Source: Archangium sp.
Lineage (GTDB): Bacteria; Myxococcota; Myxococcia; Myxococcales; Myxococcaceae
Direction of reading: 5' to 3'
Assembly (NCBI GenBank): GCA_030681645.1
Contig: JAUXRX010000007.1
Coordinates: 372,001-436,000, forward strand
Length of the DNA: 64,000 bases
Shown: one piece after another, positions 1 to 64,000 of the stretch
Layout: every line of letters begins with the position of its first letter
Position numbering within the stretch: the first letter of the stretch is position 1
Translations under genes and position numbers: made by a program
Notes under the pieces: generated by a model
Database searches by the model: none
The model's input: only the letters and a program-made list of their open reading frames with translations
Told to the model about the DNA's origin: nothing

Positions 1-612
1 CAGGAGGTCGGCCGCGCCCCGATGCGCGAGACCCTGGCCGCGGGGATGCTGCGGCTGACGAAGTGGAAGCCCGAAGAGCCGCTGTGGGACGTCATGTGCG
101 GCTCGGGCACGCTGATCATCGAGGCCGCCGAGAGCGCGCTCGGTCTCGCGCCGGGGCGCAACCGCGCGTTCGCCTTCGAGACCTTCCCGGTGCACGACGC
201 GAAGGCGTGGGCCGCGCTCCCCCGCGAGCGGCCGGGCGTCAAGCCGGCGATCACCGGCACCGATCTCAACTCCGGCGCGCTGGGCACGGCGCGGCGCAAC
301 GCGAAGCGCGCGGGCGTGCTCGAGTCGCTCAAGCTCGAGCGCCTCGACGCCACCAGGCTCACCGCGCGGGGCGACACCGGCCTCGTCATCGCCAATCTCC
401 CCTACGGAAAGCGCATCGGCGAACGCGATGAGCTGGGCCAGCTCTACCGCGCGCTGGGCAAGTCACTGCGCGCCGCGTGCCCGGGGTGGTACTTCGGCTT
501 CCTGCTCGAGGGCGGCGCGGAACACCTGGGCCTCGAGATCGCAGAGCGGCACCCCGTGACCAACGGCGGCATCGGCTGCGAGGTCGTGCTGGGCCAGATC
601 TCCCGGGGTTGA
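1..612 (+). CDS. Class I SAM-dependent RNA methyltransferase of the RlmL/UPF0020 family, 5' truncated
   Basis: Only the C-terminal 203 residues are in the window; the reading frame is open from base 1, so the real start lies upstream and the ATG at 22 is internal. The visible part is the Rossmann methyltransferase domain. A segment like the conserved PLxExLAAxxL motif is followed by DVMCGSGT (SAM-binding loop, normally D-P-x-CGSGT) and then by NLPYGKRIGE, corresponding to the catalytic N-[PL]-PYG motif of N2-guanine methyltransferases. The family normally has an N-terminal THUMP domain, which would be off the edge. Known members methylate 23S rRNA or tRNA guanines; which target applies here cannot be told. 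The gene converges on the next one across about 69 bp. Confidence 0.88.
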   Translation, partial: QEVGRAPMRETLAAGMLRLTKWKPEEPLWDVMCGSGTLIIEAAESALGLAPGRNRAFAFETFPVHDAKAWAALPRERPGVKPAITGTDLNSGALGTARRNAKRAGVLESLKLERLDATRLTARGDTGLVIANLPYGKRIGERDELGQLYRALGKSLRAACPGWYFGFLLEGGAEHLGLEIAERHPVTNGGIGCEVVLGQISRG

Positions 613-613
613 G

Positions 614-681
614 CACCGATCACCTCGGCAGCGGAGCGCCCCCGCTCGGGGTGAACGGTGCTGCGCTCGCCGCTCGGGGTC
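614..681. repeat. Convergent intergenic spacer with degenerate REP-like palindrome
   Basis: The spacer between two convergent stop codons contains the 17-mer at 642-658 (CCGCTCGGGGTGAACGG). It matches 16 of 17 bases of a palindromic element also found inside the sigma and anti-sigma genes at 8118-8142 and 9458-9482. A second GCTCGGGGT lies about 30 bp further on. GAGCG (634-638) can pair with CGCTC (643-647). It could act as a bidirectional terminator, but there is no T-tract. Confidence 0.4.
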
Positions 682-1347
682 TCAGAACCGGCCCACCACG
701 CTCGCGCCGAACGGTGTGCCCGCGGCGCCGGGGAGGAGGCTGATGACGGCAGGCTTCTCCGCGCCGCGCTCGAGCCACTTCGCGGGCGACGTCACGCCCA
801 CCACCATCAACACCACCCCCGCGACCTGCGCGGCCACTTCGACGATCGCCAGGGTGGCGATGAAGATGTCGGCCAGCGTGCCCTCGCCAAAGCGGCCGGG
901 GGGAAGCCACACCTGCGCCGCGAAGATGACCGGCCCCACGAAGGGCACGGCGCCGCCCCACTGCTGCGCGAGCAGGCTGATCACCAGGGTCAGCGAGTAG
1001 CCGCCCGCCAGCGCGCCGATTCCACCCGCGATCATCGCCGGGCGCGGCTCGCTCACGAGGTGGAAGCCCGCCGGCACCGTGCCGCGGTACTTGAAGCGCT
1101 CCTCGCCGTTGGGCCCGCGCTGCCGCAGCGGCTTGAGCGCTGGTGAGGAAGCGCCCGGAGCGTCGGTGGGCTGGCAGAGCCCGGCGTTGCAGGAGCCGCC
1201 CGGCCCACACTCTTCGCCACTGGTGCACCCACCCGGCGGTGGGGGCCCTTCAGGCGCGAAGATCAGGGGAGGCGGCGTGGCTTCGTTCTGCGCGGCCGCG
1301 GCCAGGCCGGCCAGCGCGACGACGAGGACGATCGGGCGGGTGCTCAT
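682..1347 (-). CDS. Exported hypothetical protein with short Cys-rich segment and hydrophobic C-terminal half
   Basis: This is a 221-residue protein that I do not recognise as a named family. The first ~20 residues (MSTRPIVLVVALAGLAAAAQ) form a signal peptide. Residues ~40-60 hold a four-cysteine segment (CTSGEECGPGGSCNAGLC) of the kind found in many myxobacterial surface proteins. Residues ~105-195 contain two or three hydrophobic stretches suggesting membrane insertion, and the protein ends in small residues and GRF. It is on the same strand as, and about 40 bp downstream of, the stress-signalling operon, so it may be its last gene, although nothing in the sequence gives it a role there. 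Confidence 0.75.
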   Translation of the reverse strand: MSTRPIVLVVALAGLAAAAQNEATPPPLIFAPEGPPPPGGCTSGEECGPGGSCNAGLCQPTDAPGASSPALKPLRQRGPNGEERFKYRGTVPAGFHLVSEPRPAMIAGGIGALAGGYSLTLVISLLAQQWGGAVPFVGPVIFAAQVWLPPGRFGEGTLADIFIATLAIVEVAAQVAGVVLMVVGVTSPAKWLERGAEKPAVISLLPGAAGTPFGASVVGRF

Positions 1348-1386
1348 GGAGCCACGACTATCGCCTGAGCCGGCCGCCCGGAGCGA

Positions 1387-1785
1387 CTACCGCGGTGCAG
1401 CCGCCACGCTGCCCAGCTTCTCGTCGAGCCACACCAGCGCGTCGGCTTCGGACGAGAAGAACCGGGTGGCGTCGCTCGCGCCCGACATGCGGATGATGAA
1501 GCCCAGCATCACCCGCAGGGGCGCGCTGCTCACCACGATCGCGACCGGCTTCATCTCGGCCTGGCTCTTGCCGTCGTTGCCCGCGGTGAAGGCCTTGCGG
1601 GCCTCGGCAGAGAAGGTCGCGCCCGGCTCGACCAGCCCGAGGATGGGGAGGCCGAAGTGTTTCGCGCCCACCGCTACGACGGCGTTGAGGCCGTTGGCGT
1701 CGGCCTCGGTCACCGCGCCCGATGAGACGGTGCGGAGGTAGGCGTTGCCCTTCGCGGTCACGGCTTGAGAGAAGGTCAGGGGCAT
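1387..1785 (-). CDS. STAS/SEC14-like (SpoIIAA-like) domain protein
   Basis: A 132-residue protein with the layout of the STAS/SEC14 or SpoIIAA-like group: alternating short beta strands and helices, a hydrophobic core strand (KPVAIVVSSAPLRVMLGF) near residue 85, and a C-terminal segment around FFSSEADALVWLDEKL that is typical of this family's last helix. The start is supported by AAAGGAAT six bases upstream of the ATG. It is the last of six closely packed minus-strand genes built from STAS, HATPase and phosphatase domains, so a regulatory protein-protein role is likely. No phosphorylatable residue can be assigned with confidence. Confidence 0.7.
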   Translation of the reverse strand: MPLTFSQAVTAKGNAYLRTVSSGAVTEADANGLNAVVAVGAKHFGLPILGLVEPGATFSAEARKAFTAGNDGKSQAEMKPVAIVVSSAPLRVMLGFIIRMSGASDATRFFSSEADALVWLDEKLGSVAAAPR

Positions 1786-1798
1786 GGGGTGATTCCTT

Positions 1799-2425
1799 TC
1801 ACTTCACGTGGGACTGGTGGATGCCGAGCTCTTCGAACACGACCTTGAGCGCGTCTGACAGCCGGCGCAGCGTGCGGATGCGCGAGGTGTCGATGCCCAG
1901 CTGCGCGATGGTCTGCGCGATCGCGGGGCTGATGCCGGTGAGGAAGCACTGCGCGCCCACCAGCCGCACCGCCTCGGACATGCGGATGAAGCTGTCGGCG
2001 GTGCGGGTGTCGACCACCGAGACGCCGGTGATGTCGATCACCACGTACTCCGCCTGGTCGCTGGCCACGCGGGCGAGCAGCTGTTCCATCATCTCGGCGC
2101 CGCGCACGGTGTCCACCATGCCGATGATGGGCAGGGTGAGCACGCCGTCCCAGACCGAGATGATCGGCGTCGAGAGCTCGCGCAGCGCCATCGCGGCGCG
2201 GTCGGCGATCTCCACGTTCTTCCGTTCGATCTCGTTCACGTACTCGCGGCGCGCGATCTCGGCCTTCTCGAGATCTTCGAGCACCACGTTCATGCCGACC
2301 TCGATCTGCAGGAAGTCGTCGTCGGCGGCGTCGGGCGGCACGTTGACGCGGTGCTGGTATTCCTTGCAGGCCGCCTTGGCCATGACCTCGACGACCTGCT
2401 CGATGCGTTCCTTCGAGATGCTCAT
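1799..2425 (-). CDS. rsbR: RsbR-type stressosome STAS protein
   Basis: A 208-residue protein with a helical N-terminal part (residues 1-~85) and a C-terminal STAS domain (~86-200). The STAS part closely follows RsbR. The strand ITGVSVVDT ends in Thr140, aligned with the RsbR Thr171 phosphosite, and the ISPAIAQTI segment contains Thr172, aligned with Thr205; both are substrates of RsbT in Bacillus. In RsbR paralogues the N-terminal domain is the sensory turret of the stressosome; here it is short and helical rather than a clear globin fold. The ATG overlaps the stop of the upstream HATPase gene by 4 bp, which implies translational coupling. Confidence 0.85.
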   Translation of the reverse strand: MSISKERIEQVVEVMAKAACKEYQHRVNVPPDAADDDFLQIEVGMNVVLEDLEKAEIARREYVNEIERKNVEIADRAAMALRELSTPIISVWDGVLTLPIIGMVDTVRGAEMMEQLLARVASDQAEYVVIDITGVSVVDTRTADSFIRMSEAVRLVGAQCFLTGISPAIAQTIAQLGIDTSRIRTLRRLSDALKVVFEELGIHQSHVK

Positions 2426-2880
2426 GGCGACGTTCCTTGCTGGGGTTGAACCGGTTGAAGGGTGCGGTGGGCCGCGACGCGGGCTCCGCCGGTGCGGCGG
2501 TTGCCGAGCTCGAGGCGGCTCGACATGCGGCGCACGCTCGCCAGGCCCGAGCCGAAGCTCGACAGGCCATCGCCGGGGGGGCGCACCCCGTCGGGCCCGA
2601 GGTGATCGCTCTGGCCTGCGTCGGCGATCACGGCGGCCGAGAGCCCACGGCCGGTGTCTTCGACCTCGACCGACCAGCCCTGCGCGCAGACCGAGACCGT
2701 CACCAGGCCGCAGCCGCCGCCGTGGCGCAGCGCGTTCATGCCCAGCTCCGCGATCACCAGGGACAGCTCCATCGCGTGCCGCGGCTCGACCCCTTCGGTG
2801 GCCGCGAGGGTGCGGGCCGCCGCCGCGAAGGCGAGCACCTCGACCCGCGTCTGCACCGCGGCGACCGAACGCGCGCTCAT
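2422..2880 (-). CDS. HATPase_c regulatory kinase, RsbW/RsbT-like
   Basis: A 152-residue GHKL-type ATP-binding protein. Visible motifs are the N-box ELGMNALRHG (~residue 47), the G1 box EDTGRGL (~72) and the G2 region GSGLASVRRM (~110). Family members are anti-sigma factors (RsbW) or stressosome switch kinases (RsbT). The divergence from the RsbT encoded two genes upstream suggests a different target. It overlaps both neighbours by 4 bp (ATGA). No sigma factor or anti-anti-sigma gene beyond the STAS proteins is adjacent, so what it inhibits is unknown. The C-terminal ~20 residues are low-complexity and Gln/Pro-rich. Confidence 0.8.
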   Translation of the reverse strand: MSARSVAAVQTRVEVLAFAAAARTLAATEGVEPRHAMELSLVIAELGMNALRHGGGCGLVTVSVCAQGWSVEVEDTGRGLSAAVIADAGQSDHLGPDGVRPPGDGLSSFGSGLASVRRMSSRLELGNRRTGGARVAAHRTLQPVQPQQGTSP

Positions 2881-3473
2881 GAGGCGGCCTCCACGTCGAT
2901 CACCATCACCGCCACGTCGTCGTGTGGCCGGCCGGCGTGATCGATCAGGAGGTCCACCAGTTCGCGCGCGGGCGCCTGCCGGTGCTTCTGAAAGAGCGCG
3001 CTGCCCTCACGCGCCTTGATGCCGTCGCTCGCCAGCGCCCAGCGTTGGCCCACCTCGAGCGCCAGCGCGAAGCTGCGAAACCGGTACGGCCCGCCGCCCA
3101 GCGTGCCGGCCATGGTCACCGGCCGGGAGACGCCCTCGGGCGCGAACACCTCGACGTTGCCCACGCCGGCGAAGCTCGCCTGGTCGCCTTCCACCAGCAG
3201 CGCCGACATCACCACCCCGCGCAGCTTGTCGAGCGAGCGGTGCACCGCCGCGAACACCGAGGCGAGGGGCTGGCCGGCCGCTTCCTCCACGGCCTTACGC
3301 GCGGCGTGGGCGCTCAGGGCGGCGTCCGGGCCATGGCCGAGCGCGTCGATCACCGCCACGAGGTGCCAGCCCTGCGCGCGCGCTTCGACCACCGCGTCTC
3401 CGCACGCGGTCAGCCCTTCGAACGGCCGCAGCCGGGTGGCGGTGCTCAGGGTCAGCCGGGAGGCGACGCTCAT
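2877..3473 (-). CDS. rsbX: SpoIIE/PP2C-family serine phosphatase, RsbX-like
   Basis: A 198-residue single-domain phosphatase. Metal-ligand motifs typical of PP2C/SpoIIE are visible: VAVIDALGHG near residue 40 (Asp-x-x-GHG), GVGNVEV near residue 103 and the C-terminal DDVAVMVIDV. Its short length with no sensor domain matches RsbX, which dephosphorylates RsbR and RsbS and resets the stressosome, rather than RsbU/RsbP. It lies between the RsbT and HATPase genes with 4-bp overlaps on both sides. RsbX is the likely role; the substrates are inferred from context. Confidence 0.85.
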   Translation of the reverse strand: MSVASRLTLSTATRLRPFEGLTACGDAVVEARAQGWHLVAVIDALGHGPDAALSAHAARKAVEEAAGQPLASVFAAVHRSLDKLRGVVMSALLVEGDQASFAGVGNVEVFAPEGVSRPVTMAGTLGGGPYRFRSFALALEVGQRWALASDGIKAREGSALFQKHRQAPARELVDLLIDHAGRPHDDVAVMVIDVEAAS

Positions 3474-4114
3474 GGCTTGCGCACCCGCCGCTGGCCGACG
3501 ATGTGGGTGCCCTTGCCGGGCGTGCTCTCGATGTCCATCTGGTCGAGCAGGGCGCGCGTGCCGACGAGGCCGCGGCCCAGGCCCGTGCGCGAGCGGTACT
3601 GGCCCTTGAGGATCACGTCGAGGTTGGTGATGCCCGGCCCCTGGTCGTCGGCGATCACCTCGAAGAAGTAGAAGCCGGGCTCCTCGACGAGGCGCAGCGA
3701 GACCGTGCCCTGCTTCGCGTACATGTAGATGTTGCGCGCCAGCTCGGAGACCGCGGTGGCCAGGCGCACGCAGTCGGTGGTGCCGAAGAAGCCCTTGGTG
3801 AGCCCCTGGGTGGCGCGCTGCACCACCAGCACGTCGCGGTCGGACGCGATGGGGTGGCGCTGCAGGCAGGGCCTGGCGGGCGTGCCGCCGGTGACCGCGT
3901 CGCGCAGCTGCCGCGAGGGGATGGAGTGGCCGGGCGTGGCGAAGAGTCGGCCACTGGTCTCGAGCTGGGACAGGAGCTCGCGCACCTCGAGCACGTCGAG
4001 CGTGCCCGTGGGTTGGCTGGCCGAGAGGGGGAGGGTGCGGAAGACGCTCCGCGCGGCGGCGGGCCCGATGGCCGCGTGCATCACCGGCTCGATGGCGTGG
4101 AGGACGGTGGTCAT
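3470..4114 (-). CDS. rsbT: RsbT-type switch kinase with N-terminal extension
   Basis: A 214-residue protein whose C-terminal ~130 residues are a clear RsbT: AVSELARNIYMYA (N-box), DDQGPGI (G1) and GLGRGLVGTRALLD (G2), ending in the KGTH segment near the C-terminus. RsbT phosphorylates RsbS and RsbR and is then released from the stressosome to activate downstream partners. Bacillus RsbT is about 133 residues, so the first ~80 residues here are an extra segment of unknown fold. It starts 3 bp after the rsbS stop and overlaps rsbX by 4 bp. Confidence 0.88.
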   Translation of the reverse strand: MTTVLHAIEPVMHAAIGPAAARSVFRTLPLSASQPTGTLDVLEVRELLSQLETSGRLFATPGHSIPSRQLRDAVTGGTPARPCLQRHPIASDRDVLVVQRATQGLTKGFFGTTDCVRLATAVSELARNIYMYAKQGTVSLRLVEEPGFYFFEVIADDQGPGITNLDVILKGQYRSRTGLGRGLVGTRALLDQMDIESTPGKGTHIVGQRRVRKP

Positions 4115-4117
4115 CGT

Positions 4118-4498
4118 TCAGTCCAGGGCGACGATGCGCACGCGCAGCTTCTCGAGCGCCCGTTCGAGGGTGAGGGCCGTCTCGACGTGACGCAGGTCGA
4201 CGCCGAGCTCGACGAGGGTGATCGCGACGGTGGGCCGCACGCCCACCAGCACCGCCTTCACCCCGAACTGGCGGGCGATGCTGGCGGTCTCTCCGAGGAT
4301 TTTTGCAGCGAAGCTGTCGATGAGGCTCAGCGCCGAAACGTCGAGCACCAGGCCGCGCACACCCACCGACTCCGACAGCCGGCGGCTCACCGTCTCCTGA
4401 AGAAACCGCGCCTGTGAGTCGGTCAGCTCGGAAGGCACGCTGACGAACACACAGTGTCCCAGCCGCATCATCGGAATGAAGCTCTCAACCTGGGGCAT
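4118..4498 (-). CDS. rsbS: RsbS-type STAS antagonist, stressosome core
   Basis: A 126-residue single STAS-domain protein. LVLDVSALSLIDSF contains Ser62 in the DSF context that is the RsbT phosphorylation site of RsbS. A longer open frame extends upstream to 4894, but only the part from 4498 resembles a protein of this family; the upstream codons lie antisense to the dipeptidase gene and in the divergent intergenic region. The ATG at 4498 gives the usual short N-terminus before the first strand; no strong ribosome-binding site precedes it, so a start 10-20 codons upstream is not excluded. This is the first gene of the operon. Confidence 0.88.
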   Translation of the reverse strand: MPQVESFIPMMRLGHCVFVSVPSELTDSQARFLQETVSRRLSESVGVRGLVLDVSALSLIDSFAAKILGETASIARQFGVKAVLVGVRPTVAITLVELGVDLRHVETALTLERALEKLRVRIVALD

Positions 4499-4583
4499 GG
4501 GACCGGGGGAGACGTCGGGGGGGCGGTACGTGGGGTCGTCCCTCCCATCTTCACCCATCGTGCCGACCGCCCGACACCCCTTC

Positions 4584-4608
4584 CTGATTCCAGTCTGTGT
4601 GGAATCAG
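4584..4608. promoter_or_regulatory. 9-bp inverted repeat between rsbS operon and dipeptidase
   Basis: CTGATTCCA (4584-4592) and TGGAATCAG (4600-4608) form a perfect inverted repeat around a 7-nt spacer in the divergent intergenic region. No T-tract follows, so an operator or a leader hairpin is more likely than a terminator. Confidence 0.55.
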
Positions 4609-4635
4609 ACCCGGACGGGTGCGGTGGGCCGGGCG

Positions 4636-4677
4636 ATTTCACTTCTGCAATTTCATCTCTGCAATCCCGTCGGGATT
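4636..4677. promoter_or_regulatory. Tandem 14-mers followed by AATCCC/GGGATT palindrome
   Basis: Two adjacent near-identical 14-mers (ATTTCACTTCTGCA at 4636 and ATTTCATCTCTGCA at 4650) are followed by AATCCC-GTC-GGGATT at 4663-4677. This patch is clearly richer in A/T than its surroundings and lies 60-100 bp upstream of the dipeptidase start, where a promoter would be expected. A binding site or promoter element is inferred only from position and repetition. Confidence 0.45.
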
Positions 4678-4739
4678 GACCCAGGCCAGCGGCAGGCTGG
4701 ATCAGTCTGGGCCGGCACCGATGGGCTATGGAGGCGGCC

Positions 4740-6131
4740 ATGTCCATCGAGACCGCCCTCGCCAGGTTCGCCGCGAAGAAGAACGAGTACCTCGAAGATC
4801 TGAAGACGTTGGTGCGCATCCCTTCCGTGTCCTTCGACGGCTTCGATCCGAAGCTGGTGCGCGAGAGCGCCGAGGCCACTGCGGTGCTGCTCAAGAAGCG
4901 CGGCTTCCAGAACGTGCAGTTGCTGGAGATCGAAGGCGCGCACCCCTACGTCTACGGGGAGATCCTCGGGGCGCCGGGCCAGCCCACCATTCTCATGTAC
5001 GCCCACCACGACGTACAGCCTGCGGGAGACGAGGCGGCGTGGAAGTCGCCCCCCTTCGAGCCCACCGAGCGTGACGGCCGCATGTACGCGCGCGGCTCGG
5101 CCGACGACAAGGCAGGCATCGTGGTGCACACCAGCGCCGTCGACGCCTGGCTGCAGTCGGGTGATCCGCTGCCCCTCAACGTGAAGGTGGTGATCGAGGG
5201 CGAAGAGGAGATCGGCTCGGAGCACCTCACCGCGTTCCTGCAGAAGCACCACCAGATGCTGGCGGCCGACTGCATCGTGCTCACCGACACCAGCAACTTC
5301 GAGACGGGCCTGCCGTCGATCACCACCGCGCTGCGGGGGCTGGTCACCGTCGACGTCGAGGTGCGCGCGCTCAAGCAGTCGCTGCACTCGGGCATGTGGG
5401 GCGGGCCGGTGCCTGACCCGGTGATGGCGCTCTCGAAGATGCTCGCCTCGCTCACCCACGCCGACGGCACCATCGCCATCCCCGGCATCCTCGAGCAGGT
5501 GAAGCCGCTCAACGAGGCCGAGAAGGTGTCGATCGCCGCGCTGCCCGGAGACCGCGACACCTTCCGCCGCCAGTCGGGCCTGCTGCCCGGCGTGCAGATG
5601 ATGGGCGGCGATCGCCACCCGTGGGAAACGAACTGGCGCCAGCCGTCGCTGACCGTCAACGCCATCCAGGCCAGCTCCCGCAAGGACGCGCGGAACATCG
5701 TGTGCGAGTCGGCGTGGGCGCGCGTGGGCATTCGGCTGGTGCCGAACCTCGAGCCGAAGGAAGTGCAGGCGAAGCTGATCGCGGCGCTCAAGGCCGCGAC
5801 GCCGTGGGGCCTGGAGTGCGTGGTGAAGTCGGAGTCGACCGCGGGCTGGTGGTACACCGACCCGTCGGGCCCGGCGTTCCAGGCCGCGTTCCGCGCGCTG
5901 GAGAAGGGCTACGGGGTGAAGTCGGTCGCCATCGGCTGCGGCGGCTCGATTCCCTTCGTCGAGCCCTTCAGCAAGGAGCTGGGCGGCGTGCCTGCGCTGC
6001 TGATCGGGGTGGAAGATCCGTACACCAACGCGCACTCCGAGAACGAGAGCCTGCACCTGGGTGACTGGGAGAAGTCGGTGAAGAGCGCCATTCACCTCTA
6101 CGCCGAGCTCGCGGTCGCGCTGAAGAAGTAG
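4740..6131 (+). CDS. M20-family dipeptidase (ArgE/DapE/CNDP-like)
   Basis: A 463-residue zinc peptidase of the M20 family, dipeptidase subgroup. Visible motifs: MYAHHDVQP (first zinc His and its Asp), [14 protein letters not shown] (bridging Asp and neighbours), EGEEEIGSE (catalytic Glu pair), and near the C-terminus [13 protein letters not shown] and THAHSE-like NAHSENE (last His ligand). A lid/dimerisation domain lies between ~190 and 360. Members hydrolyse dipeptides or deacylate amino acids in the cytoplasm. The ATG at 4740 is preferred over 4728 because GGAGG ends five bases before it. Confidence 0.9.
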
Positions 6132-6142
6132 GCAAAAAGCAA

Positions 6143-6168
6143 CCCTCTCCCCGCAAGCGGGGAGAGGG
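6143..6168. terminator. CCCTCTCCCCGC hairpin, convergent terminator-type repeat
   Basis: CCCTCTCCCCGC (6143-6154) pairs perfectly with GCGGGGAGAGGG (6157-6168) over a 2-nt gap, and GTGAGGGG follows. It sits between two convergent genes and is one of at least seven copies of a dispersed palindrome in this window. Confidence 0.7.
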
Positions 6169-6191
6169 CAGGGTGAGGGGCAGATCCTCAG

Positions 6192-7193
6192 TTACGGAGC
6201 GCAGCTGCCGGCGAGGCAACGAAGGCCCGTGGGGCAATCGCAGTTCGTCGTGCACACGGCCGTCGTCGAGGGCAGGCAGTAGCCGATGCGGCAGACCAGG
6301 CCGGTGCTGCAGGTCGACGCGGTGACGCAGCGATCGCGGCAGGTGCCATCGACACAATCCTGGCTGCCGGCGGTGCAGTGCGTCGAGTTCGAGCAGGTGC
6401 CGGCAGGGCGCGGACGGCACAGGCCGCCCTGGCAGGAGTTGCCGGTGGTGCAGTCGGTGTCAGCGGTGCAGCCGAAGAAGCAGGCGTTGTTCACGCACCA
6501 GCCGCCCAGGCCGCAGTCGGCGTTGAAGGTGCAGCTCGAAGGAATGCCGCCGTCAGTGCCGGAGCCGCCGCCGGTGCCGCCACCCGTGCCGGTTCCGCCG
6601 CCGGTCGCCGAGCCGCCGCCGGTCGCCGAGCCGCCGCCCGTCGCAGCGCCACCGCCCGCGCCGCCGCCGGAAGACGAGCCGCCACCACCACCGGCGCCAG
6701 TGCCACCGCCCGTGCCGCCATCAGTGACGGTGCCGCCGCCGCAGAAGCCGGCCTGGCAGGTCTGGCCCCCGCTGCAGTCGGGGTTCTGGGTGCAGGGGCG
6801 CATGCAGAAGCCGTTGATGCAGGTGTCCATGCCGCACTGCTGAGACGAGGTGCAGGCGTGTGAGCCCGGGGGAATGTTGCGGCAGGTGCCGGACAGGCAG
6901 AGCTGGCCGGTGCTGCAGTCGCTGTTCGCGGCACACGTCGGCTGGCAGCGCCCGTTGGTGCAGGTCTCGTTGCTGCGACAGTCCGTGGCGTCCTCACAGG
7001 TGCGGCGGGGCTCACACGTGCCTCCGTTGCAGCTGCAGCTCGAGGCACAGTCCTCGTTGCCGGTACACACCCAGCCGGGACAGCCGAAGGTGCAGTCGGC
7101 GAACTCGCCGTCGGTGTTGATGATGGTGCACCCGCTGGCGCCAAGCAGGGGCACGGCGAGCAGGGTGAGGACTCTCAGCGATCGAAGGTTCAT
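6192..7193 (-). CDS. Cys-rich, Gly-rich surface lipoprotein
   Basis: A 333-residue exported protein starting at the ATG with AGGAAAGAG just upstream; codons further upstream look non-coding. MNLRSLRVLTLLAVPLLGAS precedes Cys21, so a lipoprotein is likely although the lipobox (A-S-G-C) is not ideal. About ten short disulphide-type modules follow, of the form C-x5-C-x3-C-x-G-x-C. They are interrupted at ~165-215 by a linker rich in GGGSATGGG-type repeats. This layout is common in myxobacterial surface proteins of unknown function. It is divergent from the ECF sigma gene. Confidence 0.85.
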   Translation of the reverse strand: MNLRSLRVLTLLAVPLLGASGCTIINTDGEFADCTFGCPGWVCTGNEDCASSCSCNGGTCEPRRTCEDATDCRSNETCTNGRCQPTCAANSDCSTGQLCLSGTCRNIPPGSHACTSSQQCGMDTCINGFCMRPCTQNPDCSGGQTCQAGFCGGGTVTDGGTGGGTGAGGGGGSSSGGGAGGGAATGGGSATGGGSATGGGTGTGGGTGGGSGTDGGIPSSCTFNADCGLGGWCVNNACFFGCTADTDCTTGNSCQGGLCRPRPAGTCSNSTHCTAGSQDCVDGTCRDRCVTASTCSTGLVCRIGYCLPSTTAVCTTNCDCPTGLRCLAGSCAP

Positions 7194-7278
7194 AAGGGCT
7201 CTTTCCTGGGCGTGGCGGCTCTTTATTCGCCGCGTCACTCCCACTTCGATGCCGCTCATTTTCGAAACGATCATTGTT

Positions 7279-7389
7279 GCTGGGTCGCTCCAGTTCGCCG
7301 CCGCAATCCGCGTCGGCTCGGCTTCCGCTCCGGTGCTGGGTCGCTCCAGTTCGCCGCCGCAATCGCGTCGGCTCGGCTTCCGCTCCGGT
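7279..7389. repeat. Tandem 55/56-bp duplication upstream of ECF sigma gene
   Basis: Copy 1 (7279-7334, 56 bp) and copy 2 (7335-7389, 55 bp) are identical except for one C missing in a CC pair. They fill part of the 311-bp gene-free region 7194-7504 between the divergent lipoprotein and sigma genes. Each copy opens with GCTGGGTCGCTCC and is pyrimidine-rich. No convincing -35/-10 pair can be named in the rest of the region. Confidence 0.9.
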
Positions 7390-7504
7390 GATCACCCGCG
7401 GGGGCTGCGGCAACCAATGGACCATGGTGCAGCCGGCAGCCGCGAAGACCCGTGAATCGATTGGGACCGAGCGGCGTCAGCCCACCGTCGCCTGGAGGTC
7501 CTCT

Positions 7505-8191
7505 GTGTCAGCTGATGCCCTGCCGCTCCCGAGGTTGGTCCCCACGCCGCCGCCGACGGGGCAAGCCGAAGCGAGGCTCCTGAGGCTGGTGGAGCGGATC
7601 AAGAAGGACGACGTGCTCGCGTTCGAGGAGCTCTACCGGCTCACCCGCGACGACGTGGCGCGCACCCTCTTTCACCTCGTCGGTCACCGGCCCGACCTGG
7701 AAGACATGATCCAGGACACGTACCTGCGGCTGCTCAAGGCGGTGCCTTCGTTTCGAGGCGAGTCGCAGTTCCGCACCTTCCTCTACCGGGTGTGCGCGAA
7801 CGTGGCGTTGATGAACCTGCGCTGGTGGCGGCGCCGCCGCGAAGATCCCACCGCGGACCTGCCCGAGGGCATCGACTTCGGTGAAGACCCCGAGCGGGCG
7901 GCGCAGGCAGCGCAGGCGTCGCGCCTGGTGCACCGCGCGCTCACGAAGCTGACCGCGAAGAAGCGGATCGTGTTCGTGTACCACGAGCTCTGCGGCATGG
8001 GCCCGGAGGAGATCGCGCAGGCCGTGGGCGTCTCGTACAACACGGTGCGCTCTCGCCTGCACCACGCGCGGTTGGAGTTCACCGAAGCCCTGCGCGAGCT
8101 GACCCTGGAGCGCAGCCCCTCGACCCCGCCCAGGGTGAACGGGACGCTTCGCGGTTGGAGCGACTCCGAGAACGAGAAGGTGGAGTCATGA
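7505..8191 (+). CDS. ECF-type sigma-70 family RNA polymerase sigma factor
   Basis: A 228-residue sigma factor. Region 2 is FEELYRLTRDDVARTL through DLEDMIQDTYLRLLKAVPSFRGESQFRTFLYRV (~35-95), and region 4 is LTKLTAKKRIVFVYHELCGMGPEEIAQAVGVSYNTVRSRLHHAR (~155-200). The open frame extends upstream, but GTG at 7505 is chosen because GGAGG (7494-7498) lies six bases before it and the upstream codons come from the tandem duplication. The last ~20 codons include a copy of a REP-like palindrome (8118-8142). Its stop overlaps the start of the FecR-type anti-sigma gene by 4 bp, so the pair is co-translated. Confidence 0.92.
   Translation: MSADALPLPRLVPTPPPTGQAEARLLRLVERIKKDDVLAFEELYRLTRDDVARTLFHLVGHRPDLEDMIQDTYLRLLKAVPSFRGESQFRTFLYRVCANVALMNLRWWRRRREDPTADLPEGIDFGEDPERAAQAAQASRLVHRALTKLTAKKRIVFVYHELCGMGPEEIAQAVGVSYNTVRSRLHHARLEFTEALRELTLERSPSTPPRVNGTLRGWSDSENEKVES
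8118..8142. repeat. REP-like palindrome copy inside the sigma gene
   Basis: This 25-mer matches 21 of 25 positions of the palindromic element at 9458-9482 read in the opposite orientation. It encodes the STPPRVNG part of the sigma C-terminus, beyond region 4. Confidence 0.5.
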
Positions 8192-9807
8192 TCCGCCACG
8201 ACGTGCAGCTGTGGGCGTACGCGGCGAAGGAGCTGGAGCTCGGCGATCACCGCTACGTGGAAGCGCACCTCGAAGACTGCCCCGAGTGCACCGAGCAGCT
8301 CGCCTCGGTGCAGGTGGCCAAGGAGGCGCTCGAGCTGGCGCGTGATGCGCGGCCGCGCGTGGCCTGGGCGCACGTGGATGAGCGCATCGGCGCGATGGTG
8401 GAGAAGCGGCTCGCCTCGCAGGCGCGGCGCCCGATGTACTTGCGGCTGGGCGTGGTGGGCCTGGGCTTCGCGGCCGCGGCCGCCGCGGTGCTGACGCTCG
8501 CGTTCCCCCGGCAGGAGCCGAGGCCCCTGCCGGCGACCGAGCAGCCGGCGCCGATCTCCTCGTGGGCTCGCGTCGATCGGGCCCAGGGGCTCAGCCGGGT
8601 CGATGGCAGCTCGAGCGAGCTCCTCGATGGCACCGAGCTGCGCGGTGGTGACGTGCTGCGCACCTCGAAGGTGGGCAAGGCGTACGTGCACCTGCCTGAC
8701 GGGAGCCACCTGCGGGTCGGTGGCGCCTCTCAGCTCGCGCTCACCCGGTCCGAGGCCGACGACGTGGCGCTCACGCTCGAGCGTGGCTCGCTGGCGGTGC
8801 GGGCGTCGCACCAGGCGCGGAAGGCGTTCGTGGTGCACTCCGGCGGGTTGTCGGTGAACGTGATCGGCACCGTGTTCAGCGTGACGAATGACGCCGAGCA
8901 GGTGGAGGTGTCGGTGACGGAGGGCCAGGTGCGCGTGGAGCTGCCCACCGGTGAGTCGACCTTCGTCGAGCCCGGCCAGCGGCTGCGCTTCGACTCGAAG
9001 ACGCAGCGCTCGAAGCGGCTGAAGCTGAGCCCGGCCAACGAGCGCGAGCTGGCGGAGATCACCGCGGTGGCTGACGCCACGACGTCGGTCGAGCAGCGCG
9101 GGGTGGTGGCGGCGGTGGGCGGGTCGCCTTCTGCGCCGCCGATGCTGACCGCGCAGGGCACGCCCAGGTCGTTGCCGAGGTTGTCGGCGGCGGAAGCGCG
9201 GGCGCGGCAGGTGTCGCCCCCGGTGGTGGAGGCGCCGAAGGAGCAGCCGAAGACGGAGCTGATCGTCGAAGGCCCGGCCGAGGTGTGGCCGACGCTGGGT
9301 GGTGGGGAGATCGTCCGGGGAGTGCCTGCGCCGCGCGAGCCGGTCTCGCAGCCGGCGCAGGTCGAGGTGCCCCCGGTGTCGCAGCCCACCGAGTGGGCCG
9401 AGGCGCCGAAGCCGAGCGTCGAGGAGTGGGCGCCGCTTCCGGTGCCTGCCGCGCCTGCTCCGCTCACCCCGAGCGGAGTCGAGGGGGCAACCAACACTTC
9501 AGTCGCCCGGCTCACCGACGAGCCGGCGCCCACGAAGGTGATGCCGAAGGACCTCGAGATGATCTTCCTGCAGCGCGCAGAGGACTCGATCGAGAAGGGC
9601 ACGTGCGATCGCTTCCTGCTGGGGCTGGAGGACATCGCGCTCGACGCAGAACGCAACGCCCGCAGCGAGCAGGCGCGGGTGCTGCGAGCGCGGTGCTTCG
9701 ACACGCAGATGCGGCCGCGGCAGGCGATGAACGAATACCGGAAGTACCTCGAGGCCTACCCGCGCGGGCGCTTCAGCGCGGAAGCGCACCAGGCGCTGGG
9801 CGAGTAG
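8188..9807 (+). CDS. Anti-sigma factor with zinc-finger ZAS motif, one TM segment and FecR domain
   Basis: A 539-residue partner of the preceding ECF sigma factor; its ATG overlaps that gene's stop. The N-terminal cytoplasmic part carries the anti-sigma zinc motif His27-x3-Cys31-x2-Cys34. A single transmembrane helix at ~86-106 follows, then a FecR-type beta domain (~140-255, with VIGTVFSV and VSVTEGQVRVELPTG). A long Pro/Ala-rich low-complexity region (~300-440) and a C-terminal ~70 residues resembling a TPR-like helical pair complete it. The layout implies sensing outside the cytoplasm and release of the sigma factor. The low-complexity region contains an in-frame palindrome encoding LTPSGVEG. 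Confidence 0.88.
   Translation: MIRHDVQLWAYAAKELELGDHRYVEAHLEDCPECTEQLASVQVAKEALELARDARPRVAWAHVDERIGAMVEKRLASQARRPMYLRLGVVGLGFAAAAAAVLTLAFPRQEPRPLPATEQPAPISSWARVDRAQGLSRVDGSSSELLDGTELRGGDVLRTSKVGKAYVHLPDGSHLRVGGASQLALTRSEADDVALTLERGSLAVRASHQARKAFVVHSGGLSVNVIGTVFSVTNDAEQVEVSVTEGQVRVELPTGESTFVEPGQRLRFDSKTQRSKRLKLSPANERELAEITAVADATTSVEQRGVVAAVGGSPSAPPMLTAQGTPRSLPRLSAAEARARQVSPPVVEAPKEQPKTELIVEGPAEVWPTLGGGEIVRGVPAPREPVSQPAQVEVPPVSQPTEWAEAPKPSVEEWAPLPVPAAPAPLTPSGVEGATNTSVARLTDEPAPTKVMPKDLEMIFLQRAEDSIEKGTCDRFLLGLEDIALDAERNARSEQARVLRARCFDTQMRPRQAMNEYRKYLEAYPRGRFSAEAHQALGE
9458..9482. repeat. REP-like palindrome in frame in the anti-sigma gene
   Basis: CTCCGCTC (9458-9465), ACCCC, GAGCGGAG (9471-9478) form a perfect 8-bp stem followed by TCGAGG. 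It encodes LTPSGVEG in a region that is otherwise proline-rich linker. Confidence 0.7.
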
Positions 9808-9845
9808 GTCGGTGCGCAGCGCCGGGTGAGGGGCTTCACCAGGTG

Positions 9846-9892
9846 GCCCCTCACCCCGGCCCTCTCCCCGCTGGCGCAGGGAGAGGGAGAAC
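9846..9892. terminator. Dispersed CCCTCTCCC/GGGAGAGGG hairpin
   Basis: Arms lie at 9860-9868 and 9879-9887, preceded by CCCCTCACCCC. It sits between convergent genes and overlaps the 3' end of the Rsm22-like gene, whose last ~15 codons are made of this repeat. Confidence 0.7.
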
Positions 9893-11059
9893 GGGACGAC
9901 CTGCGCTCGCGACGACCTCGACCGTCGACTTCTCGGTGAGCGCGCGGCCATCACCGCGCTCCTCGGTATCGGTGATGCGAATGACGTCCCCGCGGGCGAT
10001 CTTGAAGAACAGCCGGTTCGTCTCCGACTCGTGCTTCTCCTGCATCGCCAGGCCGATTCGTCCATCCGGTCCACACGCCATGAAGCGGCGCCGGCCCTTG
10101 CCCTCGAGCGGCTCAGACACGATCCTGAACAACGTGCCCGGCGGCGGTGTGGCCCACGCCTCGCCCTTTGGCGCGAGCACCAGGTAGCTCATCTTGAGCG
10201 ACTCCTTGTGCAGGCCCGCGGTGCGCGCGAGATCTTCGACGAGCCCGGGCATGCGCCACGAGCGCTCGGCGTGGCACCAGTCGGACTCCTTGATGAGCGC
10301 GGGGCAATTTCCCCGGAACAGGCACGGCGCGCGCACCGCGTAGCCCTGGCTCACCAGCGCGTCGCGCACCTGCAGCAGCGCCCGCGACGTGTCACGCAGC
10401 GCCGGCTCGATCACCACCAGCGAGCCATTGGGGTTGACGCGCTCGAGCACCTTCTCGAGCAACTGCGCGCGCGGAGCGATCTGCCCGTTGAACAGCTCGT
10501 TCACCACGTGGCCCATGGTGATCAGGTCGTACTTCCCGTCGGGCAGCGGCTTCTCGGGGCTCCACTCGCGGGTGGCGAGGCCTTCCCCGGCTTCCAGGGC
10601 GAGGGCCTTCGCCAGCTCCAGCGCAGGCTTGCTGCGATCGGCGGCCAGCACGCTCGTCGCGCCCGCATCGAGCGCCGCGAACGCGAGGGGACCCGGACCC
10701 GAGCCGAGATCCATCACGGAGCGGGGACGGCTGGTCAGCTCAGACAGCGTGCTGCGCGCCTGGGCGTAGCTGACGGGCCAATAGAAGAGCAGGTACGCGC
10801 CGAGCAGCTTCGGGTCGTCCATGTACCGCGCGCCGGCGAGCGCACGATCGCGGGTGAGACCCATCGACAGCTGCTTGACGCCGGCGCCGACGACGCGCAG
10901 CTCATCGTGGGTGAGGTTGCCCTCGGGCAGGTCGTCTTCCTCGAAGCGGCCGCGCGGGTGACGGCCCTGGGGCTGCGCCTTGCCGCCCTTGCGGTGCCTG
11001 CGCCACACCGCGATCAATCGCGGAATCCACTGCTCGAGATCGCGGGCCGGGTCACCCAT
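9851..11059 (-). CDS. Rsm22-family (METTL17-like) SAM-dependent methyltransferase
   Basis: A 402-residue protein of the bacterial 'small ribosomal subunit Rsm22' family. The N-terminal helical region is followed by a Rossmann core starting at VMDLGSGPGPLAFAAL (~115-130). DLITMGHVVNELF, then a cysteine/histidine-containing segment (CLFRGNCPALIKESDWCH, ~245-262), follow; in METTL17 relatives these cysteines bind an iron-sulphur cluster. The family is tied to small-subunit ribosome maturation; the reaction here is inferred. The C-terminal residues after SAGRP are translated from the dispersed hairpin repeat. Its start overlaps the upstream unknown gene by 8 bp. Confidence 0.82.
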   Translation of the reverse strand: MGDPARDLEQWIPRLIAVWRRHRKGGKAQPQGRHPRGRFEEDDLPEGNLTHDELRVVGAGVKQLSMGLTRDRALAGARYMDDPKLLGAYLLFYWPVSYAQARSTLSELTSRPRSVMDLGSGPGPLAFAALDAGATSVLAADRSKPALELAKALALEAGEGLATREWSPEKPLPDGKYDLITMGHVVNELFNGQIAPRAQLLEKVLERVNPNGSLVVIEPALRDTSRALLQVRDALVSQGYAVRAPCLFRGNCPALIKESDWCHAERSWRMPGLVEDLARTAGLHKESLKMSYLVLAPKGEAWATPPPGTLFRIVSEPLEGKGRRRFMACGPDGRIGLAMQEKHESETNRLFFKIARGDVIRITDTEERGDGRALTEKSTVEVVASAGRPVLPLPAPAGRGPG

Positions 11060-11756
11060 GGGTCGCCTCGTATACCTCGCCTGCGCACCAGTCGATCAGC
11101 GTCAGCCTGTCCAGGCGGCCGAGGGCCCGGTCGTCGCGCGCGGTGAGCCCCAGACCCACCACCCGGCCATCGCTGGCCTGGCCGTAGAGCGAGGCACCGG
11201 AGGGCAGGGGAAAGGCGAAGCAGTCCTTGAGGGGCTGTGAGCCGCTCGAGTACGCCACGGGCCGCTCGGCGCCGAAGAGCGCGCGCAGGCTGTCGAGGCG
11301 CAGCTCCCTCGCAGCGAAGGGCGCCGCCAGCCCCTTGCGGAGGTGCAGCCGCTTGAAGCCGAGCCCTTCCCGTTCCTGCGCGAGCACCGCCTTCACCGCG
11401 TCGAGGTCGCCCGCCGCCCTGTGCACCACTTCCCGGGGAACCAGCTCGAGCTGAAGCCAATCGTCTTCGTGCAGGCGCAGGGCTTCCCCGAGGCCGCCCT
11501 CGGTGACCTCTTCCGGGATGACGTCGGCCACGGTGGGCAGGGAGAAGAGGATGGTGGCCGGGTCGACGTACTGCACCTTGCGCAGCACCAGCCTGAGCGC
11601 GCCTGCCGACGGCGTCGCCTCGACCACCAACCAGTGGTCCTTGCCGAGGGTCACCTCGCTCGTGGGGACCTGGCGGGCGGGGTACTTGAGCTTCAGGAAC
11701 GCCTCCCCCGTGTCCGCGTCGACGAAGGTGACGTCGATGATCTCCGCACCGCTCAT
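11052..11756 (-). CDS. Hypothetical cytoplasmic protein
   Basis: A 234-residue protein that I do not recognise. It has no signal peptide, membrane segment or cysteine motif. It is mixed alpha/beta in character, with a lysine/valine-rich beta-like N-terminal third (FLKLKYPARQVP) and an acidic middle (VIPEEVTEGGLGEALRLHEDDW). It is the upstream gene of a two-gene minus-strand unit, overlapping the Rsm22-family methyltransferase by 8 bp, so the two are translated together and may share a role in ribosome or RNA maturation; that is inference only. Confidence 0.7.
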   Translation of the reverse strand: MSGAEIIDVTFVDADTGEAFLKLKYPARQVPTSEVTLGKDHWLVVEATPSAGALRLVLRKVQYVDPATILFSLPTVADVIPEEVTEGGLGEALRLHEDDWLQLELVPREVVHRAAGDLDAVKAVLAQEREGLGFKRLHLRKGLAAPFAARELRLDSLRALFGAERPVAYSSGSQPLKDCFAFPLPSGASLYGQASDGRVVGLGLTARDDRALGRLDRLTLIDWCAGEVYEATHG

Positions 11757-11804
11757 GTGGCGTGATTAGCGCGTTCTGGGGGCGGGCCAGTTACAAAGGC
11801 GAAC

Positions 11805-11976
11805 ATGATCTGGGTCGCTTCACCTCGGCCAGCCGTCCGCTGCGCTCCCGGCTGTCTCGCGCAGCGTTCCGCTGCTATCGGTTCCGCTCCATGATCTGGG
11901 TCGCTTCACCTCGGCCAGCCGTCCGCTGCGCTCCCGGCTGTCTCGCGCAGCGTTCCGCTGCTATCGGTTCCGCTCC
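11805..11976. repeat. Perfect 86-bp tandem duplication ending at the ABC ATPase start codon
   Basis: Copies 11805-11890 and 11891-11976 appear identical. Each begins with ATGATCTGGGTCGCTT, and the unit is followed at 11977 by ATGATT, the start of the ABC ATPase, so the duplication boundary coincides with the start codon. Each copy contains GCAGCG-TTC-CGCTGC (11861-11875 and 11947-11961), a small hairpin. The rest of the 220-bp gap (11757-11804) shows nothing recognisable. Confidence 0.92.
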
Positions 11977-12966
11977 ATGATTCGCGTCAGCGGTCTCAAG
12001 AAGCACTATCGGGTTCACAAGCGGCCGCCCGGGCTGAAGGCGGCGGTGAAGTCGCTCTTCAAGCGCGAGTACGAGGTGGTGAAGGCGGTCGACGGCATCG
12101 ACTTCTTCATCGCGCCCGGCGAGCGCGTCGGCTTCCTCGGCCCCAATGGCGCGGGCAAGACCACCACCCTCAAGATGGCCTCGGGCCTGCTGCACCCCAC
12201 CTCGGGCGAGGTCACGGTGGACGGCCACACCCCGCAAAAGCGCGAGAACGACTTCCTCAAGAAGATCATGTTGGTGATGGGCCAGAAGCAGCAGCTCATG
12301 TGGGATCTGCCGCCGGCCGACACCTACGAGCTCAACCGCGCCATCTACGACGTGCCGCGCGACGAGTTCACCAGGCGCCTCAAGGAGCTGACCGAGCTGC
12401 TCGAGCTGGGCGAGCTGGTGACCAAGCCCACTCGCCAGCTCTCCCTGGGCGAGCGGATGAAGTGTGAGCTCGCCGGCGCGCTGGTGCACGGCCCGAAGGT
12501 GCTCTTCCTCGACGAGCCCACCATCGGCCTCGACGTCTCGATGCAGGTGGCGATGCGCGACTTCATTCGCCGCTACAACGAAGAGCATGGCGCCACGCTG
12601 ATCCTGACCTCGCACTACATGGACGACGTCGCCGCGCTCTGCCCGCGGGTGATCGTCATCGACAAGGGCGCGCTCTCCTTCGACGGAAAGCTGGAGGACC
12701 TGGTCAAGCGCGTTCGGCCCGAGAAGCGGCTCACGCTCCGGTTCTCGGCGCCCGTACCACGCGAGACGGTGGCCGAGCTGGGCACGGTGGTGAAGTACGA
12801 GGGCGTCGAGGCCGTGCTGCTGGTGCCGCAGTCCGCGATGAACGCCGCGGTGGCGAAGGCGCTGGCCACGTTGCCGGTGCAGGATCTCAACGTCGAGAAC
12901 CCGCCGCTCGAAGAGGTGATGAGCGAGCTGTTCTCCCGCAGCCGCGCGGCCAGGGAGGCGGCGTGA
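11977..12966 (+). CDS. ABC-2 type exporter, ATP-binding subunit (COG4586-like)
   Basis: A 329-residue ATPase. Walker A is GPNGAGKTTT (residues 55-64), the signature is LSLGE (~154), Walker B is VLFLDEP (~175) and the switch His lies in LTSHYMDD (~212). The C-terminal ~90 residues are an extra regulatory domain. The 30-residue insertion before Walker A (KRPPGLKAAVKSLFKREYEVV) is typical of the COG4586 group. The next two genes are ABC-2 permeases, the first overlapping by 4 bp. The substrate is unknown for this family. There is no clear ribosome-binding site; the start lies at the end of an 86-bp tandem repeat. Confidence 0.9.
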   Translation: MIRVSGLKKHYRVHKRPPGLKAAVKSLFKREYEVVKAVDGIDFFIAPGERVGFLGPNGAGKTTTLKMASGLLHPTSGEVTVDGHTPQKRENDFLKKIMLVMGQKQQLMWDLPPADTYELNRAIYDVPRDEFTRRLKELTELLELGELVTKPTRQLSLGERMKCELAGALVHGPKVLFLDEPTIGLDVSMQVAMRDFIRRYNEEHGATLILTSHYMDDVAALCPRVIVIDKGALSFDGKLEDLVKRVRPEKRLTLRFSAPVPRETVAELGTVVKYEGVEAVLLVPQSAMNAAVAKALATLPVQDLNVENPPLEEVMSELFSRSRAAREAA

Positions 12967-13778
12967 GACCGTTCGCAGCCCTCCGCGCGATCCCCACGCT
13001 GTTGCGCATCGGCTTCTCCGAGGCGGTGGCCTACCGCGCCGAGATGCTGGTGTGGGTGTTCGCCACCACCATGCCGCTGATCATGATGATGCTCTGGACC
13101 ACCGTGGCCGAGGTGGCGCCGGTGATGGGGCAGGGCGGCCGGGCGTGGGGCAGCGGCGCGTTCGTCGCCTACTTCCTGAGCGTGTTCATCGTGCGGCAGC
13201 TCATCTCGGCGTGGGCCGCGTGGGAGATCAACTTCGAGGTGCGCCAGGGCCTGTTGTCGATGCGCCTCTTGCGCCCCATGCACCCGGTGTTGTCGTACGC
13301 GATGAGCAACCTCGCCTACATGCCGATGCGCGCGCTGGTGACGCTGCCGGTGCTGGCGATTCTCCTGGTCACCGAGCTGAGCCGGATGACCGCCGACTGG
13401 CGGGTGTGGCTGCTCTGGCCGCTGGCGATGGTGGGCGGGTGGCTGATCACCTTCTTCGCGAACGTGGCCATCGGCAGCCTGAGCTTCTTCATCGACAGCT
13501 CGATCAAGATCATGGACGTGTGGCTGGCGGCCTTCTTCGTCTTCTCGGGCTACCTGTTCCCGCTCGAGCTCTTCCCGGAGTGGCTGCGGGTCGCCGCGCA
13601 GTGGATGCCGTTTCGGTACCAGATCGGCCTGCCGGTCGAGCTGATGACGGGGCAGCTCACGGTCGAAGCGGCGTTGCCGTTGCTGGCGCGCCAGTACGCC
13701 TGGGCCGCGGTGATGATCGCGCTCTCGCTCACGCTCTGGCGCGGCGGCATCAAGCGCTTCCAGGCGTTCGGGGGCTGA
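12963..13778 (+). CDS. ABC-2 type transporter permease (COG4587-like)
   Basis: A 271-residue integral membrane protein with about six hydrophobic helices (for example near residues 25-45, 60-80, 110-135, 145-175, 180-200 and 235-255). GTG at 12963 overlaps the stop of the ATPase gene (GTGA), implying coupled translation. It pairs with the following permease; a single ATPase with two different ABC-2 permeases is the usual composition of this exporter group. The substrate cannot be deduced. Confidence 0.87.
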   Translation: MRPFAALRAIPTLLRIGFSEAVAYRAEMLVWVFATTMPLIMMMLWTTVAEVAPVMGQGGRAWGSGAFVAYFLSVFIVRQLISAWAAWEINFEVRQGLLSMRLLRPMHPVLSYAMSNLAYMPMRALVTLPVLAILLVTELSRMTADWRVWLLWPLAMVGGWLITFFANVAIGSLSFFIDSSIKIMDVWLAAFFVFSGYLFPLELFPEWLRVAAQWMPFRYQIGLPVELMTGQLTVEAALPLLARQYAWAAVMIALSLTLWRGGIKRFQAFGG

Positions 13779-13781
13779 TCG

Positions 13782-14576
13782 ATGACGCGCTACCTCCGCC
13801 TGCTCGGGCTCCAGCTGCGCACCTCGGCGCTCCTCGCCGCGCAGTACCGCTTCGACTTCTTCGTCGACGCAGCCATCTCGTTGTTCTGGACGGCGACCGC
13901 GGTGGTGCCGCTGTTCGTGGTGTACGGCGAGGCGAGCCGGCCGGGCATTCCCGGGTGGAGCTTCGGCGAGGCGCTGGTGGTGACCGCCTGCTTCATTCTG
14001 CTGCAGGGCGTGCTCGACGGCGCGATCAACCCCGGGCTGCAGGCGGTGATCGATCACATCCGCAAGGGCACGCTCGACTTCGTCCTGCTCAAGCCCGCCG
14101 ACGCGCAGTTTCTGGTGTCGACCTCGCGCTTCCAGCTCTGGCGCGTGTTCAGCCTGGTCACCTCGGGCATCGTCTTCGGGGTCGCCTTCGACGCGATCGG
14201 GCACGGGCCGTCGCTGCTGGGCGTGCTCACTGCGCTGGTGCTCTTCGCGGTCGCCACGCTGCTGCTGTACTCGCTGTGGATCCTGATCATCTCGGCGGCC
14301 TTCATCGTGGTGAAGGTCGACAACCTCACCTATCTCTTCAGCTCGATCTTCGACGCGGCCCGCTGGCCCTCGAGCGTGTTCCGCGGCGCGGTGAAGTTCT
14401 TCTTCACCTTCGTGATCCCGCTCGCGGTGATGACCACGTTCCCGGCCGAGGCGCTGCTGGGCCGCCTGGCGCCGATGACCCTGGTGCTGAGCATCGCCGG
14501 TGCGTTCGCGTTCGCCGCGGTCGCGCGTGGCATCTGGCTGCGCAGCATCGGGCACTACACCTCTGCGGGTGGGTGA
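13782..14576 (+). CDS. ABC-2 type transporter permease (COG3694/DUF990-like)
   Basis: A 264-residue membrane protein, second permease of the exporter, starting 3 bp after the first. About six hydrophobic segments are visible (DFFVDAAISLFWTATAVVPLFVVY, then the regions around 65-85, 110-130, 145-180 and 205-245). KGTLDFVLLKPADAQF near residue 95 is the conserved cytoplasmic segment of DUF990-type permeases. It completes a three-gene transporter and is followed after 48 bp by an HDOD-domain gene. Confidence 0.87.
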   Translation: MTRYLRLLGLQLRTSALLAAQYRFDFFVDAAISLFWTATAVVPLFVVYGEASRPGIPGWSFGEALVVTACFILLQGVLDGAINPGLQAVIDHIRKGTLDFVLLKPADAQFLVSTSRFQLWRVFSLVTSGIVFGVAFDAIGHGPSLLGVLTALVLFAVATLLLYSLWILIISAAFIVVKVDNLTYLFSSIFDAARWPSSVFRGAVKFFFTFVIPLAVMTTFPAEALLGRLAPMTLVLSIAGAFAFAAVARGIWLRSIGHYTSAGG

Positions 14577-14624
14577 GGCGGTCCGGCGCGGCCCATGCAT
14601 CCCCGTCTCCCGGGGAGTGACGCC

Positions 14625-15719
14625 ATGTGGGAATGGCTGCGCCGCGTCTTCAGACGCGCGACGAAAGAGGCGGTGGCCGAGCCGGTGCGCCAACCGATCC
14701 GCACGGATCCGCCGAAGCTGCGGGTGATCTCCGGTGGGTTGGACACGACCTCCAGCTTCGAGCAGTTGCTCGCCCTCACGGGTCAGGAGCAACCCGGCCC
14801 GCTGGAATTGACCCCCGAAGAGCTCGAGCGCGAAGAGACCCTCGCGGCCGCGGTGCTCACGCACTTCCGGAAGAACCGGCCCGCGCCATCGGCCCTGCCC
14901 GCCATCTCGCTGCAGGTGCTCAACCTCGTCGCCGAGCCTGACCTGTCGCTCTCGCAGCTCACGCGGGTGGTCTCGCAGGATCCGGCGTTCTCGGCGGCGA
15001 TCCTGAAGGTGGCCAACTCGCCGGCCTACATGGGCGCCCAGGAGATCCAGACGCTGCGCGACGCGGTCTCCCGGCTGGGTCTGACCGAGGTGGGCCGGGT
15101 CGCGGGCATGGTGTCGGCGCGGTCCCTCTTTCAGCCGCAGGTGCGCAGCGAGTTCGCCGCGTTCGGCAGCCGGTGGAGCGACATCTTCTCGGAGTCCGTG
15201 GTCGCGGCGCGCGGCGCGGCCTGGCTGTGCATGCGGGTCAAGCGCTCGCGGTCCGATCACGCGTTCCTCGCCGGTATCCTCCACGATCTCGGCCGCTCGG
15301 TGGCGCTGCGCTCGGTCGCGGCGCTGTCACTCCACGAGCACTGCTTCGAGCTCGAGGGCACCGAGGTCGACCGCGTGGTCGAGCGCGTGCACGTGGAGAT
15401 CGGCGGCGAGGTGCACGTCGACTGGAGCCTCCCGCGCTTCCCCACCCTGGTGGCCATGCGCCACCACGATCTCAAGCTCCCGGTCGATGGCGAGTACGTC
15501 GACGTGCACTGCGTGCGGCTGGCCAGCGCCATGGTGCAGTACCTGAGGCAACCCTGGCGCGCGGCGCAGGTGAAGGCCGAGGTCGACGAGAGCTGCGCGG
15601 CGCTGCACCTCGACGGCTTCGCGTTGCGCTCGCTCGAGACCGTGCTGCGCACCGAGCTCGAGTCGGTGCTCGCGTCGTTCCATCAGCCGCCGCGTAAGCG
15701 CACCGGAAGTCATTTCTGA
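14625..15719 (+). CDS. HDOD-domain signalling protein
   Basis: A 364-residue protein. The first ~80 residues are basic then acidic linker; the HDOD domain begins near residue 88 with PSALPAISLQVLNLVAEPDLSLSQLTRVVSQDPAFSAAILKVANS split over the typical helices and continues through GILHDLGRS (HD-like dipeptide retained) to ~300. HDOD proteins are regulatory scaffolds in motility, two-component and c-di-GMP signalling, usually without proven phosphodiesterase activity. ATG 14625 is preferred over 14595 because GGGGAGTGA lies close upstream. It is probably transcribed apart from the ABC genes. Confidence 0.88.
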   Translation: MWEWLRRVFRRATKEAVAEPVRQPIRTDPPKLRVISGGLDTTSSFEQLLALTGQEQPGPLELTPEELEREETLAAAVLTHFRKNRPAPSALPAISLQVLNLVAEPDLSLSQLTRVVSQDPAFSAAILKVANSPAYMGAQEIQTLRDAVSRLGLTEVGRVAGMVSARSLFQPQVRSEFAAFGSRWSDIFSESVVAARGAAWLCMRVKRSRSDHAFLAGILHDLGRSVALRSVAALSLHEHCFELEGTEVDRVVERVHVEIGGEVHVDWSLPRFPTLVAMRHHDLKLPVDGEYVDVHCVRLASAMVQYLRQPWRAAQVKAEVDESCAALHLDGFALRSLETVLRTELESVLASFHQPPRKRTGSHF

Positions 15720-15730
15720 AGCCTGAGAAG

Positions 15731-15806
15731 CTCTCCCGGCGAAAGCGGGGAGAGGTCAGCCGGTCGCCCCTCACCCCGGCCCTCTCCCCGCTGCGCAGGG
15801 AGAGGG
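15731..15806. terminator. Two successive copies of the CCCTCTCCC hairpin
   Basis: CTCTCCC ... GGGAGAG (about 15731-15754) is followed by CCCTCTCCC (15780-15788) and GGGAGAGGG (15798-15806), the latter preceded by CCCCTCACCCC. It lies after the HDOD stop and before the exonuclease III start. Confidence 0.65.
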
Positions 15807-15829
15807 AGACAAGGTGATAGACAGGCGCG

Positions 15830-16585
15830 GTGAAGATCGTCACCTGGAACATCAACTCGATCCGCGCGCGCCTCGAGCGCCTCATCGACTACCTCAAGAC
15901 GCGCTCGCCCGACGTGCTCTGCCTGCAAGAGCTCAAGTGCACCGACGAGCAGTTCCCCCGCACCGAGATAGAAGCGGCGGGCTACCGCGCCGAGGTCTTC
16001 GGGCAGAAGACGTACAACGGCGTGGCGATCCTCTCGAAGCTGCCGGTCACCGACGTCGTCCGCAACATGGGCGATGGTGACGAGCAGTCGCGCATCATCG
16101 CGGGCACGGTGGGCGGCATCCGCGTGGTCGGTCTCTACGCCCCCAACGGCCAGGCGCTCGGCACGCCCGCCTTCGAGTACAAGCTCGAGTGGTACGCGAA
16201 GCTCTCGCGCTGGCTCCATTCCATGAAAGGGCCGCTGCTCGTGTGCGGCGACTTCAACGTCGCCCCCGAGGACATCGACACCTGGGACCCGGTGCTGTGG
16301 CAGGGGCAGACGCTCTGCTCGCCGAAGGAGCGCGAGGCGTTCGCGGCGATGGTGAAGGCGAACTCGTTCACCGATCTCTTCCGCGCGCGCCACCCCGAGG
16401 GAGGCCGCTTCTCGTGGTGGGACTACCGCGCCGGCGCGTTTCACAAGAACCAGGGCCTGCGCATCGATCACATCCTGGTGAGCGCCGACCTGGTGAGCCG
16501 CTGCACCGACGTCGACGTCGATCGCGAGGCGCGCAAGGGCACGCAGCCTTCTGACCACGCGCCCGTGTGGGCCGAGTTTTCCTGA
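15830..16585 (+). CDS. xthA: Exodeoxyribonuclease III
   Basis: A 251-residue AP endonuclease/3'-5' exonuclease of the Xth family, the usual length. Family motifs appear in order: VTWNINSIRAR (metal-binding Asn), LQELKC (catalytic Glu), YNGVAILSK, GDFNVAPEDID (Asp/Asn), WWDYRAGAF, LRIDHILVS (Asp) and PSDHAPVWAEF (catalytic His). It acts in base-excision repair. The start is GTG at 15830; the spacing to any ribosome-binding site is unclear because the hairpin repeat lies directly upstream. Confidence 0.95.
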   Translation: MKIVTWNINSIRARLERLIDYLKTRSPDVLCLQELKCTDEQFPRTEIEAAGYRAEVFGQKTYNGVAILSKLPVTDVVRNMGDGDEQSRIIAGTVGGIRVVGLYAPNGQALGTPAFEYKLEWYAKLSRWLHSMKGPLLVCGDFNVAPEDIDTWDPVLWQGQTLCSPKEREAFAAMVKANSFTDLFRARHPEGGRFSWWDYRAGAFHKNQGLRIDHILVSADLVSRCTDVDVDREARKGTQPSDHAPVWAEFS

Positions 16586-16649
16586 GCAGTCCCGAAGACA
16601 CAGGTCTAAGGTCCGCTCCGCTGCTGCACACACAAGAGGGGTGAACCCA

Positions 16650-17669
16650 ATGTTCGAGAAGATCAATTTCGCCGGGCTCCTGTTCGGAGCCGTCGGCTGG
16701 TTCCTGCTGGTGTACGTGATCCGCGGCTTTTTCACGGTCAACCAGAACGAGCGCGTGGTGAAGACCTCCTTCGGCCGCGCGCAGCGGCTGACCACCACCA
16801 CGCTCGACAACCCGATGGCCGAGTACCTCCGGCCTGACGAGCGCGAGCGCTACAAGTACCCCCAGCTCCAGGTGATCCAGCCCGGCGGCCCGTACTTCAA
16901 GTGGCCCTGGGAGAAGATCTACAAGGTCTCGATCGCCACCGAGACCGTCAACCTCGCCTTCGACGCCGAGGACATCAACGCCAACAAGGGCGGCACCGAG
17001 CTCGACGCCGTCACCAAGGACCAGCTCAACATCGGCCTGGTGGGGCAGCTCCGCTTCCGCGTGAGCGACCAGAACCTCTACGCGTACATCTTCGGGGTGA
17101 AGCGGCCGCTGGTGCACGTGCTCGGCTACTTCGTCTCGATCCTCCGCCAGAAGATCGCCTCGTTCGAGGCGCCGGAGCACGAGGCCGGCACACCGCAGGT
17201 GCACGTGGGCGCGCCGGCCAACGCAGGCGATCTCTCGGCCGCCGCGGGCGTGTCGATCAACGACCTCCGCAAGAACCTGCGCCTCCTCAACGAGGACATG
17301 GACAAGGGCTGCATGTCGTCGACCGCGCGCTACGGCATCGTGCTCGACGCCTCGCTGATCACCGGCATCGACCCGCCGCCTGACGTCGAGAGCGCGCTGG
17401 CGGCCATCAACACGGCCCACAACTCCGTCGGCGCCGAGGTGTCGCTGGCGCAGGCCTCCGCCGACCAGAAGCTGGTGCAGTCGCGCCGCGCGGTCGAGAT
17501 CCAGACGCTCAACTCGCAGGCCGAGGTCGAGCCGCTGGTGCAGCTCGCCCAGCAGCTGGCAGACCTGAAGAAGAACGGCGGGTCGGGCGTGCTCAACGCC
17601 TACGTCCGCAACGTCAAGCTGAGCCTCTTCAGCAAAGCCAAGAACGCATTCGTGGAGGTGAAGCCGTGA
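16650..17669 (+). CDS. SPFH/Band 7 domain membrane protein, first of pair
   Basis: A 339-residue protein with one N-terminal transmembrane helix (residues ~9-27) followed by an SPFH-type domain (VNQNERVVKTSFGRAQRL, PGGPYFKWPWEKIYKVSIATETV). The C-terminal half has an AQASADQ/QTLNSQAEVEPLVQLAQQ helical segment like flotillin and HflK coiled coils. A ~45-residue insertion around residues 170-215 (rich in Gly, Ala and Pro) interrupts the domain. ATG 16650 is chosen because AAGAGGGG lies upstream; GTG 16641 would overlap it. It overlaps the next SPFH gene by 4 bp, so they probably assemble together. Confidence 0.85.
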   Translation: MFEKINFAGLLFGAVGWFLLVYVIRGFFTVNQNERVVKTSFGRAQRLTTTTLDNPMAEYLRPDERERYKYPQLQVIQPGGPYFKWPWEKIYKVSIATETVNLAFDAEDINANKGGTELDAVTKDQLNIGLVGQLRFRVSDQNLYAYIFGVKRPLVHVLGYFVSILRQKIASFEAPEHEAGTPQVHVGAPANAGDLSAAAGVSINDLRKNLRLLNEDMDKGCMSSTARYGIVLDASLITGIDPPPDVESALAAINTAHNSVGAEVSLAQASADQKLVQSRRAVEIQTLNSQAEVEPLVQLAQQLADLKKNGGSGVLNAYVRNVKLSLFSKAKNAFVEVKP

Positions 17670-18565
17670 TGTTCTTCGTCTCGATGTTCGTCGGTTTCTT
17701 CGCCTGCCTCATCGGTGTTCCCATCGCCATGGGCATCGCCCGGGCCTTCGGCCTCTACGCGATCGTCGAGGAGCGCCGCGCGCGCGTCTTCACGCTCTTC
17801 GGCGAGGTGCTCGGCACCATCACCGAGCCCGGCCTGCACTTCCTCTGGGCCAAGCTCGGCATCAAGGCCGCGCTGATCCCGCTGTTCGGCAAGGTGCACA
17901 CCGTCGATCTGCGGCTCGACCAGGAATACCTGCGCAGCCAGCCGGTCAACTCGGAGGAAGGCGCTCCGATGGGTATCGGCATCTGGTACGAGATGTACGT
18001 CGCCGAGCCGGTGTCGTTCATCTTCAAGAACGCCGATCCACGCGGCTCGATGCGCGCGAACGTCGGCAACGCCGCGGTGCGCACGCTCTCGAACATGAAG
18101 CTGGGTGACATGCTCGAGACCCGCCACGTGATGAGCCAGGCGGTGCGCAACGAGGTGACCCCGCGCTCGGTGGAGTGGGGCTACCAGCTCGGCAGCGTCT
18201 ACATCCGCAAGGTGCACTTCCGCGACATCGCGATGATCCGCGGCATCGAGGAGAAGGTGGTCAACCGGCTGCGGCAGGTGACCTCGGCCATCAGCCAGGA
18301 CGGCCACAACCAGGTGAACATCATCAAGTCGTCGGCTGACAGCAAGGCCGCCGCCGAGTTCGCCCGCGCCGCCGCGCAGCGTCCGTTCATCGTCGGCAAG
18401 GCGCTGCAGCAGATCTCGGCAGACCCCGAGGTGATGGAGGCCATGTTCGAGCTGCTCGAGACGCAGAAGTTGCTCGACAGCGGCGCGCCCGTCACCCTGA
18501 TGCCCGAGGGCTCGAACGCGTCCAAGATCCTGATGCCGTTGCTCGCGGCGCAGGGCAATAGGTAG
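17666..18565 (+). CDS. SPFH/Band 7 domain membrane protein, second of pair
   Basis: A 299-residue partner of the preceding SPFH protein, with an N-terminal transmembrane helix (~4-28) and the SPFH core (YAIVEERRARVFTLFGEVLGTITEPGLHF, VHTVDLRLDQEYLRSQPVNSEEG). RNEVTPRSVEWGYQLGSVYIRKVHFRDIAM, split over the end of the domain, resembles the HflK/stomatin region before the coiled coil. The C-terminus has the KAAAEFARAA-type alanine-rich helix. The start could be GTG 17666 or ATG 17669; GGAGG at 17654-17658 fits both. The pair resembles HflK/HflC in arrangement, but no FtsH gene is adjacent. Confidence 0.85.
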   Translation: MMFFVSMFVGFFACLIGVPIAMGIARAFGLYAIVEERRARVFTLFGEVLGTITEPGLHFLWAKLGIKAALIPLFGKVHTVDLRLDQEYLRSQPVNSEEGAPMGIGIWYEMYVAEPVSFIFKNADPRGSMRANVGNAAVRTLSNMKLGDMLETRHVMSQAVRNEVTPRSVEWGYQLGSVYIRKVHFRDIAMIRGIEEKVVNRLRQVTSAISQDGHNQVNIIKSSADSKAAAEFARAAAQRPFIVGKALQQISADPEVMEAMFELLETQKLLDSGAPVTLMPEGSNASKILMPLLAAQGNR

Positions 18566-18631
18566 TCGGCGCAGCCCTTTCAGTCAGGCAGAAGCCCTTG
18601 CAGGTGCGGCCAGCGGTCGTACCTGTAGGAC

Positions 18632-18844
18632 ATGAACACTGAGCTCCGAGTCATCAACGAAGGTACCGCGGAGCTGCAGCTCCCTCATTCCTGTCCCACC
18701 TGCGCCGGCCCCCTCGAGCTGCGCATCTCGGCTGACGGCGTGAGGAGCTTCTGCGCGACCTGCAGGAGCATCGGGCGGCCCCGCCTGCAGCAGTCGGAAA
18801 TGGGCACGTTCGTCCTCGACTTCAAGGACATCGGGCGCGCCTGA
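18632..18844 (+). CDS. Small zinc-ribbon protein
   Basis: A 70-residue protein with two cysteine pairs, CPTC (~21-24) and CATC (~41-44), spaced as in a zinc ribbon, and a beta-rich remainder. I do not recognise the family. It lies 66 bp after the SPFH pair on the same strand and converges with the pmbA gene, whose stop is 3 bp away. It may belong to the SPFH unit, but this is only positional. Confidence 0.65.
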   Translation: MNTELRVINEGTAELQLPHSCPTCAGPLELRISADGVRSFCATCRSIGRPRLQQSEMGTFVLDFKDIGRA

Positions 18845-18847
18845 AGG

Positions 18848-20155
18848 TCAGATCGCCTCGCTCTGGCTCGCCAGCAGGAACTCGTGGGTCCGCATCGCGG
18901 GGATCTTCCACGCTGACGCCGGAGACTCGCGATCGCTTGACACCGCGTCGACCATCGCCAGCGCGTCGATCACCGACTGGTTGATGCGGAAGTTCTTGAT
19001 GGGCGTGGTCACCACGCCGTCTTCGATCAGGAACGTGCCGTCTCGGGTGAGCGCGGTGATCGCCAGCGTCTTCGGGTCGACCACGTTCGAGTACCAGAAG
19101 CGGGTGATGAGCACGCCGCGCTTGATGCCGGTGAGCAGCTGCGCACGCGACGACTCGCCGGGCGCGAGCTCGAAGCCGCTGTACGAGCCCGTCGGCTCGA
19201 CCTTCTTCTCTTTCGCCCAGTAGCGCGAGACCGCGAGTGACTCGAGCACGCCCGCCTTCACCCAGGTGCGCGGCGCCAGCGCGAGGCCGTCACCGTCGAA
19301 CGGCAGCATCGGTGTCGTCTTCGGGTCGGACTTCAGGGTGATGAGCTCGCTCACCAGCTTCTGGCCGAGCTTGCCTGCGAACGGCGAGCGGCCCTCGTCG
19401 ACCGCGCGGCGATCGAGCGAACCCGTGAAGTACTCGAACAGCTCACCCACCGCGGCCGGCTCGAGCACCACGGTGTAGCGGCCCGGTTCCAGCGTCTTCG
19501 GCTTCGCGCTGGCGATGGCCTTCTGCGCCGCGGTGCGACCCACGGCGGCGAAGTCGAGCTGCGCGCGCTGCCTCGTGCCCAGCGCCGCCCAGCCCGAGCC
19601 GGTGCCGTCCTTCGTGCGCGCGGTGACCGAGAAGTCGGCGTCGGTGAAGGGCTGGGTGATGGTGAGCCCGGCCGAGGTCACCTGGGCGATGAGGCCGTCG
19701 TAGACCTGCAGGAAGCCGGCGGTGATCAGGTCCTTCTCGCGCGACGGCGCGAGCGCCTGGGCGATGCCGTCGGCCCGGCCCTTCGCGTCGAGCTTCGCCA
19801 TCGCGTCGTCGCGCAGCGCGCTCTTCGTCACCTTCGTCGCGCCCAGCACCGGCATGGTCTCCGGCTGCTCGGGGGAGAGACGGGCGATGCCGATGGTCCT
19901 TTCCACCAGCCCACGAAGCGAGGCGGCATCGGTCTGGTTGCTCGTCGCGGCGGCCGAGCGAAGGCCCAGCTGCACCGTGAGCGACAAGCTCAGGTCGTCG
20001 AGCTCGCCCGAGGTGGTGAGCTCACTGCGGGCGAAGCGGGTGTGCGCGCGGTGCGTGGCGTACGCCGAGACCATCGCCTCGGCCTTCGGCTCGACGCGCT
20101 TCACCAGCGTGAGCACCGACTTGCACAGCGCGACGATCGCGGGCTCGGTGATCAC
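18848..20155 (-). CDS. pmbA: PmbA/TldE-family protein (non-catalytic TldD partner)
   Basis: A 435-residue protein of the TldD/PmbA superfamily. It lacks the HExxxH metal motif, as expected for the TldE/PmbA subunit. The family's C-terminal features are present: GVLESLAVSRYWAKE, a central GELFEYFTGSLDRRAVDEGRSPFAGKLG split across the core, and the RDGTFLIEDG strand. GTG at 20155 overlaps the tldD stop by 4 bp; the longer upstream open frame is antisense noise over tldD. TldD/TldE heterodimers cleave unfolded or modified peptides such as leader peptides of ribosomal natural products. No signal peptide is visible. Confidence 0.88.
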   Translation of the reverse strand: MITEPAIVALCKSVLTLVKRVEPKAEAMVSAYATHRAHTRFARSELTTSGELDDLSLSLTVQLGLRSAAATSNQTDAASLRGLVERTIGIARLSPEQPETMPVLGATKVTKSALRDDAMAKLDAKGRADGIAQALAPSREKDLITAGFLQVYDGLIAQVTSAGLTITQPFTDADFSVTARTKDGTGSGWAALGTRQRAQLDFAAVGRTAAQKAIASAKPKTLEPGRYTVVLEPAAVGELFEYFTGSLDRRAVDEGRSPFAGKLGQKLVSELITLKSDPKTTPMLPFDGDGLALAPRTWVKAGVLESLAVSRYWAKEKKVEPTGSYSGFELAPGESSRAQLLTGIKRGVLITRFWYSNVVDPKTLAITALTRDGTFLIEDGVVTTPIKNFRINQSVIDALAMVDAVSSDRESPASAWKIPAMRTHEFLLASQSEAI

Positions 20156-21708
20156 GCGTCCCCCTTCTTCGCGGCGCTGTTGATGATCGACACGCCGCGG
20201 AAGCGCGCCGGTGGGCAGGCGTGGCTCACCGGGTTCGACTGCATCGGCTCGCCCTTGCCGTCGTCGAAGGCCGAGCCGAGGCGCACGCTCGAGGGGCCGC
20301 CGAGCAGATCGCAGCTCTTCCAGAAGGCCGGGGTGTTCGACTGGTACCCCACGTCCTTGAGCGAGCGGGTGATCTTCCCCTTCTTCACCTCGAAGAACAT
20401 CTGCCCGGTGAACTGGAAGTTGTACCGCTGGTGATCGATCGACCAGCTGCCGGTGCCCACCACGTAGATGCCGTCGTCGGTGGCCTTGATCAGGTCCTGC
20501 GCAGAGAGGTCCTTCTCTCCAGGCGCGAGCGACACGTTGGGCATGCGCTGGAAGGGCACCGAGCCGTGATCGGCCGCGTAGCTGCAGCCGCGCGAGGCCT
20601 TCTCGCCGATCCACGCCGCCTGCTCGCGCGTCGTCTGGTAGCCGACGAACTTGCCCTTCTCGATCAGGTTCCACCGCTGCGTGCGCACGCCGTCATCGTC
20701 GTAGCCGCAGGTCGCCAGTCCACCGGGCGTGGTCTTGTCGGCGAAGAGCGTGACGATGGGCGACGCGTACTGGCTGCCCAGGGTGTCGGGCGTGGCGAAC
20801 GACGTTCCCGCCATGTTCGCCTCGTAGCCGAGCGCGCGATCGAGCTCGGTGGGGTGGCCCACCGATTCGTGGATGGTGAGCCAGAGGTTGCTCGCGTCGA
20901 GGATGAGGTCTCTCTTCCCCGGCTCCACGCTGGGGGAGTTCAGCTTCTGCACCGCTTCTTCCGCGACCCGGGTGGCGTCTTCGAGGAAGTGGCTCTGCTC
21001 GAGGTGCTCCCAGCCGGCTTGCATCGGCTGGCCGTCCCAGCGCCGGCCGACGAACTCCCCGGTGGTGGGGTGAATGGCGGTGGCGGAGTAGTGGGGGCCA
21101 AGGCGGGTCTGGCTCTGCTCGATCAACGCGCCGTCGGACGAGGCGAAGAGCTTCCATTCGAGCCGCGTGCTCAGCGACGCGTCGCAGAAGTTGATGCCCT
21201 TCACCGCGCGCAGCTTCTCGCAGACCGACAGGAGCAGCGCCGCCTTGTCGGCCACCGGGATCTTGAAGGGGTCCTTCTGCAGCGGGGTCTGCCAGACGTC
21301 GACGTGCGCGGGGTTGGGCGCGAGCTCGACCCTTCTCGTGATCACCGTCGCGTTCGCTTTGGCGAGATCGCACGCGACACCGGCGAGGCGGACTCCCTCT
21401 TTGACGGTGACTTGCGGCGAGGAGGCGAAGCCCCAGGCTCCGTTCACCAGCACCCGCACTCCCACGCCGAAGCGCTCGGTGTCGTCGACGCTCTCGAGGT
21501 GATCGTCGCGAACCCGCACGCCTTCTTCGCGGCGGCGGTGGATGCGCAGGTCGGCGTACGTGGCGCCGGCCTTCTTCGCGGCGTCGAGGACTGCGGCGAT
21601 CACGCTCAGGTAGGTCGCGTCGGTGACCAGACCACGCGCGCCCGCCAGGGCAGGGGACAGGGCGATTGCGGAGGCCGCCTGGAGTAGCGAACGACGGGTC
21701 AGCTGCAT
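20152..21708 (-). CDS. tldD: TldD-family metalloprotease with Tat-type signal
   Basis: A 518-residue TldD protein. The zinc motif HESVGH (in LWLTIHESVGHPTELDR, ~residue 260) is the catalytic HExxxH of the family. The N-terminus MQLTRRSLLQAASAIALSPA is a convincing twin-arginine-like signal, unusual because TldD is normally cytoplasmic. GTDDGIYVVGTGSWSIDHQRYNFQ-type C-terminal strands and the RGVSIINSA end fit the family. The stop overlaps the start of the pmbA gene by 4 bp, as in other TldD/E pairs. A repeat-rich spacer (21709-21851) separates it from the upstream gene. Confidence 0.87.
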   Translation of the reverse strand: MQLTRRSLLQAASAIALSPALAGARGLVTDATYLSVIAAVLDAAKKAGATYADLRIHRRREEGVRVRDDHLESVDDTERFGVGVRVLVNGAWGFASSPQVTVKEGVRLAGVACDLAKANATVITRRVELAPNPAHVDVWQTPLQKDPFKIPVADKAALLLSVCEKLRAVKGINFCDASLSTRLEWKLFASSDGALIEQSQTRLGPHYSATAIHPTTGEFVGRRWDGQPMQAGWEHLEQSHFLEDATRVAEEAVQKLNSPSVEPGKRDLILDASNLWLTIHESVGHPTELDRALGYEANMAGTSFATPDTLGSQYASPIVTLFADKTTPGGLATCGYDDDGVRTQRWNLIEKGKFVGYQTTREQAAWIGEKASRGCSYAADHGSVPFQRMPNVSLAPGEKDLSAQDLIKATDDGIYVVGTGSWSIDHQRYNFQFTGQMFFEVKKGKITRSLKDVGYQSNTPAFWKSCDLLGGPSSVRLGSAFDDGKGEPMQSNPVSHACPPARFRGVSIINSAAKKGDA

Positions 21709-21730
21709 GGTTGGTTGGCCCTCTCCCCGA

Positions 21731-21836
21731 CCCTCTCCCCTCTCATCTGGTCGCTCCGCCTTGGCGCATCTTGCGCTTCGCTCCAGCTGCGCTTGTCCAG
21801 CGTTCCGCTGGACCGGCTGCGCTCGGGGGGAGAGGG
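21731..21836. repeat. Composite repeat: hairpin arms split by a second repeat type
   Basis: CCCTCTCCCC (21731-21740) and GGGGAGAGGG (21827-21836) are the arms of the dispersed hairpin, but the loop is 86 nt instead of 2-10. The loop starts near CTGGTCGCTCC (21747) and contains GTCCAGCG-TTC-CGCTGGAC, a perfect 8-bp stem (21795-21813). It shares the 13-mer CAGCGTTCCGCTG with the 86-bp repeat at 11805-11976. Confidence 0.75.
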
Positions 21837-21851
21837 AGGCACTTCAGCACT

Positions 21852-22718
21852 TCAGAAGCCGGCCCAGATGAAGTCGAGCGTCGGCAGGATGTTGTTGCTG
21901 CGCACTCGCACGCGATCGCTGAACCCGTCGGAGCGGGTGACGACCTGCGTCGCGCCCTGGTCGTAGTTGGCGAACATCGCGCCCACCGCGATGCGGCTGT
22001 ACTTGAAGACCGCGATGTCGAGGCCCAGGTGCGCGGTGAAGATGAACGGGGAGATCGCCGCGATCGCGCCCACGTTCGTGCCCTCGACGTTGAGGTTCCC
22101 CTGTTGGCCGGTGACGTAGATGTTCATTTCACCGCGCAGGCGCAGCCGATCGCCGAACGCGTGATCGTACGCCCCGCCGAGCCTGCCGAGGAAGCCGGTG
22201 AGCGGCGCGGCGAAGAGGATCTCCAGCGGCGCCAGGAACGAGTTCATCGGCGTCGCGTTGTTCGGCCCCATCGGAATGCGCAGCGCCCCGTCGATGCGGA
22301 AGGTGAGCACGTCGTTGGTGAGGAAGTCGCCCGACACCATCAACCCCACGCGCGGAATGAGCATGAAGCCGATGTCGTTCGTGCTCGTCGCCCAGGTGGG
22401 GAAGAAGAAGCCCTTCATCAGCCGCATGCCGAACGTGGGCATGAGCAGCCCGGCCTCGGCGGTGAGGCGCACGCCCATGGGCAACTGGCCGTTCTCCACC
22501 GGCGGCTTGAGGATGGCGAAGCGGAAGTCGAGGTGGGGCGCCACGAAGAAGAGGACCGGGTTCGCCTGCACCTCGAAGCGGTTGTGAAACGCGATCCGCA
22601 GCGGGTTGAAGATGCCCACGGTGTAGCTGCCCTTGTTGCCCACGTCGGCGGTGTCGCGCGCAGGGCGGGGCGTGGCGAGTGCGCTGCTCGCGACCAGCAC
22701 CAGGAGGAGCGTCCTCAC
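21852..22718 (-). CDS. Exported beta-rich protein, outer-membrane type
   Basis: A 288-residue protein starting at GTG 22718, which overlaps the stop of the upstream gene (GTGA). The signal peptide is MRTLLLVLVASSALA. The remainder alternates short hydrophobic strands with Gly/Asn turns (for example NPLRIAFHNRFEVQANPVLFFVAPHL, GEMNIYVTGQQGNLNVEGTNVG), as in outer-membrane barrels, and it ends in FIWAGF with a terminal aromatic residue typical of barrel insertion. I do not recognise the family. Co-translation with the endonuclease/phosphatase-like lipoprotein suggests a shared cell-surface function. Confidence 0.75.
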   Translation of the reverse strand: MRTLLLVLVASSALATPRPARDTADVGNKGSYTVGIFNPLRIAFHNRFEVQANPVLFFVAPHLDFRFAILKPPVENGQLPMGVRLTAEAGLLMPTFGMRLMKGFFFPTWATSTNDIGFMLIPRVGLMVSGDFLTNDVLTFRIDGALRIPMGPNNATPMNSFLAPLEILFAAPLTGFLGRLGGAYDHAFGDRLRLRGEMNIYVTGQQGNLNVEGTNVGAIAAISPFIFTAHLGLDIAVFKYSRIAVGAMFANYDQGATQVVTRSDGFSDRVRVRSNNILPTLDFIWAGF

Positions 22719-23884
22719 GGCAGCCCCCACGTTCCCACCACCGGTGCGTGGTCAGAGAGGCGTGACGGATCGCCGGTGATGCCCAGCCGTCCCGGCTCCT
22801 GCAGCACGTCGGTGTTGGTCCACGTCTCGCCCTTGCGGATGAAGAGGTAGTCGAGCGTGCGGTTCCACCGGCCCGCCACGCCCTCGTCGTTGACCCCGTC
22901 GGGGCCGAGCACCGTGTGCGTGAAGTACGGCAGCTGCGCCGCCTCGCCCACGCCGTACCGCGCGAGGGAAATGTACGGCTCGAAGTCGTCGTAATACGGC
23001 TTCATCACCGACGGCGTGTACGGCGGCTGCTCGTACTCGGTGCCCTTGCTGCTGGCGCGTTCGTCGAGGTACCCGGCCAACTTCAGCTTGCCCTCGCACG
23101 ACTCCGCGGTGCCCGCCTCGGCCTTCTCGTCGCACACCGGCGGCAGCTCGTTGAAGTCGCCGCCGATCACCCACGGCATCGTCTCGGCCTTGAGCACGTC
23201 GTAGATCTGCTGGATCTGCTTCTGCTTGGTGCCGTCGAAGTCGTACGCCTCGGTGTGCACCACGTAGGCGGCGACCTGGCGATCGCCCAGATCGATCTCC
23301 GCCCGGCCGATCGCGCGCTTGATGTAGAAGGTCGCGGTCAGGACGTCCTGGTCGGTGCGGTCGACCTGGCGAATGCGCTCGGCCCTGGTGATCGGGTAGC
23401 GCGAGAAGATCGCGTTGCCCAGGGTGATGCGGCCCACGCCTTCCGACGGCACGTAGCGCGAGTTCCACGTCTCATCGAACGTCGCGTAGTTGAGGTTCGT
23501 GTTCTCGAGCAGGAAGCGCACCATGTCCACATAGGCGCTGCGCTTGCTGTCGACCTCGATCTCCTCGGTCATGAGGATGTCGGGGTCGTATTCCCTCACC
23601 AGGGCCGCGACCTTCGTGAGGCAGTCATTCACCTCGCCCTCGGTGAGCTGCACGCGATCGCCCCAGAAGTCGAACCAGAAGTCGACCCGGCAGGCGCCGT
23701 ACTTCACGTTCCACGCCATCACCTTGAGGGCGGTGGGGTTCGCGGGCGGGGCAGGGTGCTCGGCGTTGGCCTTGTAGCGGGGCACGTCTTCCCGGGTGAA
23801 CTTCATCGGGTCGGCGACCCATTCACAGCTGGCCAGCAATGGGAGCAACAGCAGCAGGGCGAGTCTTCGCATGGCGGCGCGCAT
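22715..23884 (-). CDS. Endonuclease/exonuclease/phosphatase (EEP) family lipoprotein
   Basis: A 389-residue exported protein. MRAAMRRLALLLLLPLLASC is a lipoprotein signal with Cys20. EEP motifs appear in order: VMAWNVKYG (Asn), DILMTEEIEVD (Glu), VVHTEAYDF (a His), IGGDFNELP (Asp/Asn), RTLDYLF (Asp) and LSDHAPVVGTW (His). This superfamily includes nucleases, phosphoinositide phosphatases and sphingomyelinases; anchoring at the envelope argues against DNA repair. ATG 23872 is an alternative start, and neither has a good ribosome-binding site. The last codons overlap the next gene. Confidence 0.85.
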   Translation of the reverse strand: MRAAMRRLALLLLLPLLASCEWVADPMKFTREDVPRYKANAEHPAPPANPTALKVMAWNVKYGACRVDFWFDFWGDRVQLTEGEVNDCLTKVAALVREYDPDILMTEEIEVDSKRSAYVDMVRFLLENTNLNYATFDETWNSRYVPSEGVGRITLGNAIFSRYPITRAERIRQVDRTDQDVLTATFYIKRAIGRAEIDLGDRQVAAYVVHTEAYDFDGTKQKQIQQIYDVLKAETMPWVIGGDFNELPPVCDEKAEAGTAESCEGKLKLAGYLDERASSKGTEYEQPPYTPSVMKPYYDDFEPYISLARYGVGEAAQLPYFTHTVLGPDGVNDEGVAGRWNRTLDYLFIRKGETWTNTDVLQEPGRLGITGDPSRLSDHAPVVGTWGLP

Positions 23885-23925
23885 GGTACTGCTGCGCCCG
23901 AAGAGGTCGATGGAATGTTCGCCCC

Positions 23926-23964
23926 TCACCCCGACCCTCTCCCCGCTGGCGCAGGGAGAGGGAG
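23926..23964. terminator. Dispersed CCCTCTCCC/GGGAGAGGG hairpin
   Basis: Arms are at 23935-23943 and 23954-23962, preceded by CCCCTCACCCC. It lies immediately after the stop of the NtrC-type gene on the minus strand. Confidence 0.7.
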
Positions 23965-23966
23965 GC

Positions 23967-25415
23967 TCATTCCGCGCCCATCGACGTCTCGCCGCCGGCG
24001 CGCTTGAGGCCGAGCGACTTCATCTTCTTGTAGAAGTGCCCGCGCTCGAGATCGAGCAGCCGCGCCGCCTCGGTCGCGTTGTCGCGGCTGAACGAGAGCG
24101 CGCCCAGGATGATCTCCCGCTCGGCCTCCTCCACCTGGTCGCGGAAGGTCTTGTCTGCGCGGTAGCGGGGCGCTGGCAACGCGGGCGGCGGGGGCGCGGC
24201 GCTCACCGGAGCAGGGACTCCGTCAGCCGACGGAGCGGCGGGAGCGACGTTTCGCCGCCTGGGGAGCAGCGCATCTGCCTCGGCGCCCGTGACCAGCGGC
24301 CCCTCGCAGAGGATGGCGAGCCGCTCGACCAGGTTGCGCAGCTCCCGCACGTTGCCCGGGTAGTCCCAGGCCGTCAGGCGCGCCATCGCCTCGGGCAACA
24401 GCCGCAGCGTCTTGCGCCCGTTCTTCCGGCACGACTCCTCGAGGAACGCGTCGATGAGCGCGGGCAGATCTTCGCGGCGCTCGCGCAGCGGCGGCGAGTG
24501 CAGCTGCACCACGTTCAAGCGGAAGTAGAGATCTTCGCGGAAGCGGCCCGCCTGGGTCTCGGCCTCGAGGTCCTTGTTCGTCGCGGCGATCACGCGCACG
24601 TCGACCTTGATCGTCTCGGTGCCGCCGACGCGCTCGAGCTCGCCTTCCTGCAGCACGCGCAACAGCTTCGCCTGCATCTGCGCCGGCATGTCGCCCACCT
24701 CGTCGAGGAAGAGCGTGCCGCCATCGGCCAGCTCGAACTTGCCCCGCCGCGCGCTGACGGCGCCGGTGAAGGAGCCCTTCTCGTGGCCGAACAGCTCCGA
24801 CTCGATCAGCTCGTGGGGCACCGCCGCGCAGTTGAGCTTCACGAACGGTGCCGACCTGCGCTTGCTGTGCTGGTGAATGGCGCGGGCGATCAGCTCCTTG
24901 CCGCTGCCGTTCTCGCCGGTGATGAGCACCCGGCCTTCAGACGGCGCCGCCCGCTGAATGAGCGCGTAGATGCGCTGCATCGCCGGGCCCTGGCCCACCA
25001 TGTCGAAGCGGCCCACCTCGGCGCGTAGCGTCTGCAGCTCTTCCACCACCTTCTGGTGCTCGAGCGCGTTCTTGAGCGCGAGCAGCATGCGATCGCGGGA
25101 GATGGGCTTCTCGAGGAAGTCGCGGGCGCCCAGCTGCGTCGCCTTGACCGCGGTGTCGATGGTGCCGTGGCCGGACATCATGATCACCGGCAGCTCCTTC
25201 TTGAGCTCGCGCATCTTCGCCAGCGCCGTGAGCCCGTCCATGTCGGGCATCTTCACGTCCATCAGCACCGCGTCGACCGGCCGCGCGGCCAGCACGTCGA
25301 GCGCCACCTTCGCGTCCGACGCGAGCTCGACGTGGTACCCCTCGAGCTGCAGCGCCTGGCTCAGCGTCAGCAGAATGTTCCGTTCATCATCGACGACGAG
25401 GACTGTGGCCGGCAT
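23967..25415 (-). CDS. NtrC-family sigma-54-dependent response regulator
   Basis: A 482-residue activator with three domains. The receiver has Asp9-Asp10 and the phosphorylated Asp53 in [11 protein letters not shown]. The AAA+ domain has the Walker A variant GENGSGKE (~165), sigma-54 contact loop GSFTGA in place of GAFTGA, and Walker B GTLFLDE. The C-terminal Fis-type HTH is [33 protein letters not shown] six bases before the ATG at 25415 fixes the start. No histidine kinase gene is adjacent. A Pro/Ala-rich linker of ~45 residues joins AAA+ and HTH. It is divergent from an OmpA-like lipoprotein gene. Confidence 0.92.
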
Positions 25416-25473
25416 GGGTGCTCCCTTGGGGGTGTGGCTATTCTGCCGCGCTTCAACTGCGCGTGGTGTGGAC

Positions 25474-25495
25474 CATTGGAAGACGTGTGCCAATG
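25474..25495. promoter_or_regulatory. Inverted repeat CATTGG-N10-CCAATG in divergent promoter region
   Basis: CATTGG (25474-25479) and CCAATG (25490-25495) lie in the 188-bp gap between the divergent NtrC-type and OmpA-like genes, 59 bp upstream of the NtrC-type start. An operator is possible. Confidence 0.4.
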
Positions 25496-25522
25496 CCCAC
25501 GGGGCGCTTTTCCGCTTGGGGA

Positions 25523-25540
25523 TCAAGGCTTTCGCCTTGA
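25523..25540 (+). promoter_or_regulatory. Leader hairpin upstream of OmpA-like gene
   Basis: TCAAGGC-TTTC-GCCTTGA is a perfect 7-bp stem with a 4-nt loop, 63 bp before the start of the OmpA-like gene. No T-tract follows. Confidence 0.4.
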
Positions 25541-25603
25541 GGCCTCGTGGAATGGCAGGTAAAGCACGCCGGTTGACGCACACCGCCAAGGAGGCCGGAC
25601 ACC

Positions 25604-26299
25604 ATGCGTAAGACTCAACTCATCCTCGGTTTGTCAGCGGCGATGCTCGTGCTGACGGGTTGCCCGCCGACGTACCCCAAGTGCGAGAGCGACGATCACT
25701 GCAAGGACAAGGGTGAGGTCTGCGTCCAGGGTCAGTGCCAGGAGTGCGCGACCGACGCCAACTGCAAAGAGGGCTTCGTGTGCGACGCCAACAAGTGCGT
25801 CCCCAAGCCGGAGTGCACCAACGACACGGGCTGCGGCGAAGGCAAGAAGTGCAAGTCGGGCAAGTGCGCGGTCGCCGAGGCCAAGCCGGAGTGCAGCGCT
25901 GACGACGACTGCCCCTCAGGGCAGGGCTGCACCAGGGGCAAGTGCGTGACCGCGACCGTCACGGCGCCGGCGTGCACGTTCGAGCCCGTGCGCTTCGACT
26001 TCAACGAGTACAACCTCGCGGGCACCGCGCAGTCGACGCTGGGCCAGTACGCGGACTGCATCAAGAAGGGCAGCCTCCGGTTCACGCTCGAGGGCCACGC
26101 CGACGAGCGCGGCACCGACGAGTTCAACATGGTGCTGTCGCAGAAGCGTGCGGCTTCCGTGCGCAAGTACCTGGTCGATCTCGGCGTCTCGGGCGGAGCG
26201 CTCGACACCGTCGGCTACGGCGAGAACAAGCCCGCCCAGAACGGCAGCAACGAAGAGGCGTGGTCGGCCAACCGCCGCGTCGAGTTCAAGAAGCGCTGA
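25604..26299 (+). CDS. OmpA/Pal-like lipoprotein with Cys-rich N-terminal modules
   Basis: A 231-residue outer-membrane lipoprotein. The signal ends in LVLTGC (Cys19). Residues ~25-120 hold four short disulphide-type modules (for example CATDANCKEGFVCDANKC). The C-terminal ~110 residues are an OmpA/Pal peptidoglycan-binding domain: VRFDFNEYNL, LEGHADERGTDEFNMVLSQKRA with the diaminopimelate-binding Asp and Arg region, and GYGENKP. CAAGGAGG just upstream supports the start. It is divergent from an NtrC-type regulator, which may control it; its 3' end overlaps a convergent gene by 14 bp. Confidence 0.9.
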   Translation: MRKTQLILGLSAAMLVLTGCPPTYPKCESDDHCKDKGEVCVQGQCQECATDANCKEGFVCDANKCVPKPECTNDTGCGEGKKCKSGKCAVAEAKPECSADDDCPSGQGCTRGKCVTATVTAPACTFEPVRFDFNEYNLAGTAQSTLGQYADCIKKGSLRFTLEGHADERGTDEFNMVLSQKRAASVRKYLVDLGVSGGALDTVGYGENKPAQNGSNEEAWSANRRVEFKKR

Positions 26300-26936
26300 T
26301 CGTCCGCGGGCGGCGGGTGAAGAGGTAGCCCGCCCCTACGAAGCTCGCGAACGCGATCGAGAACACTCCGGCGCGGGGCTGCAGCAGGGCCTCGCTCGCC
26401 GTGATCGCCACCTGGAGTGGGGAGGTCACCAGCTCCCAGCTGTTGAGGCGCTCGAAGCGCCCCAGGAAGACGCCGATTCCGCAGAGCAACACCGACGCCG
26501 CGATGAGCGTGCCCGCGAGGCGTGGACCGCAGCGTGCGCACAGCTCGGCGTGCACCTGCGAGAGCGAGTCCCACCCCACCAGGCAGCCCGCCCAGGCGAA
26601 GCTGGCCAGGAAGAGCACGTCGAACCACAGCGGCACCGGTGGGCGCAGCTTGAGGTGCACCAGATCGGTGAGCAGGTAGGGCGCGTTGGGCCAGAAGGCG
26701 AGCCAGGCGGCCAGCAGCGGCCAGAAGAAGAGGCCGCGCCGGGTGAAGCGGAGGCTGGTGGAGAGCAGCCATGGCACCCACGCCAGGAACAGGTTCCACC
26801 AGAGGAAGACGAAGCGCGGGCCGACCAGGGTGCTGCGCGCGGCCCAGAGCCCGAGGGCCAGCCCGGACACGGCGACGAGGGCAAAGGACCGCACGGACGT
26901 GTCCACTTCGCCGCGTTCAGCGGTGGGGGAGTGCAT
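26286..26936 (-). CDS. DUF1361 integral membrane protein
   Basis: A 216-residue protein with about six hydrophobic helices and the DUF1361 features FLWWNLFLAWVPWLLS and WLAFWPNAPYLLTDLVHL near residues 45-105. Its function is unknown in all species. The ATG at 26936 lies inside one arm of an 11-bp inverted repeat (26926-26959); an in-frame GTG at 26954 lies in the other arm. The 3' end overlaps the OmpA-like gene on the opposite strand by 14 bp. It is the last gene after aspS on the minus strand, 30 bp away. Confidence 0.8.
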   Translation of the reverse strand: MHSPTAERGEVDTSVRSFALVAVSGLALGLWAARSTLVGPRFVFLWWNLFLAWVPWLLSTSLRFTRRGLFFWPLLAAWLAFWPNAPYLLTDLVHLKLRPPVPLWFDVLFLASFAWAGCLVGWDSLSQVHAELCARCGPRLAGTLIAASVLLCGIGVFLGRFERLNSWELVTSPLQVAITASEALLQPRAGVFSIAFASFVGAGYLFTRRPRTISAS

Positions 26937-26959
26937 GGCGCGAAGGCAATGCACTCCCC
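26926..26959. promoter_or_regulatory. 11-bp hairpin covering the DUF1361 start codon
   Basis: GGGGAGTGCAT (26926-26936) and ATGCACTCCCC (26949-26959) are perfectly complementary around a 12-nt loop. In the minus-strand transcript the GGGGAG purine tract and the start codon are both paired. It also sits just after the aspS stop. Confidence 0.6.
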
Positions 26960-26966
26960 GTTCCGC

Positions 26967-28241
26967 TCACGGCGCCAGGTGCACCCGGTCGCGGGGATAG
27001 AGCGTCGCTTCCCGGACGTTCGCCAGGCCCAGGACCTGGGCGGTCAGCCGTTCGAGGCCGATGGCCAGGCCTCCGTGCGGAGGCATGCCCAGCTCGAACA
27101 TGCGCAGATGGCCTTCGAAGGGCCCGGGCGCCAGGCCGCGTGAGCGCAGGGACGCTTCGAGCGCTTCCCGGGTGTGGAGCCGCTGGCCGCCGGTGGTGAT
27201 CTCCAGCCCGCGGAAGAGGAGGTCGAAGCTCTGGGCCGCGCCGTTCTCTCCGCGCGGGTGCACGTAGAACGGCCGCTTCGAGAGCGGGAAGCCGACCACG
27301 AAGACCGCGGGCACGCCGAGTTCCCGTTCGGCGATCGTGCACAGCATCCGCTCTCCCTCGGGCGTGAGGTCGGCCTCGGGGCTGGTGATGCCGGCCAGGC
27401 GCAGGCGTTCCACGCACTCCGGGAACTCCCAGATGGGCGCCTTCGTCAGCTCTGGCAGGAAGGCACCCGAGCGGCGGCGGATCGACTCGCCGAAGCGCCG
27501 GTTGAGCTCGGTGAACATGGCGGTGAGCAGCCGTCGCTCGAGCTCCATCACCGGCTCGGCCGATTCCACGAAGCCCAGCTCGAGGTCGAGCGAGCAGTAC
27601 TCGGTCAGGTGCCGGCTGGTCGCGTGCGGCTCGGCCCGGTACACGTGGCCCGTCTCGAACACCCGCTCGAGGCCTGCCACGCCGTGCTCTTTGTAGAACT
27701 GCGGGCTCTGCGCGAGGTAGGCGACGCGCTCGAAGTACTTCACCTCGAACAGGTTGCTGCCGCCCTCGGTGCCGGTGGCCACGAGCTTGGAGGTGACGAT
27801 CTCGGTGAAGCGATCAGCGCGCAGGTGTGCGCGGAAGAGCTCGAGGATCGCGGCCTGTACCCGGAAGATCTCGCCGACGGCTTCGGTGCGGAGACTCAGC
27901 GGACGGTGCTGGAGCTGCACCTCGGTGGGCACGTTCTCCAGCGTCGAGGCCGAGGTGAACGGGAGGATGCTCACGGCGCGGTTGAGGATACGGCCGCTTC
28001 GCCACTCCACTTCGCGTCCGCCTGCGGCGCGCGGCTCGGCTCGCACCAGGCCTGTCACTTCGATCACGTCTTCCAGCTTCAGGCCGGCGACCTGCTCCGG
28101 ACTGGCGACGATCTGCACCGTGCCTGAGAGGTCCCTCAGCACGATGAAGGCTGCGTTCTTCAGCACCCGTAACCGGTGAATCCAACCGCACAGGCGGACC
28201 TCTCGGCCCGCACCTGTCTCTTCGATCAACGTCCGTTCCAT
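26967..28241 (-). CDS. aspS: Archaeal-type aspartyl-tRNA synthetase (probably non-discriminating)
   Basis: A 424-residue class II synthetase. The N-terminal OB-fold anticodon-binding domain (LCGWIHRLRVLKNAAFIVLRDLSG) is joined directly to the catalytic domain with motif 2 (ETGHVYRAEPHATSRHLTEY) and motif 3 (GGLAIGLERL). The ~120-residue GAD insertion of standard bacterial AspRS (~590 residues) is absent. This length and the motif wording match the archaeal/Deinococcus AspRS2 group, which often charges both tRNA-Asp and tRNA-Asn, the latter then amidated by GatCAB. Specificity is inferred from the family. A 254-nt hairpin-rich leader precedes it. Confidence 0.85.
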   Translation of the reverse strand: MERTLIEETGAGREVRLCGWIHRLRVLKNAAFIVLRDLSGTVQIVASPEQVAGLKLEDVIEVTGLVRAEPRAAGGREVEWRSGRILNRAVSILPFTSASTLENVPTEVQLQHRPLSLRTEAVGEIFRVQAAILELFRAHLRADRFTEIVTSKLVATGTEGGSNLFEVKYFERVAYLAQSPQFYKEHGVAGLERVFETGHVYRAEPHATSRHLTEYCSLDLELGFVESAEPVMELERRLLTAMFTELNRRFGESIRRRSGAFLPELTKAPIWEFPECVERLRLAGITSPEADLTPEGERMLCTIAERELGVPAVFVVGFPLSKRPFYVHPRGENGAAQSFDLLFRGLEITTGGQRLHTREALEASLRSRGLAPGPFEGHLRMFELGMPPHGGLAIGLERLTAQVLGLANVREATLYPRDRVHLAP

Positions 28242-28495
28242 GATGAGGCTCCAGCGTACGCACTGCGTTGACGCTGGAACCCGCTTTCACGGGTGGTGCC
28301 ATCCAGCCTCGAGACGGTGTGTTGTCTCGCGCTCTGCGGCCGGTGTCGGGGCCAGGCGTCTCTCGCTACTGGGGCCTGTGGCTTGCGCCACTTCCTGTTC
28401 GCTCGAGCCTCTCGGAGGGGTCTGTCCTCGTCGGTGAGTTGTGACTCGTGACGAGGGTTGAGTGGTGAGTCTGACTCGCCTCCTGCATGCGCTCC
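28242..28495 (-). promoter_or_regulatory. Hairpin-rich leader region of aspS
   Basis: No gene is visible in these 254 bp, but at least five inverted repeats are: 28250-28257/28271-28278 (8 bp, TCCAGCGT), 28310-28315/28324-28329 (CGAGAC), 28378-28382/28387-28391 (GTGGC with a 4-nt loop), 28426-28432/28450-28456 (CCTCGTC, enclosing GAGT/ACTC) and the palindrome GAGTC-T-GACTC at 28467-28477. In the minus-strand transcript all would lie 5' of the synthetase start. I found no T-box consensus. Confidence 0.45.
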
Positions 28496-28831
28496 TCAGA
28501 CTCTTGCGGCGCCACACTCCGCGCAGTGCTTCGCGCTCGGGGTGCGCAGTGGCTTCCCGCAGCTCTGACAGGGTGGCCCGAACAGACTCAGCCGGTGATG
28601 CCACAAGGCGTTGACGTTGGTCTCAACGAAGCCAGTGAGTTCGCGGTACCGAGTGAGGGCCTCGAGTCCTGCGACGTTGACCGCCTCGGGCAGCGGCAAT
28701 CCCTGTTCACGCCTGACCTTCTTGATGAGGCCGAAGATGTTCCCTAGCGGCTCGGCGAGCTGGGACCATTCCTCATCGTAGAGCATCGGGAGAATGGCCT
28801 TACATCGCCAGCAATAGAGGGGCTTGGACAC
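28496..28831 (-). CDS. Small protein with N- and C-terminal zinc-ribbon cysteines
   Basis: A 111-residue protein that I do not recognise. An N-terminal CWRC (~7-10) and C-terminal CQSC (~89-92) and CAEC (~103-106) pairs suggest one or two zinc sites, separated by an ~80-residue helical region (EEWSQLAEPLGNIFGLIKK). It lies downstream of recQ on the same strand with a hairpin repeat between them, and upstream of the aspS leader. Confidence 0.65.
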   Translation of the reverse strand: MSKPLYCWRCKAILPMLYDEEWSQLAEPLGNIFGLIKKVRREQGLPLPEAVNVAGLEALTRYRELTGFVETNVNALWHHRLSLFGPPCQSCGKPLRTPSAKHCAECGAARV

Positions 28832-28865
28832 GGCGAACGCCAGCCTACCAGTCAGGAGATGGCAC

Positions 28866-28910
28866 GCCCCTCACCCCAACCCTCTCCCCGCTTGCGGGGA
28901 GAGGGAGACA
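28866..28910. terminator. CCCTCTCCCCGC hairpin after recQ
   Basis: CCCTCTCCCCGC (28880-28891) pairs perfectly with GCGGGGAGAGGG (28894-28905) around TT, preceded by CCCCTCACCCC. It is directly after the recQ stop on the minus strand. Confidence 0.7.
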
Positions 28911-28911
28911 G

Positions 28912-30945
28912 TTAGCGGCGGGAACGACGACGCGAGACGAAGGCGGCGACTTGCGGTTGATCTCCCGCCGCCCTGGCGGTGAGGCAGATCTGCGAGATGC
29001 GCGGGCCGAACCGCTCCCAGCGTGACTCGCCCGTGCCCTTGACCGCCAGGAACTCTTCCTTCGTCGTGGGCAGCGCCGCTGCCAGTGCGTACAGCGTCGC
29101 GTCGTTGAAGATGATGAACGATGGCACGCCGAGATCCTGCGACAGCTCGCGGCGCCAGCGCTTGAGCTCTTCGGCCGCCAGCGTCGAGAACTTCTCGGGC
29201 AGGGTCCTCGAGCTCACCGCACCTGCTGCCGCTTTCGGCGCCTTGAGCGTGAGCTTCGCTCCCACGCACACGTCGCACGAGCCGCACGACTGGGCGAAGG
29301 GCACCTCTTCCCCGAAGTACCGCAGCACGAACGCCCGCCGGCAGCGCTTCGTGTACGCGTAGTCCGTCATGCGCTTGAGCAGCAGCAGCGCGTTGCGTTC
29401 CTGCTCGCGCAGCCGGCGCAGATCGACGCCCAGTTGGCTCCACGCGTCGTGCTTGAGCACGGTGATCGCCCGCCCCGCGAAGGGCCGCTGCACCGTGACG
29501 ATGCCGCTGCGCTCGAGCAGCGTCAGCGCGTGCCGTACCCGCTCTTCATCGAGCCCCGACTTCCGCGAGAGCAGCCACAGCTCCATCGTCTGCTTCGCCC
29601 CCGCAGGCGCGCCGGCGTTGAGTGACGACAGCAGCGCCTTCGCCTCGGGGCTGCGCGGCTGGTGTGACGCGCCCGCGGGCAGCACCGTGATCCCGTAGCG
29701 GCCTTCGCCACGACCGGCGCGGGAGATCGCCCCCTGCCGCTCGAGCACCTTGAGCGCCGCCGACACCTCGAACTCCGACGAGCCGACCTGGCCCGCGAGC
29801 AGGTGCACGCCGCGATCGAACGTCTCCATCGGCCGCAGCACGTTCCACAGATCGACGAAGAGCGTCTCGGGCGGGTGGTTGCTCTGAATCAGCCGCTCCT
29901 GGGTGAAGACGTCGGCGTGGTTGAAGAGCAGCACCGCGCGGCTGGGCTTCCCGTCACGGCCGGCTCGGCCGATCTCCTGGTAGTAGGCCTCGACCGCGCG
30001 GGGGATGCCGGCATGCGCCACGAAGCGGATGTCGGGCTTGTCGATGCCCATGCCGAACGCGTTGGTGGCCACCGCCACGCAGCCGGGCGTGGACATGAAC
30101 GACTCCTGCGCCTTGCGCCGCGCTTCGTCCTCCATGCCTGCGTGGTACAGCACCGTGGGCACCTCTTCCTTCACCAGGTGCTCGTGCAGCGTCTCGGCCT
30201 GCTTGCGGGTGTTGCAGTAGATGACCCCGCTGCCTTCGCTCGCCAGCTCCGCGCAGGCCGCGCGCTTGTCGGCGTCGCCGCTGACCGTCGCCACCTCGAG
30301 GAAGAGGTTGGGGCGATCGAACCCCGCCACCGACACGGTGGGGTCCTTCATCAACAGCACGCGCACGATGTCGTCGCGCACTTCCGGGGTGGCGGTCGCG
30401 GTGAGCGCGACGGTGCGGGGAGGGCGCAAGCGCTTCCTCACCTGGCCGAGCTGCGCGTAGTCGGGCCGGAAGTCGTGACCCCACTGCGAGATGCAGTGCG
30501 CCTCGTCGATCGCGTACAGCGCCAGCTTCGCCTCGAGCAGCGCGTTCACGAAGGCCTCGCTGCGGAAGCGCTCGGGCGCCACGTAGACGAGCTTGTATTC
30601 GCCCCGCCGCATGCGCTCCTGGCGGTTGGCGCGCTCGCTGTCGCTCAAGGTCGAGTTGATGAACGTCGCCGAGATGCCGCGCGCCTGCAGCGCGTCCACC
30701 TGGTCCTGCATCAGGGCGATCAGCGGCGAGACCACCACCGTGACGCCGTCGAGCAGCATCGCGGGGAGCTGGTAGCACAACGACTTGCCGGCGCCGGTGG
30801 GCATCACCACCACCGCGTTGCGCCCGGCGATCACGTTCGAGATCACCTCCGCCTGGCCCGGCCGGAACTCGTCGAGCGCGAAGTGCTTCTTGAGCCCCGC
30901 CTCCATCTCACTGAAGTACGGCAGGGACGCTGACACGGCGCGCAT
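28912..30945 (-). CDS. recQ: RecQ-family ATP-dependent DNA helicase
   Basis: A 677-residue helicase. Motif 0 is FRPGQAEVISNVIAGR, Walker A MPTGAGKS (~49), the DEAH box YAIDEAHCISQWGHDFRPDY, and motif VI QEIGRAGRDG. The RQC zinc-binding region (CRRAFVLRYFGEE...CGSCDVC) follows at ~545, then a C-terminal HRDC domain (EELKRWRRELSQDLGVPSF). It unwinds DNA 3'-5' in recombination and fork repair. ATG 30945 is preferred over 30972 because GGAGGGAGG lies five bases upstream. It is 31 bp downstream of radC on the same strand, forming a repair unit. Confidence 0.94.
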   Translation of the reverse strand: MRAVSASLPYFSEMEAGLKKHFALDEFRPGQAEVISNVIAGRNAVVVMPTGAGKSLCYQLPAMLLDGVTVVVSPLIALMQDQVDALQARGISATFINSTLSDSERANRQERMRRGEYKLVYVAPERFRSEAFVNALLEAKLALYAIDEAHCISQWGHDFRPDYAQLGQVRKRLRPPRTVALTATATPEVRDDIVRVLLMKDPTVSVAGFDRPNLFLEVATVSGDADKRAACAELASEGSGVIYCNTRKQAETLHEHLVKEEVPTVLYHAGMEDEARRKAQESFMSTPGCVAVATNAFGMGIDKPDIRFVAHAGIPRAVEAYYQEIGRAGRDGKPSRAVLLFNHADVFTQERLIQSNHPPETLFVDLWNVLRPMETFDRGVHLLAGQVGSSEFEVSAALKVLERQGAISRAGRGEGRYGITVLPAGASHQPRSPEAKALLSSLNAGAPAGAKQTMELWLLSRKSGLDEERVRHALTLLERSGIVTVQRPFAGRAITVLKHDAWSQLGVDLRRLREQERNALLLLKRMTDYAYTKRCRRAFVLRYFGEEVPFAQSCGSCDVCVGAKLTLKAPKAAAGAVSSRTLPEKFSTLAAEELKRWRRELSQDLGVPSFIIFNDATLYALAAALPTTKEEFLAVKGTGESRWERFGPRISQICLTARAAGDQPQVAAFVSRRRSRR

Positions 30946-30975
30946 ATGGACCTCCCTCCCTCGTGGCGTCAACCC

Positions 30976-31692
30976 TCATGGTGACTGCAACCTCGCCATG
31001 AAGCCGTGCTCGTCGCCCTTGATGAGGCCGCGCGCGAGCATCGAGACGAAGCCTGATTCACCCACCACGATGTGGTCGAGCAGGCGCAGGCACAGCAACC
31101 GCGCGCCTTCTCTGAGCTGGCGGGTGAGGGCGACGTCCTGCACGGACGGCTCGGGGTCGCCCGAGGGGTGGTTGTGCACCAGCACGATGCCCGTGGCCCG
31201 GCAGGCGATCGCGGGCGCCAGCGCCTCGCGGGGATCGACGTTGCACTGGTCGACGCTGCCCACCGCGACCACCACGTGACGCAACAGCACGTTGCGGCTG
31301 TTGAGGCAGAGCACGTGGAATTCCTCGCGCCGGGCGCCGATGAGCTGCTTGCGCGCCCACTCGAAGATCGCCTGCGGCGTCTGCAGCCGGGGCCGCTCCT
31401 CGAGGTTGAGATGGAGCCGCCTCGCCAGCTCTCCCGCCGCCAGCAGCCGCGAAGCCTCTTCCGGCGAGAGCTGGCGGTACTCCACCAGCGCCTCCGGTGA
31501 TTCCGAGAGCAGCGCCTTGAGCCCCTCTTCCACCAGGGCGCTCGCGCGCGTCAGCTCGTCGGCGCCCAGCAGCACGCCCACCAGCTCGGCGTTGCTCAGC
31601 GCCCCAGCACCCAGTCGCATCAGCCGGCGCTTCGCCTCGTCGGCCGCCTTCACCACCACGTTCAGGTCCGTGTTCAACCAGTCACCATCCAT
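30976..31692 (-). CDS. radC: RadC/JAB-domain protein
   Basis: A 238-residue RadC-family protein, normal length. The N-terminal helical region includes GALSNAELVGVLLG; the MPN+/JAB domain has the metal motif HNHPSGDPEPSVQD (H-x-H-x7-S-x2-D) near residue 185. AGGAGG seven bases before the ATG at 31692 fixes the start; the much longer upstream open frame is not credible. The biochemical role of RadC is unsettled despite its historical link to DNA repair. It is co-oriented with recQ. The 129-bp gap to the divergent gene at 31822 shows no clear motif. Confidence 0.9.
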   Translation of the reverse strand: MDGDWLNTDLNVVVKAADEAKRRLMRLGAGALSNAELVGVLLGADELTRASALVEEGLKALLSESPEALVEYRQLSPEEASRLLAAGELARRLHLNLEERPRLQTPQAIFEWARKQLIGARREEFHVLCLNSRNVLLRHVVVAVGSVDQCNVDPREALAPAIACRATGIVLVHNHPSGDPEPSVQDVALTRQLREGARLLCLRLLDHIVVGESGFVSMLARGLIKGDEHGFMARLQSP

Positions 31693-31821
31693 CGCCCACC
31701 TCCTGGGGGACGGCTGAGCAATGGCTGTGCCGACCGCCTTCCGAGGGGAGCCCCCGTTCAGACCCCGCAGGAGCGAGAGGGTGCGTGGATGCTCCATTCT
31801 TTTTCTTGGATATGGTGAGGC

Positions 31822-32235
31822 GTGCCTTCGACCGCGCGAATTCCCTCTCAATGCGCGACTTGCCGCAAGCCGGGCTTCCTCGAGGTCGGCCAGGAAGTCG
31901 CCCAGGGCCAGCTCAAGTGGTTCGAGCGCTTCTCCTGCGGCTGCGGCCACGGCTTCGAGACCGGTGGGGTGGGGCTGCCCGCGCCGGGCATGCGGAAGTC
32001 GATCATCGCGCAGTCAGGCAAGGCCGAGGTCTGGGTCGACGATCCCAAGAAGGTGCCGCAGGTGATGGCGCTGCTGGTGAAAGGGCTGGGCGTGCCCGAA
32101 GCCGAGGCGCTCAAGCGGCTGGCGAAGCTGCCGGCCGTCGCGTTCGAAGGCTCGCACGTCGAGGCCACCTTCATCTCGCTGGCGCTGGAGAAGGGCGGGG
32201 TGGTCGGCCGCGTGGTGAATCACCTGCCCAGCTGA
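31822..32235 (+). CDS. Hypothetical protein with zinc-ribbon-like N-terminus and L12-like C-terminus
   Basis: A 137-residue protein. The N-terminus has CATC and later CGC (~12-15 and ~39-41), like a degenerate zinc ribbon. The C-terminal ~60 residues (VPEAEALKRLAKLPAVAFEGSHVEATFISLALEKGGVVGRVV in pieces) resemble the ClpS/L7-L12 C-terminal fold used for binding partners. The start is GTG 31822 and is uncertain. The 3' end overlaps the convergent DUF523 gene by 16 bp. I do not recognise the family. Confidence 0.65.
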   Translation: MPSTARIPSQCATCRKPGFLEVGQEVAQGQLKWFERFSCGCGHGFETGGVGLPAPGMRKSIIAQSGKAEVWVDDPKKVPQVMALLVKGLGVPEAEALKRLAKLPAVAFEGSHVEATFISLALEKGGVVGRVVNHLPS

Positions 32236-32678
32236 GCTTCGGCCTCTTCCCACTGCAGCTCGCTGAACACCTTCACCCCGTGCGCGCGGAGCAGCCGGGT
32301 GGTCTCGCCGGCTTCGCCAGGCCGCTTCGTCTTGCTGAAGGTGCCGTCGTAGATGAAGCCGCTCCCACACGAGGGGCTGCCTTCCTTGAGCACGGCGACC
32401 TCGAGCTGGTGTTCACGCACCAGCCGCAGCGCCTCGGCCGCGCCGCGCGTGAAGGCCTCGCTCACGTCGACGCCCGTGTCCGTGAGCACGCGTCCATCGG
32501 GCTGGAGTTCTGCAGGAGGCCGGGGCACCGCGAGTCCACCCTCCACCTCGGGGCACACCTTCACCACGCGGCCCTCGGCGAGCCAGCGGGTGAGCACCGG
32601 GTGGTGCGAGCCCTTCTCGCGCCCGTCGAAGCGGACGCGCTCACCCAGCAGGCACGCGCTGACGAGGACCCGCTTCAT
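32220..32678 (-). CDS. DUF523-family protein
   Basis: A 152-residue protein of DUF523. The hallmark N-terminus SACLLGERVRFDG, then VCPEVEGGLAVPRPPAEL and the Cys motif KEGSPSCGSGFIYDGTF, are all visible. The conserved cysteines suggest a metal or Fe-S ligand role; relatives include the desulfidase-associated YbbK/TudS group involved in thiouracil desulphuration, so a sulphur-related activity is possible. The start overlaps the end of the upstream NAD(P)-binding protein gene by 4 bp (ATGA), so they form an operon. Confidence 0.85.
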   Translation of the reverse strand: MKRVLVSACLLGERVRFDGREKGSHHPVLTRWLAEGRVVKVCPEVEGGLAVPRPPAELQPDGRVLTDTGVDVSEAFTRGAAEALRLVREHQLEVAVLKEGSPSCGSGFIYDGTFSKTKRPGEAGETTRLLRAHGVKVFSELQWEEAEAQLGR

Positions 32679-33316
32679 CCGCGCGGGGCCTTTGCCACGA
32701 GGTCCCAGAGCGGGCCGCCCTCGAGCGCGACACCCAGCGGCGCCCGCTCGGTGGCCGCGAAGAGGATCGCCGCCGCCAGCTCAGCCAGCTTGATCGGCTG
32801 GTACTTCTTGAGGCCGAACAACTTCGTCAGCGCGCCCATGCCGAAGAGCGAGACCCCTTCGCGATCCTCGAACGCGGAAGGGCGGAAGATCGTGTACGGA
32901 ATTCCACTCGAGGTGACGAGCCGCTCGGCCTCGGCCTTGGCCTTCAGGTACGCGCCCCGCGGGCTGCCTGCGCCGACGCTCGAGAGCAGCACCAGGTGAT
33001 CGACCGTGCCGCACGCCTTCGCCGCGTCGACCAGCGAGCGGGTGGTGCCGATGTCGCTCGTCTCGTACGTGTCGCCCGCGGCGAAGCGTTTCTTCATGGT
33101 ACCGATCAACTGCACCACGGTGGTGCAGCCACGCAGCGCGTCGACCAGCTTCGGATCGGTGAGCTCGATCGCCGCCACAGGCCGATCACCGAGCTTCGAG
33201 GCGCTCCTCGGGCGCACGTGGGCCAACACGTCGACCTGGCGCTTCGTGGCGAGTTCCAGCAGTGAATGGCCGACGGCGCCAGTGGCTCCGGCGACGAAGA
33301 GGCGACGCTTCGACAT
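32675..33316 (-). CDS. NAD(P)-binding atypical SDR protein
   Basis: A 213-residue Rossmann protein. FVAGATGAVGHSLLELA is the NAD(P) dinucleotide loop, HLVLLSSVGAG the middle strand, and YLKAKAEAERLV the Y-x3-K region typical of atypical short-chain dehydrogenases (NmrA/HTATIP2-like). GGAGCGGAAG two bases before the ATG at 33316 supports this start. Members bind nucleotide and act as redox sensors or isomerases; the substrate is unknown. It is translationally coupled to the DUF523 gene. Confidence 0.85.
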   Translation of the reverse strand: MSKRRLFVAGATGAVGHSLLELATKRQVDVLAHVRPRSASKLGDRPVAAIELTDPKLVDALRGCTTVVQLIGTMKKRFAAGDTYETSDIGTTRSLVDAAKACGTVDHLVLLSSVGAGSPRGAYLKAKAEAERLVTSSGIPYTIFRPSAFEDREGVSLFGMGALTKLFGLKKYQPIKLAELAAAILFAATERAPLGVALEGGPLWDLVAKAPRG

Positions 33317-33378
33317 TTCTTCCGCTCCGATCAGGGCTGGTCCGTATTGTGCCACCACGGTTTTTCCAAGGAGCCTTC

Positions 33379-33978
33379 ATGCGACGTCTCGCGAAAATGA
33401 CCCTCATGGCGCTGGCCCTCGTTGCGACGCCAGTGCTCGCCGACGATGCCCCGCCTGCCAACTCGGACACGCCCAGCGGGAACACCTGGCGCAAGTCGGG
33501 CGCGTTGCTCGACCGTTCGGCACAGCGGCGCTCGAACATGCTGTCGATCTTCCTCGGGCTGCCCTACGGCTACTACTACTACGGCTTCCCCTTCGGGATC
33601 GGGGGCCGCTTCCTCATCCCCATCCTCCATGACGGCTTCATTCCGTCGGTGAATGACAGCTTCAGCATCGAGTTCGGCCTCGATCTGAGCGGGGCGGTGG
33701 GCACGCGCTTCTACCCGACGCTCGGCATTCCCGTGGAGGTGCTGTGGCAGTTCCACTTCACCCAGAAATTCTCGGGCTACGTGAAGCTGGGCGCCGTGCT
33801 CGAGATCAACTTCGTGCCGTACGTCTGCGTGGGGGGCTTCTGCGGGCCTGCGCGTGGCGTGGTCACGGCCAGCCCCATCGGAGGGCTGGGGATCATGTAC
33901 AAGTTCAGCGACAAGGTCTCGTTCCGCGCCGAGCTCGGCTACCCCTGGGCGAAGATCGGGCTGGGCTTCGACATGTAG
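33379..33978 (+). CDS. Exported outer-membrane-type beta-barrel protein
   Basis: A 199-residue protein with signal peptide MRRLAKMTLMALALVATPVLA cut before DDAPP. The rest is Gly- and Tyr-rich with amphipathic strands (YGYYYYGFPFGIGGRF, GTRFYPTLGIPVEVLWQFHF) and ends in IGLGFDM. AAGGAG six bases before the ATG at 33379 fixes the start. The family is not recognised; a small barrel is likely. Confidence 0.78.
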   Translation: MRRLAKMTLMALALVATPVLADDAPPANSDTPSGNTWRKSGALLDRSAQRRSNMLSIFLGLPYGYYYYGFPFGIGGRFLIPILHDGFIPSVNDSFSIEFGLDLSGAVGTRFYPTLGIPVEVLWQFHFTQKFSGYVKLGAVLEINFVPYVCVGGFCGPARGVVTASPIGGLGIMYKFSDKVSFRAELGYPWAKIGLGFDM

Positions 33979-34028
33979 AAACGATGAGTTCGGCGGGGCA
34001 GGGCAGTCTGTAGAGTCAGGACCCTCAC

Positions 34029-34982
34029 GTGATCGACTTCGACCGCGACATCGCCCCGCAACGGACTGCCCTCCGCAGCTACTGCTACCGCCTGCTGGGC
34101 ACGCTGGCCGACGCCGACGACGCCGCGCAGGAAGCGCTGGTGCGGGCCTGGAAGGCGCGCGACCGCTTCGAGGGCCGCTCGTCGATCAAGACGTGGCTGT
34201 TCCAGATCGCCAGCCGCGTCTGCTTCGATCAGCTCTCTTCGAGGGCGCGGCGGTCGATGCCCGATCTCGAGCGGGGTCCCGCCTCGCCCACCGATCCCAC
34301 CTCGCCCGACGGTGAGCTCGCCTGGCTCGAGCCCGCCCCCGACGCCTGGCTGGAGCCGGAGGCCGGCCCCGAGGCCACCATCGCGAAGAAGCAGAGCATC
34401 GCGCTCGCCTTCCTGGTCGCGCTGCAGGCGCTGCCTCCGCTGCAGCGCGCGGTGTTGGTGCTGCGCGAGGTGCTGGGCCATTCCGCCATCGAGACCGCCG
34501 AGGTGCTCGAGTCGACGGTGCCGGCGGTCAACAGCGCCCTGCAGCGGGCCCGCGCCACCCTCGAGTCCATGCCGGTCGCGAAGCGCCCCACCGAGGCCGT
34601 CGAGCAGTCGCTGCTCGCCCGCTACCTCAACGCCTGGGAGCGCTCTGACATCAAGGCGCTGGTGTCCACCCTGCGCGAAGACGCGTCGCTCGTCATGCCG
34701 CCCATGGCCCAGTGGTTCGCGGGCGCAGAGAACATCGCGAAGTTCCTCGCGCAGCCCTTCCTCGTCGCGCCCGAGGCCGACGCCGCGCGCTTCAAGGGCG
34801 TGGTCACCCGGGCCTCTGGCTTCCCCGCGGTGGCGCTGTTCCGCCGTGCTTCGCCCGACGCTCCGTGGCTGCCCGACAGCCTCCACGTGCTCGAGCTCGA
34901 CGGCGAGCTGCTGGGCCGGCTGGTCATCTACGTCACCCCCGCGCTGCACGCTGCGTACGGCGTGAACGCGCTCCCGAGCTGA
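34029..34982 (+). CDS. ECF sigma factor with C-terminal SnoaL-like domain
   Basis: A 317-residue sigma factor of the group that fuses regions 2 and 4 to a SnoaL/NTF2-like domain. Region 2 is RTALRSYCYRLLGTLADADDAAQEALVRAWKARDRF (in parts, ~10-50); region 4 is LPPLQRAVLVLREVLGHSAIETAEVLESTVPAVNSALQRAR (~135-180). The C-terminal part (~195-310) is the NTF2-like domain (ARYLNAWERSDIKALVSTL, MPPMAQWFAG), which in such sigma factors regulates activity in place of an anti-sigma protein. The start is GTG 34029. It may form an operon with the TIGR02996-type gene 2 bp downstream. Confidence 0.9.
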   Translation: MIDFDRDIAPQRTALRSYCYRLLGTLADADDAAQEALVRAWKARDRFEGRSSIKTWLFQIASRVCFDQLSSRARRSMPDLERGPASPTDPTSPDGELAWLEPAPDAWLEPEAGPEATIAKKQSIALAFLVALQALPPLQRAVLVLREVLGHSAIETAEVLESTVPAVNSALQRARATLESMPVAKRPTEAVEQSLLARYLNAWERSDIKALVSTLREDASLVMPPMAQWFAGAENIAKFLAQPFLVAPEADAARFKGVVTRASGFPAVALFRRASPDAPWLPDSLHVLELDGELLGRLVIYVTPALHAAYGVNALPS

Positions 34983-34984
34983 CC

Positions 34985-36208
34985 GTGGCAGCGCCCGCGC
35001 GGGGAAAGAAGGGGCCGAAGTCTCCCAGCAGGGCGCCGAAGCCGGCGCTGCCATCGAAGCCCCCTCGAGACATCGCGCAGGAACGCGCGCTGCTCGAGCG
35101 CTGGCGAACGACCCGCTCTCCGCTGCTCGCCGACACGCTGCAGCGGCTGGCGGGTGACGAGTGGGTGGCGCGCATGAAGGGCCTCGCGCGCCTCAACACC
35201 GAGAGAGCGCGCGCGCAGCTCCCCAGGGCCATCACCCTCGATGATCCGCGGATGACCGTGTTCCTGGTGGAGTGCCTGCTCGCGCCGCGGTGGCCGAGCA
35301 CCGGAGGGCGCCCGATCTGGTCTTCGATCTTCGAGCGCCTGGTCGCGCTTCGGGACAGCAGGGCCCTCGAGCCTCTCCGGCGGGCGCTGGAGACGCCACC
35401 ACACTTCATGGGCATCGCTCACACGAAGTGGATGCTCGCCGAGCTTCAGCTCGCGGTGAGCGCCCTCGAGGAGGCGTGCCGGGGCTTGCCGCAGGACGAT
35501 GAGATCACGCGCGCGCTCGCGGCAGGAGCGACGGGGCTGCGCCCGGCACGCCCCGGCGGGTACTTCGGCGGCAAGGCGAAGCAGTCCACCGGCCTGCAGG
35601 GGTTGCTCGAGGCCGTCTGGGCCAGGCCCGATGACGACGCCACCCGCCTCGTGGTCGCGGACGCCCTGCTCGAGCAGAACGATCCGTGGGGGGAGTTCAT
35701 CACGCTCCAGTTTCGGATCGCGTCGGGCCAGGCGACGGCGGTCGAGCAGAAGCGCGCCGCCTCCCTCCTCCACGTCAATGCCCAGCGCTTTGGCGGCCCC
35801 ATCGCCCACATCGCCACGAAGGACTCCTGGGCCTTCGAGAAGGGCTTCCTCGTCAGCTGCAGCGCCGATCGCTCGATGGTCCCGCGGCGACGGTGGGAAG
35901 ACGCGGCCTCCGCCCCCCACTGGGCCACGGTCCGCAGCGTCACCCTCGACACCCATGCGCCGCAGTGGTGGGTGACGGCCTGGGCCAGCAACCCTGCGCT
36001 CCAGCGCCTGACCGAGGTGCGCTTCCGTTCGATCGTCCTCGTGCGCGCCTCGGCGGTGGCTCCCTGGCAGGTGTCGAAGGCGAACAAACGCCTCGAGTTC
36101 GACGAGGGGAAGTACTTCCGCGCCTTCCTGGCCGGGCTCAGTCCGGCGGCGAGGGCCGCCCTCGTCACGTCCCACCCGGGTCTGGAGGAAATACGAACAG
36201 TCTCATGA
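34985..36208 (+). CDS. TIGR02996-domain protein (myxobacterial repeat-companion type)
   Basis: A 407-residue protein. A basic Pro/Lys-rich N-terminus and a helical region that may be HEAT-like (GLARLNTERARAQLPRAIT, LEPLRRALETP) are followed at ~215-240 by the TIGR02996 signature DDDATRLVVADALLEQNDPWGEFITLQF. A W-and-G-containing segment (DSWAFEKGFLVSC) and a Leu-rich C-terminus follow. Genes with this domain are expanded in Myxococcota and Planctomycetes; their function is unknown. GTG 34985 follows the sigma stop by 2 bp; no other credible start is near. Confidence 0.75.
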   Translation: MAAPARGKKGPKSPSRAPKPALPSKPPRDIAQERALLERWRTTRSPLLADTLQRLAGDEWVARMKGLARLNTERARAQLPRAITLDDPRMTVFLVECLLAPRWPSTGGRPIWSSIFERLVALRDSRALEPLRRALETPPHFMGIAHTKWMLAELQLAVSALEEACRGLPQDDEITRALAAGATGLRPARPGGYFGGKAKQSTGLQGLLEAVWARPDDDATRLVVADALLEQNDPWGEFITLQFRIASGQATAVEQKRAASLLHVNAQRFGGPIAHIATKDSWAFEKGFLVSCSADRSMVPRRRWEDAASAPHWATVRSVTLDTHAPQWWVTAWASNPALQRLTEVRFRSIVLVRASAVAPWQVSKANKRLEFDEGKYFRAFLAGLSPAARAALVTSHPGLEEIRTVS

Positions 36209-36279
36209 GGTTGGGGCAGCCCTGACCTCAACGAATCAATGCGCTTCGCAGCGGGGCCCGCTATACGCCGCCGACGTTC

Positions 36280-39200
36280 ATGAGTGCGTTCATCCTGGGA
36301 ATGAAGGTGAAGTATCTGCCCCAGCCGGAGTGGGGCATCGGCCACCTGGTGTCGGTCGAAGAGGGCGGTGCGCGGGCGGTGGTGATGTTCCCCGGGCGGG
36401 AGAATGGTGAGCCGCTCACCGTCTCGACCCGCGGGGGCGTGCTGCAGCCCGTGGTGCTCGAGCCCGGCCAGGTCATCAAGACCTTCAAGGGCAAGACCGG
36501 CGTCGTGCTCAAGGAAGAAGAGGGTGGCCGCGGGCTGCGCCGGTACCTCATCAAGTTCGAAGACGGCAAGGAATCCGAGTACCCCGAGACCGAGTTCAAG
36601 GCGCTGCCGCCCAAGCCCGATCTCCTCACCATGCTCAAGGAAGGCCGCACGGCCGACTCGAAGAACTTCCTGCTGCGGCGCTCGGCGCTGCAGCTCGACG
36701 ACGAGCGCCGCAACGACGCGCTGGGGGCGCTGCTCGCCTCGCGGGTGATGGTCAAGCCGCACCAGGTGGGCGTGGTGCAGCGCGTGCTCAGCTCGCACCG
36801 GCCGCGCTTCGTGCTCGCCGACGAGGTCGGCCTGGGCAAGACGATCGAAGCGGGCATGATCTTCTCGGCGCTGCGCCTGGCCGGGCTCGCGCGCCGGGTG
36901 CTGGTGGTCGCGCCCAGCCACCTCACCGTGCAGTGGCTGGTGGAGCTGTTCCACAAGTTCAACCACCTCTTCACCTTGATGGACACCGAGCGCTACGAGC
37001 AGTCGCTCGACGAGCAGCCCACCATCTCGCCGTGGGCGCGCTTCAACTTCGTGGTGACCAGCCTCGAGCTGCTGCAGCGCACCGAGCAGTACCGCAAGGA
37101 AGCGGGCGACAAGTCGGCGCACTGGGATCTCGTGATCATCGACGAGGCGCACCACCTCAAGGGCGAGAAGGCCTACGAGGCGGCGCAGGCGCTGGCGCGC
37201 AACGCGTGGGGGCTCTTGCTGCTCACCGCCACCCCGATGCAGCTCGACCCCGGCGAGTACCAGGCCCTGCTCTCGCTCATCGATCCGCTCACCGCTCCCA
37301 CCGCGAAGGAGTTCGAGACCCGCCTCGCCCGCCAGGAAGACCTGAGCAAGGCGCTGCGCGCGCTCATGTCGGGCAAGTCGACGAAGGCCGCGGTGAAGGA
37401 CCTCGCCAAGAAGTTCCCCGACGACGAGGCCCTGCAGGAGATCGAAGACGCCGACGAGATGCTGCTGCACCTCGCCGAGACGTACTCGTTGTCTGATCGG
37501 CTCATCCGCAACCGGCGCGCGGTGGTGGGTGGCTTCTCAGAGCGCAAGCTGCACGTGCACCAGGTGGTGCTGACCCGCGACGAGCTCGACGCGCGCGACG
37601 CGGCGCTGGCCCAGCTGGCGAAGGACGCCACGGTGCGCGGCGCGGCGCTCTCGGGCCTGGTGCGGCGGCTCGAGTCGTCTCCGGCCGCGTTCCTCTCGGC
37701 CCTGCGCGACAACAAGGCGCTGGCGGGCATGAAGCTCAACCTGCCCGACAAGGACGCGAAGTTCAGCGCGTTCGTGAAGGTGCTGCGCTGGGTGTGGTCG
37801 AAGGAGCCCCGCGCGAAGGTGCTGGTGTTCACCGAGGCCCGCGACACGCTCGAGAGCCTGCAGAGCAAGCTGCGCCTCGAGCAGGTCGAAGCGCTCGCCT
37901 ACCACGGCGAGCTCGCGCTGGCCGAGCGTGACCGGCAGGTGGCCCGCTTCCGCGATCCCGACGGGCCGAAGGTGCTGCTGTCCACCGAGGTCGGCGGTGA
38001 AGGCCGCAACTTCCAGTTCGCGCACCACCTGGTGAACTACGACCTGCCCTGGTCGCCCGCGACCATGGAGCAGCGCATCGGCCGGCTCGATCGCATCGGC
38101 CAGACCCAGTCGGTCGACATCCACGTATTCGAGGCGCCCGGCACGTTCAGCGCCGACGTGCTCGCGGTGCTGCGTGACGCGGTCGGGGTGTTCGGCGAGA
38201 CGGTCGGCGGGCTCGACGCGGTGCTCGAGGAGGTCGAGCCGCGCCTCACCGAGCTTGCGCTGGAAGAGACGAAGGACCGCGCCGCCTACGTGAAGGACCT
38301 GACGGACAAGGTGAAGGTGGCCCGCGAGCAGGTGAAGCGCGCGTACGACCCGCTGCTCGATCTGCGCAGCTTCGACAAGGTCGAGGTCAAGGAGCTGGTG
38401 CAGCGCTCTCACGAGCGTACCGGCATGGACGCCGACGAAGACGAGCCGCTGGAAGACGGGCTCTGGTCGATCGCGCGCGATCTCGACGAGCGCCTCGAGG
38501 ACACCATCACCGAGCTGGCCGACCGCATCGGCATCAAGGTCGACCAGGACCAGGAGGTCGACGCGTTTCAGTGCGGCTTCCACTTCGGCCACGCGCTCAA
38601 CGTCGAGGCGCTGCCCGGCTACGACATCACCGAAGAGCGCACCGTGCTGGGCACGTTCTGGCGCGACACCGCGGTGGAGCAGGAAGAGATCGAGTACTTC
38701 GCCACCGGCCACCCGCTGGTCGAGGCGCTGTTCGGCTTCCTCCGCGACGGCCCGTACGGGCGCAACGGCGCGCGCTTCCTCGAGGTGAAGAAGCCGATCA
38801 AGGGCAAGGGCATCGAGTTCCTCTTCCACGTGACGCCGGCCGAGCCCAGCGACACCGCTCCCGGCGCGCGCGTGCCTTCGCGGCAGCTCTCGCGCTTCCT
38901 CACCAGCACGCTCATCCAGGTGGCGGTCACGCTGCAGCCCTACGGCAAGGCGAAGGTCGAGCCCTCGCTCTTGCCGGTGCTCAGGGAGGTCGATGGCCGG
39001 TCGCTCAAGCCCAACGAGATCGTCCCGGCGTTCCCCGAGCTGCACAGCTTCGTCGACGACGCGGCGAAGGCGGCCCTCGAGGCGGCGAAGAAGCAGCTCG
39101 AGGCGCTGAAGGACACGGCGCGCGAGGCGATCGAAGACGAGCGCGACCTGTCGATGCTGCGCATCAAGCTCTCCCTGCAACACCAGGGCGTGCCGGCGCA

Positions 39201-39315
39201 GAAGATCGACCAGGTGATGCGCGAAGAGCTCTCGTTCTCAGACGCGCTGCTCGACGCGCTCGACGGCACGACCGTTCAGCTCGACTCGGCCTGCGCGTTC
39301 GTGATCAACCGCTGA
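36280..39315 (+). CDS. rapA: RapA/HepA-like SWI2/SNF2 ATPase
   Basis: A 1011-residue ATPase close to RapA in length and layout. The N-terminal ~110 residues form two Tudor-like beta modules (KYLPQPEWGIGHLVSVEEGG; FKGKTGVVLKEEEGG). The helicase core has LADEVGLGKTIEAG (Walker A, ~187), DEAHHLKG, LLTATPMQ, VLVFTEARD, STEVGGEGRNFQFA and QRIGRLDRIGQTQS. The C-terminal ~400 residues include helical segments. RapA recycles stalled RNA polymerase. It is flanked by two TIGR02996-type genes on the same strand; the gap to the next is 6 bp. Confidence 0.88.
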   Translation: MSAFILGMKVKYLPQPEWGIGHLVSVEEGGARAVVMFPGRENGEPLTVSTRGGVLQPVVLEPGQVIKTFKGKTGVVLKEEEGGRGLRRYLIKFEDGKESEYPETEFKALPPKPDLLTMLKEGRTADSKNFLLRRSALQLDDERRNDALGALLASRVMVKPHQVGVVQRVLSSHRPRFVLADEVGLGKTIEAGMIFSALRLAGLARRVLVVAPSHLTVQWLVELFHKFNHLFTLMDTERYEQSLDEQPTISPWARFNFVVTSLELLQRTEQYRKEAGDKSAHWDLVIIDEAHHLKGEKAYEAAQALARNAWGLLLLTATPMQLDPGEYQALLSLIDPLTAPTAKEFETRLARQEDLSKALRALMSGKSTKAAVKDLAKKFPDDEALQEIEDADEMLLHLAETYSLSDRLIRNRRAVVGGFSERKLHVHQVVLTRDELDARDAALAQLAKDATVRGAALSGLVRRLESSPAAFLSALRDNKALAGMKLNLPDKDAKFSAFVKVLRWVWSKEPRAKVLVFTEARDTLESLQSKLRLEQVEALAYHGELALAERDRQVARFRDPDGPKVLLSTEVGGEGRNFQFAHHLVNYDLPWSPATMEQRIGRLDRIGQTQSVDIHVFEAPGTFSADVLAVLRDAVGVFGETVGGLDAVLEEVEPRLTELALEETKDRAAYVKDLTDKVKVAREQVKRAYDPLLDLRSFDKVEVKELVQRSHERTGMDADEDEPLEDGLWSIARDLDERLEDTITELADRIGIKVDQDQEVDAFQCGFHFGHALNVEALPGYDITEERTVLGTFWRDTAVEQEEIEYFATGHPLVEALFGFLRDGPYGRNGARFLEVKKPIKGKGIEFLFHVTPAEPSDTAPGARVPSRQLSRFLTSTLIQVAVTLQPYGKAKVEPSLLPVLREVDGRSLKPNEIVPAFPELHSFVDDAAKAALEAAKKQLEALKDTAREAIEDERDLSMLRIKLSLQHQGVPAQKIDQVMREELSFSDALLDALDGTTVQLDSACAFVINR

Positions 39316-39321
39316 GGCGAC

Positions 39322-39804
39322 ATGCCGCGCGGAAGGACGAAACCAGCCTCGCCCGCGCTGCGCCCTCTCGGGCTGCGAAGCGCGGAGCTGGAAGCGGCGA
39401 TCCTCGCGCAGCCAGCCGAGGTGGGTCCGCGCAGCGTGTTGGCGGACTGGCTGCTGGAGCGCGGCGACCTGCGCGGGCAGCTCATCGCCCTGCAGCTCGG
39501 CGCCGAGAAGAAGCCCGCGTCGATCGGTGACCAGGCCGACGCTTTCATGAAGAAGCATGCTCAAATCGCTGAAGGTCACCGACTTCGAGATCCCCGCGCT
39601 CGTCCGCTGGGACTGTCGGGGGTGAGCCTCGCGGGCGCCGAGACGCTCGAGCGCTGCGCTGCGGCGTTCAAGCACCTCGAGCGGCTCGACCTGTCCTACC
39701 CCCGGTTCCCTCACGAGTGGTTGGCGCGGTTGCGGGTGGCCGGGCTGGCAGCGGGCGCGACGGTGACGGTGTCGCGCCCTGCGGCCCTGGACCTGCCGCG
39801 CTGA
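39322..39804 (+). CDS. TIGR02996-domain protein, possibly with local frame disturbance
   Basis: A 160-residue protein 6 bp after rapA. RSVLADWLLERGDLRGQLIALQL (~35-57) is the TIGR02996 signature, and ERCAAAFKHLERLDLSYPRF near the end is leucine-rich-repeat-like. Between 39551 and 39620 the annotated frame uses AT-ending codons rare in this genome, while the +1 frame is GC-ending and encodes LKSLKVTDFEIPALVRWD. Two compensating indels, real or artefactual, would explain this. The family is otherwise longer. It converges with the next gene, 2 bp apart. Confidence 0.65.
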   Translation: MPRGRTKPASPALRPLGLRSAELEAAILAQPAEVGPRSVLADWLLERGDLRGQLIALQLGAEKKPASIGDQADAFMKKHAQIAEGHRLRDPRARPLGLSGVSLAGAETLERCAAAFKHLERLDLSYPRFPHEWLARLRVAGLAAGATVTVSRPAALDLPR

Positions 39805-39806
39805 CC

Positions 39807-40991
39807 TCAGCGACGCCGACGACGCGCTGCCCACGCCAGCGCGAGGGGCAGCAACAACCCGGGCACACTGGTGCACCCGGTCGACTCGCCACGCGGTGAC
39901 GCCGGGCCCGCATCGGCGCGCCCCGTGCCCGCATCGAGCGCAGCGCCTTCGAGGCACTTGCCGTTGACGCACGCGGCGCCAGCGCCGCAGAGGTCACCGT
40001 CGTCGACCACCCCGTCGCAGTCGTCGTCGAGCGCGTTGCACCGCTCGACCAGGGGCGGCCCGGGCATGCAGTCGGTCACGTTGCAGGTCGGCCCCAGCCG
40101 CGCACACCACCCCTCGCCGCACCGCACCCGCGCGCCGTCGTCGACCTGGTTGTCGCAGTCGTCGTCGCGCTGGTTGCAGATCTCCATCGCCCCGGGGTTG
40201 ATGCTGCGGTTGGTGTCGTCGCAGTCCATGTCGTTCTGCGCCCGCATTCCCCCTGCGCAGCCCGACATCGGCGCGCCCAGCGCCCAGCCGAAGCCGTCCC
40301 CATCGGCGTCGGGCCAGGTGGTGATCGAGGTGAGGCCCTCGTCCACCAGGCTGTTGCAGTTGTCGTCGAGCGTGTTGCAGCTCTCGGGCTTGCCGGGCGT
40401 GCGCCGGTTGTCGAAGTCGTCGCAGTCGCCGTCGGTCGCCGAGTAGCCCGTCGGGGGGCTGCAGTTGCGGGTGGTGCCCGACGCCGCCGCGCCCACACCA
40501 TCGCCGTCGATGTCGCGGAAGTAGGTGATGCCCGCGCACCCGAAGGCCTGCGCCGCGCGCGCGTCGCCCGCTTGATCGCCCGAGCTGCCGTTGTTGCCGT
40601 TGGCCAGCACCGTGGCCACCTCGAAGTCGACGCCGCCCATGCCGGCCGGCGCCGTCCACCGGGCGTCGAAGGTGACCGCGCCGCTCGCGCTCGCCTTCGG
40701 TGACGAGTGGAGGATGTTGCCGTTGAGCAGCCGCGTGTTCTGCCCCGACAGGGTGGCGAAGGTGCCGGTGCCGTTGGCCGTGAGGAACAACCCGCCGCTC
40801 GCGCCGGTGCCGCGAATCGTGACGCGCACGGTGATGGTGTCACCGGGGTTGAACGTCGCGGGCGTGAGCGTGATCGACGTCTGCTGCGTGCCGGTGCCGT
40901 GGCAGCCGTTGCAGGTCTGCGCCTCGATGCCTCCGCCGCGCGCGAACGCAGCACAGGCACTGACCAGCACCAGGAAGACCGGCCCGCGCAT
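39807..40991 (-). CDS. Secreted protein with CxxCH-containing beta domain, MopE-type repeats and MYXO-CTERM-like tail
   Basis: A 394-residue protein. Signal peptide: MRGPVFLVLVSACAAFARG. Residues ~24-145 resemble choice-of-anchor/Reeler-type beta domains beginning with CNGCHGTGT, which could bind one heme c. Then at least three MopE-type units follow (GDCDDFDNRRTPGKPESCNTLDDNCNSLVDEG in pieces), acidic metal-binding motifs with conserved Cys. The end (GCTSVPGLLLPLALAWAARRRRR) matches the MYXO-CTERM sorting tail: Cys, hydrophobic stretch, arginines. It is the last gene of a three-gene minus-strand operon; its ATG overlaps the upstream stop by 1 bp. Confidence 0.83.
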   Translation of the reverse strand: MRGPVFLVLVSACAAFARGGGIEAQTCNGCHGTGTQQTSITLTPATFNPGDTITVRVTIRGTGASGGLFLTANGTGTFATLSGQNTRLLNGNILHSSPKASASGAVTFDARWTAPAGMGGVDFEVATVLANGNNGSSGDQAGDARAAQAFGCAGITYFRDIDGDGVGAAASGTTRNCSPPTGYSATDGDCDDFDNRRTPGKPESCNTLDDNCNSLVDEGLTSITTWPDADGDGFGWALGAPMSGCAGGMRAQNDMDCDDTNRSINPGAMEICNQRDDDCDNQVDDGARVRCGEGWCARLGPTCNVTDCMPGPPLVERCNALDDDCDGVVDDGDLCGAGAACVNGKCLEGAALDAGTGRADAGPASPRGESTGCTSVPGLLLPLALAWAARRRRR

Positions 40992-42949
40992 CAGCCGTTC
41001 GACATGTACACGGTGTAGGGCGTGCACGTCGCCGGGGCGGACGGGTTCCGGAACACCTTGATGTAGAACATCGCGCCGTCGTCGGGGCCCAGCGAGCCGT
41101 CCTTGCGGAACGAGCGGATGCCGCACTGCTCGCTGCTCCCCGCGCCCTCACACTGCGTGGCGGTCGAGGTGTCGTACTTGCTGATGCACATGCTGATGTT
41201 CGGATCGGCCGAGGTCAGGGTGATGCGCACGTCGAAGTCGTCGCTCAAGAACTGGCTGCGATCTTCGCCGAAGAAGCGGATCCAGTCCTGGTCGTCGGTG
41301 GAATGGATGATGCCCGTGTGGTTCGCCGACGAGCCGTTGTCGGCCAGCGTGCCCTTGTCGACGCCGGTGCTGCAGAACCCGCCCGGGTCGGTGCCGATCT
41401 CGCGGCACTCACAGCCGGTGCTGGCCGACTGGTCGGTGTCGTGCCAGCCCGTGTTGCAGCTGCCGACCGAGCAGGTGCCCATCGCGCACGACGGCGTGCC
41501 GTTGGTGATGGGGCACCCCGCGGTGCAGCTGCCGCCGGCCGCGGTGAGGGGAATCTCGGAGAACGGGTTGAGCGGATCGTCGGTCTCGATCGACACCGAG
41601 CCGCCGAGGGTGGCCATGGTCTGGGCGCGGAACTCGACCTCGAAGGCCACCCGGCCATTGCGATCGAGCGGCATGGGCAGCGCGGGCAGGTTCCTGAAGC
41701 TGAACAGGTTCGAGGTGCCCCCGACGAAGGTGAGCCGCTTGATGGTCAGCGCCCCGTAGCCGACGTTCTTGAGCTCGACCGGCTGCGCCACCACCCAGCC
41801 CTGTGGCACGGTGCCCCAGTCGATGGTGAGCGGTGCCGCCAGCAGCTTCGGCTCGGTGATGACCGCGCGGATCGGAATGTCGAGCACCGAGCGCACCGGA
41901 TCGTCCGAGACGATGTGCAGGGGCACGTCGATCTCGCCGGCGGTGGTGCCGTTGATCTCGACGTCGATGTTGAGGCGGCGCAGCGGGTCGACCGTGGCCG
42001 TGCTCATGCCGCCCTGGAAGATCACCGTCACCCGGTTGCTGGGGTCGGTCGCGGACAGCGAGGTGACGTTGAGCGGGCGCCCGCCGACGTTGGCCAGGCG
42101 CACCGTGACCATGCGGCGCTGCCCCTTGGGGATCTCGCCGAACTCGAGCGCGGTCTCTTCGGGCTCGATGGCGATGCGGGGCCAGTTGTGGCTGGTGCCT
42201 TCGACCGTCACGTAGACGGGGTCGACGCCGGGCGTCGACGACGAGAGCTGCACCTCGGCCTTGAGGTACTCCTCGACCTGCGGGCGGTACACGAAGGGCA
42301 CCGCCACGCCCGCGTCGGGCACCAGCGCGATGTTGGCGGGCAGGTTGACCTGCAGCGCCGGCACGCCGGAGTCAGCGCGATCGACCTCGAGGGCGATGTT
42401 GCCGAAGCCCACGTTCTTGAGCGTCACCGGCAGTTCCTTGCGCTGGGAGACCGGCACCACGCCGAAGCTCAGCGTCTCGGGCGTGGCCTGGAGCAGCGGC
42501 TCGCCCACCAGGCGCTTCACCAGGGGAATCTTGAGCTCACCGGCCTCGATGCGATCGGGGCCCTCCTCGGCAGACGCGTCGGTGTAGGTGACGAGCAGGT
42601 CGAGGCTCTCGCTCTTCGGCGCGCTGGTCACGGCGAAGCGCACGTCGATGGTGAAGTCGCTGGCCGCGCCGAGAATGAAGGGCGCCGGCTCGGCCGAGGT
42701 GATGGTGTACTCGGCGTTCGGGTTCGAGAGCACGATGCGCTTGATGGCCACGCGCCGGTTCACGTTCGACGTCACCTTCACGGTGAGGGTGGTGTCGCAG
42801 CCCGGCACCACGCAGGTGAAGGCGAGCTGCCGCGGCGTGGCGAGCAGCCCGCGGAAGGCAGGCACCACGGGCCCGGTGACGGGCGGCTTGGCGGGCCCGC
42901 ACGCCACGAGGGCACAAGCGAGAACGAGAGGGATCCTGATCGCGGTCAT
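40991..42949 (-). CDS. Choice-of-anchor D (ASH/MSP-like) domain lipoprotein
   Basis: A 652-residue exported lipoprotein. MTAIRIPLVLACALVAC gives a Cys17 lipobox. The body is a string of immunoglobulin-like ASH modules (LSFGVVPVSQRKELPVTLKNVGFG, ALEFGEIPKGQRRMVTVRLANVGG, IDWGTVPQGWVVAQPVELKNVGYG). A Cys-rich joint at ~480-530 (CTAGCPITNGTPSCAMGTC) and a C-terminal beta domain with SFRKDGSLGPDDGAMFYIKVF follow. Such proteins are common and functionally uncharacterised in myxobacteria. GTG 42961 overlapping the upstream stop is an alternative start. It is the middle gene of the operon. Confidence 0.83.
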   Translation of the reverse strand: MTAIRIPLVLACALVACGPAKPPVTGPVVPAFRGLLATPRQLAFTCVVPGCDTTLTVKVTSNVNRRVAIKRIVLSNPNAEYTITSAEPAPFILGAASDFTIDVRFAVTSAPKSESLDLLVTYTDASAEEGPDRIEAGELKIPLVKRLVGEPLLQATPETLSFGVVPVSQRKELPVTLKNVGFGNIALEVDRADSGVPALQVNLPANIALVPDAGVAVPFVYRPQVEEYLKAEVQLSSSTPGVDPVYVTVEGTSHNWPRIAIEPEETALEFGEIPKGQRRMVTVRLANVGGRPLNVTSLSATDPSNRVTVIFQGGMSTATVDPLRRLNIDVEINGTTAGEIDVPLHIVSDDPVRSVLDIPIRAVITEPKLLAAPLTIDWGTVPQGWVVAQPVELKNVGYGALTIKRLTFVGGTSNLFSFRNLPALPMPLDRNGRVAFEVEFRAQTMATLGGSVSIETDDPLNPFSEIPLTAAGGSCTAGCPITNGTPSCAMGTCSVGSCNTGWHDTDQSASTGCECREIGTDPGGFCSTGVDKGTLADNGSSANHTGIIHSTDDQDWIRFFGEDRSQFLSDDFDVRITLTSADPNISMCISKYDTSTATQCEGAGSSEQCGIRSFRKDGSLGPDDGAMFYIKVFRNPSAPATCTPYTVYMSNG

Positions 42950-42957
42950 CGATGGCC

Positions 42958-44673
42958 TCACGGGACGCTGTACAGGCTGTTCTGGCGGACGAGGTCGAGC
43001 ACGTACCGGCTGTCGCCCTTGCGGCCGAGGGTGGCCTGCTTCTCACCCGTGAGCACGCCGTTGATGAAGACCTTCACCGTCACCGCGGTGCCGCTCTTGT
43101 CCAGGCAGATGCTCTGGATGAGATCGCCGACGTCCTGGCCGGGAATGGGGATGGCGCCGCCCGACAGGTAGCCCACCAGCACCTCGACCGAGATGCCGAG
43201 GATGCCCGCCAGCAGATCGGTGGGCAGCGAGGCGCAGTCGTTCTGGTAGTTCACCATCACCCGGTAGGTCCCATCCATCCGCGAGTCCGCGAGAATGATG
43301 CGCTCGGGCTCTTCCTTCGGCGCGAAGGCCAGCCACGTCGCCGTGCCGTAGTTGCCCCAGTTCATCGGGTTGGGCGTCTGCTTGTTGCAGACGTAGCCGA
43401 AGGGGTGCTCGAGGGTCATGTCGACGTTGCGCACGTCGTTGTCGAAGGCGTTGTCGGCGCCGTTGTCGAAGGTCATCTCGAGCTTCACCACCTCGGCGCC
43501 GCCGCCGAGCACGCCGCGGGCCGACACGGGGATGCTCACCGTCGGCCGCAGGGGGTCGTTGGTCTCGAGGTTCAAGATCGCCTGGAGAATGCCCTCGCGC
43601 GTGGCCGTCACCTGCACCTGCACCTCGACGTACTGCGCGGGGATGACGTCGGGGATGAGCTGCGGGTTGGTGCTGAAGTCGGTGGTGAACATCATGCCGC
43701 CCCAGGTGGGCCGCACGGTGAGCGGCGCGCCGCCGCCGTTGACGATGGTGATGGTGCGGAAGGTGCTGGTGCCCAGGGTCACGTCGCCCAGGTCGATCAT
43801 CGCGGGCGTGACGGTCACGGCCGGGGCGGACGACGAGGTGCCCTTGAGCGGCACGGTGAAGGTGCCCTTGCTGGTGGTGACCACGAGATCGGCCGTGTGA
43901 TCGGCCAGGGTGCGGGGCGTGTAGCGCACCTCGAGCAGCTCCACCGCGTTTCGGTCCACCGTGGTGGGCACGAGCGTGCGGGGCAGATCGTTGGGCGCCA
44001 CCAGCGAGAAGTCCATGGTGCCGGCGGGCGCGAGCGCGATGCTGGTGATGGTGATGGGCGCGGTGCCGGTGCCCTGGTTCGAGAGCTGGAGCGAGCGGCG
44101 GGTGAGGCGGCCCTGCGCGGTGTAGCCGAAGTCGATCGGGTTGGGCTGGGCGCGCAGCTCGGGCGTGCCGATGTAGTTGGCGCGAATGGGCACGCGCAGG
44201 GTGGGGTACTCCTTGTCGTCGGACAGCAGCGTCAGCTCGGTGATCGATTCCTTCACCGCGCCCGGCGTGTAGCTGATCTGAACGTCGACGCTGCGGCCGG
44301 GCCAGATCTCCTTGGGGAACGGGGTCTCGCAGAGATCGCAGGTGAAGCCCGCCCCCGGGTCGCTCAGGGTGGCCTCGTAGAGGGTCAGGGTGCAGTTGCC
44401 GATGTTGTGGATGGTGATGGTCTGCAGCAGCGCCGCCTGCGAATCGACCACGCCGAAGTCGACGGTGTGCGGCGAGGGCTGGAGGATGGGGTTGCCCTCG
44501 AGCACGATGTCGCAGGCCTTCGCCTCGCGGGCCACGCACTCGTAGTTCTCGCAGAGGTTGCCGGCCTGACAGTCGTCATCAGCACGGCAATTGGCTGCGA
44601 CGATTTTCTCTTTGGTGCAGCCGGTCACACCAAGAGCGACACCTGCAGACAGGAGGAGGATGAGTGAACGCAT
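42958..44673 (-). CDS. Choice-of-anchor D (ASH/MSP-like) domain lipoprotein, operon first gene
   Basis: A 571-residue lipoprotein. Signal MRSLILLLSAGVALGVTGC with Cys19. A short Cys-rich segment (CRADDDCQAGNLCENYEC) precedes three or four ASH-type modules (VDFGVVDSQAALLQTITIHNIG, IDFGYTAQGRLTRRSLQLSNQG, IDLGDVTLGTSTFRTITIVNGG). A C-terminal domain with DNDVRNVDMTLEHPFGYVCNKQ follows. ATG 44673 is chosen because the upstream codons of the open frame do not look coding. It is the upstream paralogue of the next lipoprotein. Confidence 0.83.
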   Translation of the reverse strand: MRSLILLLSAGVALGVTGCTKEKIVAANCRADDDCQAGNLCENYECVAREAKACDIVLEGNPILQPSPHTVDFGVVDSQAALLQTITIHNIGNCTLTLYEATLSDPGAGFTCDLCETPFPKEIWPGRSVDVQISYTPGAVKESITELTLLSDDKEYPTLRVPIRANYIGTPELRAQPNPIDFGYTAQGRLTRRSLQLSNQGTGTAPITITSIALAPAGTMDFSLVAPNDLPRTLVPTTVDRNAVELLEVRYTPRTLADHTADLVVTTSKGTFTVPLKGTSSSAPAVTVTPAMIDLGDVTLGTSTFRTITIVNGGGAPLTVRPTWGGMMFTTDFSTNPQLIPDVIPAQYVEVQVQVTATREGILQAILNLETNDPLRPTVSIPVSARGVLGGGAEVVKLEMTFDNGADNAFDNDVRNVDMTLEHPFGYVCNKQTPNPMNWGNYGTATWLAFAPKEEPERIILADSRMDGTYRVMVNYQNDCASLPTDLLAGILGISVEVLVGYLSGGAIPIPGQDVGDLIQSICLDKSGTAVTVKVFINGVLTGEKQATLGRKGDSRYVLDLVRQNSLYSVP

Positions 44674-44785
44674 GGGCAGGCCCGGAGTGTGTGTTGACCC
44701 AGCCAGAGACGCAAGCCGGTGCGCAGGAACCAAACGCCGAGGTGGGTTCTGGTGGGACAACCGGTGGGTCGGTTCGCCCCGGCCT

Positions 44786-46390
44786 TCAGCGCCGGTGCGC
44801 GGCGACGTCGGCGTGCTTGACCAGGAAGTCGTCGAGGCCGCCCACGAAGTCGATGACCGGCTTGCCGCGGCGGGGCGCCCAGATGCGGGTGGCGACCTCG
44901 GAGATGAGCTCCTGGTCGTGCGTGACGACGATCACGGTGCCTTCGTACTTCTGGAGCCCTTCCGAGAGCGCCGCGATCGACTCGAGATCGAGGTGGTTGG
45001 TGGGCTCGTCGAGGATGAGCACGTTGTCCTTGCGCATCATCAGCATGCTCAACAGCGTGCGCACCGTCTCACCACCCGAGAGGGTGTCGGTGGGCTTCAT
45101 GCGCTCTTCGCCCGAGAAGAGCATGCGGCCCAGCAGGCCTGAGATCTCCTCGTTGCCCAGCTTGCTGTCGAGATCGCGCAGGAAGCCGTAGACGGTGGTG
45201 CCCTTGCGGATGAGGCCGTGGTGATCCTGCGGCAGGTACCCGATGTTGGCGTTGTGGCCCCACTCGAGGGTGCCGGCGTCGGGCGCAATGGCGCCCGCGA
45301 TCATGCGCAGCAGGGTCGACTTGCCCATGCCGTTCTTGCCCACCACGCAGATCTTCTCGCCCTTGGTGATGAGCGCCGAGAACGGGGGAATGATCACCTC
45401 GCCGTCCCAGGCCTTGGTGATGCCGGTGATGGTGAGGGTCTGCCTGCCGCTGGGGGCCTTCTGCTCGAACTTGATGAAGGGGCGCGCGATGTTCGAGCGC
45501 TTGAGGTCTTCCATCTTGAGCTTCTCGAGCTGGTTCTTGCGGCTGGTCACCTGGCTGGCGCGGGTGCCGGCGCCGAAGCGGGCCACGAAGTCCTGGAGCT
45601 GGCTGATCTTCTTCTGCTTCTCGGAGTTCTCCGACTCGACCCGGGTGCGCAGCTGGGCCTTCTGCCGCACCATGTCGTCGTAGCCACCGGTGTAGGTGAT
45701 GATCGTCTCGTAATCGATGTCTGCGATGTGCGTGCAGATCGAGTTGAGGAAGTGACGATCGTGCGAGATGGTGATCAGCACGCCCTCGTACTCGTGCAGG
45801 AACTCCTCGAGCCAGCGGATCGAGTCGAGATCGAGGTGGTTGGTGGGCTCGTCGAGCAAGAGCCCCTCGGGCTTGCCGAAGAGTGCCTGCGCCAGCAGCG
45901 TGCGCAGCTTGTAGCCGCCGGTGAGCGCCTTGAGCGGGCCCTCGTGAAACGACTCCTCGATGCCCAGGCCCATCAGCAGGGCAGCGGCGTCGGACTCGGC
46001 CACGTAGCCGTCTTCTTCCGCGATGACGGTCTCGAGGTCGCCCAGGCGGTGACCGTCTGCCTCGGTGAGCTCGGGCTTCTCGAGCAGCGCGTTCTTCTCC
46101 TTCATCGCCGCCCACAGGCCCTTGTTGCCCATCATCACCACGTCGAGCACGCGGGTCTCTTCGTACTGGAAGTGGTTCTGCCGCAGCACCCCCAGCTTCT
46201 TCGGGCGGATGATGTCGCCCGTGTCCTGCTCCTCGTCCCCCGCGAGGATCTTCATGAAGGTGGTCTTGCCGGCGCCGTTGGGGCCGGTGAGGCCGTAGCG
46301 CTTTCCTTCGGAGAACGAGACGTTCACGTTCTCGAAGAGCTTCTTGGGGCCGTAGCCCTTGCTGACGTTGATGATGGAAAAGGACGCCAT
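44786..46390 (-). CDS. ybiT: ABC-F family ATPase, YbiT-like
   Basis: A 534-residue soluble protein with two ABC cassettes and no membrane domain. Walker A motifs are GPNGAGKTTF (~36) and GKNGMGKSTL (~350); Walker B with LLLDEPTNHLDL and LILDEPTNHLDL. Between them lies the ABC-F linker (~240-320, FGAGTRASQVTSRKNQLEKL). ISHDRHFLNSICTHIADIDYETI is typical of the YbiT subgroup. The second signature is LSGGETVRT. ABC-F proteins act on stalled ribosomes or as antibiotic resistance factors; YbiT's role is only partly known. It is divergent from a universal stress gene. Confidence 0.92.
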   Translation of the reverse strand: MASFSIINVSKGYGPKKLFENVNVSFSEGKRYGLTGPNGAGKTTFMKILAGDEEQDTGDIIRPKKLGVLRQNHFQYEETRVLDVVMMGNKGLWAAMKEKNALLEKPELTEADGHRLGDLETVIAEEDGYVAESDAAALLMGLGIEESFHEGPLKALTGGYKLRTLLAQALFGKPEGLLLDEPTNHLDLDSIRWLEEFLHEYEGVLITISHDRHFLNSICTHIADIDYETIITYTGGYDDMVRQKAQLRTRVESENSEKQKKISQLQDFVARFGAGTRASQVTSRKNQLEKLKMEDLKRSNIARPFIKFEQKAPSGRQTLTITGITKAWDGEVIIPPFSALITKGEKICVVGKNGMGKSTLLRMIAGAIAPDAGTLEWGHNANIGYLPQDHHGLIRKGTTVYGFLRDLDSKLGNEEISGLLGRMLFSGEERMKPTDTLSGGETVRTLLSMLMMRKDNVLILDEPTNHLDLESIAALSEGLQKYEGTVIVVTHDQELISEVATRIWAPRRGKPVIDFVGGLDDFLVKHADVAAHRR

Positions 46391-46439
46391 GGGGCGTCGC
46401 CTCTACACGAATTGACGAATCGTGCCACCATGCGCGCCC

Positions 46440-46856
46440 ATGGAAAACCTGCTCGTCGGGGTGGATGGCTCGGAGGTGTCGGTGCGCGCGGCGCGGCAGG
46501 CGCTCGAAATGGGCAAGGCCTTCGGGGCGAAGGTGACCATCCTCCACGTGGTGGCGCCGATCATCCTGCCGGGCGATGCCCCCTGGGCCTCGCTCGAGCG
46601 CATGCAGTCGGCCGAGCTGGCGCGCGGTCAGGAGGTCGCCCAGGACGTGCAGCGCTCGCTGGGCTCGACCGACGTGGCCGCGCTGGTGAAGGTGGGGCCA
46701 GCCGCCGACACCATCGTCGAGGTGGCCAGCACCCTGAAGGACTGCATGGTGGTGGTGGGCAGCACCGGCAAGGGCGCGGTGAAGCGGTTGTTGGTGGGCA
46801 GCGTGGCCGACCGGGTGGTGCACCTCTCGTATTCGCCCGTGCTGGTCGTTCGCTGA
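46440..46856 (+). CDS. Universal stress protein (UspA family), first copy
   Basis: A 138-residue single-domain Usp. VGVDGSEVS near the N-terminus (with the binding-site Asp) and the C-terminal nucleotide motif GSTGKGAVKRLLVGSVADRVV (G-2x-G-9x-G-S/T) are intact, suggesting ATP binding. ATG 46440 is taken as the start. It is followed within 2 bp by a MOSC gene and then by a second Usp that shares the C-terminal motif. Confidence 0.9.
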   Translation: MENLLVGVDGSEVSVRAARQALEMGKAFGAKVTILHVVAPIILPGDAPWASLERMQSAELARGQEVAQDVQRSLGSTDVAALVKVGPAADTIVEVASTLKDCMVVVGSTGKGAVKRLLVGSVADRVVHLSYSPVLVVR

Positions 46857-46857
46857 G

Positions 46858-47391
46858 ATGGTCGAGGTCGAGGCGCTGGGCATCGCCGACGTGCCCGGTG
46901 AGTTCGTCACCAGGGCGCTCGAGCTGGCGGTGCTCTCGTATGCCGGGCTCGAAGGCGATCGGCACGCGGGCCTCACCCAGCGCAGCGGCGTGCGGCAGAA
47001 GCACCTGCCGAAGGGCACCGAGATCCGCAACGCGCGCCAGCTCTCGCTGGTGAGCGTCGAGGAGCTCTCGAAGATCGCGGCCGCGCTCGGGCTCTCGCAC
47101 CTCGACTCCCGCTGGCTGGGGGCCAACGTCCTGCTCCGCGGCGCGCCCGCGCTGACCGCCTGGGCTCCGGGCACCCGGCTGGTGTTCGGCTCGGGCGCCG
47201 TGCTGGTGATCGACGGAGAGAACGAGCCGTGCCGGAAGGCGGGCCGGGCGATCGCCGCGGCGGCGGGTGCAGACGAGGGGCTCGCCGCTCGGTTCGTGAA
47301 GGCGGCGCATCGGTTGCGCGGGCTGGTGGCCTGGGTCGAGCGGCCGGGCACGATTCGTTGCGGCGACCCCGTGACGCTGGTTTCGCGCTGA
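46858..47391 (+). CDS. MOSC-domain protein
   Basis: A 177-residue MOSC-domain protein. The fold's features are visible: LEGDRHAG near residue 32, NARQLSLVSVEEL near 60, LGANVLL near 90 and the conserved Cys in INGENEPCRKAG-like VIDGENEPCRKAG (~125). MOSC domains transfer sulphur or reduce N-hydroxylated compounds with molybdenum cofactor; this short, stand-alone form resembles the YiiM-type group. It is sandwiched between two Usp genes with 2-bp and ~24-bp gaps. Confidence 0.85.
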   Translation: MVEVEALGIADVPGEFVTRALELAVLSYAGLEGDRHAGLTQRSGVRQKHLPKGTEIRNARQLSLVSVEELSKIAAALGLSHLDSRWLGANVLLRGAPALTAWAPGTRLVFGSGAVLVIDGENEPCRKAGRAIAAAAGADEGLAARFVKAAHRLRGLVAWVERPGTIRCGDPVTLVSR

Positions 47392-47415
47392 GCGGTTGCG
47401 TACCTTGCGCCCACC

Positions 47416-47838
47416 ATGCAGAGCATTCTCGTCGCGGTCGACGGTTCTCCTCACAGCCTGCAGGGCGTGCGCGAAGCGGCCCAGCTGGCGAAGTCCCTCT
47501 CGGCGCGGCTCGAGCTGGTGAACGTCTTGCCGCCCATTCTCCTCAGCCCCAGCGTCTACGCTGAGACCATCGCCAAGGTGGAGGAAGGGAACCGGCAGGC
47601 GGCCTCGGAGATCCTCGAGGCCGCGAAGAAGGTGGCGGTGGACCTGGGCGCGCAGGCCGACACCGTGATGGTGACCGGCGCGCCGGCCGAGGCGATCGCG
47701 GATCTTGCACAGGCCGAGCGGGTCTGGGGTGTGGTGATCGGCGCGAAGGGCCACGGGGCGGTCAAGCGCGTGCTGCTCGGCAGCGTCACCGATCGGCTGG
47801 TCCACATCTGTTCGAAGCCTGTCCTCGTCGTTCGCTGA
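47416..47838 (+). CDS. Universal stress protein (UspA family), second copy
   Basis: A 140-residue Usp with ILVAVDGSPHS at the start and GAKGHGAVKRVLLGSVTDRLVHI near the end, the complete nucleotide-binding signature. It is related to but clearly diverged from the first copy at 46440. Same-strand clustering with MOSC suggests a stress or redox cassette. Confidence 0.9.
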   Translation: MQSILVAVDGSPHSLQGVREAAQLAKSLSARLELVNVLPPILLSPSVYAETIAKVEEGNRQAASEILEAAKKVAVDLGAQADTVMVTGAPAEAIADLAQAERVWGVVIGAKGHGAVKRVLLGSVTDRLVHICSKPVLVVR

Positions 47839-47847
47839 GGAGTTGCC

Positions 47848-49905
47848 ATGTCGTCGATCCGTCTGTCTCTCGCGCTCTCGTGCTTCGCGCTCCTCTTCGG
47901 CGCGGGCTGCGGCCCGTCGAAGCCCAAGTGCCTGCCCAGCAACTGCGGGGGCTGCTGCGACGCGAAGGGTGAGTGCGTCGCCCTGCCCAACGCGCTCGCG
48001 TGCGGCATTCGCGCCTCGACCTGCGTGGCCTGCGTGGGCGACCAGGTGTGCCTGGGCGGCTTCTGCAGCGGCTCCAGCCTCGGCGGTGGCGGCGGCAGTG
48101 GCGGTGGCGGTGGTGGCACCGGCGGCGGCATGACCGGCGGTGGTGGCGGCGTCACCGGCGGTGGTGGTGGCGTGACCGGCGGCGGCGGGGGCGTCACGGG
48201 TGGTGGCGGCGGAGTCACCGGTGGCGGCGGCGGCGTCACGGGTGGTGGCGGCGGAGTCACCGGCGGCGGCGGCGGCGTCACGGGTGGTGGCGGTGGAGTC
48301 ACCGGCGGTGGCGGCGGAGTTACCGGCGGTGGCGGCGGAGTCACCGGCGGCGGCGGTGGAGTCACCGGCGGTGGCGGCGGCGTCACGGGCGGCGGCGGTG
48401 GCGCCACGGGCGGCGGTGGTGGCACGTCGAACACCGCGGCAGAGATCGCGGCGGTGCGCGCTGCGGCCGATCTCGGCACCGGCAGCGTCTCCCTCCCCGT
48501 GACCGGGGCGTTGGTGACCTTCGTGAAGCCCTTCGTCCAGGACGCGGGCGCCGCCACGGATCCGGCGGGCTTCATCGTGCAGGCAGGCAATCTCGGCCCC
48601 GCGCTCTTCGTGAGCGTCGACGCCGCCACGCTCCCCGTCGCCGTGGGTGACCTCGTCGACTTCACGGTCACCGCGGTGACGCGCAGCGCGCAGCTTCGGG
48701 TGGCGACCTCGATCTCGGCCTTCGTGCGGATCAGCAGCGGCAACCCGGTCTCGGGCCTCTCGCAGGCCGCGTCGGCCGTCGACTTCTCGCAGGCCGGGGC
48801 GATCGACGATCGCGAGTGTGAGCTGCTGTCGATCTCCGGCACGCTCGCCGGCGACATGGGCTTCGCGGGCGCGGGCTATCAATCGGCGTCGTTCGTCACC
48901 TCGGGCAGCATGGACGCGGGCGCGATGAAGCTGCGCCTGCCCAGCGCGCTGGCCGACACCGAGGGCCTCGGCACCGGGTGCAGCGTGCAGGTCACCGCGG
49001 TGCCGCTGTGGCGCTTCAACGCCCAGGCCCAGCCGTCGGCGTTCTCCTCGAGCGCGCTGGCGGGGTCGACCTGTCCGGCGCCGACCCTGGTCTCGGCGGT
49101 CGCCACGTCGTCGACCGCGGTGCGCGCGACGTTCAGCCGTCCGATGAACCCCACCTCGGTCACCACCTCGACGATGACCATCGGAGGCCTCAACGTGACG
49201 GGGGCGACGCAGTTGTCCGCCGCGAGCTGGAGCCTCACCACCGACGCTCAGACCGGTGGCACGCCCTACACGCTGACCGCGGCCACCTCGGTGGCGGACA
49301 CGCGCGGCACGCCCATCAGCACGTCGGCGCGCACGGCGATGTTCAACGGGTTTCAGCAGCCGGTGGGTGGCCTGGTGATCAACGAGGTCGACTACGACAA
49401 CGTCGGCACCGACTCGAACGAGTTCGTCGAGCTGCGGAACACCGGCGCCGGCGCGCTCGACACGACGGGCATGACGGTGGTGATCGTCAACGGCACCGGC
49501 AACGTGGTGCTCGCCACCGTAAACCTGCCCGCGATGTCGTTGCCCGCTGGCGCCTTCCTGGTGGTGGGCAGCTCGACGCTGATCGCCACGCTTCCCGGCG
49601 GCACGGCCTCAGTCGCGTTCGCGCTGGCGAGCAACAACGTGCAGAACGACAACGAGGGCGTGGCGCTCGTCTCGGCCGGTGGCCAGGTGCTCGATTCGCT
49701 CACCTGGGAGAACGCGACGCCCGCGTCCATCACGCTGGGAGGGGTGGTGCTCACCGAGGGCGCGACTGCCACCAGCACCCTGGTGGACAGCAACACGGCC
49801 AACCAGAGCATCGGCCGCGCGCCCAACTCGGCGGACACGAACAACAACGTGCCCGACTTCACGATCAACTCGACGCCCACGCCGGGCGCGATCAACGTGC
49901 CCTGA
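47848..49905 (+). CDS. Lamin-tail-domain lipoprotein with a Gly-rich 21-bp repeat
   Basis: A 685-residue surface lipoprotein. The signal ends FGAGC (Cys21). A Cys-rich N-terminal module is followed by 14 copies of a 7-residue unit (VTGGGGG) at ~95-192. Then come an OB/nuclease-like beta region (~195-385), an Ig-like module with the SbsA/Big_5-type VRATFSRPMNP (~430-500), and a C-terminal lamin-tail domain (LVINEVDYDNVGTDSNEFVELRNTG, ~510-680). Lamin-tail modules occur in secreted nucleases and adhesins; no nuclease motif is seen here. A hairpin at 49921-49938 may end transcription. Confidence 0.85.
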   Translation: MSSIRLSLALSCFALLFGAGCGPSKPKCLPSNCGGCCDAKGECVALPNALACGIRASTCVACVGDQVCLGGFCSGSSLGGGGGSGGGGGGTGGGMTGGGGGVTGGGGGVTGGGGGVTGGGGGVTGGGGGVTGGGGGVTGGGGGVTGGGGGVTGGGGGVTGGGGGVTGGGGGVTGGGGGVTGGGGGATGGGGGTSNTAAEIAAVRAAADLGTGSVSLPVTGALVTFVKPFVQDAGAATDPAGFIVQAGNLGPALFVSVDAATLPVAVGDLVDFTVTAVTRSAQLRVATSISAFVRISSGNPVSGLSQAASAVDFSQAGAIDDRECELLSISGTLAGDMGFAGAGYQSASFVTSGSMDAGAMKLRLPSALADTEGLGTGCSVQVTAVPLWRFNAQAQPSAFSSSALAGSTCPAPTLVSAVATSSTAVRATFSRPMNPTSVTTSTMTIGGLNVTGATQLSAASWSLTTDAQTGGTPYTLTAATSVADTRGTPISTSARTAMFNGFQQPVGGLVINEVDYDNVGTDSNEFVELRNTGAGALDTTGMTVVIVNGTGNVVLATVNLPAMSLPAGAFLVVGSSTLIATLPGGTASVAFALASNNVQNDNEGVALVSAGGQVLDSLTWENATPASITLGGVVLTEGATATSTLVDSNTANQSIGRAPNSADTNNNVPDFTINSTPTPGAINVP
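48130..48423 (+). repeat. Fourteen 21-bp tandem units encoding (V/M/A)TGGGGG
   Basis: Fourteen in-phase units of exactly 21 bp, all differing only at synonymous positions or in the first codon (ATG, GTC/GTG/GTT or GCC). The silent variation between units shows a mixture of at least two alternating unit types. Confidence 0.95.
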
Positions 49906-49920
49906 CTTCTCGCTTTTCGA

Positions 49921-49938
49921 GACGCCCGCTGCGGCGTC
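49921..49938. terminator. Short GACGCC/GGCGTC hairpin after the lamin-tail gene
   Basis: GACGCC-CGCTGC-GGCGTC is a 6-bp stem 16 bp after the stop. There is no following T-tract, so it is a weak terminator candidate. The remainder of 49939-50040 shows nothing further. Confidence 0.35.
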
Positions 49939-50040
49939 CGCGCCCCATCCGCCGGCTGATCCGTCGAGCCGCACTCGCCCGCGGAATCATGCGGCCTTGC
50001 GCTGGCACCTGCCGTGCGACCGAGCCTCTCCGGAGGTCAC

Positions 50041-51024
50041 GTGGGCTCGCACGACAAGGTGTTCAGACGGCTGATGAAGGAGCAGGGCGTCGCCGAGGCG
50101 TTGCTTCGCGAGCGCCTGCCCAGGGAACTGGTCGCGCGCTTCGCCGGGCCGCCGGAACTGCTCTCTGAGTCTTTCGTCGACGCCGCACTCAGGCAGCACC
50201 TCGCTGATCTCGTCCTCCGGGTGCGGCTCAAGGGTGGCAAACGCGCGATCGTCTACTGCGTGGTGGAGCACAAGCGCACCGAAGGCACCTTCGCCCTGGT
50301 GCAGGTGCTGCGCTACCTGACGGCGCTCTACGCTCACCTGGCGAAGACGTCGCGGCGCTCACTCCCCGCGGTGGTGCCCCTGGTCATCTACAACGGAGAA
50401 CGGCCGTGGAAGGGCCCGCGGCGGTTTTCCGAGTTGGTCGACGCTTCGAAGAAGGTGAAGCGGCTCACGGTGGACTTCGAGGTGGTGCTCGTGGACGTGG
50501 GCCGTGAGTCGGCTGGCGCGCTGTCCTCGCATCCGACCCTGCGGGGCGGGTTGCTGGGGCTCAAGGCTGCTGCGACGCCGGTGACTCACCTGCAGGCGGT
50601 CATCTCTCAGATGCTCGCTGCGTTGGCCCACGACGAGTCGACGCTGAGGCTGTTTCTCCACTACCTTATGAGTGTCGCAGGACGCGACGCGTTGCCCTTC
50701 GTCGAGCGGGCGGCGAAGCAACAACGAGACGGGAAGGAGACGACGATGCAGACGATCAGTGAGTTCCTGGAGTCGCGTGGCTACCGGCGAGGGAAGCGCC
50801 AGGGGCACCGTCAGGGCCTGGAGCAGGGCCTCGAAAAGGGGCGGGAAGAAGGTCGGGAAGAAGGACTGCGTGACGCGATTCGCCGCGTGCTGATGAAGCG
50901 TTTCAAGCGGGTGACCCTGTCAGTCGAGCAGAAGCTCGAGGGCGTTGATGCCGCTGCGCTCCACCGCCTGCACGACGCCGCGCTCTCGGCGAAATCGCTC
51001 AAGGCCTTCCTCTCTGCTCACTGA
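50041..51024 (+). CDS. Rpn-family PD-(D/E)XK nuclease/putative transposase-like protein
   Basis: A 327-residue Rpn/YhgA-family protein. The PD-(D/E)XK core shows DLVLRV (Asp) and VVEHKR (Glu-x-Lys) at ~60-85, then LRYLTALYAHL and VVPLVIYNGERPW typical of the family. The C-terminal RQGLEQGLEKGREEGREEG-type charged repeat is characteristic. Family members promote recombination by DNA cleavage. GTG 50041 is supported by GGAGG five bases upstream; upstream open codons are unlikely. No terminal inverted repeats or target duplications are seen, so it is not shown to be a mobile element. It overlaps the convergent gene by 7 bp. Confidence 0.85.
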   Translation: MGSHDKVFRRLMKEQGVAEALLRERLPRELVARFAGPPELLSESFVDAALRQHLADLVLRVRLKGGKRAIVYCVVEHKRTEGTFALVQVLRYLTALYAHLAKTSRRSLPAVVPLVIYNGERPWKGPRRFSELVDASKKVKRLTVDFEVVLVDVGRESAGALSSHPTLRGGLLGLKAAATPVTHLQAVISQMLAALAHDESTLRLFLHYLMSVAGRDALPFVERAAKQQRDGKETTMQTISEFLESRGYRRGKRQGHRQGLEQGLEKGREEGREEGLRDAIRRVLMKRFKRVTLSVEQKLEGVDAAALHRLHDAALSAKSLKAFLSAH

Positions 51025-52121
51025 TCGCCCCGGTCGTGATCGTCGGGGCCCAGCCCCGCGAGCGTGACCAGATTGCGCGGGTGATAGGGCCCGCCGCGCA
51101 CCTCGAGCACGCGCTCGGCCCACAGCTCGGGGATCGCCTTCTCTCCGAAGATCGCCCCGAAGAGCGCGCCAGTCACCGCCGCGTTGGTGTCGCTGTCGCC
51201 GCCACGGTTGGCCACGTCGATCACGGCCGCTTCCAGTGATGGCGCGTGGAACAGCTCCCAGAACGCGAGCCGGTAGGTGACGCGGATCGACGTGGGGTAG
51301 GGAAAGAAGAGGTGCAGGTCGGGGCCGTACAGCTCGGGATCGTCGTCCTGCGCGAGCTTCAGGTCCTGCCGCAACCAATCGGCCGCGTCCTTCGTCTGCG
51401 CCACCCAGTCGGACTCCTTGCGGCCCAGGGTGGCGGCCGCCAGGGACAGCTCAGCCTCGGCCACCTTCAGCAGCTGCGCCGGGTCGAGCCGCTCGGCCGG
51501 CGTGGAGATCGCCGCCGCGATGATGCCGTTGAACGTCGCGCATGCGAGCTGACAGAGCGGATCGAAGTGGGTGATGGCCGTGTCCTCCAGCGACGCCGCG
51601 AGCCGCTCCTCTCTCTTCGAGTGGAAGAACACCCCGATGGGCACGGTGCGCGCGAGAGGGGCGTTGTCGCGCACCTTCTGAAACCCCTCCAGCCACACCC
51701 TGCGCCCGGAATACTCCGGTGAGCGCCCGTCGACGATCTGCTCCAGCGCCGCCTTGATCGCCTCGGGCACGTCGACCGCGGTGGGCAACCAGCGCGCATA
51801 CGCCTTGCCCGTCTCGTACACGTCGTAGCGCCGCAGGTTTCGCAGCGTCCCCGAGAGCACCTGCGCCAGCTCGCTGCCCCACGTCACCTGGCCGGGCAGC
51901 AGGTCGAGGCGGCCACCTCCCCGGGGCTCCTGCAGCGGCCCCTCGTTGAGCTCCGGAAACTGGGCGGCGGGGAGGTTGCGCAGATCGTTGCGAACGCCCA
52001 TCGCCTCGCCCACGGCCAGGCCGAGCAGCGCCCCCTTCTGCCGCGCCCGCAGCTGGTCTGCCGAGGCGACCGTGGGCGCCTTGACCTTTTTGTTGGTGGG
52101 CTTGCGGGGCGGAGGCGGCAT
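51018..52121 (-). CDS. ADP-ribosylglycohydrolase-family protein
   Basis: A 367-residue member of the DraG/ARH fold. N-terminal KGALLGLAVGEAMGVRNDL and C-terminal GGDSDTNAAVTGALFGAIFG (two Asp for the metal pair) are the family's substrate/metal regions; the middle is all-helical. Members remove ADP-ribose from proteins or related substrates. The first ~25 residues are a basic Pro/Lys linker. A second metal motif (usually xTDDTxM near residue 75) appears as VTWGSELAQVL and lacks the Thr-Asp-Asp, which casts some doubt on activity. Confidence 0.83.
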   Translation of the reverse strand: MPPPPRKPTNKKVKAPTVASADQLRARQKGALLGLAVGEAMGVRNDLRNLPAAQFPELNEGPLQEPRGGGRLDLLPGQVTWGSELAQVLSGTLRNLRRYDVYETGKAYARWLPTAVDVPEAIKAALEQIVDGRSPEYSGRRVWLEGFQKVRDNAPLARTVPIGVFFHSKREERLAASLEDTAITHFDPLCQLACATFNGIIAAAISTPAERLDPAQLLKVAEAELSLAAATLGRKESDWVAQTKDAADWLRQDLKLAQDDDPELYGPDLHLFFPYPTSIRVTYRLAFWELFHAPSLEAAVIDVANRGGDSDTNAAVTGALFGAIFGEKAIPELWAERVLEVRGGPYHPRNLVTLAGLGPDDHDRGDQ

Positions 52122-52237
52122 TTCCCGCTCTTCTTTAGCTGAAATGACACGGGGTTACGGCTGTGCGAAACTTTCGCCAGCTTTGTCAGACAATGTAGGC
52201 AGATTCTCCACCCCGACTCGCTGAAGAGGCACCCTCC

Positions 52238-53719
52238 ATGTCGATTGACTCGATCCGCAGTGCTCTGACGACCGCGCTCACCAACAAGCGTGTCACCCGC
52301 GACGAGATCCGCACCATCGTGAAGTCCGCGCGGGACGGCGGGTCGATCGACGCGGCCGAGCGCGCTGAGCTGGCGGCGATCCTCTCCACGCACGGCTCGA
52401 AGTTCACCACCGCGGCGCAGCGCGAGTTCACCCGCCTCATCGGCGGCGGCGCCATCACTCCGCCCGTGACGCCCCCCGTGACCCCGCCCGTGACCAACCA
52501 GCCCGAGCGCGTGACGACCGAGGCGACCCGCGCCCCGTGGACGACGACGTACTGGCCCATGGCCGGCAGCGGCAATGACGTGGGCTCGGCCTCGAGCAAC
52601 CTCTGGGCGAAGGACGGCGCGCTCTCGAAGTTCGACTCGCTGCTCAAGTCACGCGGCGCCGCCGAGGGCGCTCGCAACTTCGAGCTCAAGCCCAACCTGA
52701 ACTGGCTGGTGGGCAAGGAAGCGGGCCACTACATCCCCAACTCCAGCCTCTCCGAGAGCGACGCCGAGCGGACCACCGGGGTCGACTTCAACAACAACGG
52801 GAAGATCGACGCCGACGTGAAGTGGGACTTCATCGACCGCACCGGCCAGTTCGGCAAGGACGGCAAGACCGACGGCACCATGTCGGTCGGCTGGTGGGGC
52901 AGCTGCGACAAGGTGGCGCGCGCCGGCATCCTCTTCGAGGAGCCCAAGAAGGACGTCACCCTCAACGGCGTCACCTTCACCACGCAGGACATCAAGGGCC
53001 TGCTCACCGTGCTCGCCGACAGCCAGGGCGGCGGGTCGGACTTCATCGGCAACCGCTACGACGCCAACCCCGACACCGTGACGCTCAAGAACGGGCAGCA
53101 GGTGAAGGGCACCATCCTGTCCGACGTGAAGTTCGACAACACCAGCCGCCGCCAGCAGGACTGGCAGATCAACAGCGCCAACCTCCCCGACGAGGTGAAG
53201 GTGCAGCTGATGGACGGCACTGAGAAGACCTACAAGAAGGCCGAGCTCAGCTACGTCGCCCGCGAAGACAAGCGCGACGACCCGGTGCTGATGCACGAGA
53301 CGATCAGCGCCTGGCTCAAGTCGGGCCGCCCCGCCGTGATGGACAAGGACAGCGGCGAGCACGTGTGGAACTACAACTTCTACAAAGCCGATGACGTGCT
53401 CTACAAGAACGGGCTCAAGCCGAGCTGGGCGAGCGACGAGCTGCTCAAGAACGGTCACAACGGGCCGGCCACCGACGGCAAGATCGTCTGGGTCGAGCGC
53501 AAGGTGTCGCTCGGCGGTGGCGGCGGCACCGAGACCTACCGCTACTGGATGGAAGAGAAGAACGGCAAGTTCGTCAACGGCGGGTGGGACCCGACCAGCG
53601 CGAGCCCCGACTTCCTCTGGCGTCCGCAGAGCGAGGCGGCGTTCGCGGGCAAGAACGATCGCAACCCCTTCGTCGATCCCAAGCTGGTGAAGGAGATCTA
53701 CGAGGCGTCGATTCGCTGA
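52238..53719 (+). CDS. Transglutaminase-elicitor-like protein
   Basis: A 493-residue protein. The first ~70 residues form a helical module, then a TPPVTPPVTPPV linker. The main domain (~95-490) resembles the bacterial transglutaminase-elicitor family (GP42-like): VGWWGSCDKVARAGILFEEP contains the probable catalytic Cys223, and SGEHVWNYNFYKA (~380) is the likely His region. DFNNNGKID (~183-191) looks like a calcium-binding EF-hand loop. No signal peptide is obvious. The identification is by motif wording only; activity is unproven. A strong terminator follows at 53743-53783. The 116-bp upstream gap holds the palindrome TTGTC-A-GACAA at 52183-52193. Confidence 0.65.
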   Translation: MSIDSIRSALTTALTNKRVTRDEIRTIVKSARDGGSIDAAERAELAAILSTHGSKFTTAAQREFTRLIGGGAITPPVTPPVTPPVTNQPERVTTEATRAPWTTTYWPMAGSGNDVGSASSNLWAKDGALSKFDSLLKSRGAAEGARNFELKPNLNWLVGKEAGHYIPNSSLSESDAERTTGVDFNNNGKIDADVKWDFIDRTGQFGKDGKTDGTMSVGWWGSCDKVARAGILFEEPKKDVTLNGVTFTTQDIKGLLTVLADSQGGGSDFIGNRYDANPDTVTLKNGQQVKGTILSDVKFDNTSRRQQDWQINSANLPDEVKVQLMDGTEKTYKKAELSYVAREDKRDDPVLMHETISAWLKSGRPAVMDKDSGEHVWNYNFYKADDVLYKNGLKPSWASDELLKNGHNGPATDGKIVWVERKVSLGGGGGTETYRYWMEEKNGKFVNGGWDPTSASPDFLWRPQSEAAFAGKNDRNPFVDPKLVKEIYEASIR

Positions 53720-53742
53720 GCTGAAGTCTGGATGGTGACCCC

Positions 53743-53783
53743 CGGGGCTGGCACTCCTGAGAGCGCCGGCCCCGAGTCTTTTC
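53743..53783. terminator. Intrinsic terminator between convergent genes
   Basis: CGGGGCTGGC (53743-53752) pairs with GCCGGCCCCG (53765-53774) with one T-G mismatch, followed by TCTTTT at 53777-53782. This is the clearest classical terminator in the window. The stop codon of the convergent gene overlaps its tail. Confidence 0.8.
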
Positions 53784-55761
53784 AGCGAACGGTCAGCTTC
53801 AGATCCTGCCCGTCGCGCCGCACGAGGATGTCGAGCGTGGACCCGCTGGGCTTGCGCACCCGGGCGAAGGCGTCCGCCGCATCGAGGGTGGCCTGGCCGT
53901 CGATGGCCAGCACCAGGTCTCCGATGCGAATGCCCGCCTGCGCCGCGGGGCAGTCGGAAGTGAGGAAGTCCACCCGCACGCCGCCCGGCGAGTTCTCGAA
54001 CGACAGCCCCATGCCCGGCTCAGCGCGCATCATGAGGTTGTGGTGAAGGCCGCCGTCGGTTTCCCGCGCGACCTCCACGGCGACCCGGGTGATCTCGCCG
54101 GCGCGCACTTCCGCCAGCGTGCCGCCGCCGCTGATCACGAAGCGGGTGCCGACCTGGGCGAAGAGGCGATACGAGCCGGGCGCCAGGAGCTTCTCGAAGC
54201 GCTGGTCCACGACCTGAGCAGCCTCTCCCGCGGGGTGCTGCCCTCGGATGAGGACCCTGTTCACCGTGGGGTCAGCCACGGTACCCACCAGGCGGCCTTG
54301 CGGAGTGATGACGAGGTTGACCTCTGCGGTCGCACCCGGGGCTACGTAGTTCTCGATCTCCTCTGAGACGAGGTCGTCGAGGCGGGCTTGCAGGAAAACC
54401 GCAGAGGAGAGCAGGTCGTCGAATTCGAAGCGTCCGTCAGGCCCGGTGCGCGCAGTTCGCGGCACCTCCTTGAGGCCGCTGGGCCACTCCAGGGTGACGT
54501 TCGCCCCCTCGCTCGGCTGACCCTCCACGCCCCGCACCGTGCCGATGACCCGCCCCGCGCTCGACAACACCAGCTCGACCGGCCCAGCCCCCGGCAGCTC
54601 GAGGCCGACCACCGTCGCGCGGCGCCCGAGGCCCTGCTGCGCCCGCACCGAGTAGCGCCCCGGAGGCAGGCCCTTCGCGGCGAAGCGGCCGTCGAGCGGC
54701 GTGTCGAACGCGGCGACCTCGAGAGACTCCGGCTCGGCGAGGACGCGCACGTCGGCGTGCAGCACCGGCCCCTGCCCGTCGCGCACCAGCCCGGCCAGCT
54801 CGCCGCCTTCGCCCACCACGAGCCGCACCTGCGCCGTCTCCTGCTTTTCGGCGAGCAGGAGGCGCGCGAGGCCCTGGCGCCCGTCCGGCGCGAGCGCGTG
54901 CAGGGAGATCGGCGCGTGGGGCGCAGTGAACGCGAACCTGCCCGCGGAGTCGGTGGCGAGCGCGGCGGTGTCGCCGGGGGCGATCCGCAACGTCGCGGCT
55001 GAGACGGGTTGTCCCGTGGGGTCGACGACCACCCCCGACACCTCGACGCCCTTCGTGAGGGCGATCACCAGGTCCTTCGTCGGCTTCTCCGCGGCCTCGG
55101 CGTTCGCCAGATAGCCGGGCGCGCGCGCCTCGATGCGCCAGCGCCGGTCAGGCAGCTCGAGCCCGAAGCGACCCAGCGAGTCGGTGACGCCGCTGCCCAC
55201 CGCCAGCGTCAGCTCGAGGTCCTTCGCCTCAGGCTGCGGATCCGCGCGGACGATCGCTCCCGGCAGCGGGCGGCGGCTCGCTTCGTCGACCACCTGGCCC
55301 CCGAAGAGAGCAGGGGGCTTCAAGGCGATCGTCAGCCAGGTGGGCTCAGCTGCCCGGCTCACGTCGACTGACTCCACCGCGCGCGTGCCGTCACGCGCCG
55401 TGGCGACCACGAGGTACCGCCCCGAGAGGGCCGGGAACTCGGCGCGGCCTGCGGCGTCGGTGAGCTCGCTGCCAGCGGGCTCCCAGGCGAGCTCCGAGGT
55501 GACGAGCGAACGGCTCGAGCGGGAGAGCTGCACGCGGGTCTGCGCTTCCGTGGCCCCGCCGCGCGTGACCGTCACCACCAGGCCGGGGTGGGTGGGTGAG
55601 CCGAACGCGCGCGAGCCCGGAGAGGGCGCCGCTGCCACGGCCGCAGGGGCCGCCACCACGGGCGCAGGCGCAGCGGGCTGCGCCGCGTCACTGCGCAGGA
55701 AGAGAAACACGGCCGCGCCGAGGGCGGCTCCGACGATCAGCGCGATGAGCACCCGGGACAT
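53782..55761 (-). CDS. CarboxypepD_reg/beta-sandwich repeat protein with C-terminal PDZ domain
   Basis: A 659-residue protein with one N-terminal membrane anchor (MSRVLIALIVGAALGAAVFLFL), a Pro/Ala linker, and five or six CarboxypepD_reg/Cna-B-like beta modules (LFGGQVVDEASRRPLPGAIV, GVEVSGVVVDPTGQPVSAATLRI, AGRVIGTVRGVEGQPSEGANVTL). The C-terminal ~85 residues are a PDZ domain (GMGLSFENSPGGVRVDFLTSDCPAAQAGIRIGDLVLAIDG). The PDZ domain usually binds protein C-termini. The protein probably sits in the periplasm; no enzyme is linked to it here. Confidence 0.83.
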   Translation of the reverse strand: MSRVLIALIVGAALGAAVFLFLRSDAAQPAAPAPVVAAPAAVAAAPSPGSRAFGSPTHPGLVVTVTRGGATEAQTRVQLSRSSRSLVTSELAWEPAGSELTDAAGRAEFPALSGRYLVVATARDGTRAVESVDVSRAAEPTWLTIALKPPALFGGQVVDEASRRPLPGAIVRADPQPEAKDLELTLAVGSGVTDSLGRFGLELPDRRWRIEARAPGYLANAEAAEKPTKDLVIALTKGVEVSGVVVDPTGQPVSAATLRIAPGDTAALATDSAGRFAFTAPHAPISLHALAPDGRQGLARLLLAEKQETAQVRLVVGEGGELAGLVRDGQGPVLHADVRVLAEPESLEVAAFDTPLDGRFAAKGLPPGRYSVRAQQGLGRRATVVGLELPGAGPVELVLSSAGRVIGTVRGVEGQPSEGANVTLEWPSGLKEVPRTARTGPDGRFEFDDLLSSAVFLQARLDDLVSEEIENYVAPGATAEVNLVITPQGRLVGTVADPTVNRVLIRGQHPAGEAAQVVDQRFEKLLAPGSYRLFAQVGTRFVISGGGTLAEVRAGEITRVAVEVARETDGGLHHNLMMRAEPGMGLSFENSPGGVRVDFLTSDCPAAQAGIRIGDLVLAIDGQATLDAADAFARVRKPSGSTLDILVRRDGQDLKLTVR

Positions 55762-55809
55762 GGTCTTGTGGCTCCCCCGCGGGGTGATGAGTCGTGGGCC
55801 CGCGGAGTT

Positions 55810-58728
55810 TCAGTCGCGTACGCAGGCAGGCACCGACCCCACCACGGCGTCACACGGGTGCCAGAGCCGGCCCAGCTGGTTCGGCCCCAGCTGCGTGGTG
55901 GGCGTGGCCCCGCCCACGATGCCCCCGCACGAGTCGACCGCGTCGAAGCCGATGCTGGTGCAGGAAGGCAACGAGCCGGTGGTGGGCAGGTAGGGCGCGA
56001 TGTGCGCGATGGCGGCCGCGGGAACGAACGTGGGCGTCTGCCCCACCGGAATGGTGCCGGGCGCCAGCCGCATCTCGCTCAGGCCGCCGCCGGTGTTGTT
56101 GAACCAGCCGCTGCACAGGTTGAGGCCCTGCATCGCGAGCGTCGAGCTGCGGAGCCCGAAGATCGACGTGCTCTCCGCACCCAGTGACGCAGAGCAGGTC
56201 GGCGCGTACTGCCGGCTGCGTATGGCCACGTACACGCCGCGCGGCGGGATGACGTCGGTCGCGCCGAAGTTCATCCACCGGTAGCTGGCCGCGGAGCCAG
56301 CCGCGTTGCGATACGCGAAGTGGTGGCCGTCGAGGTTGATGGGGCAGTTCGAGAGGTTGGTGATCTCCACCGACTCGCCCGCCTGGCAGGTGTCCTGGGT
56401 GGTGCAGTTGACCGAGGGGCAGGTGCCCTCGCCGCTGATGACGTACTCGCTGAGCACCACGTTTGACGCGGTGGGGACGACCGGGGTGCTGCACGCCTCC
56501 ACCACGTCGACGGCCAGCGCAGACGGCCCGGAGCAGCAGGTGAGATCGCTCGTGCGGCACGCGCGCACCTCGAGCTGGGTGGAAGCGCCGGGCGGAGGTC
56601 CTCCTCCGGTGATGCGGACCATCGGGCGCAGGTGATTCTCGCCGGCCGCGGCCGAGGCCAGCACCAGCGAATTGCCCGCCCGGGTGAGCTGGTAGGTGAG
56701 CCCTGCGGGCACGGGCGCGAACTGGACGATGGGCCTGCCGTCCCAGCTCGTGCCGCAGGCGGTGCTCACGGGCGGCGCGGGCGGTGAGGCGCACACGCTG
56801 GTGGCGATGGTGGTGGTGCAGCAGGTGGTCGTGCCCGCGTTGTCGCGCGCGCAGAAGGACAGCAAGAAGCTGCCGGGCGCGTCGGGGGTGAACAGCGTCG
56901 AGGGCGCGCCCGGAGTGGCGGGCTGCGCGGTCGAGCCGGCGGGTCTGGCGGCCACCGTCCACTGGGTGAAGACGATGGTGCCGTCGGCGTCGCTGGCGCT
57001 GGCGGTGAGCGTGAGTGTGTTGCCCACCAGCGTGGACACGGCGCCGGGGCACATCACCACCGGAGGCTGGCAGATGCCGTCGTCGTCGGTGGTGCCGTCG
57101 CAGTCGTTGTCGAGGCCGTCGCAGAGATCGGCGGTGGGCGTGCCGGGTGTGCAGGGCTGCACGGCGCCGCCCAGGCAGCTGGCGATCGAGCGCGCGCACA
57201 CGCCCACGCCGCAGGTGGCGGGGGCGAGGCCGTCGTCGATCGCGCCGTTGCAGTCGTTGTCCCGGCCGTCGCACGCCTCGGCCACGGGCGCGCCGGCGGT
57301 GCAGTTCTGGGTGCTGCCACCCACGCACGCGGCCACCACACGCGCGCAGTCGCCCACACCGCAGGCCAGGGGCGTGAAGTCTTCGTCGGTCTGGCTGTCG
57401 CAGTCGTCGTCGACGCCGTTGCAGGTCTCGGCGGTGCCGGCGCCCGGGGTGCAGGTCTGCGTCGCGCCCGAGACGCAGGCCGTCACCGAGCGGAAGCAAG
57501 CGCCCACGCCGCAGGTGAGCGGGGCGAGCCCGTCGTCGACCGAGCTGTTGCAGTCGTTGTCCACGCCATCGCAGGTCTCGGTCGCCGGGGCGCCCGGGGT
57601 GCAGGTCTGCGCCACGCCGCCCGCGCACGAGGCGACGGTGCGGGCGCAGGCCCCCACGCCGCAGCTGAGCGGCGCCAGCCCTTGATCCACCGCGCCGTCG
57701 CAGTCGTTGTCCACCCCGTCACAGGTCTCCGCCGCCGGTGTTCCGGGCGCGCAGGTCTGCGCGGCGCCGCCCACGCAGGCGGGCACGGTGCGGGCGCAGG
57801 CTCCGACTCCGCAGGAGAGAGGGGTGAGCCCTTGATCCACCGTGCCGTCGCAGTCGTTGTCGAGGCCGTCGCACAGCTCCAGCGAGGGCGCGCCGGCGAC
57901 GCAGGTCTGGGGGGCCCCCGCGAGACATGAGGCGATCGTTCGCACGCAGGCCCCGACGCCACACGAGGTGGGCGGGAGCAGCTCATCGGTCTCGCCGTCG
58001 CAGTCGTCGTCGAGGCCGTTGCACGCCTCTGCCGCCGGCGGGCCGGGCGTGCACACGGGGGTCTGTCCCGCGGTGCAGGCGGAGACCATGCGCGTGCACG
58101 CGCCCACACCACAGCTGATGCGGCTGAAGCCGTTGTCCACCTCGCCGTCGCAGTCGTCGTCTTCGCCGTTGCAGGTCTCGGCGGAAGGGGCGCCCGGCGC
58201 GCAGGTCTGCACCACGCCGTTCACGCAGGCCGCGGTGGTGCGGGTGCACGCGCCGACGCCGCAGCTCAGGTCGCTCAGCGCTTCGTCGCTCGTCCCATCG
58301 CAGTCGTTGTCCTTGCCGTCACAGACCTCGGCGACCGGCTCGCCGGGGACGCAGGTCGACGGCACGCCCCCGACGCAGGAAGGCACGCTGGCCGCGCACT
58401 CGCCCACGCCGCAGGACGCGGGGGCCAGCTCTTCGTCGAGCGCGCCGTCACAGTCGTCGTCGACGCCGTTGCACTGCTCGGTCGCGGGCGCTCCGGGCTC
58501 GCAGGTCTGGGCCGAGCCCTCGACGCAGGATCGCACCTCGCGCGCGCACGCCCCCACGCCACAGGTCAGCGAAGACAGATCGTTGTCGACCACGCCGTCG
58601 CAGTCTTCGTCGATCCCGTCGCACGTCTCGGCGCGGCAGCCGGCGTCGAAGGCGCCGACCACCCTCGCGCGCCCGCAGTCGCAGCCCACGCCGAAGGCCA
58701 GCACGAGGAGGGCGGTGGGGAGGCGCAT
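55810..58728 (-). CDS. MopE-repeat lipoprotein with lamin-tail domain
   Basis: A 972-residue lipoprotein; the signal MRLPTALLVLAFGVGC ends in Cys16. Residues ~35-530 are ten repeats of ~47 residues plus a partial eleventh, each of form C(D/N)G-x-D-x-DCDG-x3-D... followed by CGVGAC-x-R and a Cys pair; this resembles MopE-type metal-binding motifs. Then come a PKD-like beta module, a beta domain and a lamin-tail-like domain (NVVLSEYVISG, CQAGESVEITNLS). The DNA repeats lack stops in several frames, so antisense open frames here are artefacts. The function is unknown; metal or glycan binding at the surface is plausible. Confidence 0.85.
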   Translation of the reverse strand: MRLPTALLVLAFGVGCDCGRARVVGAFDAGCRAETCDGIDEDCDGVVDNDLSSLTCGVGACAREVRSCVEGSAQTCEPGAPATEQCNGVDDDCDGALDEELAPASCGVGECAASVPSCVGGVPSTCVPGEPVAEVCDGKDNDCDGTSDEALSDLSCGVGACTRTTAACVNGVVQTCAPGAPSAETCNGEDDDCDGEVDNGFSRISCGVGACTRMVSACTAGQTPVCTPGPPAAEACNGLDDDCDGETDELLPPTSCGVGACVRTIASCLAGAPQTCVAGAPSLELCDGLDNDCDGTVDQGLTPLSCGVGACARTVPACVGGAAQTCAPGTPAAETCDGVDNDCDGAVDQGLAPLSCGVGACARTVASCAGGVAQTCTPGAPATETCDGVDNDCNSSVDDGLAPLTCGVGACFRSVTACVSGATQTCTPGAGTAETCNGVDDDCDSQTDEDFTPLACGVGDCARVVAACVGGSTQNCTAGAPVAEACDGRDNDCNGAIDDGLAPATCGVGVCARSIASCLGGAVQPCTPGTPTADLCDGLDNDCDGTTDDDGICQPPVVMCPGAVSTLVGNTLTLTASASDADGTIVFTQWTVAARPAGSTAQPATPGAPSTLFTPDAPGSFLLSFCARDNAGTTTCCTTTIATSVCASPPAPPVSTACGTSWDGRPIVQFAPVPAGLTYQLTRAGNSLVLASAAAGENHLRPMVRITGGGPPPGASTQLEVRACRTSDLTCCSGPSALAVDVVEACSTPVVPTASNVVLSEYVISGEGTCPSVNCTTQDTCQAGESVEITNLSNCPINLDGHHFAYRNAAGSAASYRWMNFGATDVIPPRGVYVAIRSRQYAPTCSASLGAESTSIFGLRSSTLAMQGLNLCSGWFNNTGGGLSEMRLAPGTIPVGQTPTFVPAAAIAHIAPYLPTTGSLPSCTSIGFDAVDSCGGIVGGATPTTQLGPNQLGRLWHPCDAVVGSVPACVRD

Positions 58729-58783
58729 GGGGACTGCCCTAGCATCTGACGGCGCGGGGTTCCTTGACAGGGCTGTTACGAGA

Positions 58784-59860
58784 TCAGGCGATGACCTCTT
58801 CGCTCTCGGGGCGCGTGCCGTGCCACCGGTGCAGCGCGGCGCGGGGGCCGTCTTCGTGCCACTCGACCAGCCCGTAGTGGATCTCGAGGTGCTGCCCGAG
58901 CCGGCCCAGGCCGAGGTCGACCATGGGCATCCAGGTGCCGGTGTTCACGTAGGTACGTATCGACCCGCCCACGCGCCAGGTGCGGAGCATGGGCACGTGC
59001 GTGTGGCCCATGAACACCGCGCGCACGTGGCTCGACTGCTTGAAGATGCGCTCGGCGTAGTGGTCGAGCTTCTCGAAGAAGGCGATGTCGTTGCCGAGGA
59101 ACTGCGTCAGCTTCACGAAGGGCCGCTTCTTCCACCAGGTCGGGTTCAGCCGCGCCTGCACCAGCGCCTTCGCGGTGTCGGCCACCATGCGCGAGGTGAA
59201 GCGGGCGTCGAAGATCATGCCGCCAGCGAACAGCGGCCAGAACGGGTGCACCTTGTCGAGCCAGGGCCGCTCGCGGATGAGCGGGTTGAGCACCCGCAGG
59301 ATGAAGAGGCTGCCCCAGGGCAGGTTGAGCACCGGCTCCTTGTTCGCGCGGCGCAGGGTGAGCTGGCCCCAGTCGAACGCGTGCAGCGCCTCGAACTGGT
59401 GCCCGTGGTGAAACTGCACGCCGTCGAGCTCGAAGAGCGGCTCGTCAGTGACGAAGCGGATGCGCGGGTGGCTGTCCTGCCCGGTGATGAAGCGGGTGAA
59501 GAGCGCCTGGGGCCCGGGGAAGAGGAGCTCCATGTCGTGGTTGCCGGGCAGGTAGGTGATCTGGCTCGCTTCGTTCTCGAGGAAGCGGCTGAGCGCCTCG
59601 ACCACGCGCGGGTGGCCCTTGAGGCACTTGTAGAGCTTGATGCCCGCCAGGCGCTCGGAGATCTCGTCGGGGAATTGCCCCATCACCGGCACCTTCAGCA
59701 GATCGAAGATGTCGCCGTTGAGCACGAGGTGCGCGCCCGCGTGCCGCACCAGCAGCTGGGCGAGCCGCTCGTCTTCCTTGAAGTCGTCGTAGATGTTCAC
59801 CCGGCCGCGGCGGTGTCCGGTACCGAGGTGAAGATCAGACAACACGAGCGCGCGCTTCAC
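58784..59860 (-). CDS. Calcineurin-like metallophosphoesterase
   Basis: A 358-residue phosphoesterase. Metal motifs in order: SDLHLGTGH (Asp-x-His), NGDIFDL (GD), LPGNHDME (GNHD), HHGHQ and MGHTHVP (GHTH). The ~200-residue insertion between GNHD and GHTH with helical, aromatic and basic segments resembles UDP-2,3-diacylglucosamine hydrolase-type enzymes in part but is longer; the substrate is unknown. The start is GTG 59860. It is cytoplasmic, with no signal. It is separated by a repeat hairpin from the gene upstream on the same strand. Confidence 0.87.
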   Translation of the reverse strand: MKRALVLSDLHLGTGHRRGRVNIYDDFKEDERLAQLLVRHAGAHLVLNGDIFDLLKVPVMGQFPDEISERLAGIKLYKCLKGHPRVVEALSRFLENEASQITYLPGNHDMELLFPGPQALFTRFITGQDSHPRIRFVTDEPLFELDGVQFHHGHQFEALHAFDWGQLTLRRANKEPVLNLPWGSLFILRVLNPLIRERPWLDKVHPFWPLFAGGMIFDARFTSRMVADTAKALVQARLNPTWWKKRPFVKLTQFLGNDIAFFEKLDHYAERIFKQSSHVRAVFMGHTHVPMLRTWRVGGSIRTYVNTGTWMPMVDLGLGRLGQHLEIHYGLVEWHEDGPRAALHRWHGTRPESEEVIA

Positions 59861-59916
59861 GCCCCAAGCCTAGTACGGCAGTTCGTGAGTTCGTTCGCCG
59901 CGCTTCTTGCGATCGG

Positions 59917-59957
59917 CCCCTCACCCCGGCCCTCTCCCGCTGCGCAGGGAGAGGGAG
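59917..59957. terminator. Dispersed CCCTCTCCC/GGGAGAGGG hairpin
   Basis: Arms are at 59930-59938 and 59947-59955, preceded by CCCCTCACCCC. It lies just after the stop of the sigma-54 activator gene on the minus strand. Confidence 0.7.
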
Positions 59958-59972
59958 GCAGCTGAACGAACT

Positions 59973-61367
59973 TCAGGTCGGCTCGTTCAGCTGGAGCTGC
60001 TTGAGCCGCTTCCACAGGGTCACGCGGGAGACGCCGAGGCGGCGGGCGGCCTCGGCCCGGTTCCAGCCGGTGGCGCCCAGCACCTCGGTGAGCCGGGCGT
60101 GGTCGAGCATCGACGCGCTCCGTCCGGGCGCGAGCGGTGCGGCCGGCGCGGCGGCGAGCGGCACCTGCGGCCGGCGGTGGCGGACCTCTTCTGGAAGGTG
60201 CGCTTCTTCCATCACCCCGCCGTTCGCTCGCAGGGCGGCAAACTCGAGCGCGTTCTGCAGCTCGCGCACGTTGCCCGGCCAGTCGAAGGCGGTCAGGCAG
60301 GCCATCGCCCCCGCAGAGATGGCGCGCGGCCGCGGGCTGCCCCCGGCCGCCAGCCGATCCAGCCAGGCCTCGGCGAGCTGGGGCAGGTCCTCGAGGTGTT
60401 CCCTGAGCGACGGGAGCCGCAGCGGGAACACGGCCAGCCGGAAGTAGAGGTCGGCGCGAAAGCGGCCCTCTTCCACCATCGCCTTGAGGTTGCGGTGGGT
60501 GGCCGAGAGGAGGCGCACGTCGACCTTGAGGGGAGCCGAGTCGCCCACGCGCTCGATTTCGCGCTGCTCGATCACCCGCAGCAGCTTGACCTGCACCGCG
60601 GGCGAGATGTCGCCGATCTCGTCGAGCAGGAGCGTGCCGCCGTGCGCTTCCTGGAAGCGCCCGCGCCGGTCCTTGAGGGCGCCGGTGAAGGCCCCCTTCA
60701 CGTGGCCGAACAGCTCGCTCTCCAGCAGGTTCTCGTTGAGGGCAGAGCACGAGACGCGCACGAAGGGGCCGCCGGCGCGCCGGCTTCCCCGGTGAATGGC
60801 CTCGGCCACGCACTCCTTTCCCGAGCCGCTCTCTCCGAGGATGATCACCGTCGCGCTCGAGCGGGCCACCTGGTCGATGGTCCGGTAGAGGTCCTGCATC
60901 ACCGGGTGCCGGCCGATCATCCCGCAGAAGTCGCCCTCGGGCCGGGCGCTCACCTCGCAGCGCGAGTCGCTCGGCTGGCCCACCGCGGCGAAGGTCTCCA
61001 GCGCACCTGCCGGCGAGCCGTCCTGCGCCGCGATCAGCACCGCGTTCTTCACGATCTGCAGCAGCCGGCCGTCTTTGGTCCGCAGGGTGCACGTCTTGGT
61101 GGTGCGACCCTGGGTCACCAGCCCGCACTTGATGGGCCCCGTGCCGCAGACACAGCCGTGAATGGCGTCTCCGGCCAGGATCGAGCAATCGCGCCCCAGG
61201 GCCTCGGCTGAGGTCCAGCCGGTGATCCGTTCAGCGGCGGCGTTCCAGTAGGTGACCCGCCCGGTGAGGTCGGTGGTGAAGAGGGCGTCGGGCAGGGCGT
61301 CGGCGAGCTGGTGCAGGGCCTCCTCGCTGCCGAGGCCCCGGTACGGAAGATGGAGCAGGGAACCCAT
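59973..61367 (-). CDS. Sigma-54-dependent regulator with Cys-cluster PAS domain
   Basis: A 464-residue activator. The N-terminal PAS domain (~15-130) carries Cys61, Cys72, Cys74, Cys81 and Cys93, a clustered arrangement that could bind an Fe-S cluster or metal. The AAA+ domain has Walker A GESGSGKE (178-185), GAFTGA (225-230) and Walker B TLLLDE. The C-terminal Fis-type HTH is WNRAEAARRLGVSRVTLWKRLKQLQL. No receiver domain is present, so regulation is through PAS. GGGAGGA eight bases before the ATG at 61367 fixes the start. It is divergent from the octaheme cytochrome gene, which it probably activates. Confidence 0.9.
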   Translation of the reverse strand: MGSLLHLPYRGLGSEEALHQLADALPDALFTTDLTGRVTYWNAAAERITGWTSAEALGRDCSILAGDAIHGCVCGTGPIKCGLVTQGRTTKTCTLRTKDGRLLQIVKNAVLIAAQDGSPAGALETFAAVGQPSDSRCEVSARPEGDFCGMIGRHPVMQDLYRTIDQVARSSATVIILGESGSGKECVAEAIHRGSRRAGGPFVRVSCSALNENLLESELFGHVKGAFTGALKDRRGRFQEAHGGTLLLDEIGDISPAVQVKLLRVIEQREIERVGDSAPLKVDVRLLSATHRNLKAMVEEGRFRADLYFRLAVFPLRLPSLREHLEDLPQLAEAWLDRLAAGGSPRPRAISAGAMACLTAFDWPGNVRELQNALEFAALRANGGVMEEAHLPEEVRHRRPQVPLAAAPAAPLAPGRSASMLDHARLTEVLGATGWNRAEAARRLGVSRVTLWKRLKQLQLNEPT

Positions 61368-61395
61368 GGTGCTTCCTCCCACCCCGGGGAGCGCC

Positions 61396-61440
61396 GTTCA
61401 CTGGAAAGGGTTCACGTGAACGTTCACTTGAACGCTTTCC
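61396..61440. promoter_or_regulatory. Array of three GTTCAC-type 12-mers: probable regulator binding sites
   Basis: GTTCACTGGAAA (61396-61407), the perfect palindrome GTTCACGTGAAC (61410-61421) and GTTCACTTGAAC (61422-61433) lie in a row, with an outer inverted pair GGAAAG (61403) and CTTTCC (61435-61440). They sit between the two divergent start codons, ~29 bp from the regulator start and ~137 bp from the cytochrome start, where enhancer sites of a sigma-54 activator would be expected. No convincing -24/-12 promoter (GG-N10-GC) was found in 61434-61570. Confidence 0.65.
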
Positions 61441-61569
61441 GCTAATGCCTCGCTGCATTCGGGCACGTTGCCCCGAGCGGCACCCGTGGCGGAAGGCCAT
61501 GGCATCACTCGTGAAGAGGTGGCCAGCGCCCGCCTGCAGCCCCACTTTCCGCGGGAGAAGGAAATCTGC

Positions 61570-63771
61570 TTGAGCCCCTCATCTCTGCGCCTCGTTCCAT
61601 TGCTCGTGCTCGCTCTCACGTCCTGCTCTGCACCCACCACGCTGCCCCCCGAGAAGACCTGCTCGGACTTCTGCGGCGCAGGCAACGTGTGCGACTCCTC
61701 CGGCCAGTGTGTGCCGTTGGCGTGCGCCCCCGCCTGCGCGCCCGGCACCGCCTGCGAGATGGGCGCGTGCGTAGCCGTGGCGGCGGTGCGGTGTGCCGCG
61801 ACGTACCCGGGCTGCGCGGCGTGTGACACCTCGGCCGCCACGCCGGCCTGGGTGGGCCAGTGCGGAACGGGGACCACCTGCAGCAGCGCCACCGACACCT
61901 GCGTGCCGCTCGCCTGCACCCCGGCGTGTGGACCGGGCACCGCCTGCCAGATGGGCGCCTGCGTGCCGGTGCAGGCCGTCAGCTGCACCGCCGCCTACCC
62001 CGGCTGCGCCGCGTGCGATCTGAGCGGCGCCGCGCCCGTGTGGGTGGGCCAATGCGGCGCGGGCACCACCTGCAGCCCCGCCACCGATTCGTGCGTCAGC
62101 ACCGCCACCCTGCACGCGAGCCTGGGCGCACCCGGCGGTCCGCTCCACGGTCCGTTCCCCACCGGCTACGCGGTGACCGCTGCGTGCGTGGGCTGCCACG
62201 CCAGTCAGGCCGCCGACGTGATGGCCTCCCAGCACTGGACCTGGAGCAGCCGGGCCCCCGACCTCGTCGCCGCCGACGGGGTCACGCCGGTGACGGTCAA
62301 CGTGGGCAAGACGAACCTCATCAACAACTTCTGCGTCGGCACCGTGTCCAACGATAAGCGCTGCGATCAGTGCCACGCCGGGTACGGCGGCGATCCCGAC
62401 ACGGCCAAACCGCAGAAGTCGGCGCGCAAGTACGCCTCGGCTGATTCCGCCACCGGCGACTCGTCCATTCCGCTGGCGCACCGGGTCGATTGCCTGGTGT
62501 GCCATTCCAACCCCACCGCCGCTTACGCCAAGGACCCGAAGAACTTCGGTAACCCGGTGGCCACGCTCAACCTGGCCGTGGCCGCGCAGGACATCGTCAA
62601 GCCCACCCGCACCAACTGCGGCTCGTGCCACTTCTACGCAGGCGGCGGCGACAACGTGAAGCTGATGGGCTCTTCGCTGAAGAACCCGACCGAGGCGATC
62701 GACGTGCACATGGGCCGGGGTATGGAGTGCCTCGACTGCCACCTCGGCCCGTCGCACACCTTCAAGGGCGGCGGCATCCACACCCCGGGCCACGCGGGCC
62801 GGGTCACCTGCGCCGACTGCCACTCCGCGACTCCGCACGAGGGTAAGGTGGCGACGAACGGCGCTTCGCTCGACGTCCACGCCGCGCGCCTCGCCTGCCA
62901 GACCTGCCACATCCCCCGGTTCAGCAAGGGCCAGTTCGGCAAGATGGACTGGGACTGGTCGTCCGCCGGTGACAACAGCACCTGCGCTGGCGGGCCGGGT
63001 ACCTGCTCGGCCGGCGTCATCAGCCTCAAGGTGAACGACGACGGCACGCCCAACCCGGCCTCGGCCAACGCGGTCACCGCCTACGACTTCATCAAGGGCC
63101 GCTTCACCTGGCAGAAGAACGTCACGCCGGCCTATCGCTGGTCCAACGGCAAGGGCACGCACACGCTGATCACCGACCAGGGCGACATGACCGGCATGGG
63201 CCTGAGCACCGCCGACGCCACCCGCCTGTCCCTGGGTGAGCCGATCGGGTCTCCCACCACGGGCAAGATCGCCCCCTTCAAGCTGATGAAGGGCCGGCAA
63301 CCGGTCTTCATCGACGGCCCCCGCAGCTACGTGATCAACCCGAACGTCTTCGGCCCGAGCAGCCTCTGGGGCGTCATCCAGGCGCCGGGCTTCAGCTACG
63401 CCGCCTACGACTTCGACGGCGCGGCGGCCGTCACGCCCGCCCTGGCGTCCTTCGACGCCAACACGAACGGGCAGCTCGACCCGGGCGCAGAGTCGATGGC
63501 GGCGCTGTGGGGCAAGATCCTCGCGACCGGCGCGGTGGCGGCGGGTCAGGCCACCGGCACCACCCAGTTCCCCCGGTATGACGGCGTCAACCCCGGCTAC
63601 GACTGGCGGTACACCAAGCTCTACATGGACCTCAATCACGAGGTGGCACCCAAGGCCCTGGCGCTGGGCGCCAACGGCGCGTGCACGGACTGCCACGGCC
63701 CCGCCCCGAAGCTGCCGTTGTGCGAGCTCTACGCTGGCCGGCCGCTGCCCTGGGGCGTCACCTGTCCGTAG
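61570..63771 (+). CDS. Octaheme c-type cytochrome of the tetrathionate reductase (OTR) family, lipoprotein
   Basis: A 733-residue exported cytochrome. TTG at 61570 is taken as the start because GGGAGAAGGA lies upstream and the encoded signal (LRLVPLLVLALTSC, Cys19) is a lipoprotein signal; an upstream ATG at 61468 would add ~34 non-signal residues. Two tandem 64-residue Cys-rich units (residues 47-110 and 111-174) precede eight CxxCH heme motifs: CVGCH (206-210), CDQCH, CLVCH, CGSCH, CLDCH, CADCH, CQTCH and CTDCH. The segment LACQTCHIPRFSKGQFGKMDWDW matches the Shewanella OTR family. That enzyme reduces tetrathionate, nitrite or hydroxylamine in vitro; the substrate here is not known. Confidence 0.87.
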   Translation: MSPSSLRLVPLLVLALTSCSAPTTLPPEKTCSDFCGAGNVCDSSGQCVPLACAPACAPGTACEMGACVAVAAVRCAATYPGCAACDTSAATPAWVGQCGTGTTCSSATDTCVPLACTPACGPGTACQMGACVPVQAVSCTAAYPGCAACDLSGAAPVWVGQCGAGTTCSPATDSCVSTATLHASLGAPGGPLHGPFPTGYAVTAACVGCHASQAADVMASQHWTWSSRAPDLVAADGVTPVTVNVGKTNLINNFCVGTVSNDKRCDQCHAGYGGDPDTAKPQKSARKYASADSATGDSSIPLAHRVDCLVCHSNPTAAYAKDPKNFGNPVATLNLAVAAQDIVKPTRTNCGSCHFYAGGGDNVKLMGSSLKNPTEAIDVHMGRGMECLDCHLGPSHTFKGGGIHTPGHAGRVTCADCHSATPHEGKVATNGASLDVHAARLACQTCHIPRFSKGQFGKMDWDWSSAGDNSTCAGGPGTCSAGVISLKVNDDGTPNPASANAVTAYDFIKGRFTWQKNVTPAYRWSNGKGTHTLITDQGDMTGMGLSTADATRLSLGEPIGSPTTGKIAPFKLMKGRQPVFIDGPRSYVINPNVFGPSSLWGVIQAPGFSYAAYDFDGAAAVTPALASFDANTNGQLDPGAESMAALWGKILATGAVAAGQATGTTQFPRYDGVNPGYDWRYTKLYMDLNHEVAPKALALGANGACTDCHGPAPKLPLCELYAGRPLPWGVTCP
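61708..62091 (+). repeat. Exact-length 192-bp tandem duplication in the cytochrome gene
   Basis: Copy 1 at 61708-61899 and copy 2 at 61900-62091 encode 64-residue Cys-rich units with the same eight or so cysteine positions (CVPLAC, GTAC, CAAC, GQCG, TTC). A third start (TGCGTCAGC) follows at 62092. Confidence 0.85.
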
Positions 63772-63800
63772 GCGAGGCGCGTGCCTTCCAGGAGAACCCG

Positions 63801-64000
63801 ATGCCTCAGCTCACCACCGCCGTCCTCTGTGCGCTCACCCTCACCGCCTGCGGCGACTGGAACCGGTTGCCGAAGCCGGACGCCATCGTGGCCTCGGGCC
63901 GGGGCCTCGCGGTCACGGCCACCGAGTTCACCGCCCGGCTCGAGGAGCAGCCCCCGTTCGTTCGCGCGGGCTACTCGACCCTCGAGCGCAAGAAGGAGCT
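63801..64000 (+). CDS. Parvulin-type peptidyl-prolyl isomerase-like lipoprotein, 3' truncated
   Basis: Only the first 66 codons are in the window. MPQLTTAVLCALTLTAC is a lipoprotein signal with Cys17; AGGAGA lies five bases before the ATG. The downstream FTARLEEQPPFVRAGYSTLERKKEL matches the N-terminal region of SurA/PrsA-type chaperones of this phylum, which precedes a PpiC domain that would be off the edge. It lies 29 bp after the octaheme cytochrome gene, so it may assist the folding of the exported cytochrome. Confidence 0.7.
   Translation, partial: MPQLTTAVLCALTLTACGDWNRLPKPDAIVASGRGLAVTATEFTARLEEQPPFVRAGYSTLERKKE

Follow-up and report, generated by a model that had tools for sequence, protein, structure and literature searches.

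A myxobacterial regulator with five closely spaced cysteines in its PAS domain is encoded divergently from an octaheme cytochrome of the OTR family, and the best reading of its sequence is an OrpR-like Fe-S PAS activator that may be dedicated to an OTR-type reductase. The pair lies in a 64,000-nucleotide stretch of Archangium sp. DNA (the window). We lean, if only modestly, towards a system in which this activator binds an Fe-S cluster, senses redox state or a reactive sulfur or nitrogen compound, and switches on the divergent cytochrome via palindromes in the spacer. To our knowledge, OTR-family cytochromes have a solved structure and in vitro activity, while little is known of the timing of their synthesis or of their substrate. 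If the regulator is dedicated and its operator rare, the signal that releases the activator should point to the role of the cytochrome, and sigma-54 activators with an Fe-S PAS domain would be known from myxobacteria as well as from sulfate reducers. Among the literature matches listed, none treats this regulator/OTR pair, the nearest system being DVU3142/ohc.

The regulator is a one-component sigma-54 activator (PAS, AAA+ and Fis-type HTH) encoded on the minus strand. Its open reading frame spans 59973-61382 when counted from a GTG; the preferred start is the ATG at 61367 (59973..61367, 464 residues), as GGGAGGAAG, a Shine-Dalgarno-like sequence, lies directly 5' of it and the database copy (P0001) is also 464 residues long. 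The Pfam profile comprises PAS (residues 23-70), Sigma54_activat (155-321), AAA lid and HTH_8, with PF00158 at 230.2 bits and PF02954 at 46.4 bits. With a Walker A motif (GESGSGKE, residue 183), GAFTGA (residue 230), the AAA+ domain and the Fis-type HTH all present, the protein is predicted to be a sigma-54 enhancer-binding activator, and AAA+ activators are among the best 50 matches of a fold search with the whole regulator. It is not a NorR or NifA equivalog, as its scores fall below the NCBIfam cut-offs (313.7 against 476 and 347.4 against 528.85, respectively).

The PAS domain, as used for searches (60963..61337, minus strand), is modeled with a PAS fold, and its nearest solved structures are 3lyx, NifL, FixL and LOV domains. 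The sequence-only reading had placed five close cysteines in this domain, at residues 61, 72, 74, 81 and 93 of a protein free of a receiver; these positions are confirmed when counted from the ATG (C66, C77, C79, C86 and C98 from the GTG; codons within 61089..61187, minus strand), and no receiver is listed in the Pfam profile. That reading had also made its proposal depend on conservation of the cysteines, and all five are invariant in the 120 homologs listed of 157. A search with a distant relative returned 92 matches, among which all 25 sigma-54 activators keep a four-Cys core. C66 and C86 are the only cysteines present in every row of a 17-row PAS alignment, and all five are in register in 13 rows; the remainder include L040 (five cysteines, shifted spacing), L045 (four cysteines) and L088/L089 (four cysteines in another spacing, lacking C98), and the L046 regulator likewise has a cluster with different spacing. 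Three histidine-kinase-like matches (P0161, P0162 and P0176) carry a PAS Cys cluster, again differently spaced; thus, activators are not the only proteins with such clusters. The fold matches listed are labeled as ordinary PAS domains, none as an Fe-S PAS structure, which excludes nothing, and the Cys loop is a low-confidence region in both PAS models. The conserved cysteines are consistent with a ligand set of the kind found in Fe-S PAS activators such as OrpR, whose PAS domain, according to a 2021 study, reportedly carries a redox-sensing [4Fe-4S].

Other chemistries of the PAS domain were weighed against the Fe-S cluster. FixL and other heme PAS domains are among the nearest relatives by sequence and fold, which would suit a heme sensor of oxygen or NO; this is highly improbable, however, as a heme PAS of the FixL type needs a conserved proximal His, and no His is conserved within residues 20-145 of the 120 listed homologs (position 75 is Arg in 50 and Asn in 27), the Cys set being conserved instead. 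A flavin sensor (LOV-like or NifL-like), in which the cysteines are secondary, draws on the FAD-PAS of NifL and the LOV domains among the nearest solved folds and on C66, which sits within GRDCSILAG and resembles the LOV adduct motif. The LOV motif is GxNCRFLQ; GRDCSILAG does not match it, and a LOV flavin photoreceptor is rejected, as the Arg, Phe and Gln of LOV are replaced by S67 (118/120), Ile/Leu and A70 (118/120). Since a flavin pocket would also have no need of five invariant cysteines, flavin sensing in general is decidedly improbable. A thiol/disulfide or zinc-thiolate switch, which would react directly with oxidized sulfur (tetrathionate, polysulfide) and dispense with an Fe-S cluster, is a stronger rival though still rather unlikely: four cysteines kept throughout the distant activators fit four cluster ligands, and OrpR, reportedly an Fe-S precedent, is of the same protein class. 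The CxC pair (77/79) and the fifth cysteine carried by the near group speak for such a switch, as does the tetrathionate reductase activity measured for an enzyme of the paired family (PMC6449678).

The spacer between the two genes contains a predicted operator palindrome GTTCACGTGAAC (61410..61421, an exact GTTCACNNGAAC) and, abutting it, GTTCACTTGAAC (61422..61433, an exact GTTCANNTGAAC), both identified by exact site search and in relatives and both enclosed by a 38-bp inverted repeat (61403..61440) with 19-nt arms that are 89% complementary. Of the three 12-bp sites originally proposed for this spacer, these two are exact copies of GTTCANNTGAAC; the third, GTTCACTGGAAA (61396..61407, plus strand), is an imperfect copy with one mismatch to GTTCACNNGAAC, so the three are not equal. 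Exact GTTCACNNGAAC occurs in the window at 61410 and 61422 only, and seven matches are found when up to one mismatch is allowed, against 2.67 expected (sd 1.65; seven reached in 3/100 shuffles). Across the genome (10.2 Mb), exact GTTCACNNGAAC occurs at 12 places, two of them in this spacer; exact GTTCANNTGAAC occurs at seven, five of them outside this locus.

The operator accompanies the regulator across genera: six genomes (G000, G031, G032, G033, G037 and G054) of three genera (g1, g31 and g36) have exact GTTCANNTGAAC directly before the regulator gene, and in four of these (G031, G032, G037 and G054) it is the sole exact copy in the genome. Those four genomes thus offer no further exact site for a regulon of other respiratory genes; in the window genome such a regulon is possible. 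Of the 14 closest regulators, eight lack the exact palindrome. In G033 the site is kept before a regulator whose neighbor is not an OTR gene (L081), which indicates that the operator follows the regulator. The recognition-helix region of the HTH is alike in regulators that have no palindrome (L040 and L082); thus, the helix does not single out the operator site. The alignment behind this comparison, which also covers the Cys-rich N-terminus of the cytochromes, has L045 entered with the wrong ORF.

Promoters were scanned with the general sigma-54 consensus and weights set for this analysis. The window's own match upstream of the cytochrome, ATGGCATCACTCGTGAA (61499..61515, plus strand; GG-N10-GA), is a weak candidate with GA in place of GC at -12 that scores 21/29, a value reached 490 times in 128 kb (both window strands); it is no better than chance, and a match scoring 22 occurs further on within the coding region. 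Six relatives of three genera (L034-L039) have GG-N10-GC in the corresponding spacer, before the OTR gene, with scores of 24-26/29 that are attained 23 times in the same 128 kb background of both strands.

The divergent pairing, first noted in this genome, recurs: of 195 Myxococcota genomes, nine have the regulator next to an OTR-family gene, seven of them in divergent orientation and two (G163 and G011) with both genes on one strand. Cys-PAS regulators of this kind occupy 18 places, a count that leaves out the L046 regulator because its spacing is outside the search pattern; nine are beside an OTR-family gene and nine are not. Neighbors of the latter are rough calls from a simple ORF script, with L084-L086 and L088 left out of the family scan; they include another multiheme cytochrome (two regulators), an AMP-binding enzyme with a pyridine-nucleotide disulfide oxidoreductase, an amidase, a DsbD-like protein and other genes. 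The OTR loci compared represent 49 of 51 distinct OTR-family places scoring at least 100 bits (the fragments G008:C606 and G044:C419 are left out), several of them short where the contig ends. In a tree of 46 of these rows (L042, L048 and L020 left out), the nine paired cytochromes fall within one clade of 12 with support of 100/98.

These distributions bear on whether the two genes are mere neighbors, with the regulator controlling other genes and the cytochrome using an unrelated promoter. Such independence accords with the chance-level sigma-54 site of the window, with the half of the related regulators that are located elsewhere, and with OTR relatives that lack the regulator, among them the clade members L041 and L047 and the L051 cytochrome, which is 55% identical and has no regulator match in the 6 kb upstream. 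Yet the recurrence of adjacency within one OTR clade, the shared-spacer palindrome that is unique in four genomes and the strong sigma-54 matches before the OTR gene of six relatives render it improbable.

The cytochrome gene (61570..63771, plus strand) starts at a TTG preceded by GGAGAAGGA and encodes an OTR-like lipoprotein with eight CxxCH motifs, an LTSC lipobox and an N-terminal part rich in cysteine, with 25 Cys ahead of the first heme. Its assignment to the tetrathionate reductase family is supported by the eight motifs, by PF11783 (96.1 bits, cut-off 22.1) and by a match to OTR of Shewanella oneidensis (PDB 1sp3, TIGR04315) at 4.4e-68, but the TIGR04315 score (315.9 bits, 4.7e-94) is under the NCBIfam OTR cut-off of 375. 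Like the Shewanella enzyme, it has eight CxxCH, and its NNFC and GGGDNVK segments align with N61, C64, D150 and K153 of 1sp3 as identical residues, to which a functional role is attributed. Unlike that enzyme, it is a lipoprotein with the 25-Cys N-terminal extension, and its eighth CxxCH is at residue 705, after 443.

In the proposed mechanism, the five PAS cysteines would hold the predicted Fe-S cluster, and a change in the cluster, brought about by redox state or by a reactive sulfur or nitrogen compound, would release the AAA+ ring, which could then act on sigma-54 polymerase and remodel it at the promoter of the cytochrome gene. The palindromes between the genes would serve as the upstream activating sequence of the activator. 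As they are 29-66 bp before the regulator ATG, binding there may also restrain expression of the activator itself, an effect described for DVU2106 of Desulfovibrio (PMC3897727). The cytochrome is likely an outer-membrane lipoprotein that would reduce tetrathionate or nitrite/hydroxylamine; two reference titles in PMC8840924 give these substrates for the Shewanella relative.

Known systems resemble parts of this arrangement. OrpR (DVU2106) of Desulfovibrio vulgaris is likewise a sigma-54 activator; its palindromic sites lie between genes that diverge, and it acts negatively on its own promoter (PMC3897727). It targets orp operons rather than a cytochrome. The DVU3142 gene, also encoding a sigma-54 activator, is divergent from the ohcBAC octaheme cytochrome genes in six Desulfovibrionales genomes, where sigma-54 promoters and sites for the activator have been predicted (sections of PMC4641369). 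By contrast to the window pair, the ohc system comprises three proteins (OhcA, OhcB and OhcC) and belongs to another phylum, and those sections mention no Cys cluster. Canonical Myxococcota OTR loci (L126, L128 and L130-L136) also combine an OTR gene and a sigma-54 activator gene in divergent orientation, but their activators have no such Cys cluster (nine N-terminal regions, one partial) and their OTR proteins are without the Cys-rich N-terminus.

Downstream of the cytochrome, a parvulin-type PPIase lipoprotein gene begins at 63801 (63801..64000, plus strand) and runs past the window to L002:8682. The folding factor that the sequence-only reading placed here is a real gene (Rotamase_2 at 2.6e-17). 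It is ruled out as part of a conserved unit, as no parvulin-like gene is found beside the 48 other OTR loci, the window's own being the sole match among 49; parvulin homologs are common in the order (118/145 genomes).

The impression of a self-contained sensor/reductase locus is borne out for the pair itself, which sits in a segment of about 9 kb that is missing from a same-genus genome, with pairing and operator recurring elsewhere. Given this absence, and because the window cytochrome nests in the OTR tree among those of family f3, which contains Anaeromyxobacter, the pair was probably acquired horizontally from a donor of that family. A broader proposal, possible but on balance doubtful, is that the Cys-PAS activator is a portable sensor of sulfur or nitrogen oxides that is re-paired with different multiheme reductases and moves between families as a cassette with reductase and operator. 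Its partners would be the Cys-rich OTR lipoproteins here and a candidate selenocysteine-containing multiheme cytochrome in G035 and G040.

The regulator is predicted to be an Fe-S-PAS-type sigma-54 activator dedicated to a cysteine-rich OTR-like cytochrome, and the feature is real and conserved. Its open reading frame (59973-61382, minus strand), in a window taken from a 592,575-base contig (bases 372001-436000) of a 10.2-Mb Myxococcota genome, matches PAS, AAA+ and HTH_8 profiles; no receiver is among the matches listed, as the sequence-only reading had held. The ATG at 61367 is the better start, as it is directly preceded by GGGAGGAAG, gives a 464-residue protein equal in length to the database copy and reproduces that reading's PAS cysteine numbers (61, 72, 74, 81 and 93). 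The divergent gene (plus strand) extends from a TTG at 61570, after GGAGAAGGA, to a stop at 63771 and encodes a protein with eight CxxCH motifs, an LTSC lipobox and 25 cysteines ahead of the first haem. The protein exceeds the PF11783 cut-off and matches the solved Shewanella OTR (1sp3) at 4.4e-68, with NNFC and GGGDNVK aligned to N61-C64 and D150-K153, which we take to be active-site residues. It also matches the family model TIGR04315, at a score of 315.9 bits, which is under the cut-off of 375. The predicted folding factor is present as a parvulin-type lipoprotein (PPIase) gene, assigned by family match, that starts at 63801, 3' of the OTR gene.

A search with the first 145 regulator residues retrieves 157 proteins, a set dominated by near relatives since it was gathered by similarity. 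All five PAS cysteines are invariant across the 120 listed homologues that were aligned, in keeping with the conservation proposed earlier as a check; Cys 142, 153, 191 and 362 vary. Querying with the L052 regulator instead (about 44% identical) yields 92 matches, in which the motif C-x6-9-C-x8-18-C-x8-13-C occurs in all 25 sigma-54 activators and is absent from the other 67, three of which (P0161, P0162 and P0176) have a PAS cysteine cluster of different spacing. Among 17 aligned Myxococcota PAS domains, C66 and C86 (61 and 81 from the ATG) are invariant, and 13 rows carry all five cysteines. The alignments suggest a four-cysteine core, with one additional cysteine in the near group, and hence a putative four-ligand cluster. 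AlphaFold models of the domain adopt a standard PAS fold with a low-confidence cysteine loop, the nearest folds being 3lyx, NifL, FixL and LOV domains. The PAS domain of OrpR (DVU2106 of Desulfovibrio vulgaris) reportedly carries a [4Fe-4S] cluster.

Of 195 Myxococcota genomes, 41 have a TIGR04315 match (over the cut-off in 20), and 16 have regulators matching the PAS query (Cys-PAS; E <= 1e-12), at 18 places in all. Nine of these places adjoin an OTR-family gene: seven divergently (the window's genome G000, G031, G032, G037, G044, G051 and G054), which bears out the pairing beyond this genome, and two on the OTR strand (upstream in G011, downstream in G163). The G054 regulator frame is broken by an in-frame TAG within the PAS domain (L036:8367-8371), either a recent pseudogene or an assembly error. 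The nine regulators away from OTR lie beside other multihaem cytochromes (L082 and L083), an AMP-binding enzyme and pyridine-nucleotide disulphide oxidoreductase (L081), an amidase (L087), a DsbD-like protein (L089) or other genes. Viewed from OTR (49 of the 51 places scoring at least 100 bits), 9 places have a Cys-PAS activator, 10 another divergent sigma-54 activator close by, 3 a sigma-54 activator about 2.7 kb upstream and 27 none within the stretch examined. At nine canonical OTR loci from the same taxonomic order (L126, L128 and L130-L136), the divergent sigma-54 activator is of a different type that lacks this cysteine cluster. OTR may often be under sigma-54 control in this group.

A maximum-likelihood tree of 46 OTR rows places the nine proteins paired with Cys-PAS within one clade of twelve (100/98), which is mixed, as it also holds L041, L046 and L047; pairing labels require three changes versus a shuffled mean of 8.4. 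In the stretch counted, nine of the twelve have 10-24 cysteines ahead of the first haem and L038 and L041 have 6 and 4, the count for the twelfth, L045, coming from a wrong ORF. Canonical OTRs (L121-L136) have 0-3, and L043 and L044, outside the clade, 12 and 6. At L052 an OTR C-terminal fragment is followed by the regulator on one strand; at L051, a 55% identical relative, the regulator is absent from the 6 kb upstream.

The putative operator GTTCANNTGAAC precedes the regulator at L036, L037, L038, L039 and L081 and occurs twice before it in the window. The six genomes represent three genera, as G031, G032, G033 and G037 are one genus. The exact sequence is missing at 8 of the 14 closest regulators, and half-sites or different spacings are seen by eye at L034, L035, L083 and L086. 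The operator goes with the regulator, since G033 has it without an OTR neighbour; the HTH recognition-helix region is alike in GTTCANNTGAAC-bearing regulators, and L040 and L082 share it without having the site. The suggested search for further copies, run for exact matches over whole genomes, finds none besides the regulator's site in G031, G032, G037 and G054, a single additional one in G033, and five in the window's genome on top of the two described here. Sigma-54 promoter matches 5' of the OTR gene score 24-26 of 29 at L034-L039 (TTGGTACGG...GTGCT or GGGGCACGCGCGTTGCT), where a score of at least 24 is seen 23 times per 128 kb of background. By contrast, the best spacer match in the window, ATGGCATCACTCGTGAA, scores 21, with GA replacing GC at -12, and is at chance level, as at least 21 occurs 490 times in that background; a match of 22 lies further on, within coding region. 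The promoter is thus well supported in the relatives and without support in the window.

The activator would most likely occupy the palindromes, which lie 29-66 bp upstream of its start, and so limit its own transcription; a change in cluster state would then let it turn on the OTR promoter, at a distance of about 80 bp. The same logic appears in the published DVU2106 model (PMC3897727, in the portion available). The nearest published sigma-54 activator/octaheme cytochrome pairing found is DVU3142, divergent from the ohcBAC octaheme cytochrome genes (PMC4641369, in part). As for substrates, a Beggiatoaceae relative has tetrathionate reductase and lower nitrite reductase activity, according to the accessible text of PMC6449678.

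Regulator and OTR apparently form a transferable cassette, in this genome probably gained by horizontal transfer. Other searched genomes of the window's family have no OTR match above 23 bits; the window OTR is sister to that of G051 (100/99), and all other members of the enclosing group are, like G051, of family f3, to which the Anaeromyxobacter contig of G054 (L050) belongs. The PPIase likewise has its best matches in f3 (up to 49%; own genus 31-36%). Although the assembly is rated at 6.66% contamination, the contig is native, since two genomes of the genus carry the adjacent phosphoesterase at 88-89% identity and a third at 81%. In the congeneric G069, 107 bases separate this phosphoesterase from sequence that matches window numbering 68829 onwards; therefore, 59861-68828 is absent there. 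Besides the regulator, OTR and PPIase genes, this segment of about 9 kb (window 59861-64000 plus L002:8001-12828) contains two more ORFs (382 and about 866 residues) for which no NCBIfam match was found. From these sequence comparisons, insertion into the window lineage appears likelier than deletion in G069. A nearby 972-residue ORF (55810-58728, minus strand) with many CDGxDxDCDG-type repeats, presumably MopE-like, is unmatched at the nucleotide level in the part of G069 that was compared.

A multihaem cytochrome gene with an in-frame TGA is seen at L083:7284 (G035), L082:4015 (G040) and L166:1720 (G036), adjoining a Cys-PAS regulator in G035 and G040. The TGA position is common to all three genomes matching this cytochrome at E <= 1e-30 (145 searched), in the context GMYGK[TW]-TGA-PPS, and selB is found in 7 of 7 genomes tested; the protein is a candidate selenocysteine cytochrome. 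A hairpin with an AGUU loop lies about 25 nt 3' of the TGA in the two folded, its stability not significant (z -1.6 and -0.6 over 50 nt), and the G035 protein does not match the ExtKL model NF040886. An OTR-family gene, L120 (G040:C1:526931-528142), has a single in-frame TGA (VSY-TGA-APP) near the OTR Cys64 position, in a local alignment that requires a small gap. TIGR04315 appears in the selenoprotein table of a 2026 review (PMC13188914, available in part).
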